64,000 nt of DNA from Kribbella pratensis (lineage in GTDB: Bacteria; Actinomycetota; Actinomycetes; Propionibacteriales; Kribbellaceae). Of the stretch, positions 1-64,000 are shown piece by piece; positions within the stretch are counted from its first letter, which is position 1, and every line of letters begins with the position of its first letter. The position numbers were made by a program, and so were the translations under genes. Under the pieces are notes generated by a model. That model made no database searches and had not been told where the DNA came from. It saw nothing but the letters and a program-made list of their open reading frames with translations. Location: NCBI RefSeq assembly GCF_004365355.1, contig NZ_SODP01000005.1, positions 62,001 through 126,000 of the forward strand. The letters are read 5' to 3'.

Positions 1-2
1 GC

Positions 3-275
3 ATCAACTCCGATGGCTGGTACTACGGTCTCGGGTGGCAGGTCCGTCCGGTGACCGGCGGCACCGGACGCAACACCTGGCACACCGGGAGCATGCCGGG
101 GACGTTCACGATCATGGTGCGGACCTACAACGGGATGAGCTGGGCGGCCCTGTTCAACCGCCGCGACGACGCCAGCGGCAAGTCGTACGGCGACATCGAC
201 GCCGCCCTCTGGACAGCCGCCAACGGCGTCAAGTCCTGGCCCACGAACGACCTCTTCCCGCAGTACTTCGCCTGA
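3..275 (+). CDS. Serine hydrolase / beta-lactamase family protein, C-terminal end (partial)
   Basis: Only the last 90 residues are present; the gene enters from the left edge in frame 3. The sequence GLGWQV followed by HTGSMPGT resembles the third catalytic box (H/K-T-G) and the preceding strand of class C beta-lactamase / DD-peptidase-like serine hydrolases, so the protein probably cleaves an ester or amide by an acyl-serine route. The SxxK and YxN boxes would lie upstream of the window and cannot be checked. The end (SWPTNDLFPQYFA) shows no extra domain. Confidence is limited by the small fragment. Confidence 0.6.
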   Translation: MNSDGWYYGLGWQVRPVTGGTGRNTWHTGSMPGTFTIMVRTYNGMSWAALFNRRDDASGKSYGDIDAALWTAANGVKSWPTNDLFPQYFA

Positions 276-361
276 TCTCGCGAGCTGCTCCGCCGTCCCT
301 CCCGTCCGTGGCTGCCCTGGTGCGGCGTTCGCAACGGGGTTACGTTGACGTGATGTCGGGT

Positions 362-390
362 CCAGGCATGACGACCTTCGACATGCCTGG
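362..390. promoter_or_regulatory. 9-bp perfect inverted repeat in the leader of the ABM-domain gene
   Basis: CCAGGCATG (362-370) and CATGCCTGG (382-390) are exact inverted copies with an 11-nt spacer. They end 10 nt before the GGAGAAGG ribosome-binding site and 21 nt before the ATG at 412. A TTGACG that could be a -35 element lies about 20 nt further upstream. The site could be a repressor operator or an mRNA hairpin just ahead of the ribosome site. No regulator can be assigned. Confidence 0.45.
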
Positions 391-411
391 CGACATTTGA
401 GGAGAAGGCTC

Positions 412-720
412 ATGACAGACGCACCGAGCGTAGGGCTGCTCGTGACGATGGAGGCCAAACCGGGTCGCGAGAGCGATGTCGAGAAGTTCCTGGAATCGGG
501 CCGGGCTCTCGCCGACGAGGAGCCGGCCACCACCGCCTGGTTCGCGTTCCGTCTCAGTGAATCGACGTTCGGGATCTATGACGTGTTCCCCGACGAGGAC
601 GGACGTCAGGCACACCTGAACGGCAAAGTGGCCGAGGCCCTGATGGCCCAGGCGCCAGACCTCTTCACCGGCAGTCCTGCCATCCAGACGGTCGACGTCC
701 TGGCTTCGAAGCTGCCGTGA
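412..720 (+). CDS. Antibiotic biosynthesis monooxygenase (ABM) domain protein
   Basis: A 102-residue single-domain protein. The pattern VTMEAKPGRESDVEKFL near the N terminus, TAWFAFRLSESTFGIYDVF in the middle and a C-terminal strand fits the dimeric alpha/beta-barrel ABM family (YgiN/quinol monooxygenase-like), small cofactor-free enzymes acting on quinones or polyketide-like rings. The length is typical. ATG 412 is preferred over an upstream in-frame TTG (397) because GGAGAAGG sits just before it. It stands alone between the hydrolase fragment and a convergent MarR gene, and its leader carries an inverted repeat. The substrate is unknown; several family members have no enzymatic role. Confidence 0.75.
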   Translation: MTDAPSVGLLVTMEAKPGRESDVEKFLESGRALADEEPATTAWFAFRLSESTFGIYDVFPDEDGRQAHLNGKVAEALMAQAPDLFTGSPAIQTVDVLASKLP

Positions 721-733
721 CCCGGAGCAAGCG

Positions 734-1207
734 TTAGAACATCAACGCCCTGAAGTGCGGCGTGCTGACCTGGGCCTCGCCGGCCATGTCGGTCAGTACG
801 TCGCGCAGGGTGTCGATCGCCTCGTCGCCGAACCGTTTGCGGAGGCGGCGTTCGTAGGTCTGATGGAACTTCCGCGCCGTGGACAGGGCGGCCTCGCCGC
901 GTTCGGTCAGGTGGAGCAGTTTCGCGCGCGCGTCCGACGGGTCCGGCCGGCGTTCGACGTACCCTCGGCGCTCCATGTCGTCGACGATCTGGCCGGCGCC
1001 CTGCTTGGTGATCTCCAGCCGCTCGGCCAGCCCGCTGATCGTGGTCGGCCCGGCGCCGAGCGTCCGGAAGACGAATCCGTCCGACCGGCCCTGGTCGTCG
1101 AACCCCTCCGCGGCCACGTGCTCGCGCAACTCGCGGACGAACTCCTGGTCCGCCAGCAGCAACAAGATCCCGATATCCGGCTTGCCCGATCGCGTCATGC
1201 CAGTCAT
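734..1207 (-). CDS. MarR-family transcriptional regulator
   Basis: A winged-helix regulator of about 157 residues. The core TISGLAERLEITKQGAGQIVDDMERRGYVERRPDPSDARAK region is the MarR recognition helix and wing (roughly residues 55-100): GQIVDDMERRG is the usual recognition-helix/linker pattern and DPSDARAK the wing tip. It probably binds as a dimer and releases DNA on binding a small aromatic ligand. It is transcribed divergently from a cupin gene, with a perfect dyad between them, so autoregulation plus control of the cupin is likely. ATG 1207 is chosen; TTG 1216 and ATG 1198 are alternatives. There is no obvious Shine-Dalgarno sequence, consistent with a leaderless message. Confidence 0.85.
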   Translation of the reverse strand: MTGMTRSGKPDIGILLLLADQEFVRELREHVAAEGFDDQGRSDGFVFRTLGAGPTTISGLAERLEITKQGAGQIVDDMERRGYVERRPDPSDARAKLLHLTERGEAALSTARKFHQTYERRLRKRFGDEAIDTLRDVLTDMAGEAQVSTPHFRALMF

Positions 1208-1211
1208 GATA

Positions 1212-1241
1212 GTCAAGCTGACTTGGTCAAGTCAGCTTGTC
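1212..1241. promoter_or_regulatory. Perfect dyad operator between MarR and cupin genes
   Basis: CAAGCTGACTT (1214-1224) and AAGTCAGCTTG (1229-1239) form an exact 11-bp inverted repeat around GGTC, with further flanking matches (1211/1242 and 1212/1241). Size and symmetry fit a MarR dimer site. It lies 7 bp upstream of the MarR ATG and about 20 bp upstream of the cupin ATG, where bound protein would block both transcription starts. Confidence 0.8.
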
Positions 1242-1260
1242 TAAAGGATTGGGGGACGAG

Positions 1261-1626
1261 ATGCACGTCATTCACGCTGCCGAGGCGGAGCGGTTCCAGC
1301 TGCCGGGGGTCGAGTTCACCGCGCTCGCCGCGCCCAGCCGCGGGTCGGCCGGGTTGTGCACGTGGAAGCTCACGGTCGAGCCCGGGCACGGCGGCGACGC
1401 GCCGCACACGCTCGACCGGGACGAGGTGTTCATGGTGCTCAGCGGCACGGTGTCGTTGGGCGCCGACAAGCTCGGTCCGGGCGACGCGGTCGTCGTACCG
1501 GCCGGGGAGCCGATCTCGCTGACCAACCTCGGCGAGGGCCCGGCCGAGCTGTACGTCGCCATCACGGCCGGCTTCACGGGCTACATGGCCGACGGCACAG
1601 CGGTCCAGCCGCCCTGGGCGCAGTAG
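1261..1626 (+). CDS. Cupin-domain protein
   Basis: A 121-residue single-cupin protein. Motif 1 is recognisable as GGDAPHTLDRDEVFMVLSG (about residues 43-61), with H and E where metal ligands usually sit, and motif 2 as PGDAVVVPAGEPISLTNLG, which has no His at the usual fourth-ligand site, so metal binding may be altered. The start at ATG 1261 follows a GGGGGACGAG purine-rich stretch. It lies behind the MarR dyad and is probably derepressed by that regulator's ligand. It ends 3 nt before the convergent DUF1906 gene. Substrate unknown. Confidence 0.75.
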   Translation: MHVIHAAEAERFQLPGVEFTALAAPSRGSAGLCTWKLTVEPGHGGDAPHTLDRDEVFMVLSGTVSLGADKLGPGDAVVVPAGEPISLTNLGEGPAELYVAITAGFTGYMADGTAVQPPWAQ

Positions 1627-1629
1627 AAG

Positions 1630-2910
1630 TCAGCAGCGGCGGATCGGTGCCGTGTACGTCGTCTGACTCGCCGTGGCGACGTAGTAGTCAGTGACCCAGC
1701 TGCCGTCACTCAGCCGATCCCAGACCGACGTGGTGCCGACCTTGGATCCGGCTTGCTGGCAGGTGATCCACGCCAGCGACCCAGCGGGCAGAGTGCTCGG
1801 GTACGTCGCATACGCCGTGCCCGGGCCGTGCCGCCGACTCAGACCGCTGATCGTTGTCTGGAAGGGGAAACTGCAGCCGGGGAGCGGAGCGCTGTAGCCG
1901 GGCTTGCTCGGCGTACGGACGTAGTAGTCGGTGACATACGTGCCGTCGATGAGCTTGTCCCAGACCGAGCTCGTGCCGATCTTCGGCCCGAACGTCTGGC
2001 AGACCACTCGGACCCCAGCGTTGGCTGCGATCGTCGAGCGGACCGGGTACGCCGTCGACGGACCGGAGTACGAGTGGATCGTCGTACGGACGGTGTAGTT
2101 GTAGGCGACGGACGCGACCGGCGCGTCGAAGCGGTCGTTGTCGATGTTGAGCGTCACGCCGCCGTACGTCTCGGTGTGGTCGCCCCTGTACTGCTTGCCG
2201 CGCTGTCCGACGGCCCAGAAGGTGTTGGGGACACCCGCCCAGCCGGTGAGCAGGCTGCTGTTGTCCCAGCGTGCAATCCACAGGGCGTCCGGCCGGGCGT
2301 ACGACGTGGAGTTGTACGCCGCAGCGAGGTCAAGCGTACCTGAGCTCAGATTGGCATACACCCCGGCGACGTAGCGCTGCAGGTGCAGCTCCTTCGTCCA
2401 GGAGGACAGGTAGTGCAGCACGGCGGACCGGCAGACCGCGTTGGTGCGGTCGTAGTTCTCCATGTCGTTGTAGAGCGCACTACCCGGCAGGAGGCCCAGT
2501 GCCTTCGCCTTCGCGACCGCATCGTCGGCGTCCCGGACTGCGTCGCGGTTGGACGAGGCCGTGGACATCTTGTACTTCCGAGTGCCGCAGGGTGCCTGAA
2601 GACCCAGATAGATCGGCACAAGCCGCCAGCCCATCGCAGTGACCGCCGTGACCCACGCCGGCGTCAGTTGCGGCTGCGCACAACTCCGGTTGACGCCACC
2701 GAAGTAGATACCGACCGCTTTGTACGGCGAAGCCTTCCAGGCGGTCATCTGCGCCAGCGTCGGCGCCGTACATGTGTCGAAGGCCAGCCCGGTGAACCGC
2801 GTTGCCGTCGTACCCGCGTTGTAGGTGATCGGCGTCGTCGGCTCGGCGTACGCGGGTAGGCCGGCAATCGAGAGTGCTACAGCAGCGATCAGGACCTTGA
2901 GCTTCAGCAT
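1630..2910 (-). CDS. Secreted DUF1906 glycoside-hydrolase-like protein with two SH3-like repeats
   Basis: 426 residues. The N terminus MLKLKVLIAAVALSIAGLPAYA is a Sec signal peptide with an AYA cleavage site. Residues about 35-265 match the DUF1906 (Rv2525c-like, GH25-type TIM-barrel) family: GLAFDTCTAPTLAQMTAW, AVGIYFGG, WRLVPIYLGLQ, LYNDMENY and WIARWD are characteristic. Two C-terminal repeats of about 75 residues, each ending in SVWD-L-DG-VTDYYV, look like bacterial SH3-type cell-wall-binding modules. A role in peptidoglycan binding or hydrolysis at the cell surface is inferred. ATG 2910 is preceded by AGGGG. The gene is divergent from the GyrI-like gene. Confidence 0.85.
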   Translation of the reverse strand: MLKLKVLIAAVALSIAGLPAYAEPTTPITYNAGTTATRFTGLAFDTCTAPTLAQMTAWKASPYKAVGIYFGGVNRSCAQPQLTPAWVTAVTAMGWRLVPIYLGLQAPCGTRKYKMSTASSNRDAVRDADDAVAKAKALGLLPGSALYNDMENYDRTNAVCRSAVLHYLSSWTKELHLQRYVAGVYANLSSGTLDLAAAYNSTSYARPDALWIARWDNSSLLTGWAGVPNTFWAVGQRGKQYRGDHTETYGGVTLNIDNDRFDAPVASVAYNYTVRTTIHSYSGPSTAYPVRSTIAANAGVRVVCQTFGPKIGTSSVWDKLIDGTYVTDYYVRTPSKPGYSAPLPGCSFPFQTTISGLSRRHGPGTAYATYPSTLPAGSLAWITCQQAGSKVGTTSVWDRLSDGSWVTDYYVATASQTTYTAPIRRC

Positions 2911-2989
2911 GACCCCTGGTCTCAGTAGACGCTCAGGAATCGCCAAGCGGTAGGTTGTGGCCAACATCGAGTGTCGGAGGGTAGTCACC

Positions 2990-3463
2990 ATGCCGGAGAT
3001 CGTCGAGATCGGGGAACGGCCGTACGTCGCGTTGCGGGGCAAGGTTGCGATGGACGGGATCGGGGCGTTCGCGGACCGGATGCGGGAGGTGATCGACTGG
3101 CTCGCGGCCAAGGAGATCGCTCCGAACGACGCGCCGTTCTTCAAGTACGACGTGGTCGACATGGACGCCGAACTGGTGATGGAGATCGGGTTCCCCGTCG
3201 ACGACCTGCGCTCCGGCGAGGGCGAGATCGTCACCGGCGTACTCCCGGCCGGCCGGTACGCGACCGCCACCCACCACGGCCACCCCGACGGCCTGAGGGA
3301 GGCCACGCGCGACCTGCTGGCCTGGGGCGAGGAGCAGGGCCTGGAGTGGGACGCCAACGGCAACCAGTGGACCGCACGCCTCGAGATCTACCGCTCCAAC
3401 CCCCGCGAGGTCCCAGACATGAACGACTGGACCACCGACCTCCAGTTCAAGTTGAAGGACTGA
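2990..3463 (+). CDS. GyrI-like / AraC effector-binding domain protein
   Basis: 157 residues, essentially one GyrI-like effector-binding fold: VEIGERPYVALRG at the N terminus, PFFKYDVVDMDAELVMEIGFPV in the middle, GVLPAGRYATATHHG, and a C-terminal strand with TARLEIY. Stand-alone versions of this fold bind hydrophobic or cationic small molecules, and some hydrolyse cyclopropyl-containing drugs. Start at ATG 2990 behind GGAGG (2976-2980). The following ArsR-type gene begins on the next base after the TGA, so the two are probably co-translated and may form a ligand sensor/regulator pair. Confidence 0.75.
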   Translation: MPEIVEIGERPYVALRGKVAMDGIGAFADRMREVIDWLAAKEIAPNDAPFFKYDVVDMDAELVMEIGFPVDDLRSGEGEIVTGVLPAGRYATATHHGHPDGLREATRDLLAWGEEQGLEWDANGNQWTARLEIYRSNPREVPDMNDWTTDLQFKLKD

Positions 3464-4519
3464 GTGCCCACTGTTCTAGCGGGAGTCAGTCGGCTTGAGC
3501 CGGAGCGGATTCGGCATGTGGCGTCGCCGTTGATCGAGTTGGGCTGTGCGCTGCATGTGCTGGCTGAGCCGACGCACCACGACCGGGTCGAGTGGGCGGC
3601 TTCCGTACCGCTGTCGACAGAGCTGCGCTCTGAGCTGGCGCAGTGGTCGTGGACGGTGCGTGCGGTCCGTGCACGCTTCTTCGCGACCACGGCTGCTCCC
3701 GGCATGCCGTCGTGGTCCGATGAGCTGGCTGCGCTGCGGTCGCGTCCGCCGGAGGAGGTGGCCGCTGAGCTCGTCCGGCCGCTGCGCGGTCGCCCGTTGA
3801 GCAGCCGGTCCGTCGACACAGACGCCGTACTGCACTGGGCTCGCAGTCGCGGCCGTGCGGTGGCCGCACTGGTCGAGTCACTCGTGACGTCTCCTGCCGA
3901 TCCGGTCCGGCGTTTCCTCGACCTGCTGGATGCCTGCTGGCAGGAGTGGTTCGCTGACGTCTGGTCGGCATCACGCGACGAGCTGGCCGCCCGCGGCCGG
4001 CACGACCGCGACCTGGCGATCCGCGACGGAGCCGGAGCGATGCTGCGCTCGTTGGACGGCTCGATCGACCTCCGTGATGCGGACAGCGTCGTCGTACAGA
4101 AGGTGCAGAGCAAGCGCATCGACATCAGCTCCCGCAGCCTCTTGCTTGTCCCGAGCAACTACATCGCCCCGCACCTGTTCGTGGGCGAGATCCCCGGCGA
4201 GCCGATCACGATGATCTACCCCGTGACCGGCCGCGGCGTCGCCGTACCCACGGCGCAGCAGATCCGCGCACGGCTGGACGCCCTCGCGTCCCCTGACCGT
4301 CTCCAGGTCTGCCGAGCCGTCGCCAGCGAACCCCGCACCGCCGGCGAGATCGCCGCCCTCTGGGGCCTCCACCCCACGCAGGTCACCCGTCACCTGAGGG
4401 CCCTCACCAGAGCCGGCCTGGTCACCGCCGAACGCCAAGGCCGCTTCGTCGCCTACCGCCTCGACAACCAGGCACTCACCATGCTGGGCACCGACCTCCT
4501 GACCTTGATCATGCGCTGA
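3464..4519 (+). CDS. ArsR-family regulator with C-terminal HTH (DUF5937-type)
   Basis: 351 residues starting at a GTG directly abutting the upstream stop codon. The winged helix is C-terminal (about residues 265-345): ARLDALASPDRLQVCRAVA, then AGEIAALWGLHPTQVTRHLRALTRAGLVTAERQGRFVAYRL, an ArsR-type helix-turn-helix without the classical metal-binding Cys pair. The long N-terminal region is of the DUF5937 type often found in actinobacterial ArsR proteins and probably senses a ligand. An MFS exporter gene follows 58 nt later on the same strand, so this is a plausible regulator of drug or metabolite efflux. Confidence 0.8.
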   Translation: MPTVLAGVSRLEPERIRHVASPLIELGCALHVLAEPTHHDRVEWAASVPLSTELRSELAQWSWTVRAVRARFFATTAAPGMPSWSDELAALRSRPPEEVAAELVRPLRGRPLSSRSVDTDAVLHWARSRGRAVAALVESLVTSPADPVRRFLDLLDACWQEWFADVWSASRDELAARGRHDRDLAIRDGAGAMLRSLDGSIDLRDADSVVVQKVQSKRIDISSRSLLLVPSNYIAPHLFVGEIPGEPITMIYPVTGRGVAVPTAQQIRARLDALASPDRLQVCRAVASEPRTAGEIAALWGLHPTQVTRHLRALTRAGLVTAERQGRFVAYRLDNQALTMLGTDLLTLIMR

Positions 4520-4577
4520 TTCCGCGGTTGGACTGACGGGATCCGTCAATTCACCGCGCGGCCCCGGCTCGTGGGCT

Positions 4578-5792
4578 TTGGCTGATCACGTGACTTCTCT
4601 TCCACCTGCTGTGCGTCGGTTGATTCTGGCTACGTTGGTGAACACGCTCGGGAACGGCGTCTACGCGGCTGTCGGCGCGCTCTACCTCACCAGGGCGGCC
4701 GGCCTGTCCGTCGGACACGTCGGCATCGGGCTGACTGTGGCCGCATTGGTCGGTCTGATGACCAGCACCCCGCTCGGTGTCGTCGCCGATCGCCTCGGCC
4801 CGAACCGTGCGTACGTCGGATTTCTGCTACTGCAGGCCCTGACGATGACCGCGCTCACCCAGGTCCGGTCGTTCGTCCCGTACGTCGTGGTCGCCGCGGT
4901 GACCGCGATCGCGGACTCCGGGCAGCGCGGTGCCAAGGGTGCGCTGATCGCGGGACTGTCGCCGGCCGACCAGCGAGTGCGGACCCGGGCGATCCTGCGG
5001 GTCGCGACGAACGTCGGCATGGGTGTCGGCATGGGGCTGGCCGGGATCGTGCTCGCGGTCGACCGGCGAGAGGTCTATGTGATCGCGCTGCTGGCGAACG
5101 CGGCGACGTATGTGGTCACCGCCGGACTGGTCCGTTTCGGGATGCCCGAGGTGGACAAGGTGGCTCGGGCCAGCGGGCCGTCGGGGTTGACTGCGCTGGC
5201 AGACCGGCGGTTCCTGGTGTTCGTGGCGCTGGACGGCGTACTGACGATGCACGCTGCGCTGGCACAGGTCGGGATCCCGCTCTGGGTGGCGACTGCGACC
5301 GACGCGCCGCGGTGGATGATCTCGGTGCTACTGGTGATCAACTCGGTCGCGGTGATCCTGCTGCAGGTGAGAGTCGCCCGCGGTACCGAACACCTCTCCG
5401 GCGCCGCCCGAGCCGGCCGCCGGGCCGGACTGCTGCTGGCCGGCGCCTGCCTGGTGCTGGCTCTCACCGGCGCGACGTCCGGCCTGGTGACGGTCGGCCT
5501 GCTGATCGTCGCCGCGCTGATCCACGTCCTCGGCGAGATGCTCCAGTCGGCCGGCGGTTGGGGGATCAGCTTCGAGCTTGCGCCGACCGGTGCGCAGGGG
5601 CAGTACCAGGGTGCGTACGCGATGGGCCGCCAACTCGGCGACCTCGTCGCGCCCCTGCTTCTCACCACTGTCGCGATCTCCTGGGGCTGGCCGGGCTGGC
5701 TCCTCGTCGCTGCCCTCTTCCTGATCGCGGGCCTGCTGATCCCCGGAACCGTCGCCGGCCACCGCGCGAACGCTACGCAGCTTGCTCTTTGA
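4578..5792 (+). CDS. MFS transporter
   Basis: About 404 residues with twelve predicted hydrophobic segments. NTLGNGVYAAVGALYL opens helix 1 and GVVADRLGPNRAYV is the MFS motif A loop between helices 2 and 3. It is likely an efflux permease of the inner membrane with unknown substrate, probably co-expressed with the upstream ArsR gene. The start is uncertain: TTG 4578 or GTG 4590, neither with a clear ribosome site. The last 20 bases overlap the 3' end of the convergent flavin monooxygenase gene, and the overlap contains half of a hairpin. Confidence 0.85.
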   Translation: MADHVTSLPPAVRRLILATLVNTLGNGVYAAVGALYLTRAAGLSVGHVGIGLTVAALVGLMTSTPLGVVADRLGPNRAYVGFLLLQALTMTALTQVRSFVPYVVVAAVTAIADSGQRGAKGALIAGLSPADQRVRTRAILRVATNVGMGVGMGLAGIVLAVDRREVYVIALLANAATYVVTAGLVRFGMPEVDKVARASGPSGLTALADRRFLVFVALDGVLTMHAALAQVGIPLWVATATDAPRWMISVLLVINSVAVILLQVRVARGTEHLSGAARAGRRAGLLLAGACLVLALTGATSGLVTVGLLIVAALIHVLGEMLQSAGGWGISFELAPTGAQGQYQGAYAMGRQLGDLVAPLLLTTVAISWGWPGWLLVAALFLIAGLLIPGTVAGHRANATQLAL

Positions 5793-6861
5793 GGAGGTCC
5801 CTCAAAGAGCGGGCGGCGGTGAAGCCGGCTCTGTTTGCGCCGATGGTGCTGGCGGAGGGGCCGTAGCCGACCAGGTGGATGCGTGGGTCGGCGGCGGTGG
5901 CGGTGCCGTTCATGCGGATGCCGCCAGAGGGCTCGCGGAGGTGGAGCGGGGCCAGGTGTGCAAGGTCGGCGCGGAAGCCGGTCGCCCAGAGGATGGTGTC
6001 GACGTGGAGACGGCCGCTCGCCGGCGCATCGATACCGTCGGGCCACGCCGTGCCCTCTGCCCACTCCACGCCGTCCGGTGTGATGCGCGTGAACATCGGG
6101 TAGCGGGTGTAGACGCCACGGTCCCAGGCGGCTTGTTCCTGCGGACGCAGGTGCAGACCGGTCACGCTGACCACACTCCGGGGCGGCAGCCCTGCGCGCA
6201 CCCGTTCCTCGACCCGAGCGACCACCTGCCGCCCGTACTCGGGCGTGAAGTCGTCACCCGTCCGCCACTCCGGTGGCCGCCGAGTCACCCACGTCGTGGT
6301 CGCAACAGCAGAGATCTCCGCCAGCAACTGCACCGCCGACGCCCCGCCGCCAACCACCAGGACGTGCTGCCCGGCGAGCTCAGCACCACCCGCGTAGTCC
6401 GCGGTGTGCAGCTGCCGGCCCTTGAACGTCTCGATCCCCGGATACCAGGGAATGAACGGCCGGTCCCACGTCCCGGTCGCGTTCACGAGTGCGGCCGCGG
6501 AGTACACGCCCGCCGAAGCCTGCAGCTCGAAGCCTCCACCGTTCTCACGCACGCTCTCGACCGCTACCGGCCGCACCACCGGCAGGTCGAAACGCTTCTC
6601 GTAGTCCGCGAAGTACGAAGGCACGAACGCGTTGGCCCGCTCAGAGTCAGAACTCGGCGGCACCGGTACGCCGGGCAGGTTCGCGATCCCGTGCACATCA
6701 TGCATCGTCAGCGAGTCCCACCGGTGCTGCCAGGCGCCGCCGGGCGCCGGATTCCGGTCCAGCACCACAACCTCGTCGTACGGCGTGAATCCGAGCCGCA
6801 CCAGGTGGTACGCCGCCGACAGCCCCGCCTGTCCCGCACCGATCACCGCTACCTCAAGCAC
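5773..6861 (-). CDS. Flavin-containing monooxygenase (NAD(P)/FAD-dependent)
   Basis: 362 residues. An FAD-binding GxGxxG (VAVIGAGQAGLSAAYHL) begins at residue 5, a second dinucleotide site is VLVVGGGASAVQL (about 170-182), and FKGRQLHTADY matches the FMO/Baeyer-Villiger fingerprint FxGxxxHxxxY. ATGF (ATGFRAD) appears near the C terminus, as in FMOs. The product probably oxygenates a ketone, amine or sulfur compound using NADPH and O2. GTG 6861 with an AGG upstream is the start. It is last in an SDR-cupin-FMO operon. The 3' end overlaps the MFS gene by 20 bp. Confidence 0.85.
   Translation of the reverse strand: MLEVAVIGAGQAGLSAAYHLVRLGFTPYDEVVVLDRNPAPGGAWQHRWDSLTMHDVHGIANLPGVPVPPSSDSERANAFVPSYFADYEKRFDLPVVRPVAVESVRENGGGFELQASAGVYSAAALVNATGTWDRPFIPWYPGIETFKGRQLHTADYAGGAELAGQHVLVVGGGASAVQLLAEISAVATTTWVTRRPPEWRTGDDFTPEYGRQVVARVEERVRAGLPPRSVVSVTGLHLRPQEQAAWDRGVYTRYPMFTRITPDGVEWAEGTAWPDGIDAPASGRLHVDTILWATGFRADLAHLAPLHLREPSGGIRMNGTATAADPRIHLVGYGPSASTIGANRAGFTAARSLRDLLKEQAA
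5784..5810. terminator. Bidirectional hairpin inside the overlap of two convergent genes
   Basis: GCTCTTTGAGG (5784-5794) and CCTCAAAGAGC (5800-5810) are exact 11-bp inverted copies around AGGTC. The left arm holds the MFS stop codon (TGA 5790-5792) and the right arm codes for the C-terminal residues of the flavin monooxygenase. There is no U-tract, as is common for actinobacterial terminators. It probably ends transcription from both directions. Confidence 0.65.
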
Positions 6862-6902
6862 ACCCTGATCAACGCCGGCCCCCGCCCGCGTCTTCCCGGC
6901 AG

Positions 6903-7385
6903 TCAGCGGATGAACTGGTCCACGTAGTCCGCGCCGAGGCCGTTGGCGCCGTAGTGGTCGCGGCAAAGCTGGATCTTGGTGAACGTGTCCTCGTACCCGA
7001 TCTGGTTGCCGGCCTCGTCGACGTAGATCATCGCGCCGGAGATGTTGAAGAACGTGATCATCTCGGTGCAGTCCTCGGGGACGCGCAGCGTATGGATCTC
7101 GCCCGGCGGCTCGTACACGAACGAGCCGGTCTCGGCGACCCAGTCGTGTTCGTCGTACTGCCATTTGCCCTTGATCACATAGCCGAAGACCGCGCTCGGG
7201 TGGCGATGTCGCGACACGATGCCGGCGCGCGTGACCTTGAGCAGGTTGCACCACTGCCCGGTGATCGTGTTCAGCATCAACGGCCGGAACCACACATCCG
7301 GCGCCTGCTGCACCCAGAGCCGATCGTCATCCGGCACCGCCTGTACTGCGATCTCGGCCGGCACACCTGCGGATACGGGGATCAT
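6903..7385 (-). CDS. Cupin dioxygenase, 2,4'-dihydroxyacetophenone dioxygenase-like
   Basis: 160 residues with an RmlC-type cupin. The stretch SRHRHPSAVFGYVIKGKWQY supplies the two-His metal motif, GSFVYEPPGEIHTLRV supplies the second cupin motif with another His, and the surrounding pattern is that of 2,4'-dihydroxyacetophenone dioxygenase-family proteins, Fe(II) enzymes that cleave an aryl ketone C-C bond. The exact substrate is inferred only. ATG 7385 follows GAGGAGAACAAG. It lies 10 nt downstream of the SDR gene and 41 nt before the FMO gene, forming a small oxidative catabolic operon. Confidence 0.75.
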   Translation of the reverse strand: MIPVSAGVPAEIAVQAVPDDDRLWVQQAPDVWFRPLMLNTITGQWCNLLKVTRAGIVSRHRHPSAVFGYVIKGKWQYDEHDWVAETGSFVYEPPGEIHTLRVPEDCTEMITFFNISGAMIYVDEAGNQIGYEDTFTKIQLCRDHYGANGLGADYVDQFIR

Positions 7386-7395
7386 CTTGTTCTCC

Positions 7396-8145
7396 TCACA
7401 TGCTCAGGTAGCCGCCGTCGACGGGTACGACGGTGCCGGTGACGAAGCCCGCGTCGGGGCCGCACAGGAAGGCGATCACGCCCGCGACCTCCTCCGGCGT
7501 GCCCCAGCGGGCCATCGGCGTACGGGACAGGATCCGGTCGGAGGCGACCGGGTCGGACTGCAGCGCGGCGGTCAGGTCGGTGGCGATCCAGCCGGGCGCG
7601 ACCGCGTTCACCCGGATGCCGTCGGCGGCCCACGCGACGGCGAGAGACTTGGTCAGCTGGACGATCCCGCCCTTGGAGGCGCTGTACGCCGGGACGAGCG
7701 GACCGCCGAAGTAGCTGAGCATCGAGGCCACGTTGACGATGCAGCCGCCGCTCGCGGCGAGCAGGCCGTGTGCGGCCTCGGCGGCTCGCATCGCGCCGGT
7801 GAGGTTGATCTCCACGACCTCACGGAACACATCAGGCTGGTGCTCGTCGCCACGCCGGATGATGCCGGCCGCATTGACCAGCACGTCGAGAGCCCCGAGC
7901 GAGCTGATCAACCCCTCGATCTCACCCGGCCGTCGAAGGTCCAGCTCCACCCGCACCGGGTGCGGCCCGGGCCCGCTCGGGTGCGTCCCGGTCGGCGAGG
8001 ACGCAGTGGCTTCGGACCCGCTCGTGTCCGGCGGGTTGGCCCCGAGGCCGGCTGCGATGACATGCAGACCGTCTGCCGCGAGGCGGCGTGCTGTTGCCGC
8101 GCCGATGCCGCTGGTGCCGCCGACGACGAGCGCGGTGCGTGTCAT
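7396..8145 (-). CDS. SDR-family oxidoreductase
   Basis: About 249 residues, a classical short-chain dehydrogenase. VVGGTSGIGAATA is the cofactor-binding TGxxxGxG motif, VNAAG the NAG element, a serine in VASMLSY and YSASK the catalytic Ser/Tyr/Lys set, and PGWIATDL the post-catalytic loop. A low-complexity Pro/Ser/Gly-rich insert of about 25 residues follows the second strand. It probably oxidises a hydroxyl or reduces a ketone with NAD(P)H. It is the first gene of the SDR-cupin-FMO operon. ATG 8145 is chosen; ATG 8154 is also in frame. Confidence 0.85.
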   Translation of the reverse strand: MTRTALVVGGTSGIGAATARRLAADGLHVIAAGLGANPPDTSGSEATASSPTGTHPSGPGPHPVRVELDLRRPGEIEGLISSLGALDVLVNAAGIIRRGDEHQPDVFREVVEINLTGAMRAAEAAHGLLAASGGCIVNVASMLSYFGGPLVPAYSASKGGIVQLTKSLAVAWAADGIRVNAVAPGWIATDLTAALQSDPVASDRILSRTPMARWGTPEEVAGVIAFLCGPDAGFVTGTVVPVDGGYLSM

Positions 8146-8232
8146 GCCTCGCATCCTGGCCGTCCAGCGGTGGCTGGGCAAGGGCGACCCGGACGACGGA
8201 TCACGGCTGTCCGCCGTCCGGGTCGCCGCTTG

Positions 8233-8850
8233 TCAGCTCGCGTCGATCCGCCTGTGGTACCGCTGTCCGGCCATGCCGCCGATCAGCGCCGCCAGCAGCG
8301 TGAGCACCACAGCCGCGATCATCACGACCACTCCGCCGGTTGTCAGCGTGTGGTCGTCGATCGGCACCGACGGCAGGTTCACCCGGTCCAGTACGTCGTA
8401 CTGCGAACCGGCCAGCGCCGCGAGCCCTGCGACGACTGCCGTCACGATGACGCCGATCATCCAGACACCGAACCCCTGCCGGGCGCCGTCGAAGCGCGCC
8501 AGCCGTCCGGCGACGTACCCGCCGTTGTAGTAGGCGATCGCCAGGATCACCAGCAGGACTGCGGCGGAGGCGATCCCGACCGTGCCGGCGGAGCCGTTCC
8601 AGTCGATCGTGAGGGCGTAGTCGGCGGCGGCCGCGAGCGCGCCGACGATCCCGGTGAGCAACGCGATCAGCCCGATCGCGACGATCCAGCCGAAGAAGGC
8701 GGCGCCGCCCTTGAATCCGCGGTACGACGGATCGACCCGATCCTTGGTCGGCAGCGTGCTCCGGTCGGACGTGGTGGTTCGATCGTCGTCGTAGGTCTCC
8801 GACGGATCGACCCGGTCAATACGTGTGTCTTCATGATGCTGCTGGGTCAT
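8233..8850 (-). CDS. Membrane protein, paralogue of the upstream gene (function unknown)
   Basis: 205 residues: a polar N-terminal 60 residues rich in Asp/Thr, then four hydrophobic segments. Two blocks are shared with the neighbouring 234-residue protein: YRGFK-GAAFFGW before helix 1 and GGYVAGRLARFDG-RQGFGVW after helix 2; both end in a basic RYH-RID tail. The pair is an evident tandem duplication. The family is not recognised beyond hypothetical actinobacterial membrane proteins, and the conserved GRLARFDG loop may be its functional site. ATG 8850 has GAGGAG somewhat far upstream. Confidence 0.7.
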   Translation of the reverse strand: MTQQHHEDTRIDRVDPSETYDDDRTTTSDRSTLPTKDRVDPSYRGFKGGAAFFGWIVAIGLIALLTGIVGALAAAADYALTIDWNGSAGTVGIASAAVLLVILAIAYYNGGYVAGRLARFDGARQGFGVWMIGVIVTAVVAGLAALAGSQYDVLDRVNLPSVPIDDHTLTTGGVVVMIAAVVLTLLAALIGGMAGQRYHRRIDAS

Positions 8851-8910
8851 AGCAGTGTCTCCTCACCAGACAGCCCCGTGTAGCCGTCCGGTACCCCGCA
8901 GTGAAACCCT

Positions 8911-9615
8911 CTAGTCCAGGAGTTCGTCGATCCGGTCGTGGTACCGCCGGCCGTTCTTCCCGCCCAGGATCGCCATCAGCAGCGTCAGGACCAGCAGCGC
9001 GGCCGTGGCGGCGATGCTGCCCAGCAGGAGCGTGTTGTCGCTCAGTGCCACGTCCGGCCAGTTGATCTTGCCGATCAGGTCGTACTGGTTGTCGAGCGCC
9101 CAGCCTGCGCCGCCCGCGAGCACTGCGACTACCAGTGCGATCGTCCACACGCCGAAGCCCTGCCGTCCGCCGTCGAAGCGCGCCAGGCGGCCCGCGACGT
9201 ACCCGCCGGTGTAGAAGGCGATCATCAGCATGAACGTCGACACCGCTGCCGCCGTGATCAACGCCGCGCCAGGCTGGGCCTTCGCGTCGCTGGTGGTGTA
9301 GTCGAGGATTGTGGCAGTGCCCAGCGCGGCCGCGGACACGGCTGCCAGCAGCAGGACCGACATCGAGATCGCGATCAGCCAGCCGAAGAACGCCGCGCCG
9401 AACTTGAACCCGCGGTACGACAGCAGCTCCGGCGCGACCTCCGGCTCCGCGGCACGTGCGCCAGGCGGCTCCGGGATCGTGATCGTGCTCATGGCCCGGC
9501 TTGCCGCGGCCCGAGCCTCCTCGTACCGCTGAGTGGTGGTGTCCTCGCCGGCGGGTGTCGCGATCGTCGCCGTGCTGCCTGCGCTGCCTGCGTCGCCCGG
9601 GTACTGCTGACTCAT
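8911..9615 (-). CDS. Membrane protein, tandem paralogue (function unknown)
   Basis: 234 residues with a longer polar N terminus (about 65 residues, Thr/Ala/Glu-rich), then four transmembrane segments. It shares YRGFKFGAAFFGW, GGYVAGRLARFDGGRQGFGVW and the RRYHDRID tail with the downstream 205-residue protein. The start ATG 9615 is preceded by GAGGAGCCAGCGGAG. The two genes are 60 nt apart and likely co-transcribed. The N-terminal part diverges while the membrane core is kept, suggesting that the two could form a heteromeric membrane complex. Confidence 0.7.
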   Translation of the reverse strand: MSQQYPGDAGSAGSTATIATPAGEDTTTQRYEEARAAASRAMSTITIPEPPGARAAEPEVAPELLSYRGFKFGAAFFGWLIAISMSVLLLAAVSAAALGTATILDYTTSDAKAQPGAALITAAAVSTFMLMIAFYTGGYVAGRLARFDGGRQGFGVWTIALVVAVLAGGAGWALDNQYDLIGKINWPDVALSDNTLLLGSIAATAALLVLTLLMAILGGKNGRRYHDRIDELLD

Positions 9616-9695
9616 CTCCGCTGGCTCCTCACTGGTCGGCTTCCGCGCGGGTCCCTACCCGTCCGGATCCCGCCTGACACAGCCGGGGAGCGGAT

Positions 9696-11222
9696 TTAAC
9701 CGGCTCCTGGGGTGACCTCACTCACCGTCGCGGGGTAGCGACGCGGGGTGAAAACCAGCGGGCCGTCGGGGCGGGGCACCGTGCGGGTCTGTGACGAGCC
9801 GATCAGGAGCAGACACCGCATGTCAACCGTTTGTACGTCGAGTTCGGCCAGAGTTGTCACGGTGATCGCTTCCTCCGGTCCGCCGACGTCGCGCCCGATC
9901 ACGACCGGCGTACCGGGGGAGCGGTGCTCGAGCAGGAGGTCGCGCGTCGCCGCCACCTGCCACGTGCGGGACTTCGAGGCGGGGTTGTAGATCGCGATGG
10001 CCAGGTCCGCTGCGGCGGCCGCGGTCAGCCGCTGGGCGATCACGTCCCACGGCTTGAGGCGGTCCGAGAGCGACAGGACGCAGTAGTCGTGCCCGAGCGG
10101 CGCGCCGACCCGGCTGGCCACAGCCTGGGCTGCGGTCATCCCGGGCAGCACGCGTACGGCGATATCGGCGTACTCCGGCTCCGACGCGACCTCGGTGACC
10201 GCACTGGCCATCGCGAACACGCCGGGGTCGCCGGACGAGACCACAACGACGTTGGAGCCCTTGCGGGCGAGGTCGAGCGCGAAGGCGGCGCGCTCGGACT
10301 CAACGCGGTTGTCGGAGCCATGCTTGCGCTGACGGGCTCGGTCCGGCAGGCGGTCGACGTACGTGGTGTAGCCGATGACGTCGTCAGCGCTCGCTATCGC
10401 GGCGCGGACCTCTGGAGTCATCCACTGGGGTCCGGCCGGGCCCAGGCCGACGACCGTCACTGAGCCCTCGGTCGCCGTCTTGGTTGCCGGGGGCGTGAAG
10501 GTGTTGTTGATGGGGCTGGGGAGGAGTGCGAGGGAGAAGTACGGGACCTCGTCCGGGTCGACCTCGTTGAGCGGGGCTGTGCGTTGCGCGTCGGTGGTGG
10601 CGCGTTCGACGTACCAGGCCTCGTCTGCTCGTCCGGCCAGCTCGAAGGCCTCGCGGACTCCTGCGAAGGTCCGGCCGAGCTTCATCACGGCGGCCGCGTC
10701 GGTTTCTCTCAGGCGCTCAGCCAGCACGTCCGGCGGGAGCGTGCCGGGGAGCACGGTGAGGATCTCATCGCGCTCACACAGCGGTCGCCCGAGTACTGCG
10801 GCTGCCGCACTCACCGAGGTCACGCCTGGGACCACCTCACACGGGTAGCGATCCGCCAGGCGCTTGTGCATGTGCATGTACGACCCGTAGAAGAGCGGGT
10901 CGCCCTCCGCGAGTACGACGACGTCGCGGCCGGCGTCGAGATGCGCGGCGAGGCGGGCGGCGCAGTCGGCGTAGAAGTCGTCCATGGCGCCCTGGTACCC
11001 GCCCGGGTGGTCCGTCGTCTCGGTCGTGAGCGGGTAGACGAGGTGCTCCTCGATCTGCCCGGCCGTGAGGTACGGCGCGGCCACCCCGCGGGCGATGCTC
11101 CGCCCGTGGCGTGCGCTGTGGAAGGCGATCACATCGGCGGCGCCGATCAGTCTGGCGGCCTTGACCGTCACCAGCTCGGGATCACCCGGCCCGAGTCCGA
11201 CACCCCAGAGTCTGCCGGTCAT
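9696..11222 (-). CDS. cobIJ: Bifunctional precorrin-2 C20- / precorrin-3B C17-methyltransferase (CobI-CobJ fusion)
   Basis: 508 residues formed by two SAM-dependent tetrapyrrole methyltransferases in tandem. The N-terminal half (about 1-240) begins GVGLGPGDPELVTVKAARL and has AEGDPLFYGSYMHMH, as in CobI. The C-terminal half (about 250-490) begins VTVVGLGPAGPQWMTPEV and carries SSGDPGVFAMAS and IYNPASKSR, as in CobJ. The two reactions flank the CobG step of the aerobic corrin pathway. ATG 11222 overlaps the cobH stop in TGATG, so translation is coupled. It is the last gene of the MFS-cobG-cobH-cobIJ strand. Confidence 0.93.
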   Translation of the reverse strand: MTGRLWGVGLGPGDPELVTVKAARLIGAADVIAFHSARHGRSIARGVAAPYLTAGQIEEHLVYPLTTETTDHPGGYQGAMDDFYADCAARLAAHLDAGRDVVVLAEGDPLFYGSYMHMHKRLADRYPCEVVPGVTSVSAAAAVLGRPLCERDEILTVLPGTLPPDVLAERLRETDAAAVMKLGRTFAGVREAFELAGRADEAWYVERATTDAQRTAPLNEVDPDEVPYFSLALLPSPINNTFTPPATKTATEGSVTVVGLGPAGPQWMTPEVRAAIASADDVIGYTTYVDRLPDRARQRKHGSDNRVESERAAFALDLARKGSNVVVVSSGDPGVFAMASAVTEVASEPEYADIAVRVLPGMTAAQAVASRVGAPLGHDYCVLSLSDRLKPWDVIAQRLTAAAAADLAIAIYNPASKSRTWQVAATRDLLLEHRSPGTPVVIGRDVGGPEEAITVTTLAELDVQTVDMRCLLLIGSSQTRTVPRPDGPLVFTPRRYPATVSEVTPGAG

Positions 11223-11851
11223 CACTCCTCCTCGCTGGCGATCGCGTTGACGGCGGCGGCCGTGATTGCACTGCCGCCGCGGCGGCCGCGGACGACCAGG
11301 TACTCGAGGCCGAGTTCGTTCGCCGCCAGCGCGTCCTTCGACTCGGCCGCGCCGATGAAGCCGACCGGGATGCCGAGGATTGCCGCCGGCCGCGGTGCTC
11401 CTTCGGCGAGCAGGTTGAGCAGATGGAACAGCGTGGTCGGAGCGTTGCCAATAGCAACAATCGCGCCGTCCAGGTGCTCACCCCACAGCTCGACCGCCGC
11501 AGCGCTCCTCGTCGTCCCCAGGTCATGCGCGAGCCCGGCCGTCCGCTGGTCCTGCAACGTGCAGATCACCTCGTTGTCCGCGGGCAACCGCCGCCGGGTG
11601 ATGCCGGCGGCAACCATCTGCGCGTCACACAGAATCGGTGCACCACCTTGCAGTGCGGCCCGCGCGTTCTTCACGACGTTGGGCGACCAGGCCAGATCGG
11701 CGACGAGGTCGGTCATCCCACAGGCATGAATCATCCGTACGGCGACCTGTGCCACCTCCGTCGGCAGCCCACCCAGCTCCGCCTCGGCCCGGATCGTCGC
11801 AAACGACCGCCGATAGATCTCCGCGCCGTCCCGCACGTAGTCGTAACTCAC
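11222..11851 (-). CDS. cobH: Precorrin-8X methylmutase
   Basis: 209 residues. It opens [21 protein letters not shown], the CobH/CbiC start; RMIHACGM carries the catalytic His, [15 protein letters not shown] and [12 protein letters not shown] follow, and [16 protein letters not shown] is a diagnostic block. The enzyme moves the C11 methyl group to C12, giving hydrogenobyrinic acid in the cytosol. GTG 11851 overlaps the cobG stop (GTGA), which fixes the start over longer in-frame alternatives that would lie inside cobG. Confidence 0.95.
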
Positions 11852-12936
11852 ACCCGTTCCCCATCCACCAAGTAGCCATCGCTCACCGCAACAACATCCA
11901 CAAACCCGCCGGCCGGCTTCCCACACCGCCGCTCACATCCCGACCAGTGCACCCGCTGTCCGTCTCGGTTGAACGTGGGCATCAGCCGGCTCGCGTCCGC
12001 GCGAACGTCGGCCAGAGCTTTCGCACACCCCGGCTTCCCGGCACAGGCAGTCACACCTTCCCAGACCGAGTCGGCTGCAGTGACCAACCCAACCTCTTCC
12101 AGCCCAGCAGCCCCCACCGGCACCACCACAGACCGCCAAGGCGTAATCCGCACCCCAGCCCCCGCAGCGGCAAGCGCGGCTGCCTGGTCTTGGGTGAGGC
12201 TTCCTAGGGGGACTGTCACGACCAGCGCCTGGCCGTGCGCACCCGCTGTCACGCGGGTGGTACTGGTGTTCAGCGGCTTGTCCGCTGTCAGGCCGAGGCG
12301 TTTCAGGATGCGCTCCTCGCCGTCGGCGAGCTCGGCGATTCGCCACTCCTGGTCACGGACGGATAGGAAGGCCTCCGCGGCTGCCAGCATCAGCTCGGGC
12401 ACCTCGGTCCACGACACTCGCGCACCGCGACTGCCGAGAGACAGCACAGCACTCCGGTCGTCCAGCGCGCGCACAGCAACGTCGGCCTGCACGTCCGCCA
12501 GATCGCCCCGCCCGTCGTCCAACGCGAACAAGAACCGGCCGGGCAGCTCTGCCAGCCCCGGTCGAGCGCACAGCGCCCGGTCCAGCGCAGCGGCCACCGG
12601 GAGTACGTCGTACCGCGACTGCTCGTCCAACCCGGACAGTGGCGACGCCAGGATGTTGCGGACTCGTTCGTGGGCGATCGACGGCAGCAGACCGGCGGCA
12701 AACAACCGGTCCGACAGCTCCCGCGGCCCACGCGCATCCAGCCCGCGGATCTGTACGTTCGCGCGGGACGTGAGTTCGAGCCGTCCATCGCCCAGTTCGG
12801 CGGCGGCAATCCGCAGTACTTCAAGCTGCTGCGCGCTCAGCCATCCACCGGGCAACCGGACGCGAGCCAGACCGCCGTCTGCCGCCTGGTGCACTGCCAG
12901 CACACCAGGGCATCGATCGGTCTCGGTCCGCGCCAT
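11848..12936 (-). CDS. cobG: Precorrin-3B synthase (CobG)
   Basis: 362 residues with the duplicated nitrite/sulfite-reductase fold. [12 protein letters not shown] near residue 60 is the ferredoxin-like half-domain. The Fe4S4 ligand pattern is C-x5-C (CAGKPGC) followed about 30 residues later by C-x3-C (CERRC). CobG inserts a hydroxyl from O2 and forms the lactone of precorrin-3B, so its presence marks the oxygen-dependent B12 route. ATG 12936 lies 10 nt after the upstream MFS stop. It overlaps cobH by 4 nt. Confidence 0.9.
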
Positions 12937-12946
12937 GCCCGCGATG

Positions 12947-14113
12947 CTACGTCCCCGGAACCTGCTGTGTTCTGGACCACAGCAGCACTGCCACCGCGAG
13001 CACCGCACACCCACCACCGGCCACCATCGCCACCGGTATCGACCACGCGTCGACCACCAGCCCGCCGAGCAGCGCGCCAATCGACAACACCGCCTGGTAC
13101 GACGACGTGAACCACACCGTCGCCGCCTCACGCGACTGCGGTGCCGCCTGCGCGAACATGGTCATCGAGCAGACCGGGATGCCGCCGTACCCGAGTCCCC
13201 ACACGACGAGCAACACAAGCGCCCCAGCCGCTGTGTGCCCCGCGAGCGGCAGCAGCAGCGTCGCAGCGGCGATCAGTCCCGCGCAGGTGGCGAACGTCGC
13301 GTTGAGGTTGCGCGCCGCCGCCGTACCGGCGATGACGTTGCCAACCAGACCTGCGGCCCCGTAGATGAGCAGGAACAGTCCGATGAGCTCCGGTCGTACG
13401 ACGTCGCGCAGGAACGGTGTCACATAGGTATAGGTCGCGAACTGAGCCGTCACGATCAGACAGGTCACGATGAGCGCGTTCCGACTGCCACGGAGCGCGT
13501 CGCGGAGTACGGCGGCACTTGTGACCTGCAGCGGCGGCAGTGGAGGCACGGTGGCACGCAGCATGGCCAGCGCCACGAGTGCGAGCACTCCGAGCGCCGC
13601 GAACGACGTACGCCAGCCAGCGAACTCCCCGAGGAACGTGCCTGTCGGTACTCCGAGCACCGACCCGAGCGGCACCGCGGAGAAGATGACGGCCGTCGCG
13701 CGCGGCGCCCAGCGTTCTGGGACCAGTCTCCCGGCCAGGCCGGCGCCGATCGACCAGAAGCCGCCGATGGTCAGTCCGACGAGGAATCTGGCCACCAACT
13801 CGAGCCAGAACACCGCTGCGGCCGCTGCGAGGAAGCCGGCGATGGCCAGCAGCACCATGAGGACGCACAGCATCAGGCGGCGGTCCAGCCGAGCTGTCGC
13901 GACTGTGACGACCGGTGCGGCGACTGCTGCGACCAGACCGGGCATGGTCATCAGCCAGCCGGTGCGGCCGGGCGTGAGCGCGAAGTCCGCGCCGATGGGG
14001 GTGAGGAGGCCGATCGGGAGGATCTCGGTGGTCACGATCGCGAAGATCCCGAGCGTCACGGCGACGACTCCGAACCACCGGACGGTCGGCGTACGGGTTT
14101 CCAGAAGAGTCAT
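12947..14113 (-). CDS. MFS transporter (arabinose-efflux type)
   Basis: 388 residues and twelve hydrophobic segments. FAIVTTEILPIGLLTPIG in helix 1 is typical of the DHA1/AraJ-like efflux branch, and ARLDRRLMLCVLM is the motif A loop. It lies immediately upstream of cobG on the same strand, separated by 10 nt, so it is likely co-transcribed with the cob genes. A role in corrinoid physiology is only a guess from position, since no cobalt or B12 carrier of this type is familiar to me. It is divergent from a DinB-type gene. Confidence 0.85.
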   Translation of the reverse strand: MTLLETRTPTVRWFGVVAVTLGIFAIVTTEILPIGLLTPIGADFALTPGRTGWLMTMPGLVAAVAAPVVTVATARLDRRLMLCVLMVLLAIAGFLAAAAAVFWLELVARFLVGLTIGGFWSIGAGLAGRLVPERWAPRATAVIFSAVPLGSVLGVPTGTFLGEFAGWRTSFAALGVLALVALAMLRATVPPLPPLQVTSAAVLRDALRGSRNALIVTCLIVTAQFATYTYVTPFLRDVVRPELIGLFLLIYGAAGLVGNVIAGTAAARNLNATFATCAGLIAAATLLLPLAGHTAAGALVLLVVWGLGYGGIPVCSMTMFAQAAPQSREAATVWFTSSYQAVLSIGALLGGLVVDAWSIPVAMVAGGGCAVLAVAVLLWSRTQQVPGT

Positions 14114-14231
14114 AGTGTCGAGCGAACTAGTTGCAGTGACGCCAGACTCGCGGTTTCGCGACACCGCGGTGATCATCGAGCAAGCCGTCGCTTTTCCGCG
14201 ATTGTCGGTACGGGGTGACAGGGTGCGGCCC

Positions 14232-14735
14232 ATGGTGCTGAGAGACCGCCCGTGGCCCGATGACGACCTGACACTCGCACAGTCGGTGATCGGGTACTTC
14301 GAGTTCGTCCACACCACCGCGGTGAACAAACTGGACGGGCTGGACGAGAAGCAAGCGCGCGCGACCCCGCTCGTCACGTCGCCGGTGATGAGTCCGCTCG
14401 GGCTGATCAAGCACCTCACCGCGGTGCAACGGCAGCACATCCAGCGGGCGATCGGCGGCCAGGACCTGCCGTCGTTGTGGCGGTCGGACGACCACGACTA
14501 CGAGTTCCGGATCGGGGCGGACGAGACGGTCGCGTCGGTCATTGCGGCGTACGACGCAGAGTGGGAGCGGTCGCAGCAGACGCTCCGTCAGGTGGACTGG
14601 AGCGGGTTCGTCGAGGGTTACCGTGGCCCGATCCGGGTCGAGCGGCTGCTGCTCGACGTACTGCAGGAGTCGGCGCGTCATCTCGGCCACTTGGACGTCG
14701 TCCGGGAGTTGATCGACGGCGCTCGCGGGGAATGA
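14232..14735 (+). CDS. DinB-family (DUF664) protein
   Basis: 167 residues in a four-helix DinB-type bundle. LKHLTAVQRQHIQRAI (reading IKHLTAVQRQ) and the C-terminal LLDVLQESARHLGHLDVVREL supply the histidines that bind a divalent metal in this fold. Actinobacterial relatives are often thiol-dependent (mycothiol) transferases, which is the likely but unproven role. ATG 14232 or in-frame GTG 14223 may start it. It faces away from the MFS-cob cluster and is followed by a MarR gene on the same strand. Confidence 0.75.
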   Translation: MVLRDRPWPDDDLTLAQSVIGYFEFVHTTAVNKLDGLDEKQARATPLVTSPVMSPLGLIKHLTAVQRQHIQRAIGGQDLPSLWRSDDHDYEFRIGADETVASVIAAYDAEWERSQQTLRQVDWSGFVEGYRGPIRVERLLLDVLQESARHLGHLDVVRELIDGARGE

Positions 14736-14785
14736 TCTAGCTGCGGATCATCTGTGGACAGACGATCCCGCGCTACTCTCGAAGT

Positions 14786-15268
14786 ATGGCGCAACCTCCG
14801 GAACGTACCGTGCCCGACCTGACCGGCTACCTCACGCACGCCGGCCATGTCCTGGAGACCCAGCTGTCCGCGGCGCTGGCGGAGATCGGCCTGACTCTGC
14901 GGATGCAGTGTGTACTGCGACACGCGCTGGAGGCGGAACGCACGCAGATCCAGATCGCCGAGCTCGCGTACATGGACAAGACCACGATGGTCGTCACCGT
15001 CGATGCGCTCGAGGAGGCCGGATACGCCGAACGCAAACCCTCCGCAACCGACCGCCGGGCCCGCATCATCGCCGTCACCGACGCCGGCGCCAAGATCGCC
15101 GCCGAAGGCCAGAAGATCGTCGACCAGGTCCACGCCGACGCCCTGAACAGCTTGACTGCGACCCAACGCAAAACCTTCGTCGACGCCGTAACCACCCTCG
15201 TCGACGGCCCGCTCTCCACCCCGGTCACAGCCCAGCCGGTCCGCCGCTCCCGCCAACGCGCCGGCTGA
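14786..15268 (+). CDS. MarR-family transcriptional regulator
   Basis: 160 residues. The winged helix spans about residues 50-100: QIQIAELAYMDKTTMVVTVDALEEAGYAERKPSATDRRAR region, with the MarR-typical D-R-R-A-R wing. The upstream CTACTCTCGAAGTATGG gives a possible short or leaderless start at ATG 14786. The C-terminal tail is basic (PVRRSRQR). It ends 1 nt before the convergent phosphotransferase. A target is not visible; the DinB gene upstream and the phosphotransferase are the nearest candidates. Confidence 0.82.
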   Translation: MAQPPERTVPDLTGYLTHAGHVLETQLSAALAEIGLTLRMQCVLRHALEAERTQIQIAELAYMDKTTMVVTVDALEEAGYAERKPSATDRRARIIAVTDAGAKIAAEGQKIVDQVHADALNSLTATQRKTFVDAVTTLVDGPLSTPVTAQPVRRSRQRAG

Positions 15269-15269
15269 A

Positions 15270-16220
15270 CTATCCGGGCAGGTACTCCGTCAGCTCCCGC
15301 CAGGACTCCTTGCTGTCCTCGGAATCGGCGTGCGCCTGCCGGAACGACTGAACGTACGACGCGATCTCGTCCAGCGACCACCAGACATCGAAGAGCTCCA
15401 GAGCGGCGGCCCGCGGGCTGATCGGGCCGGCCTCCGACTGGTACGCCGGGAGCGCGTCGGCCGACCTGTCGAGGATCGCGGCCAAGTCGCGCTCACGCGG
15501 TGCGAGTCGCACGGTCTCCCAGTCGACGAGGCGCATGCCGTCGGCGGTGCGCAGTACGTTCGCGCTGTGCGGCTCGCCGTGCGTCACGACCCACGGGTCG
15601 TCCGACGCCTCGACCTCGCGCACGAGCGTGTCGTAGTACTCCAGTCTGCTGCGGACGTACGGCGCCGCGCCGGCCAGCCGCAGTCGTGTCGCCTCGGCGT
15701 ACGGCCCACCGCACCAAGGCTGATCGAGATCGGCGAGTGCCGCCAGCAGTCCATCGCGGTCAGGAATGGCGAAATCCCAACACTGCAAGCCTTCCGGCAC
15801 CGGAGCCGCATGGAGCCGGCCGAGGATCCGCGCGATCTGCTCACGCTCCGCCGGGTCATCCCAAGCCCCGTCCGGCGTGCTCCACCCGTGCAGGTAAGGC
15901 AGGACGGTCAACGTCCAACCTGGCAGCACCTCGCGGACGAGTTGCCCGCGACGATCGGGTAGCGGCGCCACCGCGAACTCGTACCCCCGATCGGCCAGCT
16001 CCCTGCTCGCCTGCATGGCCGCCTCGATCAACTGCCCGCCCGCAGCGCCGACCCGGTCCGCGGTGACGAACCAGCGCGGACTGTCGCCCTGGGCCGCGAT
16101 CCAGTGGTAACTGCCGAATCCCACTGGCGCATAGGTCACCTCAGTGGCCCGGAACTCCCAGTGCTCGTTGAGGATCCCGGCCACCAGCTCGCCCGAGATG
16201 TCCGTCGGCTCGTCCCTCAC
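15270..16220 (-). CDS. Aminoglycoside phosphotransferase-family (APH) kinase-like protein
   Basis: 316 residues with the APH/choline-kinase fold. THGEPHSANVL (about residue 215) is the Brenner catalytic motif, with Glu where Asp-x4-Asn has its third position, and LVDWETVRLAPRERDLA is the Mg-binding DxD-type loop. Members phosphorylate aminoglycosides, macrolides or small metabolites; the sequence alone does not say which. It is divergent from the DHA2 exporter at 16347, which may point to shared control of a resistance-like pair. Confidence 0.8.
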   Translation of the reverse strand: MRDEPTDISGELVAGILNEHWEFRATEVTYAPVGFGSYHWIAAQGDSPRWFVTADRVGAAGGQLIEAAMQASRELADRGYEFAVAPLPDRRGQLVREVLPGWTLTVLPYLHGWSTPDGAWDDPAEREQIARILGRLHAAPVPEGLQCWDFAIPDRDGLLAALADLDQPWCGGPYAEATRLRLAGAAPYVRSRLEYYDTLVREVEASDDPWVVTHGEPHSANVLRTADGMRLVDWETVRLAPRERDLAAILDRSADALPAYQSEAGPISPRAAALELFDVWWSLDEIASYVQSFRQAHADSEDSKESWRELTEYLPG

Positions 16221-16290
16221 CCCAGCGACCCTAACCGCGCTCCGAGCAGGGGGGTCAGCTCATTTTCAGTAGTCGTTCGATAAAAGATCG

Positions 16291-16315
16291 TCTGTTACGG
16301 GACTATCTGTTATGG
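16291..16315. promoter_or_regulatory. Paired direct repeat in the APH/MFS divergent promoter region
   Basis: TCTGTTACGG (16291-16300) and TCTGTTATGG (16306-16315) are direct repeats 15 bp apart in the 126-bp region between the divergent APH-like and DHA2 transporter genes. They sit in a locally AT-rich stretch upstream of GGAGGAGAG. They could be a tandem regulator site, but no regulator is identifiable. Confidence 0.3.
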
Positions 16316-16346
16316 TCTTTCTAAGTGATCGACGGAGGAGAGACCT

Positions 16347-17759
16347 GTGAGTGTGGATGTGGTGGAGACAGTCGTGCGGGGGCGCGGCAGAGCGCTCGTC
16401 GTGCTGTGCGTGATGCAGTTGATGATCATCCTCGACGGGACCGTGGTGACGGTGGCGTTGCCGACGATCCAAGGGGATATCGGGTTCTCGCAGGCAGGGC
16501 TGGCGTGGGTGATGAACTCGTACCTGATCGCCTTCGCGGGCCTGCTCCTGCTGGCCGGGCGGATCGGCGACCTCATCGGGAGTAAGCGGATCTTCGTTGC
16601 CGGCCTCGCCCTCTTCACCGCCGCGTCGCTCCTGTGCGGAGTGGCGGGCAGCGCCGAGGTGCTGATCGCCGGACGGTTCCTGCAGGGCGTCGGCGGGGCG
16701 CTGGCCTCGGCGGTGATCCTGGGAATGATCGTGAACCTGTACCCGGCTCCCGGGGAACAAGCGCGGGCGATGGGCGTCTACAGCTTCACGGCGGCCAGTG
16801 GCGCGTCGATCGGACTGATCCTGGGTGGCGTGATCACGCAGACCATCGGTTGGCACTGGGCGTTCTTGATCAACGTCCCGATCGGCGCGATCGCGCTGGC
16901 GTTCGCAGTACGGCTGCTGTCCCACCAGCCCGGACTCGGCCTCGCGAAAGGTGCCGACGTGCTGGGTGCGGTGCTGGTGACCGCAGGCCTTTCCCTGGGT
17001 GTCTACACGATCGTCCAGACTGCAGAGCCCAACGCGACCCTCACCCGGACGCTCCTCCAGGCCGCCGCGTCGATCGTGCTGCTGGCTGCGTTCGTCATCC
17101 GTCAGGCGCGGATCAAGAACCCACTGCTTGCCCTGCGCATCTTCCGTCGCCGTCAGCTCAGCGTGGCGAATGTCGTGGTCGTACTGCTCTTCGCCGCCGG
17201 ATTCGGCTTCCAGTTCACCACCGCCCTCTACGTGCAGCGCGTGCTCGGCTACGACTCGCTCACCACCGGCCTCGCCTTCCTGCCCGCGCCGATCATGAAC
17301 GCACTGATGTCGCTGTCCATCGCTCCCCGCCTGACCGTCCGCTTCGGTGCACGCAAGATGCTGATCGCCGGCCTGGTGGTGTTCCTGCTGGCGCTGCTCT
17401 GGATCAGCCAGGCGCCGGTCGACGGCTCGTACGTCGTCAATGTGGGTCCTGTGCTCGCAGTGATGGGCGCCGGCATCGGTGTCGCCATCCCGGCCTCGAT
17501 CATGCTCGCCATGTCCGGCGCGGACGCCAGTGACGCCGGCCTGGCCTCCGGGCTGAACAACACGGCGCAGCAAGCCGGTGCAGCGATCGGGACCGCAGTA
17601 CTGGCGACGCTCGCAGCGTCGACCACCGCGCACCGAGCAACCGAGGGCACTCTCCAAGCCCTCAGAGACGGATACGGCGCCGCGTGGCTCGCGGCGGCCG
17701 GCTTCGTCTTCGCCGCGGCCGTCCTGTCGATCAGCTTGCTCCGTCAGCGACACACCTGA
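16347..17759 (+). CDS. DHA2-family MFS multidrug exporter
   Basis: 470 residues with fourteen predicted transmembrane helices. LMIILDGTVVTVALPTIQ is the DHA2 helix 1 signature (motif D1), GRIGDLIGSKRIFVAG the motif A loop, and GRFLQGVGGALASA the motif B/C area. It uses the proton gradient to export drugs or hydrophobic metabolites. The GTG start at 16347 follows GGAGGAGAGACCT. The gene ends 17 nt before the TMEM175-like gene on the same strand. Confidence 0.9.
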   Translation: MSVDVVETVVRGRGRALVVLCVMQLMIILDGTVVTVALPTIQGDIGFSQAGLAWVMNSYLIAFAGLLLLAGRIGDLIGSKRIFVAGLALFTAASLLCGVAGSAEVLIAGRFLQGVGGALASAVILGMIVNLYPAPGEQARAMGVYSFTAASGASIGLILGGVITQTIGWHWAFLINVPIGAIALAFAVRLLSHQPGLGLAKGADVLGAVLVTAGLSLGVYTIVQTAEPNATLTRTLLQAAASIVLLAAFVIRQARIKNPLLALRIFRRRQLSVANVVVVLLFAAGFGFQFTTALYVQRVLGYDSLTTGLAFLPAPIMNALMSLSIAPRLTVRFGARKMLIAGLVVFLLALLWISQAPVDGSYVVNVGPVLAVMGAGIGVAIPASIMLAMSGADASDAGLASGLNNTAQQAGAAIGTAVLATLAASTTAHRATEGTLQALRDGYGAAWLAAAGFVFAAAVLSISLLRQRHT

Positions 17760-17776
17760 CCGCTACTGTGTCCGCC

Positions 17777-18415
17777 GTGAGTACGTCGAGAGACCCCGAC
17801 CGGCTGGTCCTGTTCACCGATGCGGTTGTCGCAATCGCGATCACGCTGCTGGTGCTGCCGCTGGTCGACCTGGTCCCCGAGATCAAGGCGCACGGCGGTA
17901 ACGCGACCAGTGTGATCACCGAACACCGGCAGGAGATCTTCACGTTCCTGCTGAGCTTCGTCGTGATCGCGAACTTCTGGATGGGACACCACCGGATCTT
18001 CGAGCACGTCCGCGTCTACACCACGGGCGTCATCCGGCTGAACCTGCTCTGGTTGCTCACGATCGTCATGCTGCCGTTCACGACCGAGATCATCGGGGCG
18101 TTCGACAGCAGCCGGTTCGTCGCCGGTCTCTACATCGGAACGATCCTCGTGCTCAGCATCTGCCAGTCCGCCCTCGTCTTCATGGTCCGCGGACACCGGG
18201 AGCTCGAAGCGCCCGACAACCCGGTCAGCTACCGGGAGCTGGTCGGCTCCTTGGTGCTGACCGGGTTGACCCTGATCGCATTCCTGTTGGCGTCCCTCGT
18301 ACCGGGCATCAACTTCTATGCGATGTTGCTATTGCTTCTGCCGTCGGTCGTGATGCGGGTCTGGCGCGCTAGGCACCCAGAGCAGCCCAGAACCCACACT
18401 GGTGCTCAGAGCTGA
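17777..18415 (+). CDS. TMEM175/DUF1211-family potassium-channel-like membrane protein
   Basis: 212 residues with six hydrophobic segments. LVLFTDAVVAIAITLLVLPL at the N terminus is the DUF1211/TMEM175 helix 1 signature whose FxD-type motif lines the pore in characterised prokaryotic channels, and FWMGHHRIFEH follows helix 2. Bacterial TMEM175 proteins form tetrameric K+ leak channels. GTG 17777 has no strong ribosome site but aligns with the family start. The last 47 bp overlap the convergent carboxylesterase gene. Confidence 0.85.
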   Translation: MSTSRDPDRLVLFTDAVVAIAITLLVLPLVDLVPEIKAHGGNATSVITEHRQEIFTFLLSFVVIANFWMGHHRIFEHVRVYTTGVIRLNLLWLLTIVMLPFTTEIIGAFDSSRFVAGLYIGTILVLSICQSALVFMVRGHRELEAPDNPVSYRELVGSLVLTGLTLIAFLLASLVPGINFYAMLLLLLPSVVMRVWRARHPEQPRTHTGAQS

Positions 18416-19940
18416 GGTTCACCCGGTGGATGCCGGTCTGGTCCGTCGGCGCGAGTGAGAGGCCCTTGACCTCGCGTACGCCGGTCGGCGACCAGTGCGG
18501 TCGGCCTGCCCCGTTCGGGTTGCCGGTCCGGGCGAATGCCGTCCAGTAGTCGATCATCTGGTTCGACAGCGTCTGCTGGGTCTCGGACATCGGGAAGTCG
18601 TACCCGCCGAGCCGGAACAGGTAGGGCAGCTCCATGGCGTGCGCGGCTCCCAGTCCGGGTGCCGCGATCGGGGAGTGCTTGTCTGCGAACTCGTACGCGT
18701 ACACAGGTACCTTCGCGGCCGCCTGCTGGTCGGACGCGACCTGTGTGCAGGACCAGATCCGGTCCGTGGTGACCGCGCCCCACGCTGCGGCGGGCGACTC
18801 GTAGTTGCTCTGCAGGTAGTGCTTCAGCACCTGGGGAGCCTTCTGAGCGCCGACCATGTTCTTCACGAGCTGCGGGTAGTCCTTGATGTCACCGAATGTG
18901 GCCAGCCAGCCGTTCGCCTCGTCGTGGTTGTTCCCGGAGATGATCGGCACCCGGTGGAACAGCCCGGCCTTCAGCGCGCGAGCGGGTGACAGCGGTACGA
19001 CGGGAGTTTCGCCGTACCCGATCTGGGTGAACTCGAGCGTGTCGTCGACCAGTACGTCGGACTTCGCAGCGCGCAGGCAGTCGAGCATCGACTGCCCGGG
19101 CTTGCAGCCGAACTTGGCCTTGTTGTCGGCGGCCCACTCCTTGCCGTGCGCCTTCACTGTGCCGGCAGGAAGCCAGAAAGAGCTCGCGGTCTGACCGGGG
19201 TACTGGCTGTTGTCGGCCCAGTTGAACGCGCAGGAGCCGCTCTGCATGATCGCCTTCGAGAACAGGCCGGTGGAGGTCGGAGAGGTCAGCTGGGCGCACA
19301 CGCTCATGCCGCCGGCGGACTCACCCGCGACCGTGACGTTGCGCGGATCGCCGCCGAACGCGCGGGCATTGCGCTGCACCCAGCGGAGCGCTGCCTGCTG
19401 GTCCTGGAGCCCGTACGTGCCGGATCCGGGCAGGCCCGGGTACCCGAAGAAGCCGAAGATCCCGAGCCGGTAGTTGACCGTCACGACGACCACGTCGCCG
19501 CGGGCGGCGAACTTCGACGCCTCGTAGCTGCTGCCGGCGCCGGAGAAGAACCCGCCACCGGGGATCCACACCACGACCGCGCGGGGTTTCGTGGACGGCT
19601 TGGTCGGGGTGGTCACGTTGAGGTAGAGGCAGTCTTCGGTGGACGATCCGTCCGGAGCCTCCGAGTTCGCTTGCTGCGGGCACACATTGCCGAGCTTCGA
19701 CTCGCGTACGCCGGTCCACGGCTTGGCGGGCTGTGGCGCCTTCCAGCGCAGCGCGCCGACCGGGGGAGCGGCGTACGGGATGCCGTCGAAGACCTGTGCG
19801 TCCCCGACCGTCTTGCTTGCCACCAGCCCGTTGTCTGTTCGTACGACGTCTTGCTGGGCCGCGTCACTCGGTCCGGCAAGGCTTACCAGCAGCCCGACCG
19901 GCGCCAGGGCGGCCGTCATCGTCACCAAGAGTCTCTTCAT
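18369..19940 (-). CDS. Secreted type-B carboxylesterase / lipase
   Basis: 523 residues. MKRLLVTMTAALAPVGLLVS plus the following AGPSDAAQ is a Sec signal peptide. GIPYAAPPVGALRWKAPQP, EDCLYLNV, and the nucleophile elbow GESAGG (about residue 210) define the type-B carboxylesterase family. The oxyanion GGGF appears in WIPGGGFFSGA. NNHDEANG supplies the acid and GAAHAMELPYLF the histidine. It hydrolyses extracellular esters; natural substrate unknown. The 3' end overlaps the TMEM175-like gene by 47 bp on the other strand. Confidence 0.92.
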   Translation of the reverse strand: MKRLLVTMTAALAPVGLLVSLAGPSDAAQQDVVRTDNGLVASKTVGDAQVFDGIPYAAPPVGALRWKAPQPAKPWTGVRESKLGNVCPQQANSEAPDGSSTEDCLYLNVTTPTKPSTKPRAVVVWIPGGGFFSGAGSSYEASKFAARGDVVVVTVNYRLGIFGFFGYPGLPGSGTYGLQDQQAALRWVQRNARAFGGDPRNVTVAGESAGGMSVCAQLTSPTSTGLFSKAIMQSGSCAFNWADNSQYPGQTASSFWLPAGTVKAHGKEWAADNKAKFGCKPGQSMLDCLRAAKSDVLVDDTLEFTQIGYGETPVVPLSPARALKAGLFHRVPIISGNNHDEANGWLATFGDIKDYPQLVKNMVGAQKAPQVLKHYLQSNYESPAAAWGAVTTDRIWSCTQVASDQQAAAKVPVYAYEFADKHSPIAAPGLGAAHAMELPYLFRLGGYDFPMSETQQTLSNQMIDYWTAFARTGNPNGAGRPHWSPTGVREVKGLSLAPTDQTGIHRVNLSSEHQCGFWAALGA

Positions 19941-19996
19941 ACCTGCAGCGTCGCCGAGGCCACAGCAGCGACGCGTCGGTCCGAAGTCCAGAAGAC

Positions 19997-20764
19997 CTAC
20001 ACCTTTGGTCTAGGTCTCCGGACCAAGTAGGTGTCCATGATCCAGCCCTTGCGGTCCCGGGCTTCGGCGCGGGTTTTCTCGATCTCCGCTGCGACCTCGC
20101 GCAGGGGGCCGGAGATGAGGATCTCGTCCGGTGTCCCGAGGTACGCGCCCCAATAGATGTCCGCGTCCTGGTCGAGATGCTCGGTGAACGCCGTCTGCGC
20201 GTCGAGCATCACCACCACGTCGTCCACATCCTCCGGCCAGCCCGCCGCGAGCCGTCGCCCGGTGGTGATCTGGATCGGTCGACCCACCTGGTTCAGCCCG
20301 ACCTTGTGCCGCGCGGCCAGTGTCGACACGCTGCTGATCCCGGGGATCACCTCGACCTCGAACGCGAGCTCACCGCGCGCCAGGATGTCGTCGAGAATCG
20401 CCAGCGTGCTGTCGTACAGCGAGGGATCACCCCAGACCAGAAAAGCGCCCACCTGGTCCGAGCCCAGCTCGGACTCGATCAGCTCCGCGCACACATCGGC
20501 CCGGCGCCGGCGCCAGTCGTCCACGGCCTCGACGTACGCCGAAGCCGTGCGGTCCCGCTCGGGGTCGCGGCCGACGACGACGCGGTAATCCTTCGACGTC
20601 GCGTACCGGCGCAGGATCTCGGAGCGCAGGTCGACCAGCTCCTGCTTCACCTCGCCCTTGTCCAGCACGAAGAACACGTCGACCCGGTTCAGCGCCGACA
20701 CGCCCTGCATCGTCACCTGCTCCGGATCGCCCGCACCGACGCCGATGACCAGAATCTCCCGCAT
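19997..20764 (-). CDS. cobF: Precorrin-6A synthase (deacetylating), CobF
   Basis: 255 residues with the tetrapyrrole methyltransferase fold: ILVIGVGAGDPEQVTMQGV at the N terminus, VWGDPSLYDST as the SAM-loop motif, VIPGISSVSTLAARH, and GRRLAAGWP. CobF adds the C1 methyl group and releases the C2 unit as acetate in the aerobic corrin route. It is separated by 9 kb from cobGHIJ and lies 26 nt behind zwf on the same strand, with which it is probably co-transcribed. ATG 20764 is the natural start. A hairpin overlaps the stop codon. Confidence 0.92.
   Translation of the reverse strand: MREILVIGVGAGDPEQVTMQGVSALNRVDVFFVLDKGEVKQELVDLRSEILRRYATSKDYRVVVGRDPERDRTASAYVEAVDDWRRRRADVCAELIESELGSDQVGAFLVWGDPSLYDSTLAILDDILARGELAFEVEVIPGISSVSTLAARHKVGLNQVGRPIQITTGRRLAAGWPEDVDDVVVMLDAQTAFTEHLDQDADIYWGAYLGTPDEILISGPLREVAAEIEKTRAEARDRKGWIMDTYLVRRPRPKV
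19999..20034 (-). terminator. Hairpin at the end of cobF
   Basis: ACACCT-TTGGTC (19999-20010) pairs with GACCAA-gt-AGGTGT (20021-20034) with a 2-nt bulge and a 10-nt loop. It covers the last codons of cobF. There is no U-tract. A termination role is plausible but weakly supported. Confidence 0.35.
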
Positions 20765-20790
20765 GCGCCGCAGCCTAGCCAAGGTCTTGC

Positions 20791-22278
20791 TTACTCCCGC
20801 CACTCGCGTTCGAAGGGGAGGCGCCAGGCACGCGGAGCGATCAGCTGGTGGATCGCGTTCGGGCCCCAGGTGCCGGCCTGGTACGGCTTGACCGGCGGCG
20901 GGTCGTCGAGCAGCGGGGCCGAGCGATCCCACAGCGATTCGATGCCCTCGGCGGTGGTGAACAGGGTGTGGTCGCCGCGCATCGCGTCGAGGATCAAGCG
21001 CTCGTACGCCTCGAGGACGTCGCCCGCGCTCTCGGTCTCCTGCGTCGAGAACTGCATCGACAGCTTCTCCAGCCGCATGCCCGGTCCGGGGCGCTTGCCG
21101 TAGAACGACAGCGACACCCGGGACGAGTCGGCCAGGTCGAAGGTCAGGTGGTCCGGACCCTCCGAGCCGACACCGGACCCGGTCGGGAACATCGTCTTCG
21201 GCGCCTCCTTGAAGGCGATCGAGATGATCCGCTGGCCCTCGGCCATCTTCTTGCCGGTGCGCAGGAAGAACGGCACGCCGGCCCAGCGCCAGTTGTCGAT
21301 CTCGACCTTGAGCGCGATGAACGTCTCGGTGTCGGAGTCCGGCGCGACGCCCTCCTCGTGGCGGTAGCCGGTGTACTGACCGCGTACGACGCAGTTCGGG
21401 TCGATCGGCAGCATCGACCGGAAGACCTTGTTCTTCTCCTCCGAGATCGCCCGCGGTTCCAGGGCCGTCGGCGGCTCCATCGCCACGAACGACATCACCT
21501 GCATCAGGTGCGTGACGACCATGTCCTTGAACGCGCCGGTCGGCTCGTAGAAGGTGGCGCGCTGGTCCAGCCCGAGTGACTCCGGGATGTCGATCTGCAC
21601 GTGGTCGATGAAGTTGCGGTTCCAGATCGGCTCGAACAGCCCGTTCGCGAACCGGAACGCGAGGATGTTCAGCGCCGCTTCCTTGCCGAGGAAGTGATCG
21701 ATCCGGAAGATCTGCGACTCGTCGAAGGTCTCGTGGACGAAGTCGTTGAGCTTGATCGCACTGGCCAGGTCGTCGCCGAACGGCTTCTCCATCACCACCC
21801 GGGCCCGGTCGACCAGGTCCGCGTCGCGCAGCATCGCGATCACCGACTGGGCGGCCTTCGGGGGCACCGACAGGTAGTGCAACCGGCGGACGTCGGGGCC
21901 GAGGTGCTCCTCGGCCGCCTTGACCGCCTTGGCCAGCGCCTCCGGCCCGGCCGTGACCGGCACGTAGTCGAGCGTCTCGGCGAACTGCGCCCACTGCTCG
22001 TCGGTCAGCTTGTGCATCCCGAACATCTCGACGGCCTCGCGGGCGCGAGCGCGGAACTCCTCCGTCGTCATGTCCTCGGTCGCGGTGCCGATGATGCGCA
22101 CGTCGGGCGTGAACCGGGACTGCTGCAGGTAGGCCAGCCCGGGCAGCAGCTTGCGCTTGGCCAGGTCACCGGTCGCGCCGAACAGCACGATCACATGCGG
22201 CGCGAGCGGATCCGGGTCCCGCCGCGACGGCCGGGATCCCGGCGCCGGATACGCAATGGTCTGGATACGGTCAGGCAT
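20791..22278 (-). CDS. zwf: Glucose-6-phosphate 1-dehydrogenase
   Basis: 495 residues, the normal length. VLFGATGDLAKRKLLPGL is the NADP-binding fingerprint, MEKPFGDDLASA the conserved EKPxG, and RIDHFLGKEAALNIL the catalytic His/Lys motif. It oxidises glucose-6-phosphate to 6-phosphogluconolactone and supplies NADPH. GGAGGACTGA directly precedes ATG 22278. The neighbours are not the usual pentose-phosphate partners (tal, opcA, pgl): an alcohol dehydrogenase lies upstream and cobF 26 nt downstream. Confidence 0.96.
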   Translation of the reverse strand: MPDRIQTIAYPAPGSRPSRRDPDPLAPHVIVLFGATGDLAKRKLLPGLAYLQQSRFTPDVRIIGTATEDMTTEEFRARAREAVEMFGMHKLTDEQWAQFAETLDYVPVTAGPEALAKAVKAAEEHLGPDVRRLHYLSVPPKAAQSVIAMLRDADLVDRARVVMEKPFGDDLASAIKLNDFVHETFDESQIFRIDHFLGKEAALNILAFRFANGLFEPIWNRNFIDHVQIDIPESLGLDQRATFYEPTGAFKDMVVTHLMQVMSFVAMEPPTALEPRAISEEKNKVFRSMLPIDPNCVVRGQYTGYRHEEGVAPDSDTETFIALKVEIDNWRWAGVPFFLRTGKKMAEGQRIISIAFKEAPKTMFPTGSGVGSEGPDHLTFDLADSSRVSLSFYGKRPGPGMRLEKLSMQFSTQETESAGDVLEAYERLILDAMRGDHTLFTTAEGIESLWDRSAPLLDDPPPVKPYQAGTWGPNAIHQLIAPRAWRLPFEREWRE

Positions 22279-22376
22279 TCAGTCCTCCCGAGGACACCAC
22301 CGGAGCCAACACACCTCGCAGTCTAGGCACTCCACGATGAACTACCGGTGTACGCGGAACCTAGGCGTAACTGTCA

Positions 22377-23393
22377 TCAATCCGGAAGCCACAGCGACAG
22401 GAGGACCTTGCCGGAGGCGTCGGAGTCGGTCGCGGTTGCGAAGGCGTCGACGGCCTGGTCCGCCGGGTACTCGTGGGTGACGACCCGCTCGAGCTCTGGA
22501 TTCGCGTCCAGGAGCTGGATCGCGTGGTCGATCTCGTCGTTGAAGCGGAGCGTTCCGCGGACCTGCAGTTCGCGGGAGACCACCGGCGCGAGGTTCACGC
22601 CGCGCGGCTCGTCGGCCGGGATGCCGACCAGTACGACGATCCCGCCGCGGCGCGCTGCGTCGATCGCAGTATTGATCGCGGCCGGTACGGCGGTGCACTC
22701 GAGGACGACGTCGAAGTACCCGGACGGGATCTCGTCCGTGCCGACCTGCAGCGTGCGATGCGCCCCGAGCTCTCGGGCCCGCCGCAGTGGGCCTGGGACG
22801 ACGTCGGTGGTGACCACCTCGGTCGCGCCGGCGGCCAGCGCTGCCGATGCGGTCAGCAGACCGATCGCGCCCGACCCCGAGACCAGCACGCGTCGGCCTT
22901 CAACGCCGCCGGCGATCGCCAGCGCATGCAGCCCGACCGCGAGCGGCTCGGCGAGCGCCGCACGGCGTAGCGGCAGCGTCGGTGGCAGTGCCCGGAGCAT
23001 GTGCTTGCCTACGACAACGAACTCGCTCAGGCCGCCCTGCGTGTGCGGCCAGGTGGATGCGCTGCCGAGGTACGCGCCGTTCGGCCACAGGTGCGGACGG
23101 TCCTCGATGCCCGGCTCCGGAGTGCCGAAGGTAGCCGGATGAATGGTCACCGGTGTGCCGGGCATGAACTCTCCGGACGAGTCGAGATCGACGGTGCCCG
23201 ACAGTTCGTGACCGGGCACCAGCGGCTCGCGGACGACGAAGGAGCCGTTCGCGCCGTCGTGGTAGTAGTGCAGGTCGGACCCGCAGATCCCGCCGTACGC
23301 CATCCGGAGGCGAACCTCGCCGGCCCGCGGTTCCGGGGTCGGCAGCTCGGTCGCGATCAGGTCGAGCTTGCTCCGGATGACGATCGCTCTCAA
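22377..23393 (-). CDS. Zinc-type dehydrogenase, L-idonate 5-dehydrogenase-like
   Basis: 338 residues, MDR superfamily. GGICGSDLHYYHDG supplies the catalytic Zn Cys, VPGHELSG the second Zn ligand region, and VLVSGSGAIGLL the NAD(P) Rossmann motif. The structural-zinc lobe with four Cys is missing and replaced by HPATFGTPEPGIEDRPH, as in L-idonate 5-dehydrogenases. It probably oxidises a polyol or sugar acid. The start is a rare TTG (23393), set by AAGGAG five bases ahead. It lies upstream of zwf in the same direction. Confidence 0.82.
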   Translation of the reverse strand: MRAIVIRSKLDLIATELPTPEPRAGEVRLRMAYGGICGSDLHYYHDGANGSFVVREPLVPGHELSGTVDLDSSGEFMPGTPVTIHPATFGTPEPGIEDRPHLWPNGAYLGSASTWPHTQGGLSEFVVVGKHMLRALPPTLPLRRAALAEPLAVGLHALAIAGGVEGRRVLVSGSGAIGLLTASAALAAGATEVVTTDVVPGPLRRARELGAHRTLQVGTDEIPSGYFDVVLECTAVPAAINTAIDAARRGGIVVLVGIPADEPRGVNLAPVVSRELQVRGTLRFNDEIDHAIQLLDANPELERVVTHEYPADQAVDAFATATDSDASGKVLLSLWLPD

Positions 23394-23429
23394 GGCACTC
23401 CTTCGGGCCGCTGCTGCTCCACCTGGAGC

Positions 23430-23807
23430 CTAGGCGGTCTGCCAGAGCCCCAGGATGTTGCCCTCCGGGTCCTTGAAGTACGCCGCGAAACCCATGTCGC
23501 CGACCGGAAGCTTCTCGCCGACCCGCTCGCCGCCGAGGCTCTCGATCGTCTTCCAGGCGGCGTCGATGTCCGGGACGTCGACGGTCAGGATCGGGCGGGT
23601 GAGCTCGCCGGTGCGCTGGTACATGCCGCCGTTGATGAAGCCGGGCTCGGACGGCATCGACTGCTCGTTCACCGGTCCGGTCGACACCATCGTGTAGTTC
23701 ATCTCGGGCATCTCCATCAGGTTCCACCCGAACGCCTCGCGGTAGAACGTCCGCGCTCGCTCACCGTCGTCGTACGGCACCTCGAAGTGCACGATCCGTC
23801 CGGTCAT
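23430..23807 (-). CDS. VOC-family (glyoxalase-like) protein
   Basis: 125 residues, two beta-alpha-beta-beta-beta modules. It opens GRIVHFEVPYDDGERARTFY and has MGFAAYFKDPEGNILGLWQ at the C terminus, the standard vicinal-oxygen-chelate ends; E in LGLW is replaced relative to the usual E-L/W so metal binding is uncertain. ATG 23807 follows GGGAGG; GTG 23810 is an alternative. It leads the VOC-dehydrogenase-zwf-cobF strand, with 36 nt to the next gene. Confidence 0.8.
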   Translation of the reverse strand: MTGRIVHFEVPYDDGERARTFYREAFGWNLMEMPEMNYTMVSTGPVNEQSMPSEPGFINGGMYQRTGELTRPILTVDVPDIDAAWKTIESLGGERVGEKLPVGDMGFAAYFKDPEGNILGLWQTA

Positions 23808-23866
23808 CACACGACCTCCCGACTGAAGTTCCTTGCCGTCGACGCTAGACCTGCGACGATGGCTGG

Positions 23867-24196
23867 GTGAAGTACCTGCTGATGATCTGCGGTGACCCCT
23901 CCGGGACCGAGTACGCGACCGACGGCTGCGGCGGGTGGTCCGAGGAGATGGAGGCCCGCGGCGTGGTGGCCGGCGGGGCGGGGCTGCATCCGCCGCACGA
24001 GGCCACCACCGTGCGGTTGCGCGACGACGAGCTTCTGCTCACCGACGGGCCGTTCGCCGAGACGAAGGAGCAGATCGGCGGTTTCGTGCTGATCGATTGC
24101 GCCGATCTGGACGAGGCGATCGAGATCGCGTCGAAGCACCCTGCGGCCGGCTACGGCACGATCGAGATCCGCCCGGTGCTGGAGCCGCCGGTGTGA
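23867..24196 (+). CDS. YCII/DGPF-domain protein (ECF42-associated)
   Basis: 109 residues. MKYLLMICGDPSG at the N terminus and LTDGPFAETKEQIGGF in the middle are the hallmark of the DGPF branch of the YCII family. These proteins are almost always encoded beside ECF42-type sigma factors and are thought to help sense or respond with them; no enzymatic activity is established. GTG 23867 is the start. The stop overlaps the sigma factor start in GTGA. Confidence 0.88.
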   Translation: MKYLLMICGDPSGTEYATDGCGGWSEEMEARGVVAGGAGLHPPHEATTVRLRDDELLLTDGPFAETKEQIGGFVLIDCADLDEAIEIASKHPAAGYGTIEIRPVLEPPV

Positions 24197-25380
24197 CGTT
24201 GGAGGACATCTACCGGCAGGAGTGGGGCCAGGTGGTCGCCACTCTGATCCGGGTGACCGGTGACTGGGAGCTGGCCGAGGAGTGCGCGCAGGAGGCGTTC
24301 GCCGCGGCACTCCAGCGGTGGCCGGTCGACGGCGTACCGGACCGGCCCGGTGCCTGGCTGACCACGACCGCGCGCAACCGTGCGGTCGACTGGCTGCGTC
24401 GTGAGGCGGTGGGCGCCGCGAAGCTGCGTCAGGTTGCCGCTCTCGAGCACGATCAGGACCCGCCGTACGACGTACCGGACGACCGGTTGCGGTTGATGTT
24501 CACCTGCTGCCATCCCGCACTGGCCATGGAGGCCCGGGTGGCGTTGACGCTGCGCACGCTGGCGGGTCTGAGTACTGCGGAGATCGCGCGGGCATTCCTC
24601 GTCCCGGAGACGACGATGTCGAAACGACTGACCCGCGCGAAGCAGAAGATCCAGCACGCCCACATCCCGTACCGCGTACCGCCTGCGCATCTCCTGCCGC
24701 AGCGGACACCCGCCGTACTCGCCGTGCTGTACCTACTCTTCAACGAGGGGTACTCCGATGTCGTCCGAAGCAATCTGAGCGGTGAAGCGATCAGACTCGC
24801 CAGACTGCTCGTCCAGCTCATGCCATCCGAGCCTGAGGCCGGCGGACTCCTCGCCCTGATGCTGCTGCACGACGCGCGACGCGACACACGGCTCGCTGAC
24901 GACGGTGCACTCATCACCCTCGATGAGCAGGACCGCTCCCGGTGGGACCACGGCCAGATCAAAGAAGGCGTCGACCTGCTGGACTCAGCCCTCGACCGTG
25001 GTGCTCCGGGCCCGTACCAGATCCAGGCCGCGATCGCCGCCTGCCACGCGACCGCCCGCACCGCAGGCGACACAGACTGGCCGCAGGTCGCCGCTCTGTA
25101 CGCCCGCCTCCCACAAACCCCGGTCGTCACGCTCAACCGCGCGGTAGCCATCGGTATGGCGGACGGCCCAGCCGTCGGCCTTCGCCTCGTACAAGAGCTC
25201 GCGGAAGGCCCTCTGGCCGGTTACCACCTCCTTCCAGCCACCCGAGCCGACTTCCTCCGTCGGCTGGAGCGCTGGCCCGACGCAAAGACGGCGTACGAAG
25301 AAGCTCTCGAACTTGCGACCACCGACGCGGAGCGGCTGTACCTCCAGAAAAGATTGCGAGAGGTGTCTGTGCGGTCCTGA
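24193..25380 (+). CDS. ECF42-type RNA polymerase sigma factor with C-terminal TPR-like extension
   Basis: 395 residues. Sigma-2 occupies about 5-75 (WELAEECAQEAFAAALQRWP and GAWLTTTARNRAVDWLRR), sigma-4 about 105-160 (LAGLSTAEIARAFLVPETTMSKRLTRAKQKI region), and the remaining 230 residues are a helical, TPR-like domain starting at PPAHLLPQR and ending in FLRRLERWPDAKTAYEEAL. This extension is typical of ECF42, which lacks an anti-sigma factor. GTG 24193 overlaps the DGPF gene by 4 nt. Likely targets are the DGPF gene itself and neighbours. Confidence 0.9.
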   Translation: MTLEDIYRQEWGQVVATLIRVTGDWELAEECAQEAFAAALQRWPVDGVPDRPGAWLTTTARNRAVDWLRREAVGAAKLRQVAALEHDQDPPYDVPDDRLRLMFTCCHPALAMEARVALTLRTLAGLSTAEIARAFLVPETTMSKRLTRAKQKIQHAHIPYRVPPAHLLPQRTPAVLAVLYLLFNEGYSDVVRSNLSGEAIRLARLLVQLMPSEPEAGGLLALMLLHDARRDTRLADDGALITLDEQDRSRWDHGQIKEGVDLLDSALDRGAPGPYQIQAAIAACHATARTAGDTDWPQVAALYARLPQTPVVTLNRAVAIGMADGPAVGLRLVQELAEGPLAGYHLLPATRADFLRRLERWPDAKTAYEEALELATTDAERLYLQKRLREVSVRS

Positions 25381-25398
25381 GCCGTTCGTCGGTGGGGT

Positions 25399-26028
25399 AT
25401 GACGGATATCAGAACTGCGATTGCGGCCGAGCGCACCGAGCTGGCGGAGGTGCTGGCCGGACTGTCGGAGGACGACTGGGACCAGCCCACGCTGTGCAAG
25501 GAGTGGCGGGTGCGGGAGCTGGTCGCGCACATCACTATGCCGTACCGGATCTCGACGCCCCGGTTCCTGGCCGGACTGATCCGGGCCGGCGGCAAGTTCG
25601 ACCGGTACGCCGACCGGCAGGCCCGCGCGGACGCTGCCGCGCTGTCATCAGCCGAACTGCTCGAATGCCTTCGCCAGAACGTCAACCACCCGTGGAAGCC
25701 CCCGGGCGGCGGCTACGTGGGCGCACTGTCCCACGACGTGATCCACGGCCTCGACATGACCATTGCACTGGGGATCGATCGCCAGGTCCCCGCCGGGCGA
25801 CTGCATTACATCCTCGACGACATGAACCCCCGGCAGGTCAAGTACTTCGGTGTCGAACTCAACGGCATCCAGCTGCAGGCCACCGACCTCGACTGGACCT
25901 ATGGCACCGGCACACCGCTCACCGGCGCCGCCCAGGACCTCCTGTTGGTTCTCTGCGGCCGCACCCTTCCACCGAACCACCTGACCGGCACCGACGCAGC
26001 CCGTTTCACCGCTGGAGTGACCCGATGA
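25399..26028 (+). CDS. Maleylpyruvate-isomerase-type (mycothiol-dependent) DinB-fold protein
   Basis: 209 residues. AERTELAEVLAGLSEDDWDQPTLCKEW region and RVRELVAHITMPYR form the N-terminal helices of the MDMPI/TIGR03083-type fold, with the His in VAHI and another in LSHDVIHGLDM matching the metal-binding triad. Relatives use mycothiol. It follows the ECF42 gene by 18 nt and overlaps the VOC gene by 4 nt, so all four plus-strand genes from 23867 are likely one transcript. Confidence 0.78.
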   Translation: MTDIRTAIAAERTELAEVLAGLSEDDWDQPTLCKEWRVRELVAHITMPYRISTPRFLAGLIRAGGKFDRYADRQARADAAALSSAELLECLRQNVNHPWKPPGGGYVGALSHDVIHGLDMTIALGIDRQVPAGRLHYILDDMNPRQVKYFGVELNGIQLQATDLDWTYGTGTPLTGAAQDLLLVLCGRTLPPNHLTGTDAARFTAGVTR

Positions 26029-26411
26029 TCATCAGCCTCCCGATCGAGGACCGGCCCCGCTCGCACGTCTTCTACCAGGAAGCGCTCGGCCTGACGCCGG
26101 TCGGCGAGCTGGACGAGGAGGGCATCCCCGAGCCCTTACAGTTCGCCCTCGCGGACGACGTCCGCCTCATGCTCATCCCGACCGACGGCTTCGGCTGGGT
26201 CCTGGGCGACCAGCCCGCCGCGCAGCGTGGCCAGAGCGAGTGCATCCTCACGGTGACCGTCGACAACGAGGCTGCCGTCGACGCACAGACCGCCAAGGCG
26301 ATCGCCGCCGGAGCGGTGCAGGTGACTGCGCCCACACGCAAGCCGTGGGCGTACCTGGCCACCTTCACCGATCCGGACGGCCATCTGTGGATGGTTACTA
26401 CTACCGACTGA
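26025..26411 (+). CDS. VOC-family protein
   Basis: 128 residues. It opens IISLPIEDRPRSHVFYQEAL and ends FTDPDGHLWMVTTTD, the VOC module boundaries. ATG 26025 overlaps the previous stop (ATGA), which fixes the start. The function within the ECF42-linked group is unknown. Its last 11 bp overlap the convergent serine hydrolase. Confidence 0.82.
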   Translation: MIISLPIEDRPRSHVFYQEALGLTPVGELDEEGIPEPLQFALADDVRLMLIPTDGFGWVLGDQPAAQRGQSECILTVTVDNEAAVDAQTAKAIAAGAVQVTAPTRKPWAYLATFTDPDGHLWMVTTTD

Positions 26412-27927
26412 GCAGGCGGAGGTTCGCTGCGCGGGCGGTGGCTCGCACGATTCCGGTGGGGTGGTGACGGAACAGGCGTCCGCCGTACCTGAACCACTCC
26501 ACTTGGCCGGCCGTGCCGCGGACGAAGTTGGCGCGGATGTGGGTCGAAGTGCCGTCTGGGTTCAGGGCGAGCACGTAGTCCTTGCGGTAGAAGGCGAGAC
26601 GGAGGAGCGGCTCCCCACCCGCGCCGGCGACCAGTTGACCCTTGTCGGCGGTCACGTCGAGTGCCAGGTCCGCCGGCTTGCCGTCGACACCGATCTGCTG
26701 CGAGACGTACGTTCCTTCGTACTCCGCGAGCCGGCGCGGCGGCAGCTCCCGCGGTACGGCGGGAAGGTTGTTGAGGCCGGCGAATTCCTGCAGCGCCCAG
26801 TCGTCCGCGAACAGCTCCGCGACCAACAGCGGACCGCTCTCCGAGTCGGTCAGCAGCGTGATCGCGAAGTCCCGCTGTGGCACGAACAGGAAGCCGGAGT
26901 GCTGACCGGACCAGTCACCACCGTGCTGCACCACCGTCGGACCCTGCGCAGTCGGACGCAGCATCCAGCTGACGCCCACACCGTTCAGCTCGACGAACAG
27001 AGTGCCGCCGGGACCGGGGTGAGACTGCATCGCCAACCGGCTGCGGTCGCTGAGCAGGTGGGGGAGATCCCGATGACCCAGGTGGTACCGCGCGTACCGC
27101 AGCTGGTCGCGGGCGCTCGAGATGAGCCCGCCGATCGACTGCAGGCTGCGCGGAATCGCATCGAACGACGGCTCCACGACCGCCTTGCCGTCGACGATGT
27201 TGTGCGACGCGGCGACGCTGAAACCGCCCAACTCGCTCCGGAAGAACCGGCTGTGGTCGAGCCCGAGCGGATCCACCACGAGCTCGCGGGCGGCGATCTC
27301 GTACGGCTTGCCGGTCACCACCTCGATGATCCGGCCGGCCACCCCCAGCGAGGCGTTGTTGTACGCGAACACCTTCCCGAGCGGGGTGAGCTGCGGGACC
27401 TTCGCCATCCCGGCGACGTACTTCGCGAGAGCGTCGTCGCCCTCCCCGTAGTCCTCGAGGTAGTCGCCCTGCCAGCCAGCGGTGTGGTTCAGCAACTGGC
27501 GCACGGTCACCCGCGCCGCGACAGAGGGGTCCGCCGTCTGGAAATCGGGCAGGTACGCGCGCACCGACCGGTCGAGGCTGACCCGCCCGCGCTCGACGAG
27601 CCGCATCATCACGGTCGCGGTGAACGTCTTGGTGGTCGAGCCGATCCGGAACACGGTGTCGCCGGACACCGGTTCGTTGGTGTCGACGCTGGTGACGCCG
27701 AAGCCGCGAACGTACTCGCGACCGCGGTGCCAGAGACCGAGACCGACACCCGGGATCGCGTACTTCGCCATCCCGGCCTCGATCTTGTCGGCCAGCCGCC
27801 CGAGCGCGACCGGTTCCCGTGTAGCGGTGGCTGATGCGGGCAGAGCTGATGCAGGCAGAGCTGGGAGCGCGGCGACCGGCACGGCGGCAGCGGCGGACTT
27901 GAGCACGGTACGACGAGTGAGCGACAC
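26401..27927 (-). CDS. Tat-exported serine hydrolase (beta-lactamase/DD-peptidase family)
   Basis: 508 residues. TRRTVLKSAAAAVPVAALPA is a twin-arginine signal. The three serine-hydrolase boxes are present: GSTTK (SxxK, about residue 96), YNN (in FAYNNASLG), and HGGDWSG (HxG). A C-terminal domain of about 100 residues after PRRLAEYEGTY resembles the lipocalin-like tail of esterase/penicillin-binding relatives. It probably acts on an ester, lactam or D-peptide outside the cell. GTG 27927 follows AAGGAGA. It is divergent from a DNA-binding gene that may control it. Confidence 0.88.
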   Translation of the reverse strand: MSLTRRTVLKSAAAAVPVAALPALPASALPASATATREPVALGRLADKIEAGMAKYAIPGVGLGLWHRGREYVRGFGVTSVDTNEPVSGDTVFRIGSTTKTFTATVMMRLVERGRVSLDRSVRAYLPDFQTADPSVAARVTVRQLLNHTAGWQGDYLEDYGEGDDALAKYVAGMAKVPQLTPLGKVFAYNNASLGVAGRIIEVVTGKPYEIAARELVVDPLGLDHSRFFRSELGGFSVAASHNIVDGKAVVEPSFDAIPRSLQSIGGLISSARDQLRYARYHLGHRDLPHLLSDRSRLAMQSHPGPGGTLFVELNGVGVSWMLRPTAQGPTVVQHGGDWSGQHSGFLFVPQRDFAITLLTDSESGPLLVAELFADDWALQEFAGLNNLPAVPRELPPRRLAEYEGTYVSQQIGVDGKPADLALDVTADKGQLVAGAGGEPLLRLAFYRKDYVLALNPDGTSTHIRANFVRGTAGQVEWFRYGGRLFRHHPTGIVRATARAANLRLLSR

Positions 27928-27970
27928 AGCACGTTCTCCTTGGGCGACAGGGAAATGCTTCCGTTCACGC

Positions 27971-27998
27971 TATTATTACCAAACTTGGGACTAATGGT
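27971..27998. promoter_or_regulatory. AT-rich divergent promoter with a small dyad
   Basis: The 99-bp gap between the serine hydrolase and the ArsR-like gene has an AT-rich island beginning TATTATTACC. TATTAT (27971-27976) could serve as a -10 element on the plus strand and its complement on the minus strand. CCAA-AC-TTGG (27979-27988) is a small inverted repeat, a possible site for the adjacent regulator. Confidence 0.4.
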
Positions 27999-28026
27999 GA
28001 CCCGTGAAAACCCTGGAGCGACCCTG

Positions 28027-28563
28027 ATGGACCAGCCGTCATCCACTCCGGTGTCGGACCTGCTCCTGCACCCGATCCGCTGGCGGATCGTCCAGCGCGT
28101 CCTCGGCCGCGAGGTGACGACGACCGATCTGAAGCGCGACCTCCCCGACGTCCCGAGCACGTCGCTGTACCGCCACGTCGCCGTACTCATCGACGCCGGC
28201 TTCCTCACGGTGGTCCGGGAACGGAAGGTCCGCGGTACGACGGAGCGCACGCTCAGCCTGGACCAGACCAAGGTCGGCCGGATCGACGAGCGCGAGGCGC
28301 GGGCGATGACGCCGGAGCAGCACCGCCAGGCGTTCCTGATGATGCTCACGCGCCTGGCCGCGGACTTCGACCGCGCGGTCGAGCGCGGCGATCTGGAGAC
28401 CCGGCTGCCCCAAGTCGGCTACAGCCAGCTCGCCCTGTACGTCGCTCCCGAGGACCTCGACGCGATCCGCGAAGGGATCAACGCCGTCATCGAGCCGCAC
28501 CTGACCGAAGCCCCCGGCAAGGACCGCGTGACGCTGTCGCTGATTGCACTCCCGGACGACTAG
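28027..28563 (+). CDS. ArsR-like winged-helix regulator
   Basis: 178 residues. LLLHPIRWRIVQRVLGREVTTTDLKRDLP followed by STSLYRHVAVLIDAGFLTVVRERKVRGTTERTLSL forms an N-terminal winged helix of the ArsR/YlaC-like type seen in actinobacterial regulators. The C-terminal helices (about 85-178) are probably for dimerisation or ligand binding. ATG 28027 is selected for GGAGCGACCCTG upstream; ATG 27994 is also in frame. The obvious target is the divergent serine hydrolase. Confidence 0.8.
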   Translation: MDQPSSTPVSDLLLHPIRWRIVQRVLGREVTTTDLKRDLPDVPSTSLYRHVAVLIDAGFLTVVRERKVRGTTERTLSLDQTKVGRIDEREARAMTPEQHRQAFLMMLTRLAADFDRAVERGDLETRLPQVGYSQLALYVAPEDLDAIREGINAVIEPHLTEAPGKDRVTLSLIALPDD

Positions 28564-28565
28564 AT

Positions 28566-29600
28566 CTAGAAGCTCCCGGACGTCTGGAGGCGGCGACGCA
28601 GGTGGGCGTGCTCGATCGCGGGCGGCGTGGCGTTGTAGTTGTCGGCCGGGTCCAGCTCGGTGCCGGGCGGGACGATCTCGTCGATCCGGTCGAGGATGTC
28701 GGCGGTCAGGTCGAGCTCGGCGGCCGGGAGCAGGCTGTCGAGTTGTTCCTGCGTGCGTGGGCCGATGAGGACCGAGGTGACGGCGGGGTGGGACCGGGCG
28801 AAGGCGACGGCCAACTGGGGGAGTGTTACACCGACCTCGGCGGCCAGCGTGGACAGCTTCGCGACCGCGGCCGCCTTGGCCTGGCCGGTGGGGCTGGACG
28901 GGTCGTAGTGGCTCGGCCGCCCGCTGGCCCGGTGGCTCGATGACAGGTCGGTCCGCCCGGACAGCCAGCCCCCGTTGAGCGGGCTGAACGTCAGTACGCC
29001 GAGGTTGTGCCGCTGCGTCACCGGGAACACCGACGCCTCGGGCCGACGCGTCAGGATCGAGTACATCGTCTGCTCGGTCAGGAACCGGTGGGTGCCGCGA
29101 CGCTCGGCGGTCCACTGCGCCTCGACGATCGTCTCGGCCGGGAACATCGACGAACCGAACGCCAGGATCTTGCCCGCCTGGACCAGATCCGACAGCGCCG
29201 ACAACGTCTCAGCGGGATCGGTGTCGTGGTCCGGACGGTGCAACTGGTACAGGTCCAGGTGATCGGTGCCGAGCCGCCGCAGACTCGCCTCGACCGCTTG
29301 CCGGATCCAGCGGCGGGAGGCGCCGCTCTGGTTCGGGTCCTCGCCCATCGGCAGGCCGAATTTGCTCGCCAGGACGACGTCGTCGCGCCGGCCGCGGATC
29401 GCCGTACCGACGATCTCTTCGGACTCGCCGGCGGAGTAGACGTCGGCGGTGTCGATCAGGTTGATCCCCGCGTCGACGGCGCGGTGGATGATCCGGACCG
29501 AGTCCTCGTGGTCGGGGTTGCCCATCGCGCCGAACATCATCGCGCCGAGGGCCACGTCGCTGACCGAGATACCGGTGCCGCCGAGGGTTCTGCGATTCAC
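28566..29600 (-). CDS. Aldo/keto reductase
   Basis: 344 residues, AKR barrel. DTADVYSAGESEEIVG supplies catalytic Asp and Tyr, VVLASKFG the Lys, and LDLYQLHRPD the His. The C-terminal NADPH-binding SVLIGPRTQEQLD is present. It reduces aldehydes or ketones with NADPH. GTG 29600 follows AAAGG. It is divergent from the AraC-type gene at 29715, which is the likely regulator. The 3' end lies 2 nt from the convergent ArsR-like gene. Confidence 0.92.
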   Translation of the reverse strand: MNRRTLGGTGISVSDVALGAMMFGAMGNPDHEDSVRIIHRAVDAGINLIDTADVYSAGESEEIVGTAIRGRRDDVVLASKFGLPMGEDPNQSGASRRWIRQAVEASLRRLGTDHLDLYQLHRPDHDTDPAETLSALSDLVQAGKILAFGSSMFPAETIVEAQWTAERRGTHRFLTEQTMYSILTRRPEASVFPVTQRHNLGVLTFSPLNGGWLSGRTDLSSSHRASGRPSHYDPSSPTGQAKAAAVAKLSTLAAEVGVTLPQLAVAFARSHPAVTSVLIGPRTQEQLDSLLPAAELDLTADILDRIDEIVPPGTELDPADNYNATPPAIEHAHLRRRLQTSGSF

Positions 29601-29714
29601 GGGTGGTGCCTTTCTCGTGGTGGTCCTTTCATCAGAGCACCGCGCGGCGTCCGGGCGTGAGCGTCATCCTGGCGCCGGCTTGCGCGATCCTGTCAAAGTC
29701 GCTCCACTGGAGAG

Positions 29715-30575
29715 GTGGATCTGCTCGACGAGCTCAGGACTCTGATCATTCGGCATACGGCCGGCCAGCGCGGGCACAGCGTGCACCTGATCGACGGGGT
29801 CCAGGTCAGCCGGCGCGACGAACCGACCGAGCTGACCGCGGGCATCGCCCAGCCGTCGGTCGCGATCGTTGCCTCAGGCGTCAAGCTGACGTTGCTCAAC
29901 GGCGTCCCCTACGAGTACGGCGTCGGCCAGTTCCTGGTCACCTCGCTGGATCTCCCGGTCGTCGGCCAGGCGTTGAAGGCGACGCCGGACGAACCGTTCG
30001 CCGTCGTCAGCCTGCGACTCGATCCGGTCGAGATCGCTCCGTTGCTGCTCGACACCCCCGAGCGGAAGCCGCAGTACGCCGGTCTCGTGGTGAGCGATGC
30101 GACACCTGACTTGCTCGATCCCGTCGTCCGGCTGTTGCGGATCGCCGGCCGCCCGGACGACGTACGGGTGCTTGCGCCGGGCATCCGGCGGGAGATCCTG
30201 TGGCGGCTGCTGACCGGTGAACAGGGCGGACTGGTCCGGCAGATCGGTCTGGCCGATGGAATGCTGGCGCACATCTCTCGAGCGATCAGCTGGATCCGCC
30301 GCCACCACAACGAACCTCTTCTGGTCGCGGACCTCGCCGAACTGGCCGGCATGAGCCCGTCGACGTTCCACCGGCATTTCCGCGCGGCGACCTCGATGAC
30401 ACCGATCCAGTTCCAGAAACAGATCCGTCTGCAGGAGGCCAGGGTCCTGCTCCGCACGCAGTCCCTCACCGCGGCAGAGGTCGGCTTCCAGGTCGGCTAC
30501 ACCAGCTCCGCCCACTTCACCCGGACCTACCATCAGGCGTTCGGCCGGACACCGGGCGAGGACCGGAGCGCCTGA
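29715..30575 (+). CDS. AraC-family transcriptional regulator
   Basis: 286 residues. The N-terminal 170 residues are an AraC_N (cupin-like) domain beginning HSVHLIDGVQVSRRDEPTE. The C-terminal pair of helix-turn-helices (about 185-282) includes LVADLAELAGMSPSTFHRHFRAATSMTP region and AAEVGFQVGYTSSAHFTRTYHQAFGRTP region. It probably activates the divergent aldo/keto reductase gene. GTG 29715 follows GGAGAG. The last 59 bp overlap the convergent DUF1365-CFAS gene. Confidence 0.9.
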   Translation: MDLLDELRTLIIRHTAGQRGHSVHLIDGVQVSRRDEPTELTAGIAQPSVAIVASGVKLTLLNGVPYEYGVGQFLVTSLDLPVVGQALKATPDEPFAVVSLRLDPVEIAPLLLDTPERKPQYAGLVVSDATPDLLDPVVRLLRIAGRPDDVRVLAPGIRREILWRLLTGEQGGLVRQIGLADGMLAHISRAISWIRRHHNEPLLVADLAELAGMSPSTFHRHFRAATSMTPIQFQKQIRLQEARVLLRTQSLTAAEVGFQVGYTSSAHFTRTYHQAFGRTPGEDRSA

Positions 30576-32448
30576 GCAGCAACTGGCCCACGTCGAGATA
30601 GCCGGAAGCGAACCCGGCCTCACTGTAGGCCAGATAGAACTCCCACGTACGCCGGAAGCTCTCGTCGAACCCCTGCGCGCGGATGACCGGCCAGTTCGCG
30701 GTGAACTGCCGCCGCCAGCGGCGCAGCGTCTCGGCATAGTCCGGACCGAACCGATGATCGGCCTGCACCACCAGCTTGGTGTGGCGGGCCAGCGTCTCGT
30801 CGATCGCGGTCCGGGACGGGATCAGGCCGCCCGGGAAGATGTACTTCTGGATCCAGCTGTACGAGTTCCGGGTCGCGAGCATCCGGTCGTGGTCCATCAG
30901 AATCGCCTGCAGTGCAACGGATCCGCCGGGTGCCAGCAGCCGGTCGAGCGTGCCGAAGTACTCCGGCCAGAACTCCTCGCCGACGGCCTCGATCATCTCC
31001 ACGCTGACGATCACGTCGTACGAACCGGTGACCGCGCGATAGTCCTGCAACCGCAGGTCGACGCGATCGCTCAGCCCGGCGTCGGCGACCCGCTCGCGCG
31101 CAAGTGTCAGCTGCTCGCTGGACAACGTGATGCCGGTGACGTGGGCGCCACGGCGTGCGGCGGCGATCGCGAGCGTGCCCCAGCCGATGCCGATCTCGAG
31201 CACCTGACTGCCTCGCCGGACCCCGGCCAGATCGAGGATGCGCTCCACCTTGCGCGTCTGGGCGTCCTCCAGGGACTGCCCGGCGCTCTCGAACATGGCT
31301 GAGCTGTACGACATCCCGGGGTCCAGGAAGGCCGCGAACAAGGCGTTGCTGAGGTCGTAGTGCGCCCTGATGTTGCTGCGGGCACCATTCGGGGTGTTGC
31401 GCAGCCGATCGGGGACGCGCTGCTCGACCAGCCGACGGAAGCGCTGCATCCAGTGCGGCACGAGCTGAGCGAGCTGCGCGGCGAACGGGGTGAGCAGTTC
31501 GCCGAGGTCCGTGCCGTCGGCGGCTGTCCAGTCGCCTGCCGTATAGGCCTCGCCGAGACCGATCTTCGGGTTGTGCGCGAGCCGCTCGAACATCGCGTCA
31601 GGCCGGGCGATCCGCAGCGTCGGCGCGTCCGGGCCACCGCCGCCGCGGACGGAACCGTCCGGGTAGACCGCACGGACCGGCACGCGGTCGAGCACGCGGT
31701 CGACGATCATCCGGGCAGCGCGGCCACGCAAGGTCTTCCGCGTCTTCCGCTTCACGACCGGCAGGCGTCGCGCCCACAGGTACAAGCCGTGCACCCGGAT
31801 CAGTGCCGACACCCGCTGCGGCATGAGTGGCATCCGTACGGCGGCCGCGAGCACCGCGCGGCGAGTGGCCGGTCGCGGTACGCCTTCGAAGCTCGCACCG
31901 AAGACCGTGTGGTGGCCGCGGGACAGACTGACCTGGACCCGCACCCGGCTGCGATCGAGCTCGAACCGGAGTCGGTAGTCGCCGGACACGTCGTTGAACG
32001 GCGAGACGTAGAACTTCTTCGCAGTCTCGGCATTGCCGTGCGCATCCGGCGTGAGCAGGTACGTGTGCCGTTCGCCGTACGTGTTGTGTACCTCGGCGAC
32101 GACGTATGGGCTGTCGATGCACCAGAACACGGTGATCGGGTCGAAGACGTGGCCAAGTACGCGGGCGTTGGACAGCATCACGATCCGGCCGTCGTACTCG
32201 ATGCCCTGCTCGGCCAGGTACCGGCGTACACCGGCTTTGATCGTCGGACCGTCGCCGCCCAGATGATCGCGTACGTCGAACCCGCCGAACGGCCGCAGGT
32301 ACCAGGGCAGGCGCGGCAGGTCGTCGAGGTCGACGAGCCATTGGTAGACCCGGTGCCGGAACGCGTGCCGGATCGGGATCGACCGGGCGTGCCGGACGAA
32401 GCCGGTGACGACCGCCGGAAGGGTGGGGAACTCACCGACGACCGTCAC
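30517..32448 (-). CDS. DUF1365 - cyclopropane-fatty-acyl-phospholipid synthase fusion
   Basis: 643 residues. Residues about 10-215 are DUF1365: VFDPITVFWC (101-110), EVHNTYGERHTYLL and KKFYVSPFND. Residues about 260-625 are a CFA-type SAM methyltransferase: HYDLSNALFAAFLDPGMSYS (363-382) is the CFAS signature and VLEIGIGWG (416-424) the SAM motif. The enzyme part transfers a methyl group onto unsaturated acyl chains of membrane lipids. DUF1365 proteins commonly accompany cfa genes as separate proteins; here the two are one chain. GTG 32448 overlaps the FAD oxidoreductase stop by 4 nt. Expression is probably controlled by the CarH-like repressor. Confidence 0.9.
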   Translation of the reverse strand: MTVVGEFPTLPAVVTGFVRHARSIPIRHAFRHRVYQWLVDLDDLPRLPWYLRPFGGFDVRDHLGGDGPTIKAGVRRYLAEQGIEYDGRIVMLSNARVLGHVFDPITVFWCIDSPYVVAEVHNTYGERHTYLLTPDAHGNAETAKKFYVSPFNDVSGDYRLRFELDRSRVRVQVSLSRGHHTVFGASFEGVPRPATRRAVLAAAVRMPLMPQRVSALIRVHGLYLWARRLPVVKRKTRKTLRGRAARMIVDRVLDRVPVRAVYPDGSVRGGGGPDAPTLRIARPDAMFERLAHNPKIGLGEAYTAGDWTAADGTDLGELLTPFAAQLAQLVPHWMQRFRRLVEQRVPDRLRNTPNGARSNIRAHYDLSNALFAAFLDPGMSYSSAMFESAGQSLEDAQTRKVERILDLAGVRRGSQVLEIGIGWGTLAIAAARRGAHVTGITLSSEQLTLARERVADAGLSDRVDLRLQDYRAVTGSYDVIVSVEMIEAVGEEFWPEYFGTLDRLLAPGGSVALQAILMDHDRMLATRNSYSWIQKYIFPGGLIPSRTAIDETLARHTKLVVQADHRFGPDYAETLRRWRRQFTANWPVIRAQGFDESFRRTWEFYLAYSEAGFASGYLDVGQLLLRRSGPRPVSGRTPDGRSG

Positions 32449-33692
32449 CAGCGCACCCCGAAGGACTCCGCCGCCGCGACCCCGGCGCGACAGCCGTCCT
32501 CATGGAAGCCCCAGCCGTGATACGCCCCCGCGAATGCGACCCGGCCGGTGTTCAACTCCGCCAGCCGGCTCTGCGCGGCCACCGCCGTCGGGGTGTAGAT
32601 CGGGTGCTCGTACTCCATCCGCGCGATCACCTTCGCCGGATCGACCGCCTCGGCACCGTTCAGCGTGACCAGGTATGTCTCCTCGGTCTCGAGGCCCTGC
32701 AACCGATTCATCCAGTACGTCGTGAGCGGCGCGTCGTCGCGGACGACGTAGTTCCAGCAGGCGCGGGCGTTCTTCGTTGCAGGTAGCAACGATGAGTCGG
32801 TGTGCAGGACGGTCTCGTTCCGGCTGTACTCGAACTGTCCGAGCACCGCCTTCTCCGCAGGCGTCGCGTCCGTGAGCAGGTCGAGCGCCTGATCGGCATG
32901 CGTCGCCAGCACGACCCGGTCGAAGTCCCTTGTGTTGCCGTTGGCAACGGTTGCCGTCACGCCGTCGGGGTGGCGATGTACAGCCTGGACAGGAAGTCCG
33001 GTCCGGATCGCATCCAGCCGCGCGGCGAGGGCATCGACGTACTGCCGGGAGCCGCCGGTGACGGTCAGCCACTGCGGCGAGCCGCTCACCGAGAGCATCC
33101 CGTGGTGGTCGAGGAACCGGAACAGGTACCGCGCCGGGTAGCTGAGGGCCGAGCCGCCGCCGCAGGACCAGACGCAGGAGACGACGGGGACGGCGTACAA
33201 GCGGATGAAGGCCGGGCTGAAACGCTCTGCCTCGAGGAACTCGCCGAAGGTCGCGAGATCGTCGTCGCCGGTCCGCTCGACGTAGGCGGCGGCGCTGCGG
33301 TGGAAGCGGCGTACCTCGGTCAGCAGGCGGAGGAAGCGTGGGTCCGACAGGCGGCGGCTCTGGGCGAAGACGCCGGTCAGCCCGCGACCGCCGGCGAACT
33401 CCAGGCCGGTGGCCGGGTCGCTGATGCTCATGCTCATCTCGGTCGGTCGCGTCAGTACGCCGAGCTCCGCGAACAGCCGGCGGAGCAGGGGATAGGTACG
33501 GGCGTTGTGCACGATGAAGCCGGTGTCGATCGAAAGCGGGCGGCCGGCGGGGTCGGTGACGTCGTGGGTGTGGGCGTGCCCGCCCAGCCGCGGTTCGGCT
33601 TCGAACAGCGTCACGTCGTACCCAGGGGTCAGTAGATACGCGGCGGTCAGGCCGGACACTCCGGCGCCGACCACGGCCACGGTCTCTCGCAT
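32445..33692 (-). CDS. FAD-dependent oxidoreductase (flavin amine-oxidase type, CFA-associated)
   Basis: 415 residues. VAVVGAGVSGLTAAYLL (5-21) and LFEAEPRLGGHAHT bind FAD. IDTGFIVHNARTYPLLRRLF, VPVVSCVWSC and TYWMNRLQGLE are blocks of the flavoprotein family encoded with DUF1365 and cfa-like genes. It probably acts on phospholipid acyl chains (desaturation or oxidation) before or after methylation; related genes in proteobacteria belong to singlet-oxygen and furan-fatty-acid systems. ATG 33692 follows GAGG. Its promoter (-35 TTGACA, -10 TAATCT) is overlaid by the 11-bp repeats. Confidence 0.88.
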   Translation of the reverse strand: MRETVAVVGAGVSGLTAAYLLTPGYDVTLFEAEPRLGGHAHTHDVTDPAGRPLSIDTGFIVHNARTYPLLRRLFAELGVLTRPTEMSMSISDPATGLEFAGGRGLTGVFAQSRRLSDPRFLRLLTEVRRFHRSAAAYVERTGDDDLATFGEFLEAERFSPAFIRLYAVPVVSCVWSCGGGSALSYPARYLFRFLDHHGMLSVSGSPQWLTVTGGSRQYVDALAARLDAIRTGLPVQAVHRHPDGVTATVANGNTRDFDRVVLATHADQALDLLTDATPAEKAVLGQFEYSRNETVLHTDSSLLPATKNARACWNYVVRDDAPLTTYWMNRLQGLETEETYLVTLNGAEAVDPAKVIARMEYEHPIYTPTAVAAQSRLAELNTGRVAFAGAYHGWGFHEDGCRAGVAAAESFGVRW

Positions 33693-33708
33693 CGGCGGTA
33701 CCTCACAT

Positions 33709-33730
33709 CTTTGTCTAAGGTTTGTCTAGA
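33709..33730. promoter_or_regulatory. Two-site CarH-type operator on the FAD oxidoreductase promoter
   Basis: CTTTGTCTAAG (33709-33719) and GTTTGTCTAGA (33720-33730) are contiguous 11-bp direct repeats. Read on the minus strand both fit nnTnnACAnnn, the head-to-tail operator unit described for Thermus CarH. They cover the end of the -10 and the likely start site of the minus-strand operon. Confidence 0.8.
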
Positions 33731-33759
33731 GATTAGGCAGGTCGCCTCGGACTTGTCAA
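33730..33759 (-). promoter_or_regulatory. Sigma-70 type promoter of the FAD oxidoreductase / DUF1365-CFAS operon
   Basis: On the minus strand, TTGACA (33759-33754) and TAATCT (33735-33730) are separated by 18 nt, close to consensus for the primary sigma factor. The expected start is near 33723, leaving a leader of about 30 nt with GAGG before ATG 33692. Confidence 0.75.
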
Positions 33760-33783
33760 AGGACTGTCTAGAGTTTGTATAGT
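33751..33783. promoter_or_regulatory. Three-site CarH-type operator overlapping the carH promoter
   Basis: ACTTGTCAAAG (33751-33761), GACTGTCTAGA (33762-33772) and GTTTGTATAGT (33773-33783) are three contiguous 11-bp direct repeats, all fitting nnTnnACAnnn on the minus strand. They run exactly from the plus-strand -35 (TTGTCA, 33753-33758) to its -10 (TATAGT, 33778-33783) and also cover the -35 of the opposite promoter. The GTG of carH follows 6 nt after the -10, so its mRNA is probably leaderless. Confidence 0.85.
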
Positions 33784-33789
33784 GTCCTT

Positions 33790-34668
33790 GTGGAGACTTC
33801 GGTGCCCGGCGGTCTGCGGATCGGTGCGTTGAGCAAGCGCGCCGGCGTCAGTGAGCACGTCCTCCGTGCCTGGGAGACCAGGTACGGGCTGCTGTCGCCG
33901 ACCCGTTCGGCCGGCGGCTACCGGCTGTACTCGGAGAGCGACGTACGCCGGGTGCAGCGCATGCGGGCCTTCCTCGCCCAGGGACTGTCCGCGGCCGAGG
34001 CGGCGCGCGCCGTGCTGGCCGAACGCTCGACCTTGGCTGCCGACCCGGTCTCCGTACGCAAGGCCGAGGCCGGCGGCGTAGCCAACCTGAGAGCGGCGCT
34101 GGACGAGTTGGACGAGCGGGCGGCGCACCACGTGCTGGACGAACTGTTCGGCGCGCTGACCATCGAGGCTGTCATCCGGGACGTGCTGATTCCTTACCTG
34201 CACGACCTGGGTGACCGATGGGGCCGGGGAGAGGTGAGCGTCGGGCAGGAGCACTTCGCCAGCAACCTGATCCGGTCCCGGCTCGCGGGCCTGGCTCCTG
34301 GGTGGGGTGGGGGCCAGGGTCCGCGGGCGCTACTGGCGTGTCCGCCCGGTGAGCTACACGACATCGCTCTGCTGTCCTTCGGACTGGTACTGCGGCGGTC
34401 CGGCTGGCGGGTGATCTACCTCGGTGCGGATTCGCCGATGGCCGATGTGGAACACGCCGCCACGGTGCTCGGACCTGAGCTGGTGATGCTGTCCGCGTCC
34501 GACTCCGCACGCTTCGACTCTGTCCACCCCCAACTCGTCCGGCTGGCGCAAACCACGTCCCTTGCGCTGGCCGGACCAGGCGCCTCCTCCGAGCTTGCGG
34601 CTGCCGTCGGTGCGCAGTACGTCGACGGCGACCCGGTGACCGCTGCCGAGCAATGGACCAACCGATGA
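33790..34668 (+). CDS. carH: CarH/LitR-type MerR repressor with cobalamin-binding photoreceptor domain
   Basis: 292 residues. A MerR winged helix occupies 9-75 (IGALSKRAGVSEHVLRAWET, GGYRLYSESDVRRV). The helical bundle and Rossmann B12 domain follow (95-290). The CarH fingerprint W-x9-E-H is present as W144, E154, H155, and H190 (ELHDIALL) lies 46 residues after W144, the same spacing as the Co-binding H177 and W131 in Thermus CarH. In such proteins adenosylcobalamin drives a DNA-binding tetramer in the dark, and light breaks it. Residue 145 is Gly where Thermus CarH has His132, the second ligand of the light state. It probably represses both flanking operons. Confidence 0.9.
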   Translation: METSVPGGLRIGALSKRAGVSEHVLRAWETRYGLLSPTRSAGGYRLYSESDVRRVQRMRAFLAQGLSAAEAARAVLAERSTLAADPVSVRKAEAGGVANLRAALDELDERAAHHVLDELFGALTIEAVIRDVLIPYLHDLGDRWGRGEVSVGQEHFASNLIRSRLAGLAPGWGGGQGPRALLACPPGELHDIALLSFGLVLRRSGWRVIYLGADSPMADVEHAATVLGPELVMLSASDSARFDSVHPQLVRLAQTTSLALAGPGASSELAAAVGAQYVDGDPVTAAEQWTNR

Positions 34669-36137
34669 GCCGGGTTCTCGTGACCGGAGCGACCGGCTAC
34701 ATCGGCGGCCGGCTGGTGCCGGAGCTGCTCGCCGCGGGGTACGACGTCCGCGTTCTGGCCCGGAATCCGCAGCGGCTCGACGGGCGTCCGTGGCGGAGCC
34801 GGATCGACGTGGTCGAGGGTGATGCCTCCGACCCGGCCGTGCTGACCAGGGCACTGGACTGCGTCGACGTCGCGTACTACCTGATCCACTCGATGGGCAC
34901 CGGCCGGCGGTTCGAGGAGCGCGACCGGCGTACGGCGCTGGCGTTCGGCGCGGCCAGCCGCGAGTCCGGTGTCGGGCGGATCGTGTACTTGGGCGGTCTG
35001 CACCCCGAGGGCGAGGAGTTGTCGCCGCATCTGGGCTCTCGCCGTGAGGTGGGAGAGATCCTCCTGGCCAGCGGCGTACCGACGACAGTGCTGCAGGCGG
35101 CGGTGATCATCGGCTCCGGGTCCGCCTCGTTCGAGATGCTGCGCTACCTGACCGAGCGGCTGCCGGTGATGGTGACGCCGCGCTGGCTGGACACGCGGAT
35201 CCAGCCGATCGCGGTTCGCGACGTACTGCACTACCTCGTCGGATCCGCCCGGATGCCGATCGAGGTGAACCAGGGCTTCGACATCGGTGGACCGGACGTG
35301 CTGACGTACCGCGCGATGATGCAGCGGTACGCCGCCGTTGCGGGCCTGCGTCCGCGCCGGATCAGGACGGTGCCGTTGCTGACTCCCAGCCTGTCCAGTC
35401 ATTGGGTCGGTCTGGTCACGCCGGTGCCTAGTGGCATCGCACGGCCGCTGGTCGACAGCCTGGTGCACGAGGTCGTCTGCAAGAACCACGACATCGACAA
35501 GTACGTCGAGCCGCGTCCGTCCGGCGGGATCGGGTTCGACCGCGCGGTCGCGCTCGCACTGAAGAAGGTGCACGACCTGGACGTCAGTACGTCGTGGGCG
35601 TCCGCTTCGACACTCGGTGCGCCGAGCGATCCGTTGCCGAGCGACCCGGACTGGTCGGGCGGCTCGCTGTACGTCGACGAACGCGACTGTGCGGTCGATG
35701 CGTCACCGGAGCGGCTCTGGAAGGTCATCGAGGGCATCGGGGGTCGCCGCGGCTGGTACTCGTGGCGCCTGGGCTGGTGGACCCGCGGACTGCTCGACCG
35801 GATCGTCGGTGGGCCCGGGCTGCGGCGCGGCCGGTTGCACCCGGACACGTTGTCGGTCGGCGATCCGCTCGACTGGTGGCGGGTCGAGACGCTCGAGCGC
35901 GGCCGGTTGCTGCGGCTGCGCGCCGAGATGCGGTTGCCGGGGGAGGCCTGGCTCGAGCTGCGGGCCGGGACCGACGAACACGGACGCACGCTGTTCCGGC
36001 AGCGCGCGCTGTTCCATCCCCGGGGTCTGCTCGGGGAGCTGTACTGGGCGGCCATCCGGCCGTTCCACGACGTCGTCTTCGGCGGCATGCAGCGCAACAT
36101 CGCGCACGCCGCCGAACGAGCCGAGGAGGCCCGATGA
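34665..36137 (+). CDS. NAD(P)-binding SDR with C-terminal DUF2867
   Basis: 490 residues. Residues about 1-310 are an atypical extended SDR: VLVTGATGYIGGRLVPELL, then VVEGDASDP, and YYLIHSMGTG. The C-terminal about 330-480 is DUF2867, a START-like domain: YSWRLGWWTRGLLDRIVGGPG is its usual WG/LRRGR block. Such proteins recur beside LitR/CarH regulators; the substrate is unknown but a hydrophobic lipid or isoprenoid fits the START-like fold. ATG 34665 overlaps the carH stop (ATGA). Confidence 0.88.
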   Translation: MSRVLVTGATGYIGGRLVPELLAAGYDVRVLARNPQRLDGRPWRSRIDVVEGDASDPAVLTRALDCVDVAYYLIHSMGTGRRFEERDRRTALAFGAASRESGVGRIVYLGGLHPEGEELSPHLGSRREVGEILLASGVPTTVLQAAVIIGSGSASFEMLRYLTERLPVMVTPRWLDTRIQPIAVRDVLHYLVGSARMPIEVNQGFDIGGPDVLTYRAMMQRYAAVAGLRPRRIRTVPLLTPSLSSHWVGLVTPVPSGIARPLVDSLVHEVVCKNHDIDKYVEPRPSGGIGFDRAVALALKKVHDLDVSTSWASASTLGAPSDPLPSDPDWSGGSLYVDERDCAVDASPERLWKVIEGIGGRRGWYSWRLGWWTRGLLDRIVGGPGLRRGRLHPDTLSVGDPLDWWRVETLERGRLLRLRAEMRLPGEAWLELRAGTDEHGRTLFRQRALFHPRGLLGELYWAAIRPFHDVVFGGMQRNIAHAAERAEEAR

Positions 36138-36571
36138 TCGTCATCGAACGTGAAGTGGTCGTCGCAGCCGATCCCGGGCGGGTCTTCGACTACCTCGCCG
36201 ACTTCCGCAGTACGGAGGAATGGGATCCCGGCACGGTCCGGACCGTGCTGCTGCAGGGCGACGGCGGAATCGGTACGACGTACCGCAACACCTCACGCTT
36301 CGCCGGCCGGGAGACCGAGCTGATCTACGAGGTCGTGGAACGCATTCGGCCGGATCGCATCGTTCTGCGGGGTGAGAACCGCACAGTCGTTGCCCACGAC
36401 ACCATGTCGTTCAGCACCGATGCGCACCTCACCCGGGTCACCTATCGCGCCGAGTTCCAGCTCAAAGGCCTGGCCCGGTTGGCGGAACCCTTCTTCCGCA
36501 AGCCGTTCGACCGGCTCGGTGAGGAAGCCGAGCAGGGGCTGCGCGACGCTTTGGGGAAGCTGGCGGCATGA
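36134..36571 (+). CDS. SRPBCC/START-like ligand-binding protein
   Basis: 145 residues. VIEREVVVAADPGRVFDYLA at the N terminus and the long C-terminal helix PFFRKPFDRLGEEAEQGLRD are the ends of a Bet v1-like SRPBCC fold, a hydrophobic cavity for small lipophilic molecules. It overlaps both neighbours by 4 nt (ATGA on each side), so it is made in step with the two SDR proteins and may deliver or hold their substrate. No catalytic residues are recognised. Confidence 0.85.
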   Translation: MIVIEREVVVAADPGRVFDYLADFRSTEEWDPGTVRTVLLQGDGGIGTTYRNTSRFAGRETELIYEVVERIRPDRIVLRGENRTVVAHDTMSFSTDAHLTRVTYRAEFQLKGLARLAEPFFRKPFDRLGEEAEQGLRDALGKLAA

Positions 36572-37506
36572 GCATGCTGGATACGCTCCTGGACCGGACG
36601 GTCATCCCTGGCTACAGCAAGCTGGGCTATCGGCTCCGCAGGCGGAACTGGCCCGACAACGACCCCGCACGCGACGCCCTGCAAGGCAAGACTGTCGTGG
36701 TCACCGGTGCGCGCAGCGGGCTGGGCAAAGCCACCGCATCCGGACTCGCCGGGCTGGGCGCCACCGTCCACCTCGTGGTCCGCGACGCCGGCAAGGCTGC
36801 CGGTGCGGTCGCGGATCTGCGCGGTGAGGTCCCCGACGCCAGGTTTGTGGTCGACGAGTGCGACATCTCCGACCTGGACGCCGTACGCCGCTATGCCGGC
36901 GGACTGAGCGAGCCGATCCACGCGCTGATCCACAACGCCGGCGTCATGCCGCCGAAGCGCACCGAATCACCCCAGGGCCACGAGCTGACGCTGGCCACCC
37001 ACGTGCTCGGTCCGCTCCTGCTGACAGAGCTCTTGAAACCCCTGCTGGTGAACGGCCGCGTCGTCTTCGTCGCATCCGGAGGCATGTACACGCAGCAGCT
37101 GCCGACCGACGATCCGGAGTACCGCCACGGCACCTACCGAGGTGCGACCGCCTATGCGCGGTCCAAACGCATCCAGGTAGCACTGACCCCACTCCTGGCC
37201 ACCGAGCTGGCCCCCACCTTCGTAGCCACCATGCACCCCGGCTGGTCCGAAACCCCAGGCCTGACGGATTCCCTCCCAGGCTTCACCCGCCTGACGAAGC
37301 ACCTGCTGCGAACACCAGCCGAAGGAGCCGACACCACCATCTGGCTGGCAGCCACCGAACCAAAACCCCCCACAGGCCAGTTCTGGCACGACCGCGAACC
37401 CCGCCCCACCCACTACCTCACCCGAACCCAGGAATCCGACGGCGACCGCCGCAAGATCTGGGCTTACTGCCGAGCAGCCGCAGGCATCCAGCCTGAAGCT
37501 GGGTGA
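36568..37506 (+). CDS. SDR-family oxidoreductase (retinol-dehydrogenase-like)
   Basis: 312 residues. VVVTGARSGLGKATASGLAG binds NAD(P), HNAG is at about 125, a Ser in VASGGMY and YARSK give the catalytic set, and HPGWSETPG follows as in retinol dehydrogenase/DHRS-like SDRs. An N-terminal extension of about 40 residues (LLDRTVIPGYSKLGYRLRRR) precedes the fold and may dock at membranes. It is the last gene of the carH operon, with ATGA overlap. Lipophilic alcohol or ketone substrates are plausible. Confidence 0.88.
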   Translation: MSMLDTLLDRTVIPGYSKLGYRLRRRNWPDNDPARDALQGKTVVVTGARSGLGKATASGLAGLGATVHLVVRDAGKAAGAVADLRGEVPDARFVVDECDISDLDAVRRYAGGLSEPIHALIHNAGVMPPKRTESPQGHELTLATHVLGPLLLTELLKPLLVNGRVVFVASGGMYTQQLPTDDPEYRHGTYRGATAYARSKRIQVALTPLLATELAPTFVATMHPGWSETPGLTDSLPGFTRLTKHLLRTPAEGADTTIWLAATEPKPPTGQFWHDREPRPTHYLTRTQESDGDRRKIWAYCRAAAGIQPEAG

Positions 37507-37565
37507 CTGCCGCCAGCCACGAGACCAACCATTCCGCAGGCGCAGACGCCGGACATACGGGGGGT

Positions 37566-37613
37566 CCGGGGGGCGAAGCCCCTCCGGCCGGGGTGTGGGG
37601 GCTTGGCCCCCAC
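37566..37613. terminator. Two tandem GC-rich hairpins after the carH operon
   Basis: Hairpin 1: CCGG-GGGGC, loop GAA, GCCCC-t-CCGG (37566-37587, one-base bulge). Hairpin 2: GTGGGGGC, loop TTG, GCCCCCAC (37595-37613), a perfect 8-bp stem. They lie 60-107 nt after the final SDR stop. Neither has a plus-strand U-tract. They likely end the carH operon and back up the tRNA terminator from the other side. Confidence 0.55.
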
Positions 37614-37623
37614 AAAACACAAC

Positions 37624-37664
37624 GGCCGATCCAGGTTCGCGCTCTCCGCGAACACAGATCGGCC
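37624..37664 (-). terminator. Intrinsic terminator of tRNA-Arg
   Basis: GGCCGATC (37624-37631) pairs with GATCGGCC (37657-37664) and, inside, GTTCGCG (37635-37641) with CGCGAAC (37647-37653), giving 15 base pairs with a 3x3 internal loop and CTCTC loop. On the minus strand it starts 10 nt after the tRNA 3' end and is followed by GTTGTGTTTTG, a U-rich run, as expected of a Rho-independent terminator. Confidence 0.8.
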
Positions 37665-37674
37665 AGATCGGTCG

Positions 37675-37746
37675 CGCCCCCGGCAGGATTCGAACCTGCG
37701 CACCCGCCTCCGGAGGGCGGTGCTCTATCCCCTGAGCTACGGGGGC
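37675..37746 (-). tRNA. tRNA-Arg (anticodon CCG)
   Basis: On the minus strand the acceptor strands GCCCCCG and CGGGGGC pair fully; the D arm is GCTC/GAGC, the anticodon stem CCGCC/GGCGG encloses CTCCGGA (anticodon CCG, reading CGG codons), and the T arm GCAGG-TTCGAAT-CCTGC is canonical. The length is 72 nt with a 4-nt variable loop and no encoded CCA. Confidence 0.95.
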
Positions 37747-37937
37747 TCAGGAACGTGCAGAACAGTAGCAGGAAGTTCGCTCAAATCCCGAATCAGGCCC
37801 GCCGTGTCCGGGGCCGGGCCGATCGTCGTACGGGGGAGCCCTGAGCGGACCCTGGAAGGCGGGTGCGGCGGGATCGGATCGGGCATGGGCACCGTCATAG
37901 TGGTCGTAAGGCACAACAGTGGAAAGGAACGCTACTC

Positions 37938-38123
37938 ATGGCTAGCTCTCTGGTCCGCCCGTCAAATGATCGCTGGATCGGCGGTGTCTGTTCCGGACTC
38001 GCTCGCCGGTTTGGTATCTCGTCCAACACGATGCGCCTGATCTTCGTGGTCAGCTGCCTCCTGCCCGGCCCGCAGTTCCTGATCTACATCGTCCTGTGGA
38101 TCCTGATGCCCTCGGAGCGCTGA
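37938..38123 (+). CDS. PspC-domain small membrane protein
   Basis: 61 residues, entirely a PspC domain: RPSNDRWIGGVCSGLARRFG, then NTMRLIFVVSCLLPGPQFLIYIVLW as a hydrophobic segment and a final LMPSER. Such proteins sit in the membrane and are linked to envelope stress signalling, although actinobacterial stand-alone copies are uncharacterised. ATG 37938 follows GGAAAGGAA. The 190 bp before it (37747-37937) hold no other gene; only GATCGGATCGG-like GC-rich sequence and a possible CATAGT -10 are seen. Confidence 0.88.
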   Translation: MASSLVRPSNDRWIGGVCSGLARRFGISSNTMRLIFVVSCLLPGPQFLIYIVLWILMPSER

Positions 38124-38166
38124 CCCTCCGGCAACCCACGCCGCGCCGCATGGCAACCTGCTCTGC

Positions 38167-38694
38167 ATGAGAGCAGGCAGCTGGCGAACGGCCGTAACGG
38201 CAGCCGTCCTGCTGCTCACGAGCAGCGTGGTGGGCGGCTGCCAGGTCGGTCCCGCGCCGCCGGCCGCCGCCGTACTGCGTACTGGCGCACCGCCCTGGGA
38301 TGCCCCGCGGGATGCGGTCTCGTACATCGACAAGGCGGGCTTCGAACGCCTCCCACTCGACTTCTCCGGCCCCGCGCCGTACACCGTGCACATCGCGGTC
38401 AGCGTGGACGGCAAACCGGTCCAGGTCCCGGCCGGCATCGGCATCGACAAGCTCCGCGCCGAGCAGGCCGCCGTACACACCCACACCACCGACGGCCTGG
38501 TCTGGGTCGAGGCCAAAACCACCTCCGACCACCCCACCCTCGCCCAGTTCTTCACCCTCTGGGGCATCAGGTACGACGCCACCTGCCTCGCCGACGCCTG
38601 CAAGAGCCTCAAGATCACGCTCAACGGCACACCCGCCCCCTGGGACACCGCACTGACTCCGAAAGCGAAGATCACCATCACAGTGCGTCACTGA
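38167..38694 (+). CDS. Putative lipoprotein of unknown function
   Basis: 175 residues. VTAAVLLLTSSVVGGC is a lipoprotein signal, with Cys25 the likely lipidated residue. The mature part has a repeating strand pattern: YTVHIAVSVDGKPVQVP, HTHTTDGLVWVEAK and ITLNGTPAPWD. The HTHxxDGxxxVE block resembles a cupredoxin-like or immunoglobulin-like surface domain found in other actinobacterial lipoproteins. Two Cys (CLADAC) could form a disulfide. No function can be given. Confidence 0.7.
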   Translation: MRAGSWRTAVTAAVLLLTSSVVGGCQVGPAPPAAAVLRTGAPPWDAPRDAVSYIDKAGFERLPLDFSGPAPYTVHIAVSVDGKPVQVPAGIGIDKLRAEQAAVHTHTTDGLVWVEAKTTSDHPTLAQFFTLWGIRYDATCLADACKSLKITLNGTPAPWDTALTPKAKITITVRH

Positions 38695-38748
38695 AATGCA
38701 ATCATTCGTCGCCTCTTCTGCTAGCATCGGGTGCAGAGGAGGTGATCG

Positions 38749-38991
38749 ATGATGGCAGCGATCACGGTGCGAAATCTGGATGATCACATCAAACAGCGGC
38801 TGCGGGTCCGAGCCGCACGGCACGGACGGTCGATGGAGGCCGAGGTGCGAGCCATCCTCGTCGATGCCGTCGGCGAAGACGAGCCCAAGAATCTTCTGAT
38901 GGCACTGCACGAGCGGTTCGCCGAGCTCGGCGGCGTCGATCTCGACATTCCGCCGCGGAACAGCGCCCCGAGGATCGTGGAATTCGACTGA
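38749..38991 (+). CDS. FitA/VapB-type ribbon-helix-helix antitoxin
   Basis: 80 residues. ITVRNLDDHIKQRLRVRAAR followed by HGRSMEAEVRAIL is an Arc/RHH fold of the FitA (plasmid stability) type. The C-terminal third is a flexible tail (GGVDLDIPPRNSAPRIVEF) that would plug the PIN active site. GAGGAGG lies just before ATG 38749. It overlaps the toxin gene by 1 nt (TGATG). It should bind its own promoter together with the toxin. Confidence 0.9.
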   Translation: MMAAITVRNLDDHIKQRLRVRAARHGRSMEAEVRAILVDAVGEDEPKNLLMALHERFAELGGVDLDIPPRNSAPRIVEFD

Positions 38992-39404
38992 TGATCGTGT
39001 TCGACACCAACGTCGTCTCAGAACTGATGAAGGCGACGCCGGATGAGGCGGTGCTGAGCTGGGCCTTGGCGCACAAGGAATACGGCATGTACACGACCGC
39101 AATCACTGTGGCCGAGATCCGGCTGGGAATCGAGCAGATGCCGGACGGCCGGCGGAAGACGCGGATGGCGGAGGCCGCGGGCGAGGCCTTCACGGCGTTC
39201 TCCGCCACCGTCCTGCCGTTCGACGTCGTAGCCGCTGTGCTCTATCCGCAGGTGGTCGTCGGCCGGTTCAGAGCCGGGTTGCCGATTGACGACGCGGACG
39301 CGAAGATCGCCGCGATCTGCCGGATTGTGGATGCGACCTTGGCGACGCGGAACACCGAGGACTTCGCCGGGACCGGCATCCGGCTCGTCAACCCTTGGGA
39401 GTAG
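38991..39404 (+). CDS. PIN-domain ribonuclease toxin (FitB/VapC type)
   Basis: 137 residues. The PIN acidic residues are visible: D5 (IVFDTNVVSELM), E45 (ITVAEIRLGI), and D103/D105 (PIDDADAKIAAI), plus D124 near the end (NTEDF). The FitB-like start is typical. It probably cleaves RNA, often tRNA, when freed from its antitoxin. Translation is coupled to the antitoxin. The module sits between a lipoprotein and the argS region without mobile-element marks. Confidence 0.92.
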   Translation: MIVFDTNVVSELMKATPDEAVLSWALAHKEYGMYTTAITVAEIRLGIEQMPDGRRKTRMAEAAGEAFTAFSATVLPFDVVAAVLYPQVVVGRFRAGLPIDDADAKIAAICRIVDATLATRNTEDFAGTGIRLVNPWE

Positions 39405-39452
39405 TCCGAGCTGCCGAGCACTGCCCGGTTTCGTTCGGGGCACCGGGTCGCT

Positions 39453-39818
39453 GTGAGGGTGTTGAGTGTGCGGTGGATCGGTGTGGCGACGCGGGACTAC
39501 CAGGAGATGTTCGAGTTCCTCCGCGGCGTGCTGGGGCTCGACCTGGTGTTCGCGGAGGAGACGACCGCCGAGTTCTCGACGGCCGAAGGCGACACCGTGC
39601 AGATCATGGCTCCCGGCGACCGGTTCTTCGGGTTCTTCGACGAGTACGCGGGTGGGCCGGTGCCGCTCTTCGAGGTTGACGATGTGCACGCTGCCACCGA
39701 GGAGCTCCGGCGGCGCGGGATCGAGCTGGTGGGGCCGCCGGGGGCGGACGAGAAGTGGGAGTGGATCAACGTCCGGGCGCCGGACGGGAACCTGTACGAG
39801 CTCGCCGGCCGGCGCTGA
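39453..39818 (+). CDS. VOC-family protein
   Basis: 121 residues. VRWIGVATRDYQEMFEFLRG opens the first module, and VRAPDGNLYELAGRR closes the second, with Glu as a possible metal ligand. The GTG at 39453 follows a GAGG-like purine run. It may be a resistance or isomerase protein; no context supports a choice. A 62-bp gap separates it from argS. Confidence 0.82.
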   Translation: MRVLSVRWIGVATRDYQEMFEFLRGVLGLDLVFAEETTAEFSTAEGDTVQIMAPGDRFFGFFDEYAGGPVPLFEVDDVHAATEELRRRGIELVGPPGADEKWEWINVRAPDGNLYELAGRR

Positions 39819-39880
39819 TCGCGTACCGGGCTGTGGATAGCGAGTCAAGGGTTTGGGCGCAGGCCCATTAGGCTGAGGCG

Positions 39881-41539
39881 GTGACTCCGGAACAGCTCGC
39901 TGAGAAGATCCTGCAGGCCCTGGCCGCGCTCGCCGACGACGGCGCCATCACCGTCGAGGGCGGGCTGCCGCGCGAGCTGAAGGTCGAGCGCCCCAAGAAC
40001 CCCGAGCACGGGGACTACGCCACCAACGTCGCGATGCAGCTCGGCAAGCGTGCCGGGATGAATCCGCGGCAGTTCGCCGAGCTGCTCGCCGCCCGGCTCC
40101 GCGACGACGAGGCGATCACCGCGGTGGACATCGCCGGACCGGGGTTCATCAACCTCCGGGTCGCTGCCGACGCCCAGGGCAAGGTCGCGCAGGCGATCCT
40201 CGACGCGGGCCCGACGTACGGCACGGGCGACAGCCTGCAGGGCCGCACGATCAACGTCGAGTTCATCTCGGCCAACCCGACCGGCCCGCTGCACCTCGGC
40301 CACACCCGCTGGGCTGCCGTCGGTGACGCGCTCGCCCGGGTGCTGTCCGCCGCGGGCGCGAGCGTGACCCGCGAGTTCTACATCAACGACCGCGGCAACC
40401 AGATGGACAAGTTCGGCGCCAGCCTGCAGGCGGCCGCGCACGGGCAGCCGATCCCCGAGGACGGCTACCACGGGGAGTACATCCTCGACCTGGCCAAGCA
40501 GATCGTCGCCGAGGTGCCCGGGATCACCGAACTGCCGGACGACGAGCAGCTGATCGCGTTCCGCGAGGCGGGGTACGAGCGCCAGCTCAAGGAGCAGCAG
40601 TCCCAGCTCGAGCACTTCCGGACCAAGTTCGACGTGTGGTTCTCCGAGCGCAGCCTGCACGAGCAGGACGGCGTCGGCCACGCGATCCAGAAGCTCCGCG
40701 AGCAAGGCCATCTGTACGACGCGGACGACGCGTTGTGGATGCGGACCACGGACTTCGCCGACGACAAGGACCGCGTGCTGATCCGCTCGAACGGCGAGCC
40801 GACGTACTTCGCCTCCGACGCGGCCTACTACGTGAACAAGCGCGAGCGCGGTTTCGAGACCTGCGTCTACATGCTCGGCGCGGACCACCACGGCTACGTG
40901 AACCGGCTGAAGGCGATCGCGGCCTGCGCCGGCGACGACCCCGAGCACAACATCGAGATCCTGATCGGCCAGCTGGTGAAGATCCTCAAGGGCGGCGAGG
41001 AGATGAAGCTGTCCAAGCGGGCCGGCACGATCGTCACGCTCGCCGAGCTGGTCGAGGAGGGCGGCGTCGACGCCCTGCGCTACACGCTCTGCCGCTACCC
41101 GACCGACTCGCCGCTGACCCTGGACATCGAGGAGATGACCCGCCAGGCCAGCGAGAACCCGGTGTACTACGTGCAGTACGCGCACGCCAGGCTGGCCTCG
41201 ATCCTGCGCAACGCGGACGAGCTCGGCATCAAGCTGGACGAGTTCGACCCGGGCCTGCTCAGCCACGAGCGCGAGGGCGACCTGCTCCGCGCGCTGGCCG
41301 AGTTCCCGCGCGTCGTCGCGACTGCTGCCGAGCTGCGCGAACCGCACCGAATCGCGCGGTACCTGGAAGACACGGCGTCGGCGTTCCACAAGTTCTACGA
41401 CAGCTGCCGCGTGCTGCCGCGCGGCGACGAGGAGGTCGAGCCGGTGCACAAGGCTCGCCTGACCCTGGTCTCCGCGACCCGGACCGTGTTCGCCAACGGG
41501 CTCGACCTGCTCGGCGTCTCCGCACCGGAGCGGATGTGA
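39881..41539 (+). CDS. argS: Arginyl-tRNA synthetase
   Basis: 552 residues, class I. The Arg-S N-terminal domain (1-85) contains EHGDYATNVAMQLGK. The HIGH-type motif is HLGHT (about 137-141) after ISANPTGPL, and MKLSKRAG (about 374-381) is the KMSKS-like loop. The C-terminal DALR anticodon-binding domain (about 430-552) includes YYVQYAHARLASILR. It charges tRNA-Arg. GTG 39881. The stop overlaps lysA (GTGA); argS-lysA linkage is classical for actinobacteria and leads the threonine branch genes. Confidence 0.97.
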   Translation: MTPEQLAEKILQALAALADDGAITVEGGLPRELKVERPKNPEHGDYATNVAMQLGKRAGMNPRQFAELLAARLRDDEAITAVDIAGPGFINLRVAADAQGKVAQAILDAGPTYGTGDSLQGRTINVEFISANPTGPLHLGHTRWAAVGDALARVLSAAGASVTREFYINDRGNQMDKFGASLQAAAHGQPIPEDGYHGEYILDLAKQIVAEVPGITELPDDEQLIAFREAGYERQLKEQQSQLEHFRTKFDVWFSERSLHEQDGVGHAIQKLREQGHLYDADDALWMRTTDFADDKDRVLIRSNGEPTYFASDAAYYVNKRERGFETCVYMLGADHHGYVNRLKAIAACAGDDPEHNIEILIGQLVKILKGGEEMKLSKRAGTIVTLAELVEEGGVDALRYTLCRYPTDSPLTLDIEEMTRQASENPVYYVQYAHARLASILRNADELGIKLDEFDPGLLSHEREGDLLRALAEFPRVVATAAELREPHRIARYLEDTASAFHKFYDSCRVLPRGDEEVEPVHKARLTLVSATRTVFANGLDLLGVSAPERM

Positions 41540-42942
41540 GGGCGCACGAGGCGGGCGCGCTGCACGCCGACATCGGCCACCGGGCTCCACCGTGGCTGCG
41601 CGCGCCGCGGGACCCCAACGACCTGGTCACCTCGCTCTGGTCGATGTCGGCCAAGAAGACGGCCGAGGGCTCGCTGGTCGTCGGCGGCGTCGACGTCCGC
41701 GACCTGGTCGCCGAGCACGGCAGCCCGGCCTTCGTCCTGGACGAGGACGACTTCCGGGCCCGCGCCCGTGCCTTCAAGACGGCGTTCAAGGACTTCGACG
41801 TCTACTACGCCGGCAAGGCGTTCCTGTGTACGACGGTCGTCCGCTGGGTGATGGAAGAGGGCCTGAACCTCGACATCTGCAGCGGGGGAGAGCTTGCCGT
41901 CGCGCTTCGGGCCGGTGCCGACCCGAAGCGGTTGGGCTTCCACGGCAACAACAAGTCCGAGTCCGAGCTGGCTCGCGCGCTGGACGCCGGCGTCGGGCGG
42001 ATCATCGTCGACTCGCAGTACGAGATCTCCCGGCTGATCGAGCTGGCGGGGGAGCGCAACGTCGTCGCGCCGGTGATGATCCGGGTGACGGCGGGCGTCG
42101 AGGCACACACCCACGAGTACATCGCGACCGCGCACGAGGACCAGAAGTTCGGCTTCTCGATCACGTCCGGCGCGGCCTTCGAAGCCGTTGCCCGGGTCAA
42201 CGAAGCGCCGGAGCTCGAGCTGCTCGGCCTGCACTCGCACATCGGTTCGCAGATCTTCGACTCGTCGGGGTTCGAGGTGGCCGCGAAGCGCGTGATCGCC
42301 TTGCACGCAAGGGTTTCCGACGAGCTCGGCGTGGACATGCCGGAGCTCGATCTCGGCGGCGGGTTCGGGATCGCGTACACGACGCAGGACGACCCGTCCG
42401 ACCCCGCGCAGCTCGCGACCGAGATGGGCAAGATCGTCGAGCACGAGTGCCGCGCCTTCGAGGTCGACATCCCCAAGGTGTCGATCGAGCCGGGACGCGC
42501 GATCGTCGGTCCGGCCATGTGCACGGTGTACTCCGTCGGCACGGTCAAGGAGGTCGAGCTCGACGCCGGCGCTATGCGGACGTATGTGTCCGTGGACGGC
42601 GGCATGAGCGACAACATCCGCGCCGCGCTGTACGACGCCGACTACTCCTGCACGCTGGCCAACCGCTACTCCGACACCGAGCCGACACTCGCCCGCGTGG
42701 TCGGGAAGCACTGCGAGGCCGGCGACATCGTCGTGAAGGACGAGTTCCTGCCCGCCGATGTCCAGCCCGGTGACCTGATCGCCGTCCCGGGGACCGGCGC
42801 GTACTGCCGCTCGATGGCGAGCAACTACAACCACGTGCCGCGGCCGCCGGTGATCGCGGTGAAGGACGGCCGAACGCGGGTCGTCGTACGCCGTGAGACC
42901 GAAGACGACCTGCTTCGCCTTGATATGGGGACCGCTGAATGA
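41536..42942 (+). CDS. lysA: Diaminopimelate decarboxylase
   Basis: 468 residues, fold-III PLP enzyme. YYAGKAFLC (about residue 93) holds the PLP lysine, CSGGELAVAL and HSHIGSQI follow, and GGGFGIAY plus EPGRAIVGPA bind phosphate. NYNHVPRPP ends the barrel. It decarboxylates meso-diaminopimelate to lysine. GTG 41536 overlaps argS by 4 nt, which adds about 35 residues (HADIGHRAPPWLRAPRDPND) before the usual start, as in other actinobacterial LysA proteins. Confidence 0.96.
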   Translation: MRAHEAGALHADIGHRAPPWLRAPRDPNDLVTSLWSMSAKKTAEGSLVVGGVDVRDLVAEHGSPAFVLDEDDFRARARAFKTAFKDFDVYYAGKAFLCTTVVRWVMEEGLNLDICSGGELAVALRAGADPKRLGFHGNNKSESELARALDAGVGRIIVDSQYEISRLIELAGERNVVAPVMIRVTAGVEAHTHEYIATAHEDQKFGFSITSGAAFEAVARVNEAPELELLGLHSHIGSQIFDSSGFEVAAKRVIALHARVSDELGVDMPELDLGGGFGIAYTTQDDPSDPAQLATEMGKIVEHECRAFEVDIPKVSIEPGRAIVGPAMCTVYSVGTVKEVELDAGAMRTYVSVDGGMSDNIRAALYDADYSCTLANRYSDTEPTLARVVGKHCEAGDIVVKDEFLPADVQPGDLIAVPGTGAYCRSMASNYNHVPRPPVIAVKDGRTRVVVRRETEDDLLRLDMGTAE

Positions 42943-44246
42943 TCGAGACCGCGAACGACAACAAACCTCTCAAGGTAGGCCTGCTCGGTTGCGGAGTGGT
43001 CGGCACCGAGGTGGTGCGGATCCTGACCGAGCAGGCGGACCATCTCGCGGCCCGCGTCGGCGCCCGCCTGGAGATCGCGGGCATCGCCGTACGCCGCCCC
43101 GGCCGCGCCCGCGACATCGCGGTCGACCCGGCGCTGATCACGACCGACGCCCAGGCGCTGGTGTCGCGCGGCGATCTGGATCTGGTGATCGAGGTGATCG
43201 GCGGTCTCGAGCCCGCCCGGAGCCTGATCCTGACCGCGCTCGAGCACGGCGCCTCCGTCGTCACGGCGAACAAGGCGCTGCTCGCGGAGGACGGCCCGAC
43301 GCTGTTCGCGGCCGCGGAGAAGTACGAGCGCGACCTGTACTTCGAGGCCGCCGTCGCCGGCGCGATCCCGATCCTGCGGCCGCTGCGCGAGTCGCTCGCC
43401 GGCGACGACGTGATCCGGGTGATGGGCATCGTCAACGGCACCACGAACTACATCCTCGACAAGATGGACACCACCGGCGCCGGCTTCGACGAGGCGCTCG
43501 AGGAGGCCCAGGCCCTCGGGTACGCGGAGGCCGACCCGACCGCGGACATCGAGGGATTCGACGCCGCCGCGAAGGCAGCGCTCCTGGCCAGCCTGGCGTT
43601 CCACACCCGCGTCTCGATCGCCGACGTACACCGCGAGGGCATCACCGAGGTCAGCGCGACCGACATCGCATCGGCCCGCGAGATGGGCTGCGTGGTCAAG
43701 TCGCTGGCGATCTGCGAGCTCGACGAGACGACCGACTCGGTCAGCGCCCGCGTGTATCCGGCGATGATCCCGCTCACGCATCCGTTGGCCAGTGTCCGGG
43801 ACGCGTACAACGCGGTTTTCGTGGAAAGCAAAGCAGCCGGGCGGCTGATGTTCTATGGTCGTGGTGCCGGCGGCGCCCCGACGGCCAGTGCAGTCCTCGG
43901 GGATCTGGTGTCCGCCGCGCGCAACCGGCTCAAGGGCGTGCCGGGTGTCGGCGAGTCGTCGTACACCCAGCGGTCCGTGCGGCCGATGGGCGACGCGATG
44001 ACCCGCTACCACGTGTCGCTGGATGTGGCCGACAAGGCCGGTGTGCTGGCGGCGGTGGCCCAGGCGTTCGCCGAGCACGACGTGTCGATCCAGACCGTCC
44101 GCCAGGAAGGCCGGGGCAGTGACGCGGAGCTGGTTGTGGTCACTCACACCGCGACCGACGCCGCGTTGGCCGCGACCGTGGACGCCTTGCGCGACATGGA
44201 CATCGTTCGGGAAGTCAGCAGTGTGATGCGGGTGGAAGGCGAGTAG
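42939..44246 (+). CDS. hom: Homoserine dehydrogenase
   Basis: 435 residues. [17 protein letters not shown] is the NAD(P) site, [12 protein letters not shown] and [14 protein letters not shown] the substrate core with [18 protein letters not shown] the conserved catalytic block, and the C-terminal about 350-435 is an ACT domain ([20 protein letters not shown]) for threonine feedback. It reduces aspartate semialdehyde to homoserine. ATG 42939 overlaps lysA by 4 nt. Confidence 0.97.
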
Positions 44247-44250
44247 AACT

Positions 44251-45315
44251 ATGGCTCACCAGTGGCAGGGCGTGATCGAGGAGTACCGATACCGGCTTCC
44301 TGTGTCGGCGGACACGCCGGTCGTCACGCTCGGCGAGGGCGGTACGCCGCTGGTGGCCGCGCAGTGGCTGAGCGAGCAGACCGGCTGCGAGGTCTGGCTG
44401 AAGGTCGAGGGCAACAACCCGACCGGCTCGTTCAAGGACCGCGGCATGACCGTGGCGATCTCGCTCGCCGCGCAGGCAGGTGACAAGGCGGTTGTGTGCG
44501 CCTCGACCGGCAACACCTCGGCCTCGGCCGCGGCGTACGCCGTGCGCGCCGGGATGGTCCCGCTGGTGCTGATCCCGGCCGGCCGGATCGCGAAGGGCAA
44601 GCTCGCGCAGGCGGTCGTGCACGGCGCCAAGCTGGTGCAGATCGACGGCGGCTTCGACGACTGCCTGCGGATCGTCCGTGAACTGGGCAAGCACTACCCG
44701 GTCGCCCTGGTGAACTCGGTCAACCCGGTCCGCCTGGAAGGGCAGAAGACCGCGGCGTTCGAGGTGTGCGACGCGCTCGGCGACGCGCCCGATCTGCACC
44801 TGCTTCCGGTCGGCAACGCGGGCAACATCGCGGCCTACTGGAAGGGATATCAGGAGTACGCAAAGGACAAGCTCGCCACCCGGACCCCGCAGATGTGGGG
44901 GTTCCAGGCCGAGGGCGCAGCGCCGATCGTGCGCGGCGCGATCGTCGAGAAGCCCGAGACCGCGGCCACCGCGATCCGGGTCGGCAACCCGGCGTCGTGG
45001 ACGCTGGCCGAGGCCGCGCGGGACGAGTCGGGCGGCCGGATCGAGATGATCACCGACGAGATGATCCTGAACGCGCAGCGTGAGCTGGCCGCTCGTGAGG
45101 GCGTGTTCGTGGAGCCGGCTTCGGCCGCTGGGATCGCCGGTCTGCTCCACGCCAAGGCGCAGGGCTGGCTGCCCGGTGGCTCGACCATCGCCATTACGGT
45201 GACAGGCCATGGCCTGAAGGACATCGACACGGCCCTCGACCACGTGAGCATGGACGAGTCGCCGGTCACCGCGGCCGACACCGACGCGGTAGCCCGCGTC
45301 GCCGGCCTGGCATGA
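44251..45315 (+). CDS. thrC: Threonine synthase
   Basis: 354 residues, short actinobacterial type. [18 protein letters not shown] holds the PLP-binding Lys (about 61), [13 protein letters not shown] is the phosphate loop, and [14 protein letters not shown] the glycine-rich PLP-phosphate site. It converts O-phosphohomoserine to threonine. It starts 4 nt after hom with no overlap, and its stop overlaps thrB. Confidence 0.97.
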
Positions 45316-46340
45316 GCGCGGCCGTGCCGCCCTCGACCGCCGACCGGCCCGCCGCCGAATCGTCGGCAGGTTCCGCCGCCGCGCAGTCCACGGGCGGTGC
45401 GCAACGCCGGCCGTGTGACCAGGTGCGGGTGCGGGTTCCGGCGACGAGCGCGAACCTCGGCCCGGGATTCGACGCGTTCGGCCTCGCGCTGACGTTGTAC
45501 GACGACTTGGTCGTCACGCCCGGCGGGTCCGGCGTGACTGTCCAGGTGAGCGGCTGCGGCGAGGGCGAAGTGCCGCTGGACGAGACCCATCTCGTGGTGC
45601 AGTCGATCCGGGCCGGCCTCGAGGCGCTCGGTGCAGCGGTGCCCGGGTTCACGTTGCGCTGCGAGAACCGGATCCCGCACGGTCGCGGGCTCGGTTCGTC
45701 GTCCGCGGCGATCGTCGGCGGCCTCGCGGCGGCGTACGCGTTGGCGGGGGAGCCGGTCGATCGCGAGCGTCTCGTCGTACTCGCGAACGAGCTCGAAGGG
45801 CACCCGGACAACGTCGCGGCCGCAGCCCTTGGCGGGTTCACGATCGCTTGGACAGAAGGAGCAGAGCCAACCGAGGGGCGTGGCCGCGCGGTTCGTCTGG
45901 AACCGGCGGACGGACTGGCTGCGGTTGCTTATGTACCTGACAATCGCGTGCTGACCAAAGAGGCGCGCGGACTGCTGCCGGGCGTTGTTTCCCACACCGA
46001 CGCGGCGGCGAACGCGGGCAAAGCCGCATTGCTCGTCGCGGCGATGACCGGCCGGCCGGAATTGCTGTTGACCGCGACCGAGGACCGGCTGCATCAGGAG
46101 TACCGCGAGCCGGCGATGCCCGAGAGCCTTGCGCTGGTGCACAAACTGCGCGGTAGCGGGCTGGCCGCGATCGTCAGCGGAGCCGGCCCGACGGTCGCCG
46201 TACTGGGTATTCAGGACGGTAAAGGCGCAGGTCACGGCAATCTTTTCGGCGGAACTCCGGAGCCGCCGGACGGCTGGACGAAGTACGAGCTGGAGATTGA
46301 TCCAGTCGGCGTACAGGTCTGGTCCATGGAAGCCGGCTGA
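45312..46340 (+). CDS. thrB: Homoserine kinase
   Basis: 342 residues, GHMP kinase. [20 protein letters not shown] is motif 1, [20 protein letters not shown] the ATP loop (motif 2) and [19 protein letters not shown] motif 3. The first 38 residues are a low-complexity Ala/Ser/Pro extension absent from most relatives; its start at ATG 45312 is nonetheless supported by the ATGA overlap with thrC. It phosphorylates homoserine. It ends the argS-thrB operon. Confidence 0.95.
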
Positions 46341-46666
46341 AACGGGGAATCCTGAGCTGCTGACACGCGTTGTACAGACCGAGTCAACCGGACGACCCGT
46401 AGTGGTGCTAGTCTCGACTCACCCGATCCCCTCCAGGTGATCGGTGAACTCTCGTCACGATCCGGGCTGTGCTCCCGGCACCCTGTGTTGTGTGGCGACC
46501 CTCCTGTGGATGTGACCTTGCGCCGCCTGCGTCGGAGAAGTCCGGGGGGACTCAGATCGAGCGAGAGCCTCTTGTACCCCGCGTGCCCGTTGTGCGGTCG
46601 TGGGTGGAATGAAATTGGTCGATGAGCCGTGCAGGCCTTCGACGATCCGTGTGGGAAGGACCTCAC
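46341..46666 (+). promoter_or_regulatory. Intergenic region and long leader of rho
   Basis: 326 bp without a convincing gene. TAGTCT (46409-46414) could be a -10 element, which would give a leader of about 245 nt ahead of GTG 46667. The leader holds several short hairpin-capable GC stretches (for example CGACTCACCCGATC) and TTGTGTTGTGTGG-like pyrimidine/G runs. Long rho leaders are used for autoregulation in other bacteria; that is an inference here. GGAAGG precedes the start codon. Confidence 0.4.
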
Positions 46667-48877
46667 GTGACAGAAACTGTTGAAGCCTCCAGCGCAGGAG
46701 ACGCCGCGGCTACCACCGCGCCGCGTCGCCGCAAAGCTGGTGGCGGCCTCGAGGGCATGCTGCTCCCCGAGCTCAAGCAGCTCGCCGGGACGCTCGGCAT
46801 CAAGGGCACCGGCGCACTGCGCAAGGGCCAGCTGATCGAGGCGATCAAGGCCGCTCAGGCCGGTGGTTCCACCGCCGGCGGCGGCTCGACCGGTGGCTCC
46901 CGGGCGAAGGCGACGCAGCCGACGCTGGACGAGGCCGCCGAGTCCTCCGCGTCCTCAGCGCCCGCGGCGAAGACCGCTGAGGCGCCGGCCAAGCGCGAGG
47001 GCGGCAGCCGCCGGACCCGAGCCGCGGCCCAGAAAGAGACGCCGCAAGACACTCCGAAGGACGAATCGGCGCGGAACGGCGCCGCTCCCGAGGTGACCGC
47101 TCCGGCCGCCGCGACCGTCACCGCCTCGGCTCCGGCCGAGGCGCCGGCCGCCGGGCACGCCGGGCACGCCGGGACCGCCGCTCAGAACGGCGCCTCCGAG
47201 CGGGTCGAGACCCGTGACGACGAGCGCGCCGACGACCGCGGCGACAATCAGAGCCGCAACCGCAACCGGGACGGCCGCGACGGCAGCCAGAACCGGGACC
47301 GCAACCGCGACACCCAGAACCGGGACACCAACCGGGACGGTCAGCGCGACAGCCAGCGCGACGGTCAGGGCAACCGGGACGGCAACCGTGACGGCAACCG
47401 TGACGGCAACCGTGACGGCAACCGTGACGGCAACCGGGACCGGAACCGCGACACGAACCGCGATGGTCAGCGTGACAACCAGCGCGATGGCCAGCGTGAT
47501 GGTCAGGGCGACAACCAGCGGAACCGCCAGGACGATCGCGGTGAGGAAGGCGACGGACGTCGTCGTCGCCGCCGCGGACGCGACCGGGACCGCAACCGCG
47601 ACGGCCAGCCGGGCAACCGCGACGGTGGCCGGGACGGCGGGCGTGACGGCGGTCGCGACAGCAACCGCAACCGTGGTCGCGGCGAGCGGTTCGACGCCGA
47701 GCCGACGATCAGCGAGGACGACGTCCTCGTCCCGGCCGCGGGCATCCTCGACGTACTCGACAACTACGCGTTCGTCCGGACCAGTGGCTACCTGCCCGGC
47801 CCGAACGACGTGTACGTCGCGCTCTCGATGGTCAAGCGCTACGGCCTGCGCAAGGGCGACGCGATCACCGGTGCGGTGAAGCAGCCGCAGGAGGGCGAGC
47901 GCAAGGAGAAGTTCAACCCGCTGGTCCGGATCGACACCGTCAACGGCGCCGACCCGGAGATCGCCAAGCAGCGGCAGGACTTCAACAAGCTGACTCCGCT
48001 GTACGCGACCGAGCGGCTCCGGCTGGAGACCGAGCCGGGGATCCTGACCACCCGGATCGTCGACATCGTCAGCCCGATCGGCAAGGGCCAGCGCGGCCTG
48101 ATCGTCTCGCCGCCCAAGGCCGGTAAGACGATGGTGCTCCAGGCGCTCGCGAACGCGATCACCACGAACAACCCCGAAGTGCACCTGATGGTCGTGCTGG
48201 TGGACGAGCGGCCCGAAGAGGTCACCGACATGCAGCGCACGGTCAAGGGTGAGGTCATCGCCTCGACGTTCGACCGGCCGGCCGACGACCACACCACGGT
48301 CGCGGAGCTGGCGATCGAGCGGGCGAAGCGGCTGGTCGAGCTCGGCCACGACGTCGTCGTCCTGCTCGACTCGATCACCCGGCTGGGCCGCGCGTACAAC
48401 ATCGCGGCGCCCGCCAGCGGCCGGATCCTGTCCGGCGGTGTGGACTCGTCCGCACTGTACCCGCCGAAGCGGTTCTTCGGTGCGGCCCGCAACATCGAGG
48501 ACGGCGGCTCGCTGACCATCCTCGCGACCGCGCTGATCGAGACCGGCTCGAAGATGGACGAGGTGATCTTCGAGGAGTTCAAGGGCACCGGCAACATGGA
48601 GCTCCGGCTGCGCCGTGAGTTCGCCGACCGGCGGATCTTCCCGGCCATCGACGTCGTCGCCTCCGGCACCCGCCGCGAGGAGCTGCTGATGTCGAAGGAC
48701 GAGACCCAGGTCGTCTGGAAGCTGCGCCGCGTGCTCTCGGCCCTCGACGGTCAGGCGGCGCTGGAACTGCTGATCGGCAAGCTCAAGGAGAGCAAGTCGA
48801 ACATCGAGTTCCTGCTCCAGGTCAACAAGACCACGCCGTCGACCGGCGCCGGCCACAGCACCACCAACGGCGACTGA
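46667..48877 (+). CDS. rho: Transcription termination factor Rho
   Basis: 736 residues. A Rho_N (SAP-like) region at about 25-65 (LLPELKQLAGTLGIKGTGAL) is followed by an insert of about 280 residues, first Ala/Ser/Glu-rich, then Arg/Asp/Asn/Gly-rich (NRDGNRD repeats, RRRRRRGRDRDRNRD). The RNA-binding domain resumes near 350 (ILDVLDNYAFVRTSGYLPGP), the P-loop SPPKAGKTM lies about 481-489, Walker B VVLLDSITRLGRAYN about 564-578, and the Q/R-loop SGGVDSSALYPPKRFFGAAR follows. It unwinds and releases RNA. GTG 46667 behind GGAAGG is preferred over ATG 46622. Confidence 0.97.
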   Translation: MTETVEASSAGDAAATTAPRRRKAGGGLEGMLLPELKQLAGTLGIKGTGALRKGQLIEAIKAAQAGGSTAGGGSTGGSRAKATQPTLDEAAESSASSAPAAKTAEAPAKREGGSRRTRAAAQKETPQDTPKDESARNGAAPEVTAPAAATVTASAPAEAPAAGHAGHAGTAAQNGASERVETRDDERADDRGDNQSRNRNRDGRDGSQNRDRNRDTQNRDTNRDGQRDSQRDGQGNRDGNRDGNRDGNRDGNRDGNRDRNRDTNRDGQRDNQRDGQRDGQGDNQRNRQDDRGEEGDGRRRRRRGRDRDRNRDGQPGNRDGGRDGGRDGGRDSNRNRGRGERFDAEPTISEDDVLVPAAGILDVLDNYAFVRTSGYLPGPNDVYVALSMVKRYGLRKGDAITGAVKQPQEGERKEKFNPLVRIDTVNGADPEIAKQRQDFNKLTPLYATERLRLETEPGILTTRIVDIVSPIGKGQRGLIVSPPKAGKTMVLQALANAITTNNPEVHLMVVLVDERPEEVTDMQRTVKGEVIASTFDRPADDHTTVAELAIERAKRLVELGHDVVVLLDSITRLGRAYNIAAPASGRILSGGVDSSALYPPKRFFGAARNIEDGGSLTILATALIETGSKMDEVIFEEFKGTGNMELRLRREFADRRIFPAIDVVASGTRREELLMSKDETQVVWKLRRVLSALDGQAALELLIGKLKESKSNIEFLLQVNKTTPSTGAGHSTTNGD
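47378..47437 (+). repeat. 12-bp tandem repeat inside rho
   Basis: Five consecutive copies of GACGGCAACCGT/G encode repeated Asp-Gly-Asn-Arg within the Rho insert. The nucleotide identity is nearly perfect, pointing to recent slippage. The flanking sequence (NRD, QRD units) continues the same composition in degenerate form. Confidence 0.85.
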
Positions 48878-48915
48878 CCACCCCGGCGCGGCTCACCCGC
48901 CGCGCCGGCCCAGTC

Positions 48916-49004
48916 CGTCTCAGGGGTCAACCCCTGAGCTTGCCGGTTGACACCCTGCATGCAGGTGGACGAACCGACCAGCTCGGGGGTTGACCCCTGA
49001 GACG
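48916..49004. repeat. 89-nt nested palindrome downstream of rho
   Basis: The arms 48916-48939 and 48981-49004 are 24-nt inverted copies with one mismatch; each arm also contains its own hairpin (CTCAGGGGT-CA-ACCCCTGAG in the left). The inner part adds CGGTT/AACCG pairing and a central CCTGCATGCAGG. It begins 39 nt after the rho stop and can fold as one long hairpin or as a cruciform. A terminator role for rho is likely. Confidence 0.8.
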
Positions 49005-49033
49005 TGCCGGGGCTGAGACGTGCCCGGGGCTGA

Positions 49034-49071
49034 CTCTCGGCTGGCTGAGGATGTTCTCAGCCAGCTGAGAG
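49034..49071. terminator. 16-bp hairpin downstream of rho
   Basis: CTCTCGGCTGGCTGAG (49034-49049) pairs with CTCAGCCAGCTGAGAG (49056-49071), with one G-U pair and the loop GATGTT. It follows two near-direct repeats of CTGAGACGTGCC-GGGGCTGA type (about 48997-49033). AAGCTGAGAAAAGCTG trails it. The rest of the rho-phosphoesterase gap (to 49178) contains only GGGAGTTGGA, the next ribosome site. Confidence 0.6.
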
Positions 49072-49178
49072 AAGCTGAGAAAAGCTGTGCCCGGGGTTCA
49101 TCTCGACCTAATCGAAGGTTTCTCCCCGGAGGAATGCTCCAACCCGTCAAGTAGTCACAGACTTCGGCGGGAGTTGGA

Positions 49179-51608
49179 ATGCGCACACACTGGCGATTCA
49201 CGGCGGTGGTCGGGATCGCGTTGGTCGCGGCCACCGGCGTCGCGGCGGCGAAGGTGCTGCCCGAGCGGCACGCAGGCCCGGCGCCGGACGGTTCGGCGGT
49301 CACGACGTACGGCTGGCGGGTCACACCGGCCGGGAACCAGACCAAGCTCGGTGAGAAGCCGTTCGGTGCGGTGCTCAGCCCCGACGGCAAGTACCTCGCG
49401 GTCAGCAACGACGGCACTCGGACCCAGAGCCTCTCGCTGGTCGAGGCCGCGAGCGGCAAGGTGCTCCAGAGCCTGCCGTACACGAGTCCGGAGGCGCTGT
49501 TCATCGGTCTCGCCTGGAGTCCGGACGGCACGAAGTTGTACGCGGCCGCGGGTGGCAACGACAAGATCCGGGTCTACTCGCTGGCTGATGGCCTGCTGAC
49601 CGAGACCACCCCGATCACGCTGCCCAAGGGCTCGTTCCCGGCCGGCCTCACGACCAGCGCGGACGGCTCCAAGCTCTACGTGGCCGACAACGGCAGCGGT
49701 GGTCTGGCAGCAGTCGACACCGCGACGGGCAAGGTGCTCGGTACGGTCGCCACCGGCGCGAACCCGTTCACGGTCGGGCTGACCGGCGACGGAGAGACGG
49801 CGTACGTCTCGAACTGGGGGACGAACACGGTCTCGGCCGTCGACACCGCGACCCTGAAGGTCCGCGCAACGCTGACCGTCGGCAGCCACCCGACCGCGAT
49901 CGTCCGCAACCCGGCCACCGGTGAAATGCTGGTCGCGGTCACCGACGCCGACAAGGTCATCGGCGTCAACCCGGCCACGGACGCGATCACGCGGACGATC
50001 GACCTGGCGCCGTACCGGCACGCTCCGGTCGGCTCGAGCCCGCAGGGCCTGGCGATCGACGGGAAGACCTTGTACGTCGCGAACGCCGGCGACAACGACG
50101 TCGCGGTCGTGAATCTCGCCAACAACCACGTCAGCGGGCTGATCCCGACCGGCTGGTACCCGACCACGGTCACCGTCACCAAGGACAAGCACCGGCTGCT
50201 GGTGACGAACGCGAAGGGACTCGGCGCAGGCCCGAACCCGGGCGGTCCGCAGCCGACCAACCCGGTCGTCGACTATTCGCAGTACGTCGGCTCGATGATC
50301 ATGGGCACGCTGTCCGACATCGCCGTACCCCGCCCGCCCGAGCTGGCGCACTACACCAAACAGGTCCGGCAGAACGACGGGTTCGACACGGCCGTGCACC
50401 CGAACGGCCCGGCGAACGTCGTACCGGCGCGGCCCGGGGACCCGAGCCCCATCAAGCACGTGATCTACGTGGTCAAGGAGAACCGGACGTACGACCAGGT
50501 GTTCGGCTCGCTCGGTAAGGGCGACGGCGATCCGGCGCTGAACCTGTTCGGCGACGAGTCCGCGCCGAACCACCGGCAGCTCGCCCGGCAGTTCGTCACG
50601 CTGGACAACTTCTACGCCGACGGCGCGGTCTCGTCCGACGGCTGGGAGTGGGCCACCGGGTCGGAGTCCAACGCCTACAACGAGCACCTGTGGCCGGTCG
50701 CGTACAGCAGCCGCGGACGCAGCGACGACGTGTACACCAACCAGGCAACGGATCCGGGCAAGCTGACCGGCGACTCGCGGATCTGGGATCGGCTCGACGA
50801 CGCGGGCATCTCGTACCGCAACTCCGGCATGTGGGCCGGCGGCCCGCTGCCCGCCAAGGTGTTCGCAACCGAGCCGCGACTGGCCGCACACACCGACCCG
50901 AACTACGCGGCGCAGAACGGTGACATCAAGGACGTGACCCGGGCCGACGAGTGGATCCAGCAGTACCAGGCAGCCTCGACGGCCGGGACCGTGCCGACCA
51001 TGCAGTTCATCCGGCTCGCGAACGACCACACGTTCGGTACGTCGGTGGGCAAGCCGACGCCGAAGGCCGCGGTGGCCGACAACGACCTGGCGCTCGGCCG
51101 GATCGTCGACGCTGTGTCGCACAGCAAGGAGTGGAAGGACACCGCGATCTTCGTCACCGAGGACGACGCGCAGAACGGGCCCGACCACGTCGACGCGCAC
51201 CGGACCGTCGCGCTGGTGATCAGCCCGTACACGCAGACCGGCAAGGTCGACTCGACCATGTACAGCACGGTGGCGATGATGCGCACGATGGAGCTGATCG
51301 CCGGGATCGGGCCGCTGACCCAGTTCGACGCCGCGGCGACCCCGATGACGGCGAGCTTCACCGCCAAGCCGGACTTCACGCCGTACGACGCCCGGACGCC
51401 GGCGCAGTCGCTCGACGAGAAGAACACCGCGGCCGCACCGCTGGCGGCGGAGTCGTCGAAGATGAACTTCAGCGGCGCCGACCTGGCTCCCGAGCGGCAG
51501 TTGAACGAGGCGATCTGGAAGAGCGTCAAGGGCGCGGACAGCCCGATGCCGGCGCCGCGGGGCGTCCCGGCGAGCGGGGCGGAGGCGGCCGAGGAAGGCG
51601 GGCGCTGA
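49179..51608 (+). CDS. Secreted beta-propeller plus phosphoesterase (phospholipase C-like) protein
   Basis: 809 residues. An N-terminal signal or anchor (FTAVVGIALVAATGVAAA) precedes a YncE/lactonase-like propeller (about 55-370) made of repeats such as SPDGKYLAVSNDG and DGKTLYVANAGDNDVAVVNL. The C-terminal half (about 425-770) is an alkaline-phosphatase-superfamily phosphoesterase: HVIYVVKENRTYDQVFGSLG carries the first metal-site residues with Thr as probable nucleophile, and FVTEDDAQNGPDHVDAHRT the later Asp/His ligands. It likely cleaves a phosphate mono- or diester outside the cell. Single-gene transcript; GGGAGTTGGA before ATG 49179. Confidence 0.88.
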   Translation: MRTHWRFTAVVGIALVAATGVAAAKVLPERHAGPAPDGSAVTTYGWRVTPAGNQTKLGEKPFGAVLSPDGKYLAVSNDGTRTQSLSLVEAASGKVLQSLPYTSPEALFIGLAWSPDGTKLYAAAGGNDKIRVYSLADGLLTETTPITLPKGSFPAGLTTSADGSKLYVADNGSGGLAAVDTATGKVLGTVATGANPFTVGLTGDGETAYVSNWGTNTVSAVDTATLKVRATLTVGSHPTAIVRNPATGEMLVAVTDADKVIGVNPATDAITRTIDLAPYRHAPVGSSPQGLAIDGKTLYVANAGDNDVAVVNLANNHVSGLIPTGWYPTTVTVTKDKHRLLVTNAKGLGAGPNPGGPQPTNPVVDYSQYVGSMIMGTLSDIAVPRPPELAHYTKQVRQNDGFDTAVHPNGPANVVPARPGDPSPIKHVIYVVKENRTYDQVFGSLGKGDGDPALNLFGDESAPNHRQLARQFVTLDNFYADGAVSSDGWEWATGSESNAYNEHLWPVAYSSRGRSDDVYTNQATDPGKLTGDSRIWDRLDDAGISYRNSGMWAGGPLPAKVFATEPRLAAHTDPNYAAQNGDIKDVTRADEWIQQYQAASTAGTVPTMQFIRLANDHTFGTSVGKPTPKAAVADNDLALGRIVDAVSHSKEWKDTAIFVTEDDAQNGPDHVDAHRTVALVISPYTQTGKVDSTMYSTVAMMRTMELIAGIGPLTQFDAAATPMTASFTAKPDFTPYDARTPAQSLDEKNTAAAPLAAESSKMNFSGADLAPERQLNEAIWKSVKGADSPMPAPRGVPASGAEAAEEGGR

Positions 51609-51716
51609 CCCGGATTTCCGCCGGATCGGCGGGTCGTGGCACACTAGATGGTCGGTTCCGGTTCACGTTCACACCGTGTGGACGACCCGGGGCACCTGAT
51701 TCCTAGGAGACCTGTT

Positions 51717-51923
51717 GTGAAGGCTGATATCCACCCGACGTACGTCGAGACCACGGTGACCTGCACCTGTGGCGCCACGTTCACCACGCGCTCGACCGCG
51801 GAGAACGGCGTGATCCACGCCGACGTGTGCTCGCAGTGCCACCCCTTCTACACCGGCAAGCAGAAGATTCTCGACACCGGTGGCCGGGTCGCCCGCTTCG
51901 AGAAGCGGTACGCCAAGAAGTAG
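51717..51923 (+). CDS. rpmE: 50S ribosomal protein L31 (zinc-binding form)
   Basis: 68 residues. It opens [18 protein letters not shown] and has [15 protein letters not shown]; the two CxC/CxxC sites make this the Zn-containing C+ paralogue, replaced under zinc shortage in many actinobacteria. GTG 51717 follows TAGGAGACCTGTT, so the longer in-frame ATG at 51648 is unlikely. It stands before prfA, the common order. Confidence 0.96.
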
Positions 51924-52013
51924 CTTTCCTGCCGCGCGCCGGTTCCGCCTGTCCTGGGCGGGACCGGCGCGCGGTTTGTGTTGTCAGGGTTTGTCCGAGA
52001 GGAGGAGTGCGGC

Positions 52014-53090
52014 ATGTTCGAGGCGGTTGAGACGCTGAAGGCGGAGTACGCCGAGCTGGAGCGGCAGATGGCTGAGCCGGAGCTGCACTCCGACCAGGCC
52101 AACGCCCGGCGGGTCGGCAAGCGGTACGCCGCGCTGGCGCCGGTGGTTCGCACGTACCACGAGTGGCAGCAGACCGGCGACGACATCGAGGCCGCGCGGG
52201 AGCTCGCCTCGGAGGACCCGGCGTTCGCCGAGGAGGCGACGCGGCTGACCGCACGCCGCGAGGAGCTGGCCGAGCGGCTGCAGACGCTGCTCGTGCCGCG
52301 GGACCCCAACGACGACAAGGACGCGATCCTCGAGATCAAGGCGGGTGAGGGCGGCGACGAGTCCGCGCTGTTCGCCGGCGACCTGTTGAAGATGTACCTG
52401 AAGTACGCCGAGTCGCAGAACTGGAAGACCGAGGTGCTCGACTCGGCCGAGTCCGACCTGGGCGGGTACAAGTCGATCACGGTCGCGGTGAAGGCGAAAG
52501 GTACGCCGGAGCCGGGCGATGCGCCGTACGCGAAGCTGAAGTTCGAGGGCGGCGTGCACCGGGTGCAGCGGGTGCCGGTGACCGAATCGCAGGGGCGGAT
52601 CCACACGTCTGCCGCCGGCGTGCTGGTGCTGCCGGAGGCCGAGGACGTCGACGTCGAGATCGACCCGAACGACCTGCGGATCGATGTGTTCCGGTCGTCG
52701 GGTCCGGGCGGGCAGAGCGTCAACACGACGGACTCCGCCGTACGCATCACGCACCTGCCGACGGGCATCGTCGTGTCGATGCAGAACGAGAAGTCCCAGC
52801 TGCAGAACCGCGAGCAGGCGATGCGCGTACTGCGTGCGCGCTTGCTGGCTGCTGCGCAGGAGGCCGCCGACCAGGAGGCCTCCGACGCGCGCCGCTCGCA
52901 GATCCGCACCGTCGACCGCTCGGAGCGCGTCCGCACCTACAACTTCCCCGAGAACCGCTTCTCCGACCACCGGGTCGGCTACAAGGCCCACAACCTGGAC
53001 CAGGTCCTCGGCGGCGAACTCGAGCCAGTCATCACAGCACTGACCGAAGCCGACCTCAACGCCCGGCTAGAGGCCGTCGAATCCCAGTGA
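52014..53090 (+). CDS. prfA: Peptide chain release factor 1
   Basis: 358 residues. The peptidyl-tRNA-hydrolysis motif GGQ is in [20 protein letters not shown] (GGQ near residue 232), and the stop-codon reading PxT-type tripeptide lies within domain 2 ([12 protein letters not shown] precedes [20 protein letters not shown]). It terminates at UAA/UAG. ATG 52014 follows GAGAGGAGGAG. Its stop overlaps the first possible start of prmC. Confidence 0.97.
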
Positions 53091-54289
53091 ACGAAAAAGA
53101 AACCCACCCCCTCGCTCCGCTCGGGGGCGGGGGAGTAGATGAGAGCCCGCCTCGGTCTGAGGGTGCGGGCAAGGGCTTCGCTCGGCCGGAGGCTGGGGGA
53201 GAGGCCTTGGCTCGGTCTGGGCGTGCGGGCGAGGGCTTGGCTCGGTCGGAGGCTGGGGGAGAGGGCTTGGCTCGGTCGGAGGCGGGGGGCGAGGGGTCGG
53301 CTCGGTCTGGGCGTGCGGGCGAGGGCTTGGCTCGGTCGGAGGCTGGGGGAGAGGGCTTGGCTCGGTCTGGGCGTGCGGGCGAGGGTTTGGCTCGGTCGGA
53401 GGCTGGGGGAGAGGGCTTGGCTCGGTCTGGGGGTGGGGACGCTCTGGACCGGCGGGATGCCGGGGGAGTGCGGGGGTTGGTTGCTGGGGCGGCTGGGAGG
53501 TTGGCTGCTGCGGGGGTTGTTTCGGCTGAGTATGACGCGGCTGAGTTGCTTGCGTTTGTTACCGGGTCCAGTCGGATGCAGCTGGCTGAGCCGAGTGAGG
53601 AGCAGCGGCGGGTTTATCGCGAGTTGATTGACCGGCGGGCGGCTCGCGAGCCCTTGCAGCATCTGACTGGTACGGCGGGGTTTCGGTATCGGGAGCTGGT
53701 TGTCGGGCCGGGGGTGTTCGTGCCGCGGCCGGAGACCGAGGTGATGGTCGGCTGGATTCTCGAGCGGATCGCCGGCGTGAAGAACCCGTTGGTGGTCGAC
53801 CTCTGCTCCGGATCGGGTGCGATCGCCGGTGCGGTGGCGACCGAGCGCCCGGACAGCGTCGTACACGCTGTCGAGCTGTCCCCCGAGGCGTGCGTCTGGG
53901 CCCGGCGGAACCTGGACGGCACCGGCGCGATCCTGCACGAGGGCGACATCGACGGTTGCCTGCCGGAGCTCGACGGTCAGGTGGATGCGGTGATCTCCAA
54001 CCCGCCGTACATCCCGTTGACTGCTTGGGAGTCCGTGACAGCCGAAGTACGCGACCACGACCCGGCGCTCGCCCTGTGGTCCGGCGACGACGGCCTCGAT
54101 GAGATCAAGGTGGTCGCCGCCACCGCTGCCCGCCTGCTCAAACCCGGCGGCTGGTTCGCCTGCGAGCACGCCGACGTCCAGGGCGAGTCGGCCCCTGCCG
54201 TCTTCACCGCCACCGGCTCGTTCACCGAGGTCCGCGACCAACTGGACCTCTCCGGCCGCCACCGCTTCACCACCGGCCGCCGCATCTGA
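53087..54289 (+). CDS. prmC: Release-factor glutamine methyltransferase (PrmC/HemK) with repeat-encoded N-terminal extension
   Basis: As read from GTG 53087 (GTGA overlap with prfA) the protein has 400 residues. Residues about 22-118 are a ten-residue repeat, [10 protein letters not shown] alternating with [10 protein letters not shown]. An in-frame GTG at 53468 would give [24 protein letters not shown], the normal PrmC start (273 residues), so the true start is open. The catalytic part has [16 protein letters not shown] (SAM) and SNPPYIP (NPPY). It methylates the Gln of the GGQ motif in release factors, matching its place after prfA. Confidence 0.92.
53150..53440 (+). repeat. 30-bp minisatellite (about 9.7 copies) at the prmC 5' end
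   Basis: Ten units start at 53150, 53180, 53210 and so on every 30 bp, the last truncated at 53440. Two unit types alternate: GCTCGGTCTGGGCGTGCGGG followed by cgagggcttg, and GCTCGGTCGGAGGCTGGGGG followed by agagggcttg. Units 1, 2 and 5 have diverged; 3, 6 and 4, 7, 9 are identical. The period is a multiple of three, so copy changes keep frame. Confidence 0.97.
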
Positions 54290-54298
54290 CAATCTCAC

Positions 54299-54370
54299 TG
54301 GTTAACCGCTGAGGCCGCCTCTTCGCCCGCCGCATGCGGGTCAGGAACGGACCATTTCCGTGATTAACCA
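54299..54370. terminator. Structured gap between convergent prmC and endonuclease-like gene
   Basis: TGGTTAA (54299-54305) and TTAACCA (54364-54370) are inverted copies enclosing the palindrome CCGCATGCGG (54330-54339). The 102-bp gap has no gene and lies where both transcripts should end. Long loops make a single hairpin uncertain. Confidence 0.35.
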
Positions 54371-54391
54371 CAGCCGGGCGTGGCGGCGGGC

Positions 54392-55273
54392 TTAGCTGCG
54401 GGTGATGCCAGGGCGCCGAGGGGTTGGACGAGCGGGTGGGCGGGCTAGGTCCTGGGCGCGGATGCGGCTGGGTGCGGGTGCTTCGGGACGGCGGCGGTCG
54501 ACGCGGCAGACGACCGGGAAGTGGTCCGTGCCGGGCAACCGGAGTACCTCGACCTCGCGGGCGACGAGGTCCGGGGTGGTGAAGAGGCGGTCGATGGAGC
54601 GGCCGTCCGGGGTCGTGACGGGTGGTGGGTTGCCGAAGGCATCTACCAGGCCGAGGGACTTGCCGAAGAAGTCCTCAGGGTTCGGCATGTTGAGATCGCC
54701 GGCGACGATCGCGCGCTGGATGCCGCGGGCCGCGAACTCCTCCCGCAAGTACGCCGCCAGTTGCTCGCCGGCCTCCCGCCCCGGCCCCTCGCGATAGGTG
54801 TACTCGACCCCCTCTGCGCTCCGGAACATGTGGATCGGGCACACCTGTCCGCCCACGATGTCGATCTCGCCGAGCGCCCCGAAGTCGCCCCGCACCACCA
54901 AGAATCCCTTGCCGTGGGCAACAAGCGGCTCGCCGGTTCGCCAATGCAGGAAGTCGATCGAGGGGTTCGGCAGGTCGATCCGATCCAGCTCGACCAGCGG
55001 GTACGACGACGCGATGCCGACGCCCAACCGACGTACACCCGGGATATGAGAGTCCGAGAACGCGTGCCGTACCAACTGCGCACCGGGCATCGCGGCCGCG
55101 GTCAGCCGTTCGAGCTGATCGCCGGAAGGGTCGAGCTCGGTCACGATCAGCACCTCCGGCCGCAACCTTGCCAGCGCCCGGCCGAAGTCCGCCGTACGGT
55201 CCTCGTCCACGTAGTTCCCAGACGAGTCGACGAAGCGACCGCCGGCGACATTCGCGAAAGCGATCGAGATCAC
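54392..55273 (-). CDS. Endonuclease/exonuclease/phosphatase-family protein
   Basis: 293 residues. IAFANVAGGRFVD at the N terminus, VLIVTELDPSG with the metal-binding Glu, VAGDLNMPNPEDFF with the Asp-x-Asn pair, and PGTDHFPVVCRV with the terminal Asp-His pair give the DNase I-like EEP active site. The C-terminal 40 residues are basic and Pro-rich (RIRAQDLARPPARPTPRRPG). It hydrolyses a phosphodiester or phosphate; the substrate (nucleic acid or lipid phosphate) is unknown. GTG 55273 overlaps the upstream lipoprotein gene (GTGA). Confidence 0.82.
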   Translation of the reverse strand: MISIAFANVAGGRFVDSSGNYVDEDRTADFGRALARLRPEVLIVTELDPSGDQLERLTAAAMPGAQLVRHAFSDSHIPGVRRLGVGIASSYPLVELDRIDLPNPSIDFLHWRTGEPLVAHGKGFLVVRGDFGALGEIDIVGGQVCPIHMFRSAEGVEYTYREGPGREAGEQLAAYLREEFAARGIQRAIVAGDLNMPNPEDFFGKSLGLVDAFGNPPPVTTPDGRSIDRLFTTPDLVAREVEVLRLPGTDHFPVVCRVDRRRPEAPAPSRIRAQDLARPPARPTPRRPGITRS

Positions 55274-56214
55274 TCGTAGATCACCAGCTCGGGTCGCGGC
55301 TTGAGCGCGAGCACCTGCGCCGGCGTCATCAACGGACCGTGCCGCGTGTCCTCGGTGTAGAAGAGTTTGAACCCGGCATGCACGGCCGGCGACAGCCCCG
55401 TCGTCAGCTTCGCCCACGTCTTGAGCTTGTCCTCGCGGGCGCCGATCCCGTCGACCGACTTGATCGTCACCACGCCCGGATGCGGCTTCAGCGCCCTCTC
55501 GTTGCTGACGATCCGCGCCGACAGCTGATGGAACACGAACACCTTCTCCGGCAGGTCGTTCGCCGTCACCAGCCCCGAGAGGTACGCCGCGATGCTGTCG
55601 AGCTCCGCGCCCGTCGTATGCCCGAAGACCCGTCCCGGCACCTGCCCCGGCCCGACCGCCCATTCCGGATCGAAAGCCAGCCCGACGTCCGGCTCCTTCA
55701 GCCATCGCTCGAGCCGCTTCACCTCGGGCAGGATCTTCGCCCGCCCCGGCTGGATGTCGAGCAGCAACAGCATCTTGTGCTTCCGCGCGACGGTCAGGTA
55801 CCGCTCGATCGCCGCGTCGTCCAGCCGCCCGCGATACAGGCCGTCCTTGCCGCGCGACCCACGAGCGACGACGGCGATCAGCTCCATCACCGGCTGCGGA
55901 GTCCGACCGCCCGCGTACGCCTGTGCCAGCTTCTCGAGCTTGGCTGCCTTCGCGTCGAGGTCCTTGTCCAGCGGCCCGAGTGCAGGCGAGCCCGGTAGAC
56001 CGACGTACCCGACGAGTTGGTACTTCGGGAAGATCACCCGCCCGCCCCGCGGCAGATCACCGTTCGCCGGCGGGGGAGGGGGAGTCGGCGTCGCGCGCAC
56101 AGGCGTCGGCGCCGGCGAGCCGGCCGGTGCGGGTGACGGTGTATCGCTGCAGGCCGCAAGGCACAACAGGCCGACGGCCAGCGCCCCACAGACTCTCCGC
56201 ACCGCACCAGCCAA
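55270..56214 (-). CDS. Putative lipoprotein of unknown function (TIM-barrel-like)
   Basis: 314 residues. VCGALAVGLLCLAACSDTPS is a lipoprotein signal (Cys22), followed by a Pro/Thr-rich linker of about 30 residues. The domain from about 60 has alternating strands such as YQLVGYVGLPGSPALG, VMELIAVVARGS, MLLLLDIQPG, VGLAFDPEWAVGPG and KVFVFHQLSARIV, which looks like a barrel with glycosidase-like strand ends, but I recognise no named family. It is co-translated with the EEP gene, so both may act outside the cell on one substrate. Confidence 0.68.
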   Translation of the reverse strand: MAGAVRRVCGALAVGLLCLAACSDTPSPAPAGSPAPTPVRATPTPPPPPANGDLPRGGRVIFPKYQLVGYVGLPGSPALGPLDKDLDAKAAKLEKLAQAYAGGRTPQPVMELIAVVARGSRGKDGLYRGRLDDAAIERYLTVARKHKMLLLLDIQPGRAKILPEVKRLERWLKEPDVGLAFDPEWAVGPGQVPGRVFGHTTGAELDSIAAYLSGLVTANDLPEKVFVFHQLSARIVSNERALKPHPGVVTIKSVDGIGAREDKLKTWAKLTTGLSPAVHAGFKLFYTEDTRHGPLMTPAQVLALKPRPELVIYE

Positions 56215-56281
56215 TCACACTCGATCCGCCGGGCCTGATCCGATCCAGCCCGCGCTTCCGACGCCGGCTGGAGCGACGTAG

Positions 56282-57307
56282 CTACTCCTTGTTCTGCTCG
56301 ACGTAGGCGTCGATCTCGGTCAGCAGGGAGTCCTTCACCGTGTCGTCCGCGAACGACACCCGGACGGCGGTCTTCGCCAGCTCGGCGGCGCCGGTCGCGT
56401 CCAGGTCGAGCAGCCGCCCCGCGACGACGTACTCGTTGGTGAGGTCGGTGCCGAACATCGGCGGGTCGTCGGAGTTGATCGTGACCACCAAGCCGGCGTC
56501 GACCATCGCGCGCAGCGGGTGGACGTCGTACGACGCGACCGCGCGGGTGGCGATGTTCGACGTCGGGCTGACCTCGAGCGGGATCCGGTGCTCACGCAGG
56601 TACTCGACCAGCTCCGGGTCCTGCATCGTCGACGTACCGTGGCCGATCCGCTCGGCCTTCAGCACCCGGACCGCGTCCCAGATCGTCTCCGGTCCGGTCG
56701 TCTCGCCCGCATGCGGCACGCTGTGCAGACCCGCCGCGATCGCCGCGTCGAAGTGCGGCTGGAACTGCGGCCGCGGTACGCCGATCTCCGGACCGCCGAG
56801 CCCGAACCCGACCAGCCCCTCCGGCCGGATCTTGGTCGCGATCCGCAAGGTCTCGTCGGCGGCCGGGATCCCTGCCTCACCGGAGATGTCGAAGATCCAG
56901 CGCAGCACGAGTCCGAACTCCTTCTCGGCCGCGACCCGCGCGTCCTCGATCGCCTCGCAGAACGCCTCCGCCTGGATCCCGCGCACCACCGAGGTGTACG
57001 GCGTGACCGTGAGCTCGGCGTAGCGCAGGTTCTGCTGCTCGGCCATCTCGCGGGCGATCTCGTACGTCAGTAGCCGCACGTCCTCCGGCGTCTTGATCAG
57101 CTCGACGACGGACAGGTAGATGTCGATGAAATGCGCGAAGTCGCTGAACTTGAAGTACTCCGTCAGCGCGCCCGGATCGGCCGGCACCGGCGATCCCGGG
57201 TGCCGCGCGGCGAGCTCGGCGACGATCCGCGGCGACGCGGACCCGACGTGGTGGACATGCAACTCGGCCTTCGGCAACCCGGCGAGGAACTCACGCGACA
57301 CAGTCAT
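56282..57307 (-). CDS. add: Adenosine deaminase-family protein
   Basis: 341 residues of the metallo-dependent amidohydrolase fold. PKAELHVHHVGSASPR holds the first metal His pair, but with HVHHVG where the usual motif is HLHLxG. VPHAGETTGP carries the third metal His and the catalytic Glu, ERIGHGTS the next His, and INSDDPPMFGT the metal-binding Asp pair. It deaminates adenosine or a related 6-aminopurine nucleoside. ATG 57307 fits the family start. It stands 67 nt before the lipoprotein gene. Confidence 0.88.
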   Translation of the reverse strand: MTVSREFLAGLPKAELHVHHVGSASPRIVAELAARHPGSPVPADPGALTEYFKFSDFAHFIDIYLSVVELIKTPEDVRLLTYEIAREMAEQQNLRYAELTVTPYTSVVRGIQAEAFCEAIEDARVAAEKEFGLVLRWIFDISGEAGIPAADETLRIATKIRPEGLVGFGLGGPEIGVPRPQFQPHFDAAIAAGLHSVPHAGETTGPETIWDAVRVLKAERIGHGTSTMQDPELVEYLREHRIPLEVSPTSNIATRAVASYDVHPLRAMVDAGLVVTINSDDPPMFGTDLTNEYVVAGRLLDLDATGAAELAKTAVRVSFADDTVKDSLLTEIDAYVEQNKE

Positions 57308-57416
57308 GACCGGGATCTTAAGGAGCTCGCGGACCGGTCTGCCCGGAAATTGACAATCGATTGTCAGCATCGACCCGGTTAGGGGCGGGGCCCGCCTGAG
57401 TGGCACGATTCACCCC

Positions 57417-58202
57417 GTGAGTGAGCGCTTCGACTTCACCGGGGACGAACTGGCACCGGCGTACCGCGCGGCTGTGGACGCCATCGAGGCCGGCGACCTG
57501 GTCGTCCTGCCGACCGACACCGTGTACGGCATCGCCGCGGACGCCTTCAAGGCCGACGCCGTCCAGCGGCTGCTGGACGCCAAGGGCCGCGGCCGGGACA
57601 TGCCGCCGCCGGTGCTGATCTCGGTGGCCGAGTCGCTGGACGCGCTCGCCACCGACGTACCGGACAGCGGGCGCAAGCTCGCGCAGGAGTTCTGGCCCGG
57701 GCCGCTGACGCTGATCTGCCACGCGCAGACCTCGCTGATGTGGGACCTGGGGGAGACACAGGGCACGGTCGCGCTCCGGGTGCCTGACCACGAGAACACC
57801 CGCGAACTGCTGTCCCGGACCGGGCCGCTCGCGGTCAGCTCGGCGAACAAGTCCGGTCAGCCGGCGGCGCTGGACGTGTACGACGCCGAGGAGCAGCTGG
57901 CCGAATCGGTCGCGGTGTACCTCGACGGCGGCCAGGTCAGCGGCGGCGAACCGTCCACGATCGTCGACATCACCGGCGAGACACCCCGCGTGGTCCGCGT
58001 CGGCGCTCTCTCGCTCGAGCAGCTGCGCGCCGTCGTCCCCGAGGTCAGCACCGAGGGCGACGAAACCAAGCCGGACGAACCGACGGACGAGCCGAAGACG
58101 GACGAGCCGAAGACGGACGAGCCGAAGCCAACTGACGAGCCGGTCGCGGCGTCCAACGAGGGCGACGAGAAGTCCGATCCAGATGCGAGGCCTGCCGACT
58201 AG
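57417..58202 (+). CDS. tsaC: L-threonylcarbamoyladenylate synthase
   Basis: 261 residues. The YrdC/Sua5 fold is at 10-205: LVVLPTDTVYGIAADAF, KGRGRDMPPPVLI, EFWPGPLTLI, VALRVPDH and AVSSANKSGQPAA are the substrate-binding blocks. It makes TC-AMP from threonine, bicarbonate and ATP for tRNA t6A. The last 50 residues are acidic, with a TDEPK unit repeated about four times, and no Sua5 C-terminal domain. GTG 57417. The stop overlaps the next gene by 1 nt. Confidence 0.94.
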   Translation: MSERFDFTGDELAPAYRAAVDAIEAGDLVVLPTDTVYGIAADAFKADAVQRLLDAKGRGRDMPPPVLISVAESLDALATDVPDSGRKLAQEFWPGPLTLICHAQTSLMWDLGETQGTVALRVPDHENTRELLSRTGPLAVSSANKSGQPAALDVYDAEEQLAESVAVYLDGGQVSGGEPSTIVDITGETPRVVRVGALSLEQLRAVVPEVSTEGDETKPDEPTDEPKTDEPKTDEPKPTDEPVAASNEGDEKSDPDARPAD

Positions 58203-59320
58203 TGCGCGAGTACCTGCTGGTCCTGTTCGTGGCGATGGCCACGACCTTCTTGCTGACCGGCGTCGCCCGGCAGATCGCGCTGCGGTACGGCGCGGTCGCC
58301 AAGGTCCGGGCCCGGGACGTGCACAAGGTACCGATCCCGTACTTCGGCGGCCTGTCGATCCTCGGCGGCCTGATCGCCGCGTACATCGTCGCCTCCAACC
58401 TGCCGTTCCTCGGCAACAGCCTGCAGGTGGCCCACGATGCCCGCGCCATCCTGGTCGGCGGCGTGGTGATCTGCGCGGTCGGCGTGGTCGACGACCTGTA
58501 CGAGCTGGACGCGATCACCAAGCTGGCCGGCGAGGTCCTCGCGGTCGGCGTACTAGTTGTCCAAGGCATCCAGTTGTACTGGCTGCCGCTGCCCGGCGGC
58601 GTGATCTCGCCGTCGCCCGCGCAGCTGGCGGTGCTGACCGCCGGCATCCTGCTGGTCTCCTGCAACGCGGTGAACTTCGTCGACGGCCTGGACGGCCTCG
58701 CGGCCGGCGTGACCGCGATCGGCGCGACGGCGTTCTTCGCGTACTCGTACCTGCTGAACTTCCACGAGAACCTCGACCGGGCGACCACTTCGACCCTGAT
58801 CACGGTCGCGCTGGCCGGCGCCTGCCTCGGTTTCCTGCCGCACAACTTCTTCCCCGCCAGGGTCTTCATGGGCGACTCCGGCGCCCTGCTGATCGGCCTG
58901 ATGCTGGCCGCGTCGACGATCAGCCTGACCGGCCAGATGGACCCGAACGCCGTCCCGTACGAGGTCGGCGGCTCGAGCCTGCTGCCCGCGTTGCTTCCGT
59001 TGGTCCTCCCCATCGCCATCCTCGCGATCCCCGCACTGGACCTGACGCTCGCCTACATCCGCCGTACCAAGGCCGGCCGCTCGCCGTTCGCGGCCGACAA
59101 GCAGCACCTCCACCACCGCCTGATGCAACGCGGCCACTCGCACCGCCGCGCCGTCCTGCTGATGTACCTCTGGACCGCCCTGATCGCGTACGGCGTCGTG
59201 GTTCTCGGCCTTGTCCTGTACTGGTGGACGGCCCTGATCGTGCTGGCCGTCGCGGTCACCGCGGTCCTGCTCACGACCGGTCTCCCGAGGCGTTCCCGGA
59301 AACCGCTCGCCAAAGTTTGA
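58202..59320 (+). CDS. WecA/MraY-family undecaprenyl-phosphate GlcNAc-1-phosphate transferase
   Basis: 372 residues, about eleven transmembrane helices. VHKVPIPYFGGLSILGGL, VGVVDDLYELD, NFVDGLDGLAAG (Mg-binding Asp), RVFMGDSGALLIG and KQHLHHRLMQRGHSH are the family blocks; the HLHHR loop marks the WecA/TagO branch rather than MraY. It links N-acetylglucosamine phosphate to undecaprenyl phosphate for a wall polysaccharide. GTG 58202 overlaps the tsaC stop (TAGTG). It precedes the ATP synthase genes. Confidence 0.92.
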   Translation: MREYLLVLFVAMATTFLLTGVARQIALRYGAVAKVRARDVHKVPIPYFGGLSILGGLIAAYIVASNLPFLGNSLQVAHDARAILVGGVVICAVGVVDDLYELDAITKLAGEVLAVGVLVVQGIQLYWLPLPGGVISPSPAQLAVLTAGILLVSCNAVNFVDGLDGLAAGVTAIGATAFFAYSYLLNFHENLDRATTSTLITVALAGACLGFLPHNFFPARVFMGDSGALLIGLMLAASTISLTGQMDPNAVPYEVGGSSLLPALLPLVLPIAILAIPALDLTLAYIRRTKAGRSPFAADKQHLHHRLMQRGHSHRRAVLLMYLWTALIAYGVVVLGLVLYWWTALIVLAVAVTAVLLTTGLPRRSRKPLAKV

Positions 59321-59400
59321 TCCTCGCCGGTCGGGACCAGACCACTCGCCTTCCTGGCATACCGATAAGGTGTGGCTGTACAGCGGGAAGGACGCTCGTT

Positions 59401-59430
59401 TTGCTGACGGTGCAGACTTTGTGCTAGTTT
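59401..59430 (+). promoter_or_regulatory. Probable promoter of the ATP synthase operon
   Basis: TTGCTG (59401-59406) and TAGTTT (59425-59430) with an 18-nt spacer lie about 95 nt before the first atp gene, in a gap of 204 bp that holds nothing else. TTGTG (59419-59423) and CACAA (59432-59436) form a small inverted repeat over the -10. Confidence 0.5.
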
Positions 59431-59524
59431 TCACAAGCACCAGCAAAGAACAGCGACACCCCTGACCCCGCCCACCCGACGAATTGGCCGCGAGCCAGTT
59501 TCGCCAGCAGGACGGAACCACCAG

Positions 59525-59989
59525 ATGGCTCCTACGGACCACAGCCCGAAACCCGCCGGACAAGCGACAAAGCACCCGGCGCTGGCAATGCTGCGTGGCG
59601 CTCTGATCGCCGCACTGGTCGTCGGAGTCAATGCGACCGCTGTGTCCACGGTCGCGGCCGGTGTCGCCGGTCTCTGGGGCGCACTGCTCGGCCTGCTGAT
59701 GGTGATCGTCTTCTCCGGCGCCGGTCTGATCGCGCTGCACCTGTCCCGCAAGACTTCTCCGACCATGCAGCTGGCCGTTGCGATGGCGTCGTACACCGGA
59801 CGGATCGCGGTCTTCGGCGGTCTGCTCGCGGTCGCGCTGAGCTCGGACAGCCTGGCCAGGCACGTGAATCTGACCGTGCTCGGCCTGGTCGCCCTGGTCG
59901 TCGTGATGGGCTGGATGGCCGGCGAGATCTGGGCCTGGTCCCGGCTCCGCGTGCCGATCTACGACCTCGACAAAGAGGTGACCGCATGA
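59525..59989 (+). CDS. atpI: ATP synthase protein I-like membrane protein
   Basis: 154 residues with four hydrophobic segments (LRGALIAALVVGVNATAVST, AGLWGALLGLLMVIVFSGA, MASYTGRIAVFGGLLAVAL, TVLGLVALVVVMGWMAG). The place at the head of the atp genes and the final GEIWAWSR fit AtpI, which helps assemble the c-ring, although the sequence is weakly conserved. A polar Pro/Lys-rich N terminus precedes helix 1. Confidence 0.75.
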   Translation: MAPTDHSPKPAGQATKHPALAMLRGALIAALVVGVNATAVSTVAAGVAGLWGALLGLLMVIVFSGAGLIALHLSRKTSPTMQLAVAMASYTGRIAVFGGLLAVALSSDSLARHVNLTVLGLVALVVVMGWMAGEIWAWSRLRVPIYDLDKEVTA

Positions 59990-60079
59990 GCACGCTTGGT
60001 AGTGATTCCCGTGCTGTGGTGGAGATTACTGGGGCCGATGTGACCGCATCTGTCGCCAACTGGTACGTTTCGGGTGCCA

Positions 60080-60292
60080 ATGAGCGAGCATCAGGATCCG
60101 AAGCCATCACCCCCGAATTCGGGCGACGGCTGGCGGGTCCTGTCCTACTTGATCGGCGGTGTCCTGCTCTACGGGGGCATCGGCTTCGGGCTGGATCGCC
60201 TCTTCGGCACCGAATTCTTGCTTCCGGTGGGCATCGTCCTCGGTGCCGGGCTCACCATCCTGCTGCTGCACTTCCGGTACGGAAAGTCTTAA
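60080..60292 (+). CDS. AtpZ/AtpI-family small membrane protein
   Basis: 70 residues from ATG 60080 (GTG 60074 is in frame). WRVLSYLIGGVLLYGGIGFGLDRLFG is the first helix with the GxGFGxD turn of the AtpZ family, and LLPVGIVLGAGLTILLLHFRYG the second. AtpZ-like proteins associate with the ATP synthase membrane part. It lies 90 bp behind atpI and about 120 bp before atpB, an intervening stretch without a gene. Confidence 0.8.
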   Translation: MSEHQDPKPSPPNSGDGWRVLSYLIGGVLLYGGIGFGLDRLFGTEFLLPVGIVLGAGLTILLLHFRYGKS

Positions 60293-60410
60293 ACCCTTCG
60301 GGGCAAGGACGGATCCGCACCGGGTCTGACGTTGTTGACCGCCATGCCCTGAGCCGCCCTGCCCTTACGTACAAGGCGTCCGACTTGAGCACGACGCGAG
60401 AGGAGACCCG

Positions 60411-61193
60411 GTGACCGCCGGCGTTCCGACCGAGTTCATCGCACCCGGTCCACAGAGCTTCGACACCCCGCCGATCATCAACGGCGTGGACTGGTTCACC
60501 AAGCCCGTTCTGGTCAGCATGCTGACCGTCGTGGTCATCGTGTGGTTCTACTGGGCTGCGTCCCGCAAGTCCGCGATCGTTCCGAGCAGACTGCAGTTCG
60601 CCGGCGAGCTCGGGTACAACTTCGTGCGCAACTCGATCGCCCGGGACGCGATCGGCAGCCAGGAGTACATGAAGTACGTGCCGTACCTGTGCGGCCTGTT
60701 CTACTTCATCCTGCTGAACAACGTTGCGGCGACCATCCCGCTGATCCAGTTCCCGACCTTCAGCCACATCGGCTGGGCGTACTCGGCGGCGATCCTGAGC
60801 TGGATCATCTACAACGCGGTCGGCATCCGCAAGCACGGCCTCTGGGGCTACTTCAAGCACCAGACGATGCCCGCCGGTGTGCCGTGGTGGCTGATGCCGC
60901 TGATGATCCCGATCGAGTTCATCTCGAACATCGTGGTCCGGCCGATCTCGCTGAGCCTGCGGCTGTTCGCGAACATGTTCGCCGGGCACATCCTGCTGCT
61001 CGTGTTCGTGCTCGGCGCCGACTACCTGGTGTTCGAGTCCGGCAAGGTGCTGCTCGCCGGCGTAGGTGTCGTCACCTTCCTGATGGGCCTCGCGATCGCC
61101 GGGCTGGAGCTGTTCGTCCAGTGCATCCAGGCCTACATCTTCGTGGTGCTGACCGCGCAGTACATCGGCAGCGCCATCGCCGAGGACCACTGA
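60411..61193 (+). CDS. atpB: ATP synthase F0 subunit a
   Basis: 260 residues with five or six helices. The proton-path Arg is in ISLSLRLFANMFAGHILLL, followed by the C-terminal VQCIQAYIFVVLTAQYIG. It forms the half channels beside the c-ring. GTG 60411 follows GAGGAGACCCG. Confidence 0.97.
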   Translation: MTAGVPTEFIAPGPQSFDTPPIINGVDWFTKPVLVSMLTVVVIVWFYWAASRKSAIVPSRLQFAGELGYNFVRNSIARDAIGSQEYMKYVPYLCGLFYFILLNNVAATIPLIQFPTFSHIGWAYSAAILSWIIYNAVGIRKHGLWGYFKHQTMPAGVPWWLMPLMIPIEFISNIVVRPISLSLRLFANMFAGHILLLVFVLGADYLVFESGKVLLAGVGVVTFLMGLAIAGLELFVQCIQAYIFVVLTAQYIGSAIAEDH

Positions 61194-61271
61194 TCCGCAG
61201 TACCCCCTACATAGACCCGTAGTAACGGAAACCCGGATAGTCCCTATCCGTACCGAAAGGAAACACCTGAA

Positions 61272-61496
61272 ATGGCTCTCGAGATTGCCGGCAACATCGC
61301 AGTCCTCGGCTACGGCCTCGCCGCGATCGGCCCGGGCGTCGGCGTCGGTCTGATCTTCGCTGCCGTCATCAACGGCACCGCGCGTCAGCCGGAGGCCCAG
61401 AGCAAGCTGCAGTCGATCGCGTGGATCGGCTTCGGCGTCACCGAGGTTCTGGCGATCATCGGTATCGCGCTCGCCTTCGTCTTCAAGGCCAGCTGA
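61272..61496 (+). CDS. atpE: ATP synthase F0 subunit c
   Basis: 74 residues, two helices. [20 protein letters not shown] is helix 1 with the glycine repeat, the polar loop is ARQPE, and the proton-carrying Glu is in [15 protein letters not shown] (about residue 58). AAAGGAAA lies ahead of ATG 61272. It forms the rotor ring. Confidence 0.98.
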
Positions 61497-61530
61497 CCCA
61501 ACTTTCCAGACTGACTGACAGGACTCAGAC

Positions 61531-62103
61531 ATGATGACGATGGTGCTACCTCTGGCCGCGGCCGCGGGCGAGGACGTCAACCCGCTGCTTCCGCACACCG
61601 CCGAGATCATCTTCGCCTTCGTCTTCCTGATCCTGCTGGCCATCGCCTTCGCCAAGGTGGTCGTCCCGAAGTTCGAGAAGGCTTACGCCGACCGGACCCA
61701 GGCGATCGAAGGCGGGATGGAAGACGCCAAGCAGGCCCAGGCCGAAGCGAAGGCGGCTTTGGAGAAGTACAACGCGCAGCTGGCGAATGCCCGCCAGGAG
61801 GCTGCGAAGATCCGCGAGGACGCCCGCGAGCAGGGCGCCCAGATCATCGCGGAGATGCGCGAGCAGGCGAACGCGGAGGCCGAGCGGATCGTCACGCACG
61901 CGCGCACCCAGATCGACGCCGAGCGGGCCCAGGCGGTCGCCTCGCTGCGCCGCGAGGTCGGCACGATGGCGACCACCCTGGCCTCCCGGATCGTCGGTGA
62001 GTCGCTCGAGGACGAGGCGCGCCAGCGCCGGACCGTCGAGCGCTTCCTGGCGGAGCTGGAGGAGTCGGAGTCGGCTCGTCAGGCCGTCGGAACGGACCGC
62101 TGA
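61531..62103 (+). CDS. atpF: ATP synthase F0 subunit b
   Basis: 190 residues. One hydrophobic segment (AEIIFAFVFLILLAIAFAKV) precedes a long charged coiled coil from about 45 to 180 (KQAQAEAKAALEKYNAQLAN and similar). It is the stator stalk. ATG 61531 or 61534. The stop overlaps atpH by 1 nt. Confidence 0.97.
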   Translation: MMTMVLPLAAAAGEDVNPLLPHTAEIIFAFVFLILLAIAFAKVVVPKFEKAYADRTQAIEGGMEDAKQAQAEAKAALEKYNAQLANARQEAAKIREDAREQGAQIIAEMREQANAEAERIVTHARTQIDAERAQAVASLRREVGTMATTLASRIVGESLEDEARQRRTVERFLAELEESESARQAVGTDR

Positions 62104-62900
62104 TGCGCGGCGCGTCGCACGAGTCACTCGCCCGGGCCGAAGAGGCCCTGGCGGGTGTGAGCCCGGCCGAGTCGCTGGGCGGCGAGCTGTTCTCGATCGC
62201 CAAGCTGCTCGACGGCAACGGCGCGCTCCGGCGCGCGCTGACCGACCCGGCCCGTCCGAAGGACACCAAGGTCGGCCTGGCGCAGCAGCTGTTCGGCGGC
62301 AAGATCTCCCCCCAGGCGTTGGAGATCCTGTCCGTCGCGGTGTCCGGCCGCTGGGTCAGCGGTCGTGACCTGGCCGACGCCCTCGACCAGCTGAGTGTCG
62401 AGGCCGAGGTGGCGTACGCCGACAGCCGCGGGAAGCTCGACGAGGTCGAGGACGAGCTGTTCCGGCTGGACCGCGTGGTCGCGGTCGAGCGGGCCCTGGC
62501 CGACAAGCTGGGGGACCGGGTGATCCCGGTCGAGCACCGCCAGCAGCTGATCCGCGGGTTGCTGGAGGGCAAGGCCGACGTCAGTACGGTGCGGCTGGCC
62601 GAGCGGGCCGTGGACGGGCGGGGCCGGAGCTTCGCGGCGTCGATGCGGAGCTACCAGGTCGCCGCGGCGGCCCGGCGCAACGCCAGCATCGCGACCGTGC
62701 GGGTGGCCACCGACCTGTCGGAGGCGGAGCGCACCCGGCTGGCCGACGCGCTCAGCCGGCAGTACGGCCGCCAGGTCCAGCTGAACGTGATCGTCGACCC
62801 GCAGGTGGTCGGCGGCGTCCGGGTGGACATCGGCGACGAAGTGATCGACGGAACCATCGCGGCCCGGCTCGACGAAGCGCAGCGGCGCATCGCGGGCTGA
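62103..62900 (+). CDS. atpH: ATP synthase F1 subunit delta
   Basis: 265 residues, the length seen in actinobacteria, which have about 80 more residues than the E. coli protein. SYQVAAAARRNASIATVRVAT region and the C-terminal LNVIVDPQVVGGVRVDIGD block are the OSCP/delta end. It links the b stalk to the alpha3beta3 head. ATG 62103 overlaps atpF (TGATG). Confidence 0.96.
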   Translation: MRGASHESLARAEEALAGVSPAESLGGELFSIAKLLDGNGALRRALTDPARPKDTKVGLAQQLFGGKISPQALEILSVAVSGRWVSGRDLADALDQLSVEAEVAYADSRGKLDEVEDELFRLDRVVAVERALADKLGDRVIPVEHRQQLIRGLLEGKADVSTVRLAERAVDGRGRSFAASMRSYQVAAAARRNASIATVRVATDLSEAERTRLADALSRQYGRQVQLNVIVDPQVVGGVRVDIGDEVIDGTIAARLDEAQRRIAG

Positions 62901-62948
62901 CGGCTCACAGACAACAGGCCAGCAAGGTCAAGGAAGCAGGATATAGAG

Positions 62949-64000
62949 ATGGCTGAGCTCACGATCAGGCCGGAGGAGATCCGGGACGCCCTGGATCAGT
63001 TCGTTCACGAGTACCAACCCGCCGAGACGTCCGCGGAAGAGGTCGGCACCGTCGTCGACGCCGGCGACGGTATCGCGCACGTCGAGGGTCTGCCCTCGGC
63101 GATGACCAACGAACTGCTCGAGTTCGAGGACGGCACCCGGGGCATCGCGCTGAACCTGGACGTCCGCGACATCGGTGTCGTCGTTCTCGGTGAGTTCGAC
63201 GGGATCGAGGAGGGCCAGCAGGTCCGCCGGACCGGTCAGGTGCTGTCGGTTCCGGTCGGCGAGGGCTACCTCGGCCGGGTCGTCGACCCGCTGGGCAAGC
63301 CCATCGACGGCCTGGGCGAGATCCAGGGCCTCGAGGGCGACCGCGCGCTGGAGCTGCAGGCGGCCGGCGTGATGGACCGCCAGGAGGTCCGCCAGCCGCT
63401 GCAGACCGGTATCAAGGCGATCGACGGGATGATCCCGATCGGACGTGGCCAGCGTGAGCTGATCATCGGCGACCGCAAGACCGGCAAGACCGCGATCGCG
63501 ATCGACACGATCATCAACCAGAAGGCGAACTGGGAGTCCGGCGACCCGGACAAGCAGGTCCGCTGCATCTACGTCGCCATCGGCCAGAAGGGCTCGACGA
63601 TCGCCGCCGTCCGCGGCGCGCTCGAAGAGGCCGGCGCGATGGAGTACACCACGATCGTCGCCTCCCCGGCGTCCGACCCGGCCGGCTTCAAGTACGTCGC
63701 GCCGTACACCGGCTCGGCCATCGGCCAGCACTGGATGTACCAGGGCAAGCACGTGCTGATCGTCTTCGACGACCTGACCAAGCAGGCCGAGGCGTACCGC
63801 GCGATGTCGCTGCTGCTGCGCCGCCCGCCGGGCCGCGAGGCGTACCCGGGTGACGTCTTCTACCTGCACAGCCGTCTGCTCGAGCGTTGCGCGAAGCTGT
63901 CCGACGAGCTCGGCGCGGGCTCGATGACCGGTCTGCCGATCATCGAGACCAAGGCCAACGACGTCTCGGCGTTCATCCCGACCAACGTCATCTCGATCAC
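62949..64000 (+). CDS. atpA: ATP synthase F1 subunit alpha (partial, runs off the window)
   Basis: The first 350 residues are present. [19 protein letters not shown] opens the protein, [19 protein letters not shown] is the N-terminal barrel, the P-loop is [15 protein letters not shown] (about 170-185) and [16 protein letters not shown] holds Walker B. It forms the non-catalytic nucleotide sites. The frame is open to the right edge of the window. Confidence 0.98.

Follow-up and report, generated by a model that had tools for sequence, protein, structure and literature searches.

The 64-kb stretch of DNA that we analysed (the window), from a Kribbella genome of 8.37 Mb, contains a 97-bp intergenic gap (33693–33789) between an FAD oxidase gene on the minus strand and a MerR/B12 gene, carH, on the plus strand (Table 1). 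Five 11-bp repeats lie in this gap, all reading nnnTGTnnAnn on the plus strand, that is nnTnnACAnnn on the minus strand. They form a two-site and a three-site block, each in exact 11-bp register, with 20 bp between the repeats of the two blocks; the interruption consists of the -10 and spacer of the opposite promoter. An earlier sequence-only reading had placed five 11-bp sites in blocks of two and three at these positions, with which the sequence agrees exactly, and had called them CarH-type, as borne out by their match to the published 11-bp TnnACA consensus. Its 97-bp length for the gap holds given a GTG start of carH at 33790, a start supported by ATG at that position in relatives; an earlier TTG start codon is ruled out by a 2-bp insertion just upstream of 33790 in some relatives.

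Table 1. Features at the carH locus and elsewhere in the window
Feature	Position	Strand	Remarks
Repeat 1, CarH-type	33709–33719	-	CTTTGTCTAAG; core TAGACA on minus strand; leader of left operon; core nearly invariant in 13 Kribbella promoters
Repeat 2, CarH-type	33720–33730	-	GTTTGTCTAGA; core TAGACA; over the putative left start, abuts left -10; 4/4 core bases invariant
Repeat 3, CarH-type	33751–33761	-	ACTTGTCAAAG; core TTGACA; contains left -35, overlaps carH -35; TTGACG/T in relatives
Repeat 4, CarH-type	33762–33772	-	GACTGTCTAGA; core TAGACA; within carH spacer; core invariant
Repeat 5, CarH-type	33773–33783	-	GTTTGTATAGT; core TATACA; coincides with carH -10; core invariant
Left (oxidase) -35, TTGACA	33754–33759	-	TTGAC invariant; inside repeat 3
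Left (oxidase) -10, TAATCT	33730–33735	-	Invariant in 13 Kribbella promoters; 17–18 bp from TTGACN in relatives
carH -35, TTGTCA, putative	33753–33758	+	Weak; 19-bp spacer; inferred from sequence
carH -10, TATAGT	33778–33783	+	6 nt before start codon; TAnnnT + 6–8 nt + ATG/GTG in relatives
carH	33790–34668	+	GTG start; MerR HTH, B12-binding_2 and B12-binding
NAD(P)-binding/NmrA + DUF2867 protein	34653–36137	+	Overlaps carH; conserved at Kribbella carH loci
Polyketide_cyc2/SRPBCC protein	36134–36571	+	Overlapping start; domain match
Short-chain dehydrogenase	36568–37506	+	Overlapping start; domain match
FAD-dependent amine-oxidase-family protein, UfaD-like candidate	32445–33692	-	Domain match; homologues in relatives
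DUF1365-CMAS fusion, UfaO-like + UfaM/Cfa-like	30517–32448	-	Domain match; separate frames in most relatives
L31-Actinobacteria ribosomal protein leader	51652–51696		

A promoter scanner found no consensus sigma-70 promoter, so the promoter assignments rest on conservation. The left promoter has an 18-bp spacer between TTGACA and TAATCT here, and its transcripts would start at about 33723. The carH mRNA is probably leaderless, since the layout from -10 to start codon is kept in relatives with either ATG or GTG. Repeats 3–5 overlay the -35 and -10 of carH together with the opposite -35, just as the sequence-only reading had it. Its placing of the two-site block over the opposite -10 and start stands for the predicted start (~33723), while the -10 (33735–33730) is abutted, with a 1-bp overlap, and not covered.

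The carH product matches Pfam MerR_1, B12-binding_2 and B12-binding, and combines an N-terminal MerR helix-turn-helix with four-helix and Rossmann B12 domains. Its best solved relatives are the Thermus CarH structures 3whp/5c8d (E ~1e-33; residues 10–286 aligned to 5c8d). The AdoCbl signature of class I LitR/CarH proteins, GxxW, EH, GxxH and GxxxP (PMC11796333), is complete in the translation as GDRW, EH, GELH and GADSP, which includes Wx9EH and the base-off His (GELH). The host genome also encodes a cobalamin adenosyltransferase. The domains, structural matches and motifs confirm the earlier assignment of the regulator to the CarH type. We call it a CarH homologue rather than a proven equivalog because the NCBIfam equivalog NF052513, by far the best family match, scored 171.8 against a 400-bit cut-off. 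A MerR homologue at C1:3414198 was rejected as a second CarH, being without the EH motif. The MerR-B12-like protein at L062:2621–3502, the second in its genome, has no EH motif.

The light step is less certain without an equivalent of Thermus His132. The residue after the Trp of Wx9EH, at the Thermus H132 position, is Gly here, and His was absent from this position in every actinobacterial CarH locus where it was read. In Thermus, CarH H132A is largely tetrameric in the light, His132 being needed for full light-driven disassembly (PMC10442372), and it may be that the Kribbella protein binds constitutively, or senses AdoCbl level or redox instead of light, the locus then responding to B12 or oxidative stress. 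We regard this as unlikely, given that the adenosyl-contacting W, E and H and the base-off His are all present, that CtMerR has Arg for this His yet responds to light (PMC11796333), and that photolyase or heliorhodopsin genes adjoin carH in relatives. The residue at the H132 position is variable among proven photoreceptors, so His132 is not strictly class-defining (PMC11796333).

Among 13 Kribbella promoters, 18 of the 20 core bases (four per site, five sites) do not vary, compared with 11 of the 64 intergenic positions outside cores and promoter elements (Fisher p 5e-9), and for repeats 1–2 alone the figures are 7/8 against 2/31 in the adjoining flanks (p 2e-5); the species are related, so these p-values overstate independence. 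Repeat 3, which doubles as the left -35, is kept just in part as a CarH repeat. Stronger evidence than the Kribbella p-values comes from the recurrence of the 2 + 3 layout in Actinoplanes and other distant Actinomycetota, where the flanks can no longer be aligned and DUF378 sometimes takes the place of the oxidase as divergent gene. The alignment of relatives that the sequence-only reading had proposed as a check therefore shows 11-bp spacing and cores conserved, in Kribbella and, as the 2 + 3 layout, well beyond it. A conserved split CarH operator across two divergent promoters is well supported at the sequence level. The regulator itself is patchy across the genus, as a search of 58 genomes gave carH in 14, all in Kribbella, and all ten Kribbella oxidases of at least 80% identity belong to genomes with carH.

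Repeats 2 and 3 are 31 bp apart in the window, TGT to TGT, which is about three helical turns and would put both blocks on one face; the Thermus tetramer engages just three of its four DNA-binding domains (PMC9304148). Both points favour a bridge of fixed geometry between the blocks, made by one CarH tetramer or by two linked through a loop. The inter-block distance is 30–31 bp at Kribbella oxidase loci but 35–36 bp at the other oxidase-linked loci in which it was measurable (L028, L030, L032, L049 and L050), half a turn apart, while the left -35/-10 spacer stays at 17–18 bp across both distance classes of oxidase-linked loci (at L012 the automatic choice took another hexamer; the aligned TAATCT is present there). 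What changes is the offset of the two-site block from the left -10 (7 vs 12), and distances at other loci vary more. A single rigid complex spanning the two blocks would hardly tolerate a half-turn (5-base) shift, which makes a bridge of fixed geometry improbable; a flexible linkage is possible. We propose instead that each block is anchored to its own promoter, and that the blocks need not share one DNA face. The sequence-only reading had left the choice between two oligomers and a looped one: two separately bound oligomers fit the spacing better, and a single oligomer looped or rigidly phased over both blocks is not supported, given the half-turn shift between lineages.

Under one scoring scheme, the two-site block was significant at 17 of 18 oxidase loci, 10 of 12 DUF378 loci (several of the positives with the block at a different offset) and 3 of 14 loci with other neighbours, counts that indicate a trend and not a measured rate, as these 14 were hand-picked and the scheme misplaces a few blocks. 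Those misplaced by the automatic block finder, at L020, L031, L063, L069 and L074, were read by eye. Only the carH-side repeats are present at L034, which adjoins rpsA. The distribution supports the view that the two-site block accompanies a real divergent target. From its position in the leader, past the left -10, this block could be a relic or a part of the left gene's mRNA leader, without any regulatory role and with the three-site block as sole operator. That is very unlikely, since the 11-bp core repeat of the block is kept despite unalignable flanks and before a different gene (DUF378), and since the pair is absent upstream of ~60%-identical oxidase homologues in carH-less genomes, a weaker control in that the homologues may be paralogues.

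The 64-kb window has 117 occurrences of TGTnnA on the plus strand and 112 on the minus strand. Besides the two blocks they form just one 11-bp chain, a minus-strand pair (offset 3536, reverse complement); no three-chain arose in 100,000 dinucleotide shuffles of 33693–33789. The relaxed triple YGTMNA-11-YGTMNA-11-YGTMNA has two matches in the 8.4-Mb genome, this locus and one of CGTCGA type, and 11 across the searched Kribbella genomes, all but 2 at carH. Triples being essentially confined to carH in Kribbella, a one-locus CarH regulon is likely, with the proviso that single or paired sites would escape a search for triples. Two further pairs, one at C1:131100 and one before a TetR-like gene (C3:778592), were set aside as candidate operators, both being two-repeat matches to a pattern about as frequent as its controls. 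A carotenoid target was rejected: the two SQS_PSY genes lie in tandem, an arrangement that suggests hopanoid HpnC/HpnD-like genes, and no triple repeat occurs elsewhere except the CGTCGA-type match.

The facts on published operators used here come from PMC9304148 and PMC8156234. As described there, CarH operators consist of 11-bp TnnACA repeats in tandem that overlap -35/-10 elements (PMC9304148), and that of Thermus thermophilus has three tandem direct repeats, one containing a -35 (PMC9304148 citing Jost 2015), in line with the earlier equation of a three-repeat array with the known Thermus site. Kribbella shares with T. thermophilus the 11-bp TnnACA direct repeats, a repeat containing a -35 and the CarH domains, but differs in its second, two-repeat block at the opposite start site, in a divergent target that seems to be a lipid-type operon rather than carotenoid genes, and in the missing light-state His132. 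Similarly, in the Bacillus megaterium and myxobacterial operators the number of direct repeats varies, some are degenerate, -35/-10 elements are overlapped and some operators govern divergent pairs, as predicted for Kribbella; however, those described in PMC9304148 are single contiguous arrays, whereas the opposite -10 and spacer break up the Kribbella array. Kribbella has the tandem 11-bp TnnACA repeats overlapping promoter elements, but in place of one unbroken run of three to five it has a conserved 2 + 3 split around the 20-bp gap.

The left operon combines domains of the UfaD, UfaO and UfaM types, and by this domain content it resembles the furan-fatty-acid ufaD-ufaO-ufaM set and not carotenoid genes, suggesting a lipid role or Ufa-like function. 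UfaD, UfaO (DUF1365) and UfaM are enough to make furan fatty acids in Rhodobacter (PMC7380195). As in Kribbella, the Rhodobacter sphaeroides set brings together an FAD-binding protein, a DUF1365 protein and a Cfa-type SAM methylase, but it is under ChrR and not under predicted CarH control (PMC7380195); in Kribbella the candidate enzymes DUF1365 and methylase are fused. The two form a single frame here and in L023, and give separate matches in L022 and L024–L028 (frames from match coordinates), with the pieces in different frames in L022; the fusion is probably recent. A MerR regulator near FAD-oxidoreductase, ufaM and SDR genes is also found with the class II LitR proteins of Pseudomonas (PmlR/PplR), in whose regulons these genes and photolyase genes are light-induced, ufaM lying beside LitR genes (PMC9758184). 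The class II proteins do not bind B12, have a LOV partner and recognise the consensus T(G/A)TACA, whereas the Kribbella protein has both B12 domains (PMC9758184). Among the papers searched we found none on CarH controlling Ufa-like genes in Actinomycetota, which is weak evidence of absence. Photolyase-like genes or matches adjoin carH at L032:4464–6245 and at L049, L030, L047, L048 and L071. In Actinoplanes subtropicus the gene after carH encodes a heliorhodopsin (L029:5093–5972); a two-repeat CarH-like site, TGTCGAAGCTATGTCTA, lies ~70 bp upstream of it, and CarH control of this gene is possible.

We give a probability of about 0.78 to the reading of the 97-bp gap as a split CarH/LitR-type (class I) operator over both divergent promoters, through which two oligomers repress both operons in the dark until released by light. 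We favour it because the repeats, as observed directly, are exact, conserved and overlap the promoters, and lie beside a protein with CarH domains and signature residues. On this split-operator reading, in which binding, its dependence on B12 and light, repression and the lipid product are what we infer, AdoCbl-bound CarH oligomers would in the dark occupy repeats 3–5, over both the -35 and -10 of carH and the -35 opposite, and a second oligomer would occupy repeats 1–2 over the opposite start site; the core promoter of the left operon would be closed off at its two ends, and carH would repress itself. Light would break the Co-C bond and release the oligomers, allowing transcription rightward of carH and three lipid/oxidoreductase-type genes, and leftward of the ufaD-ufaO-ufaM-like operon of oxidase and DUF1365-CMAS. 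A more speculative extension, which we hold only tentatively, is that Actinomycetota have a distinct split CarH operator bound by two independent oligomers of different sizes, that the light/AdoCbl threshold of the lipid operon differs from that of carH, and that the light state of CarH forms without bis-His ligation.

If the split-operator reading is true, the B12 light switch would extend, in soil actinobacteria, from carotenoids to genes for membrane lipids, possibly furan fatty acids. With its natural variation in block spacing, the conserved operator would help in asking how CarH oligomers count their sites and set the distances between them, and the missing light-state histidine would be a natural test of the necessity of that ligand.
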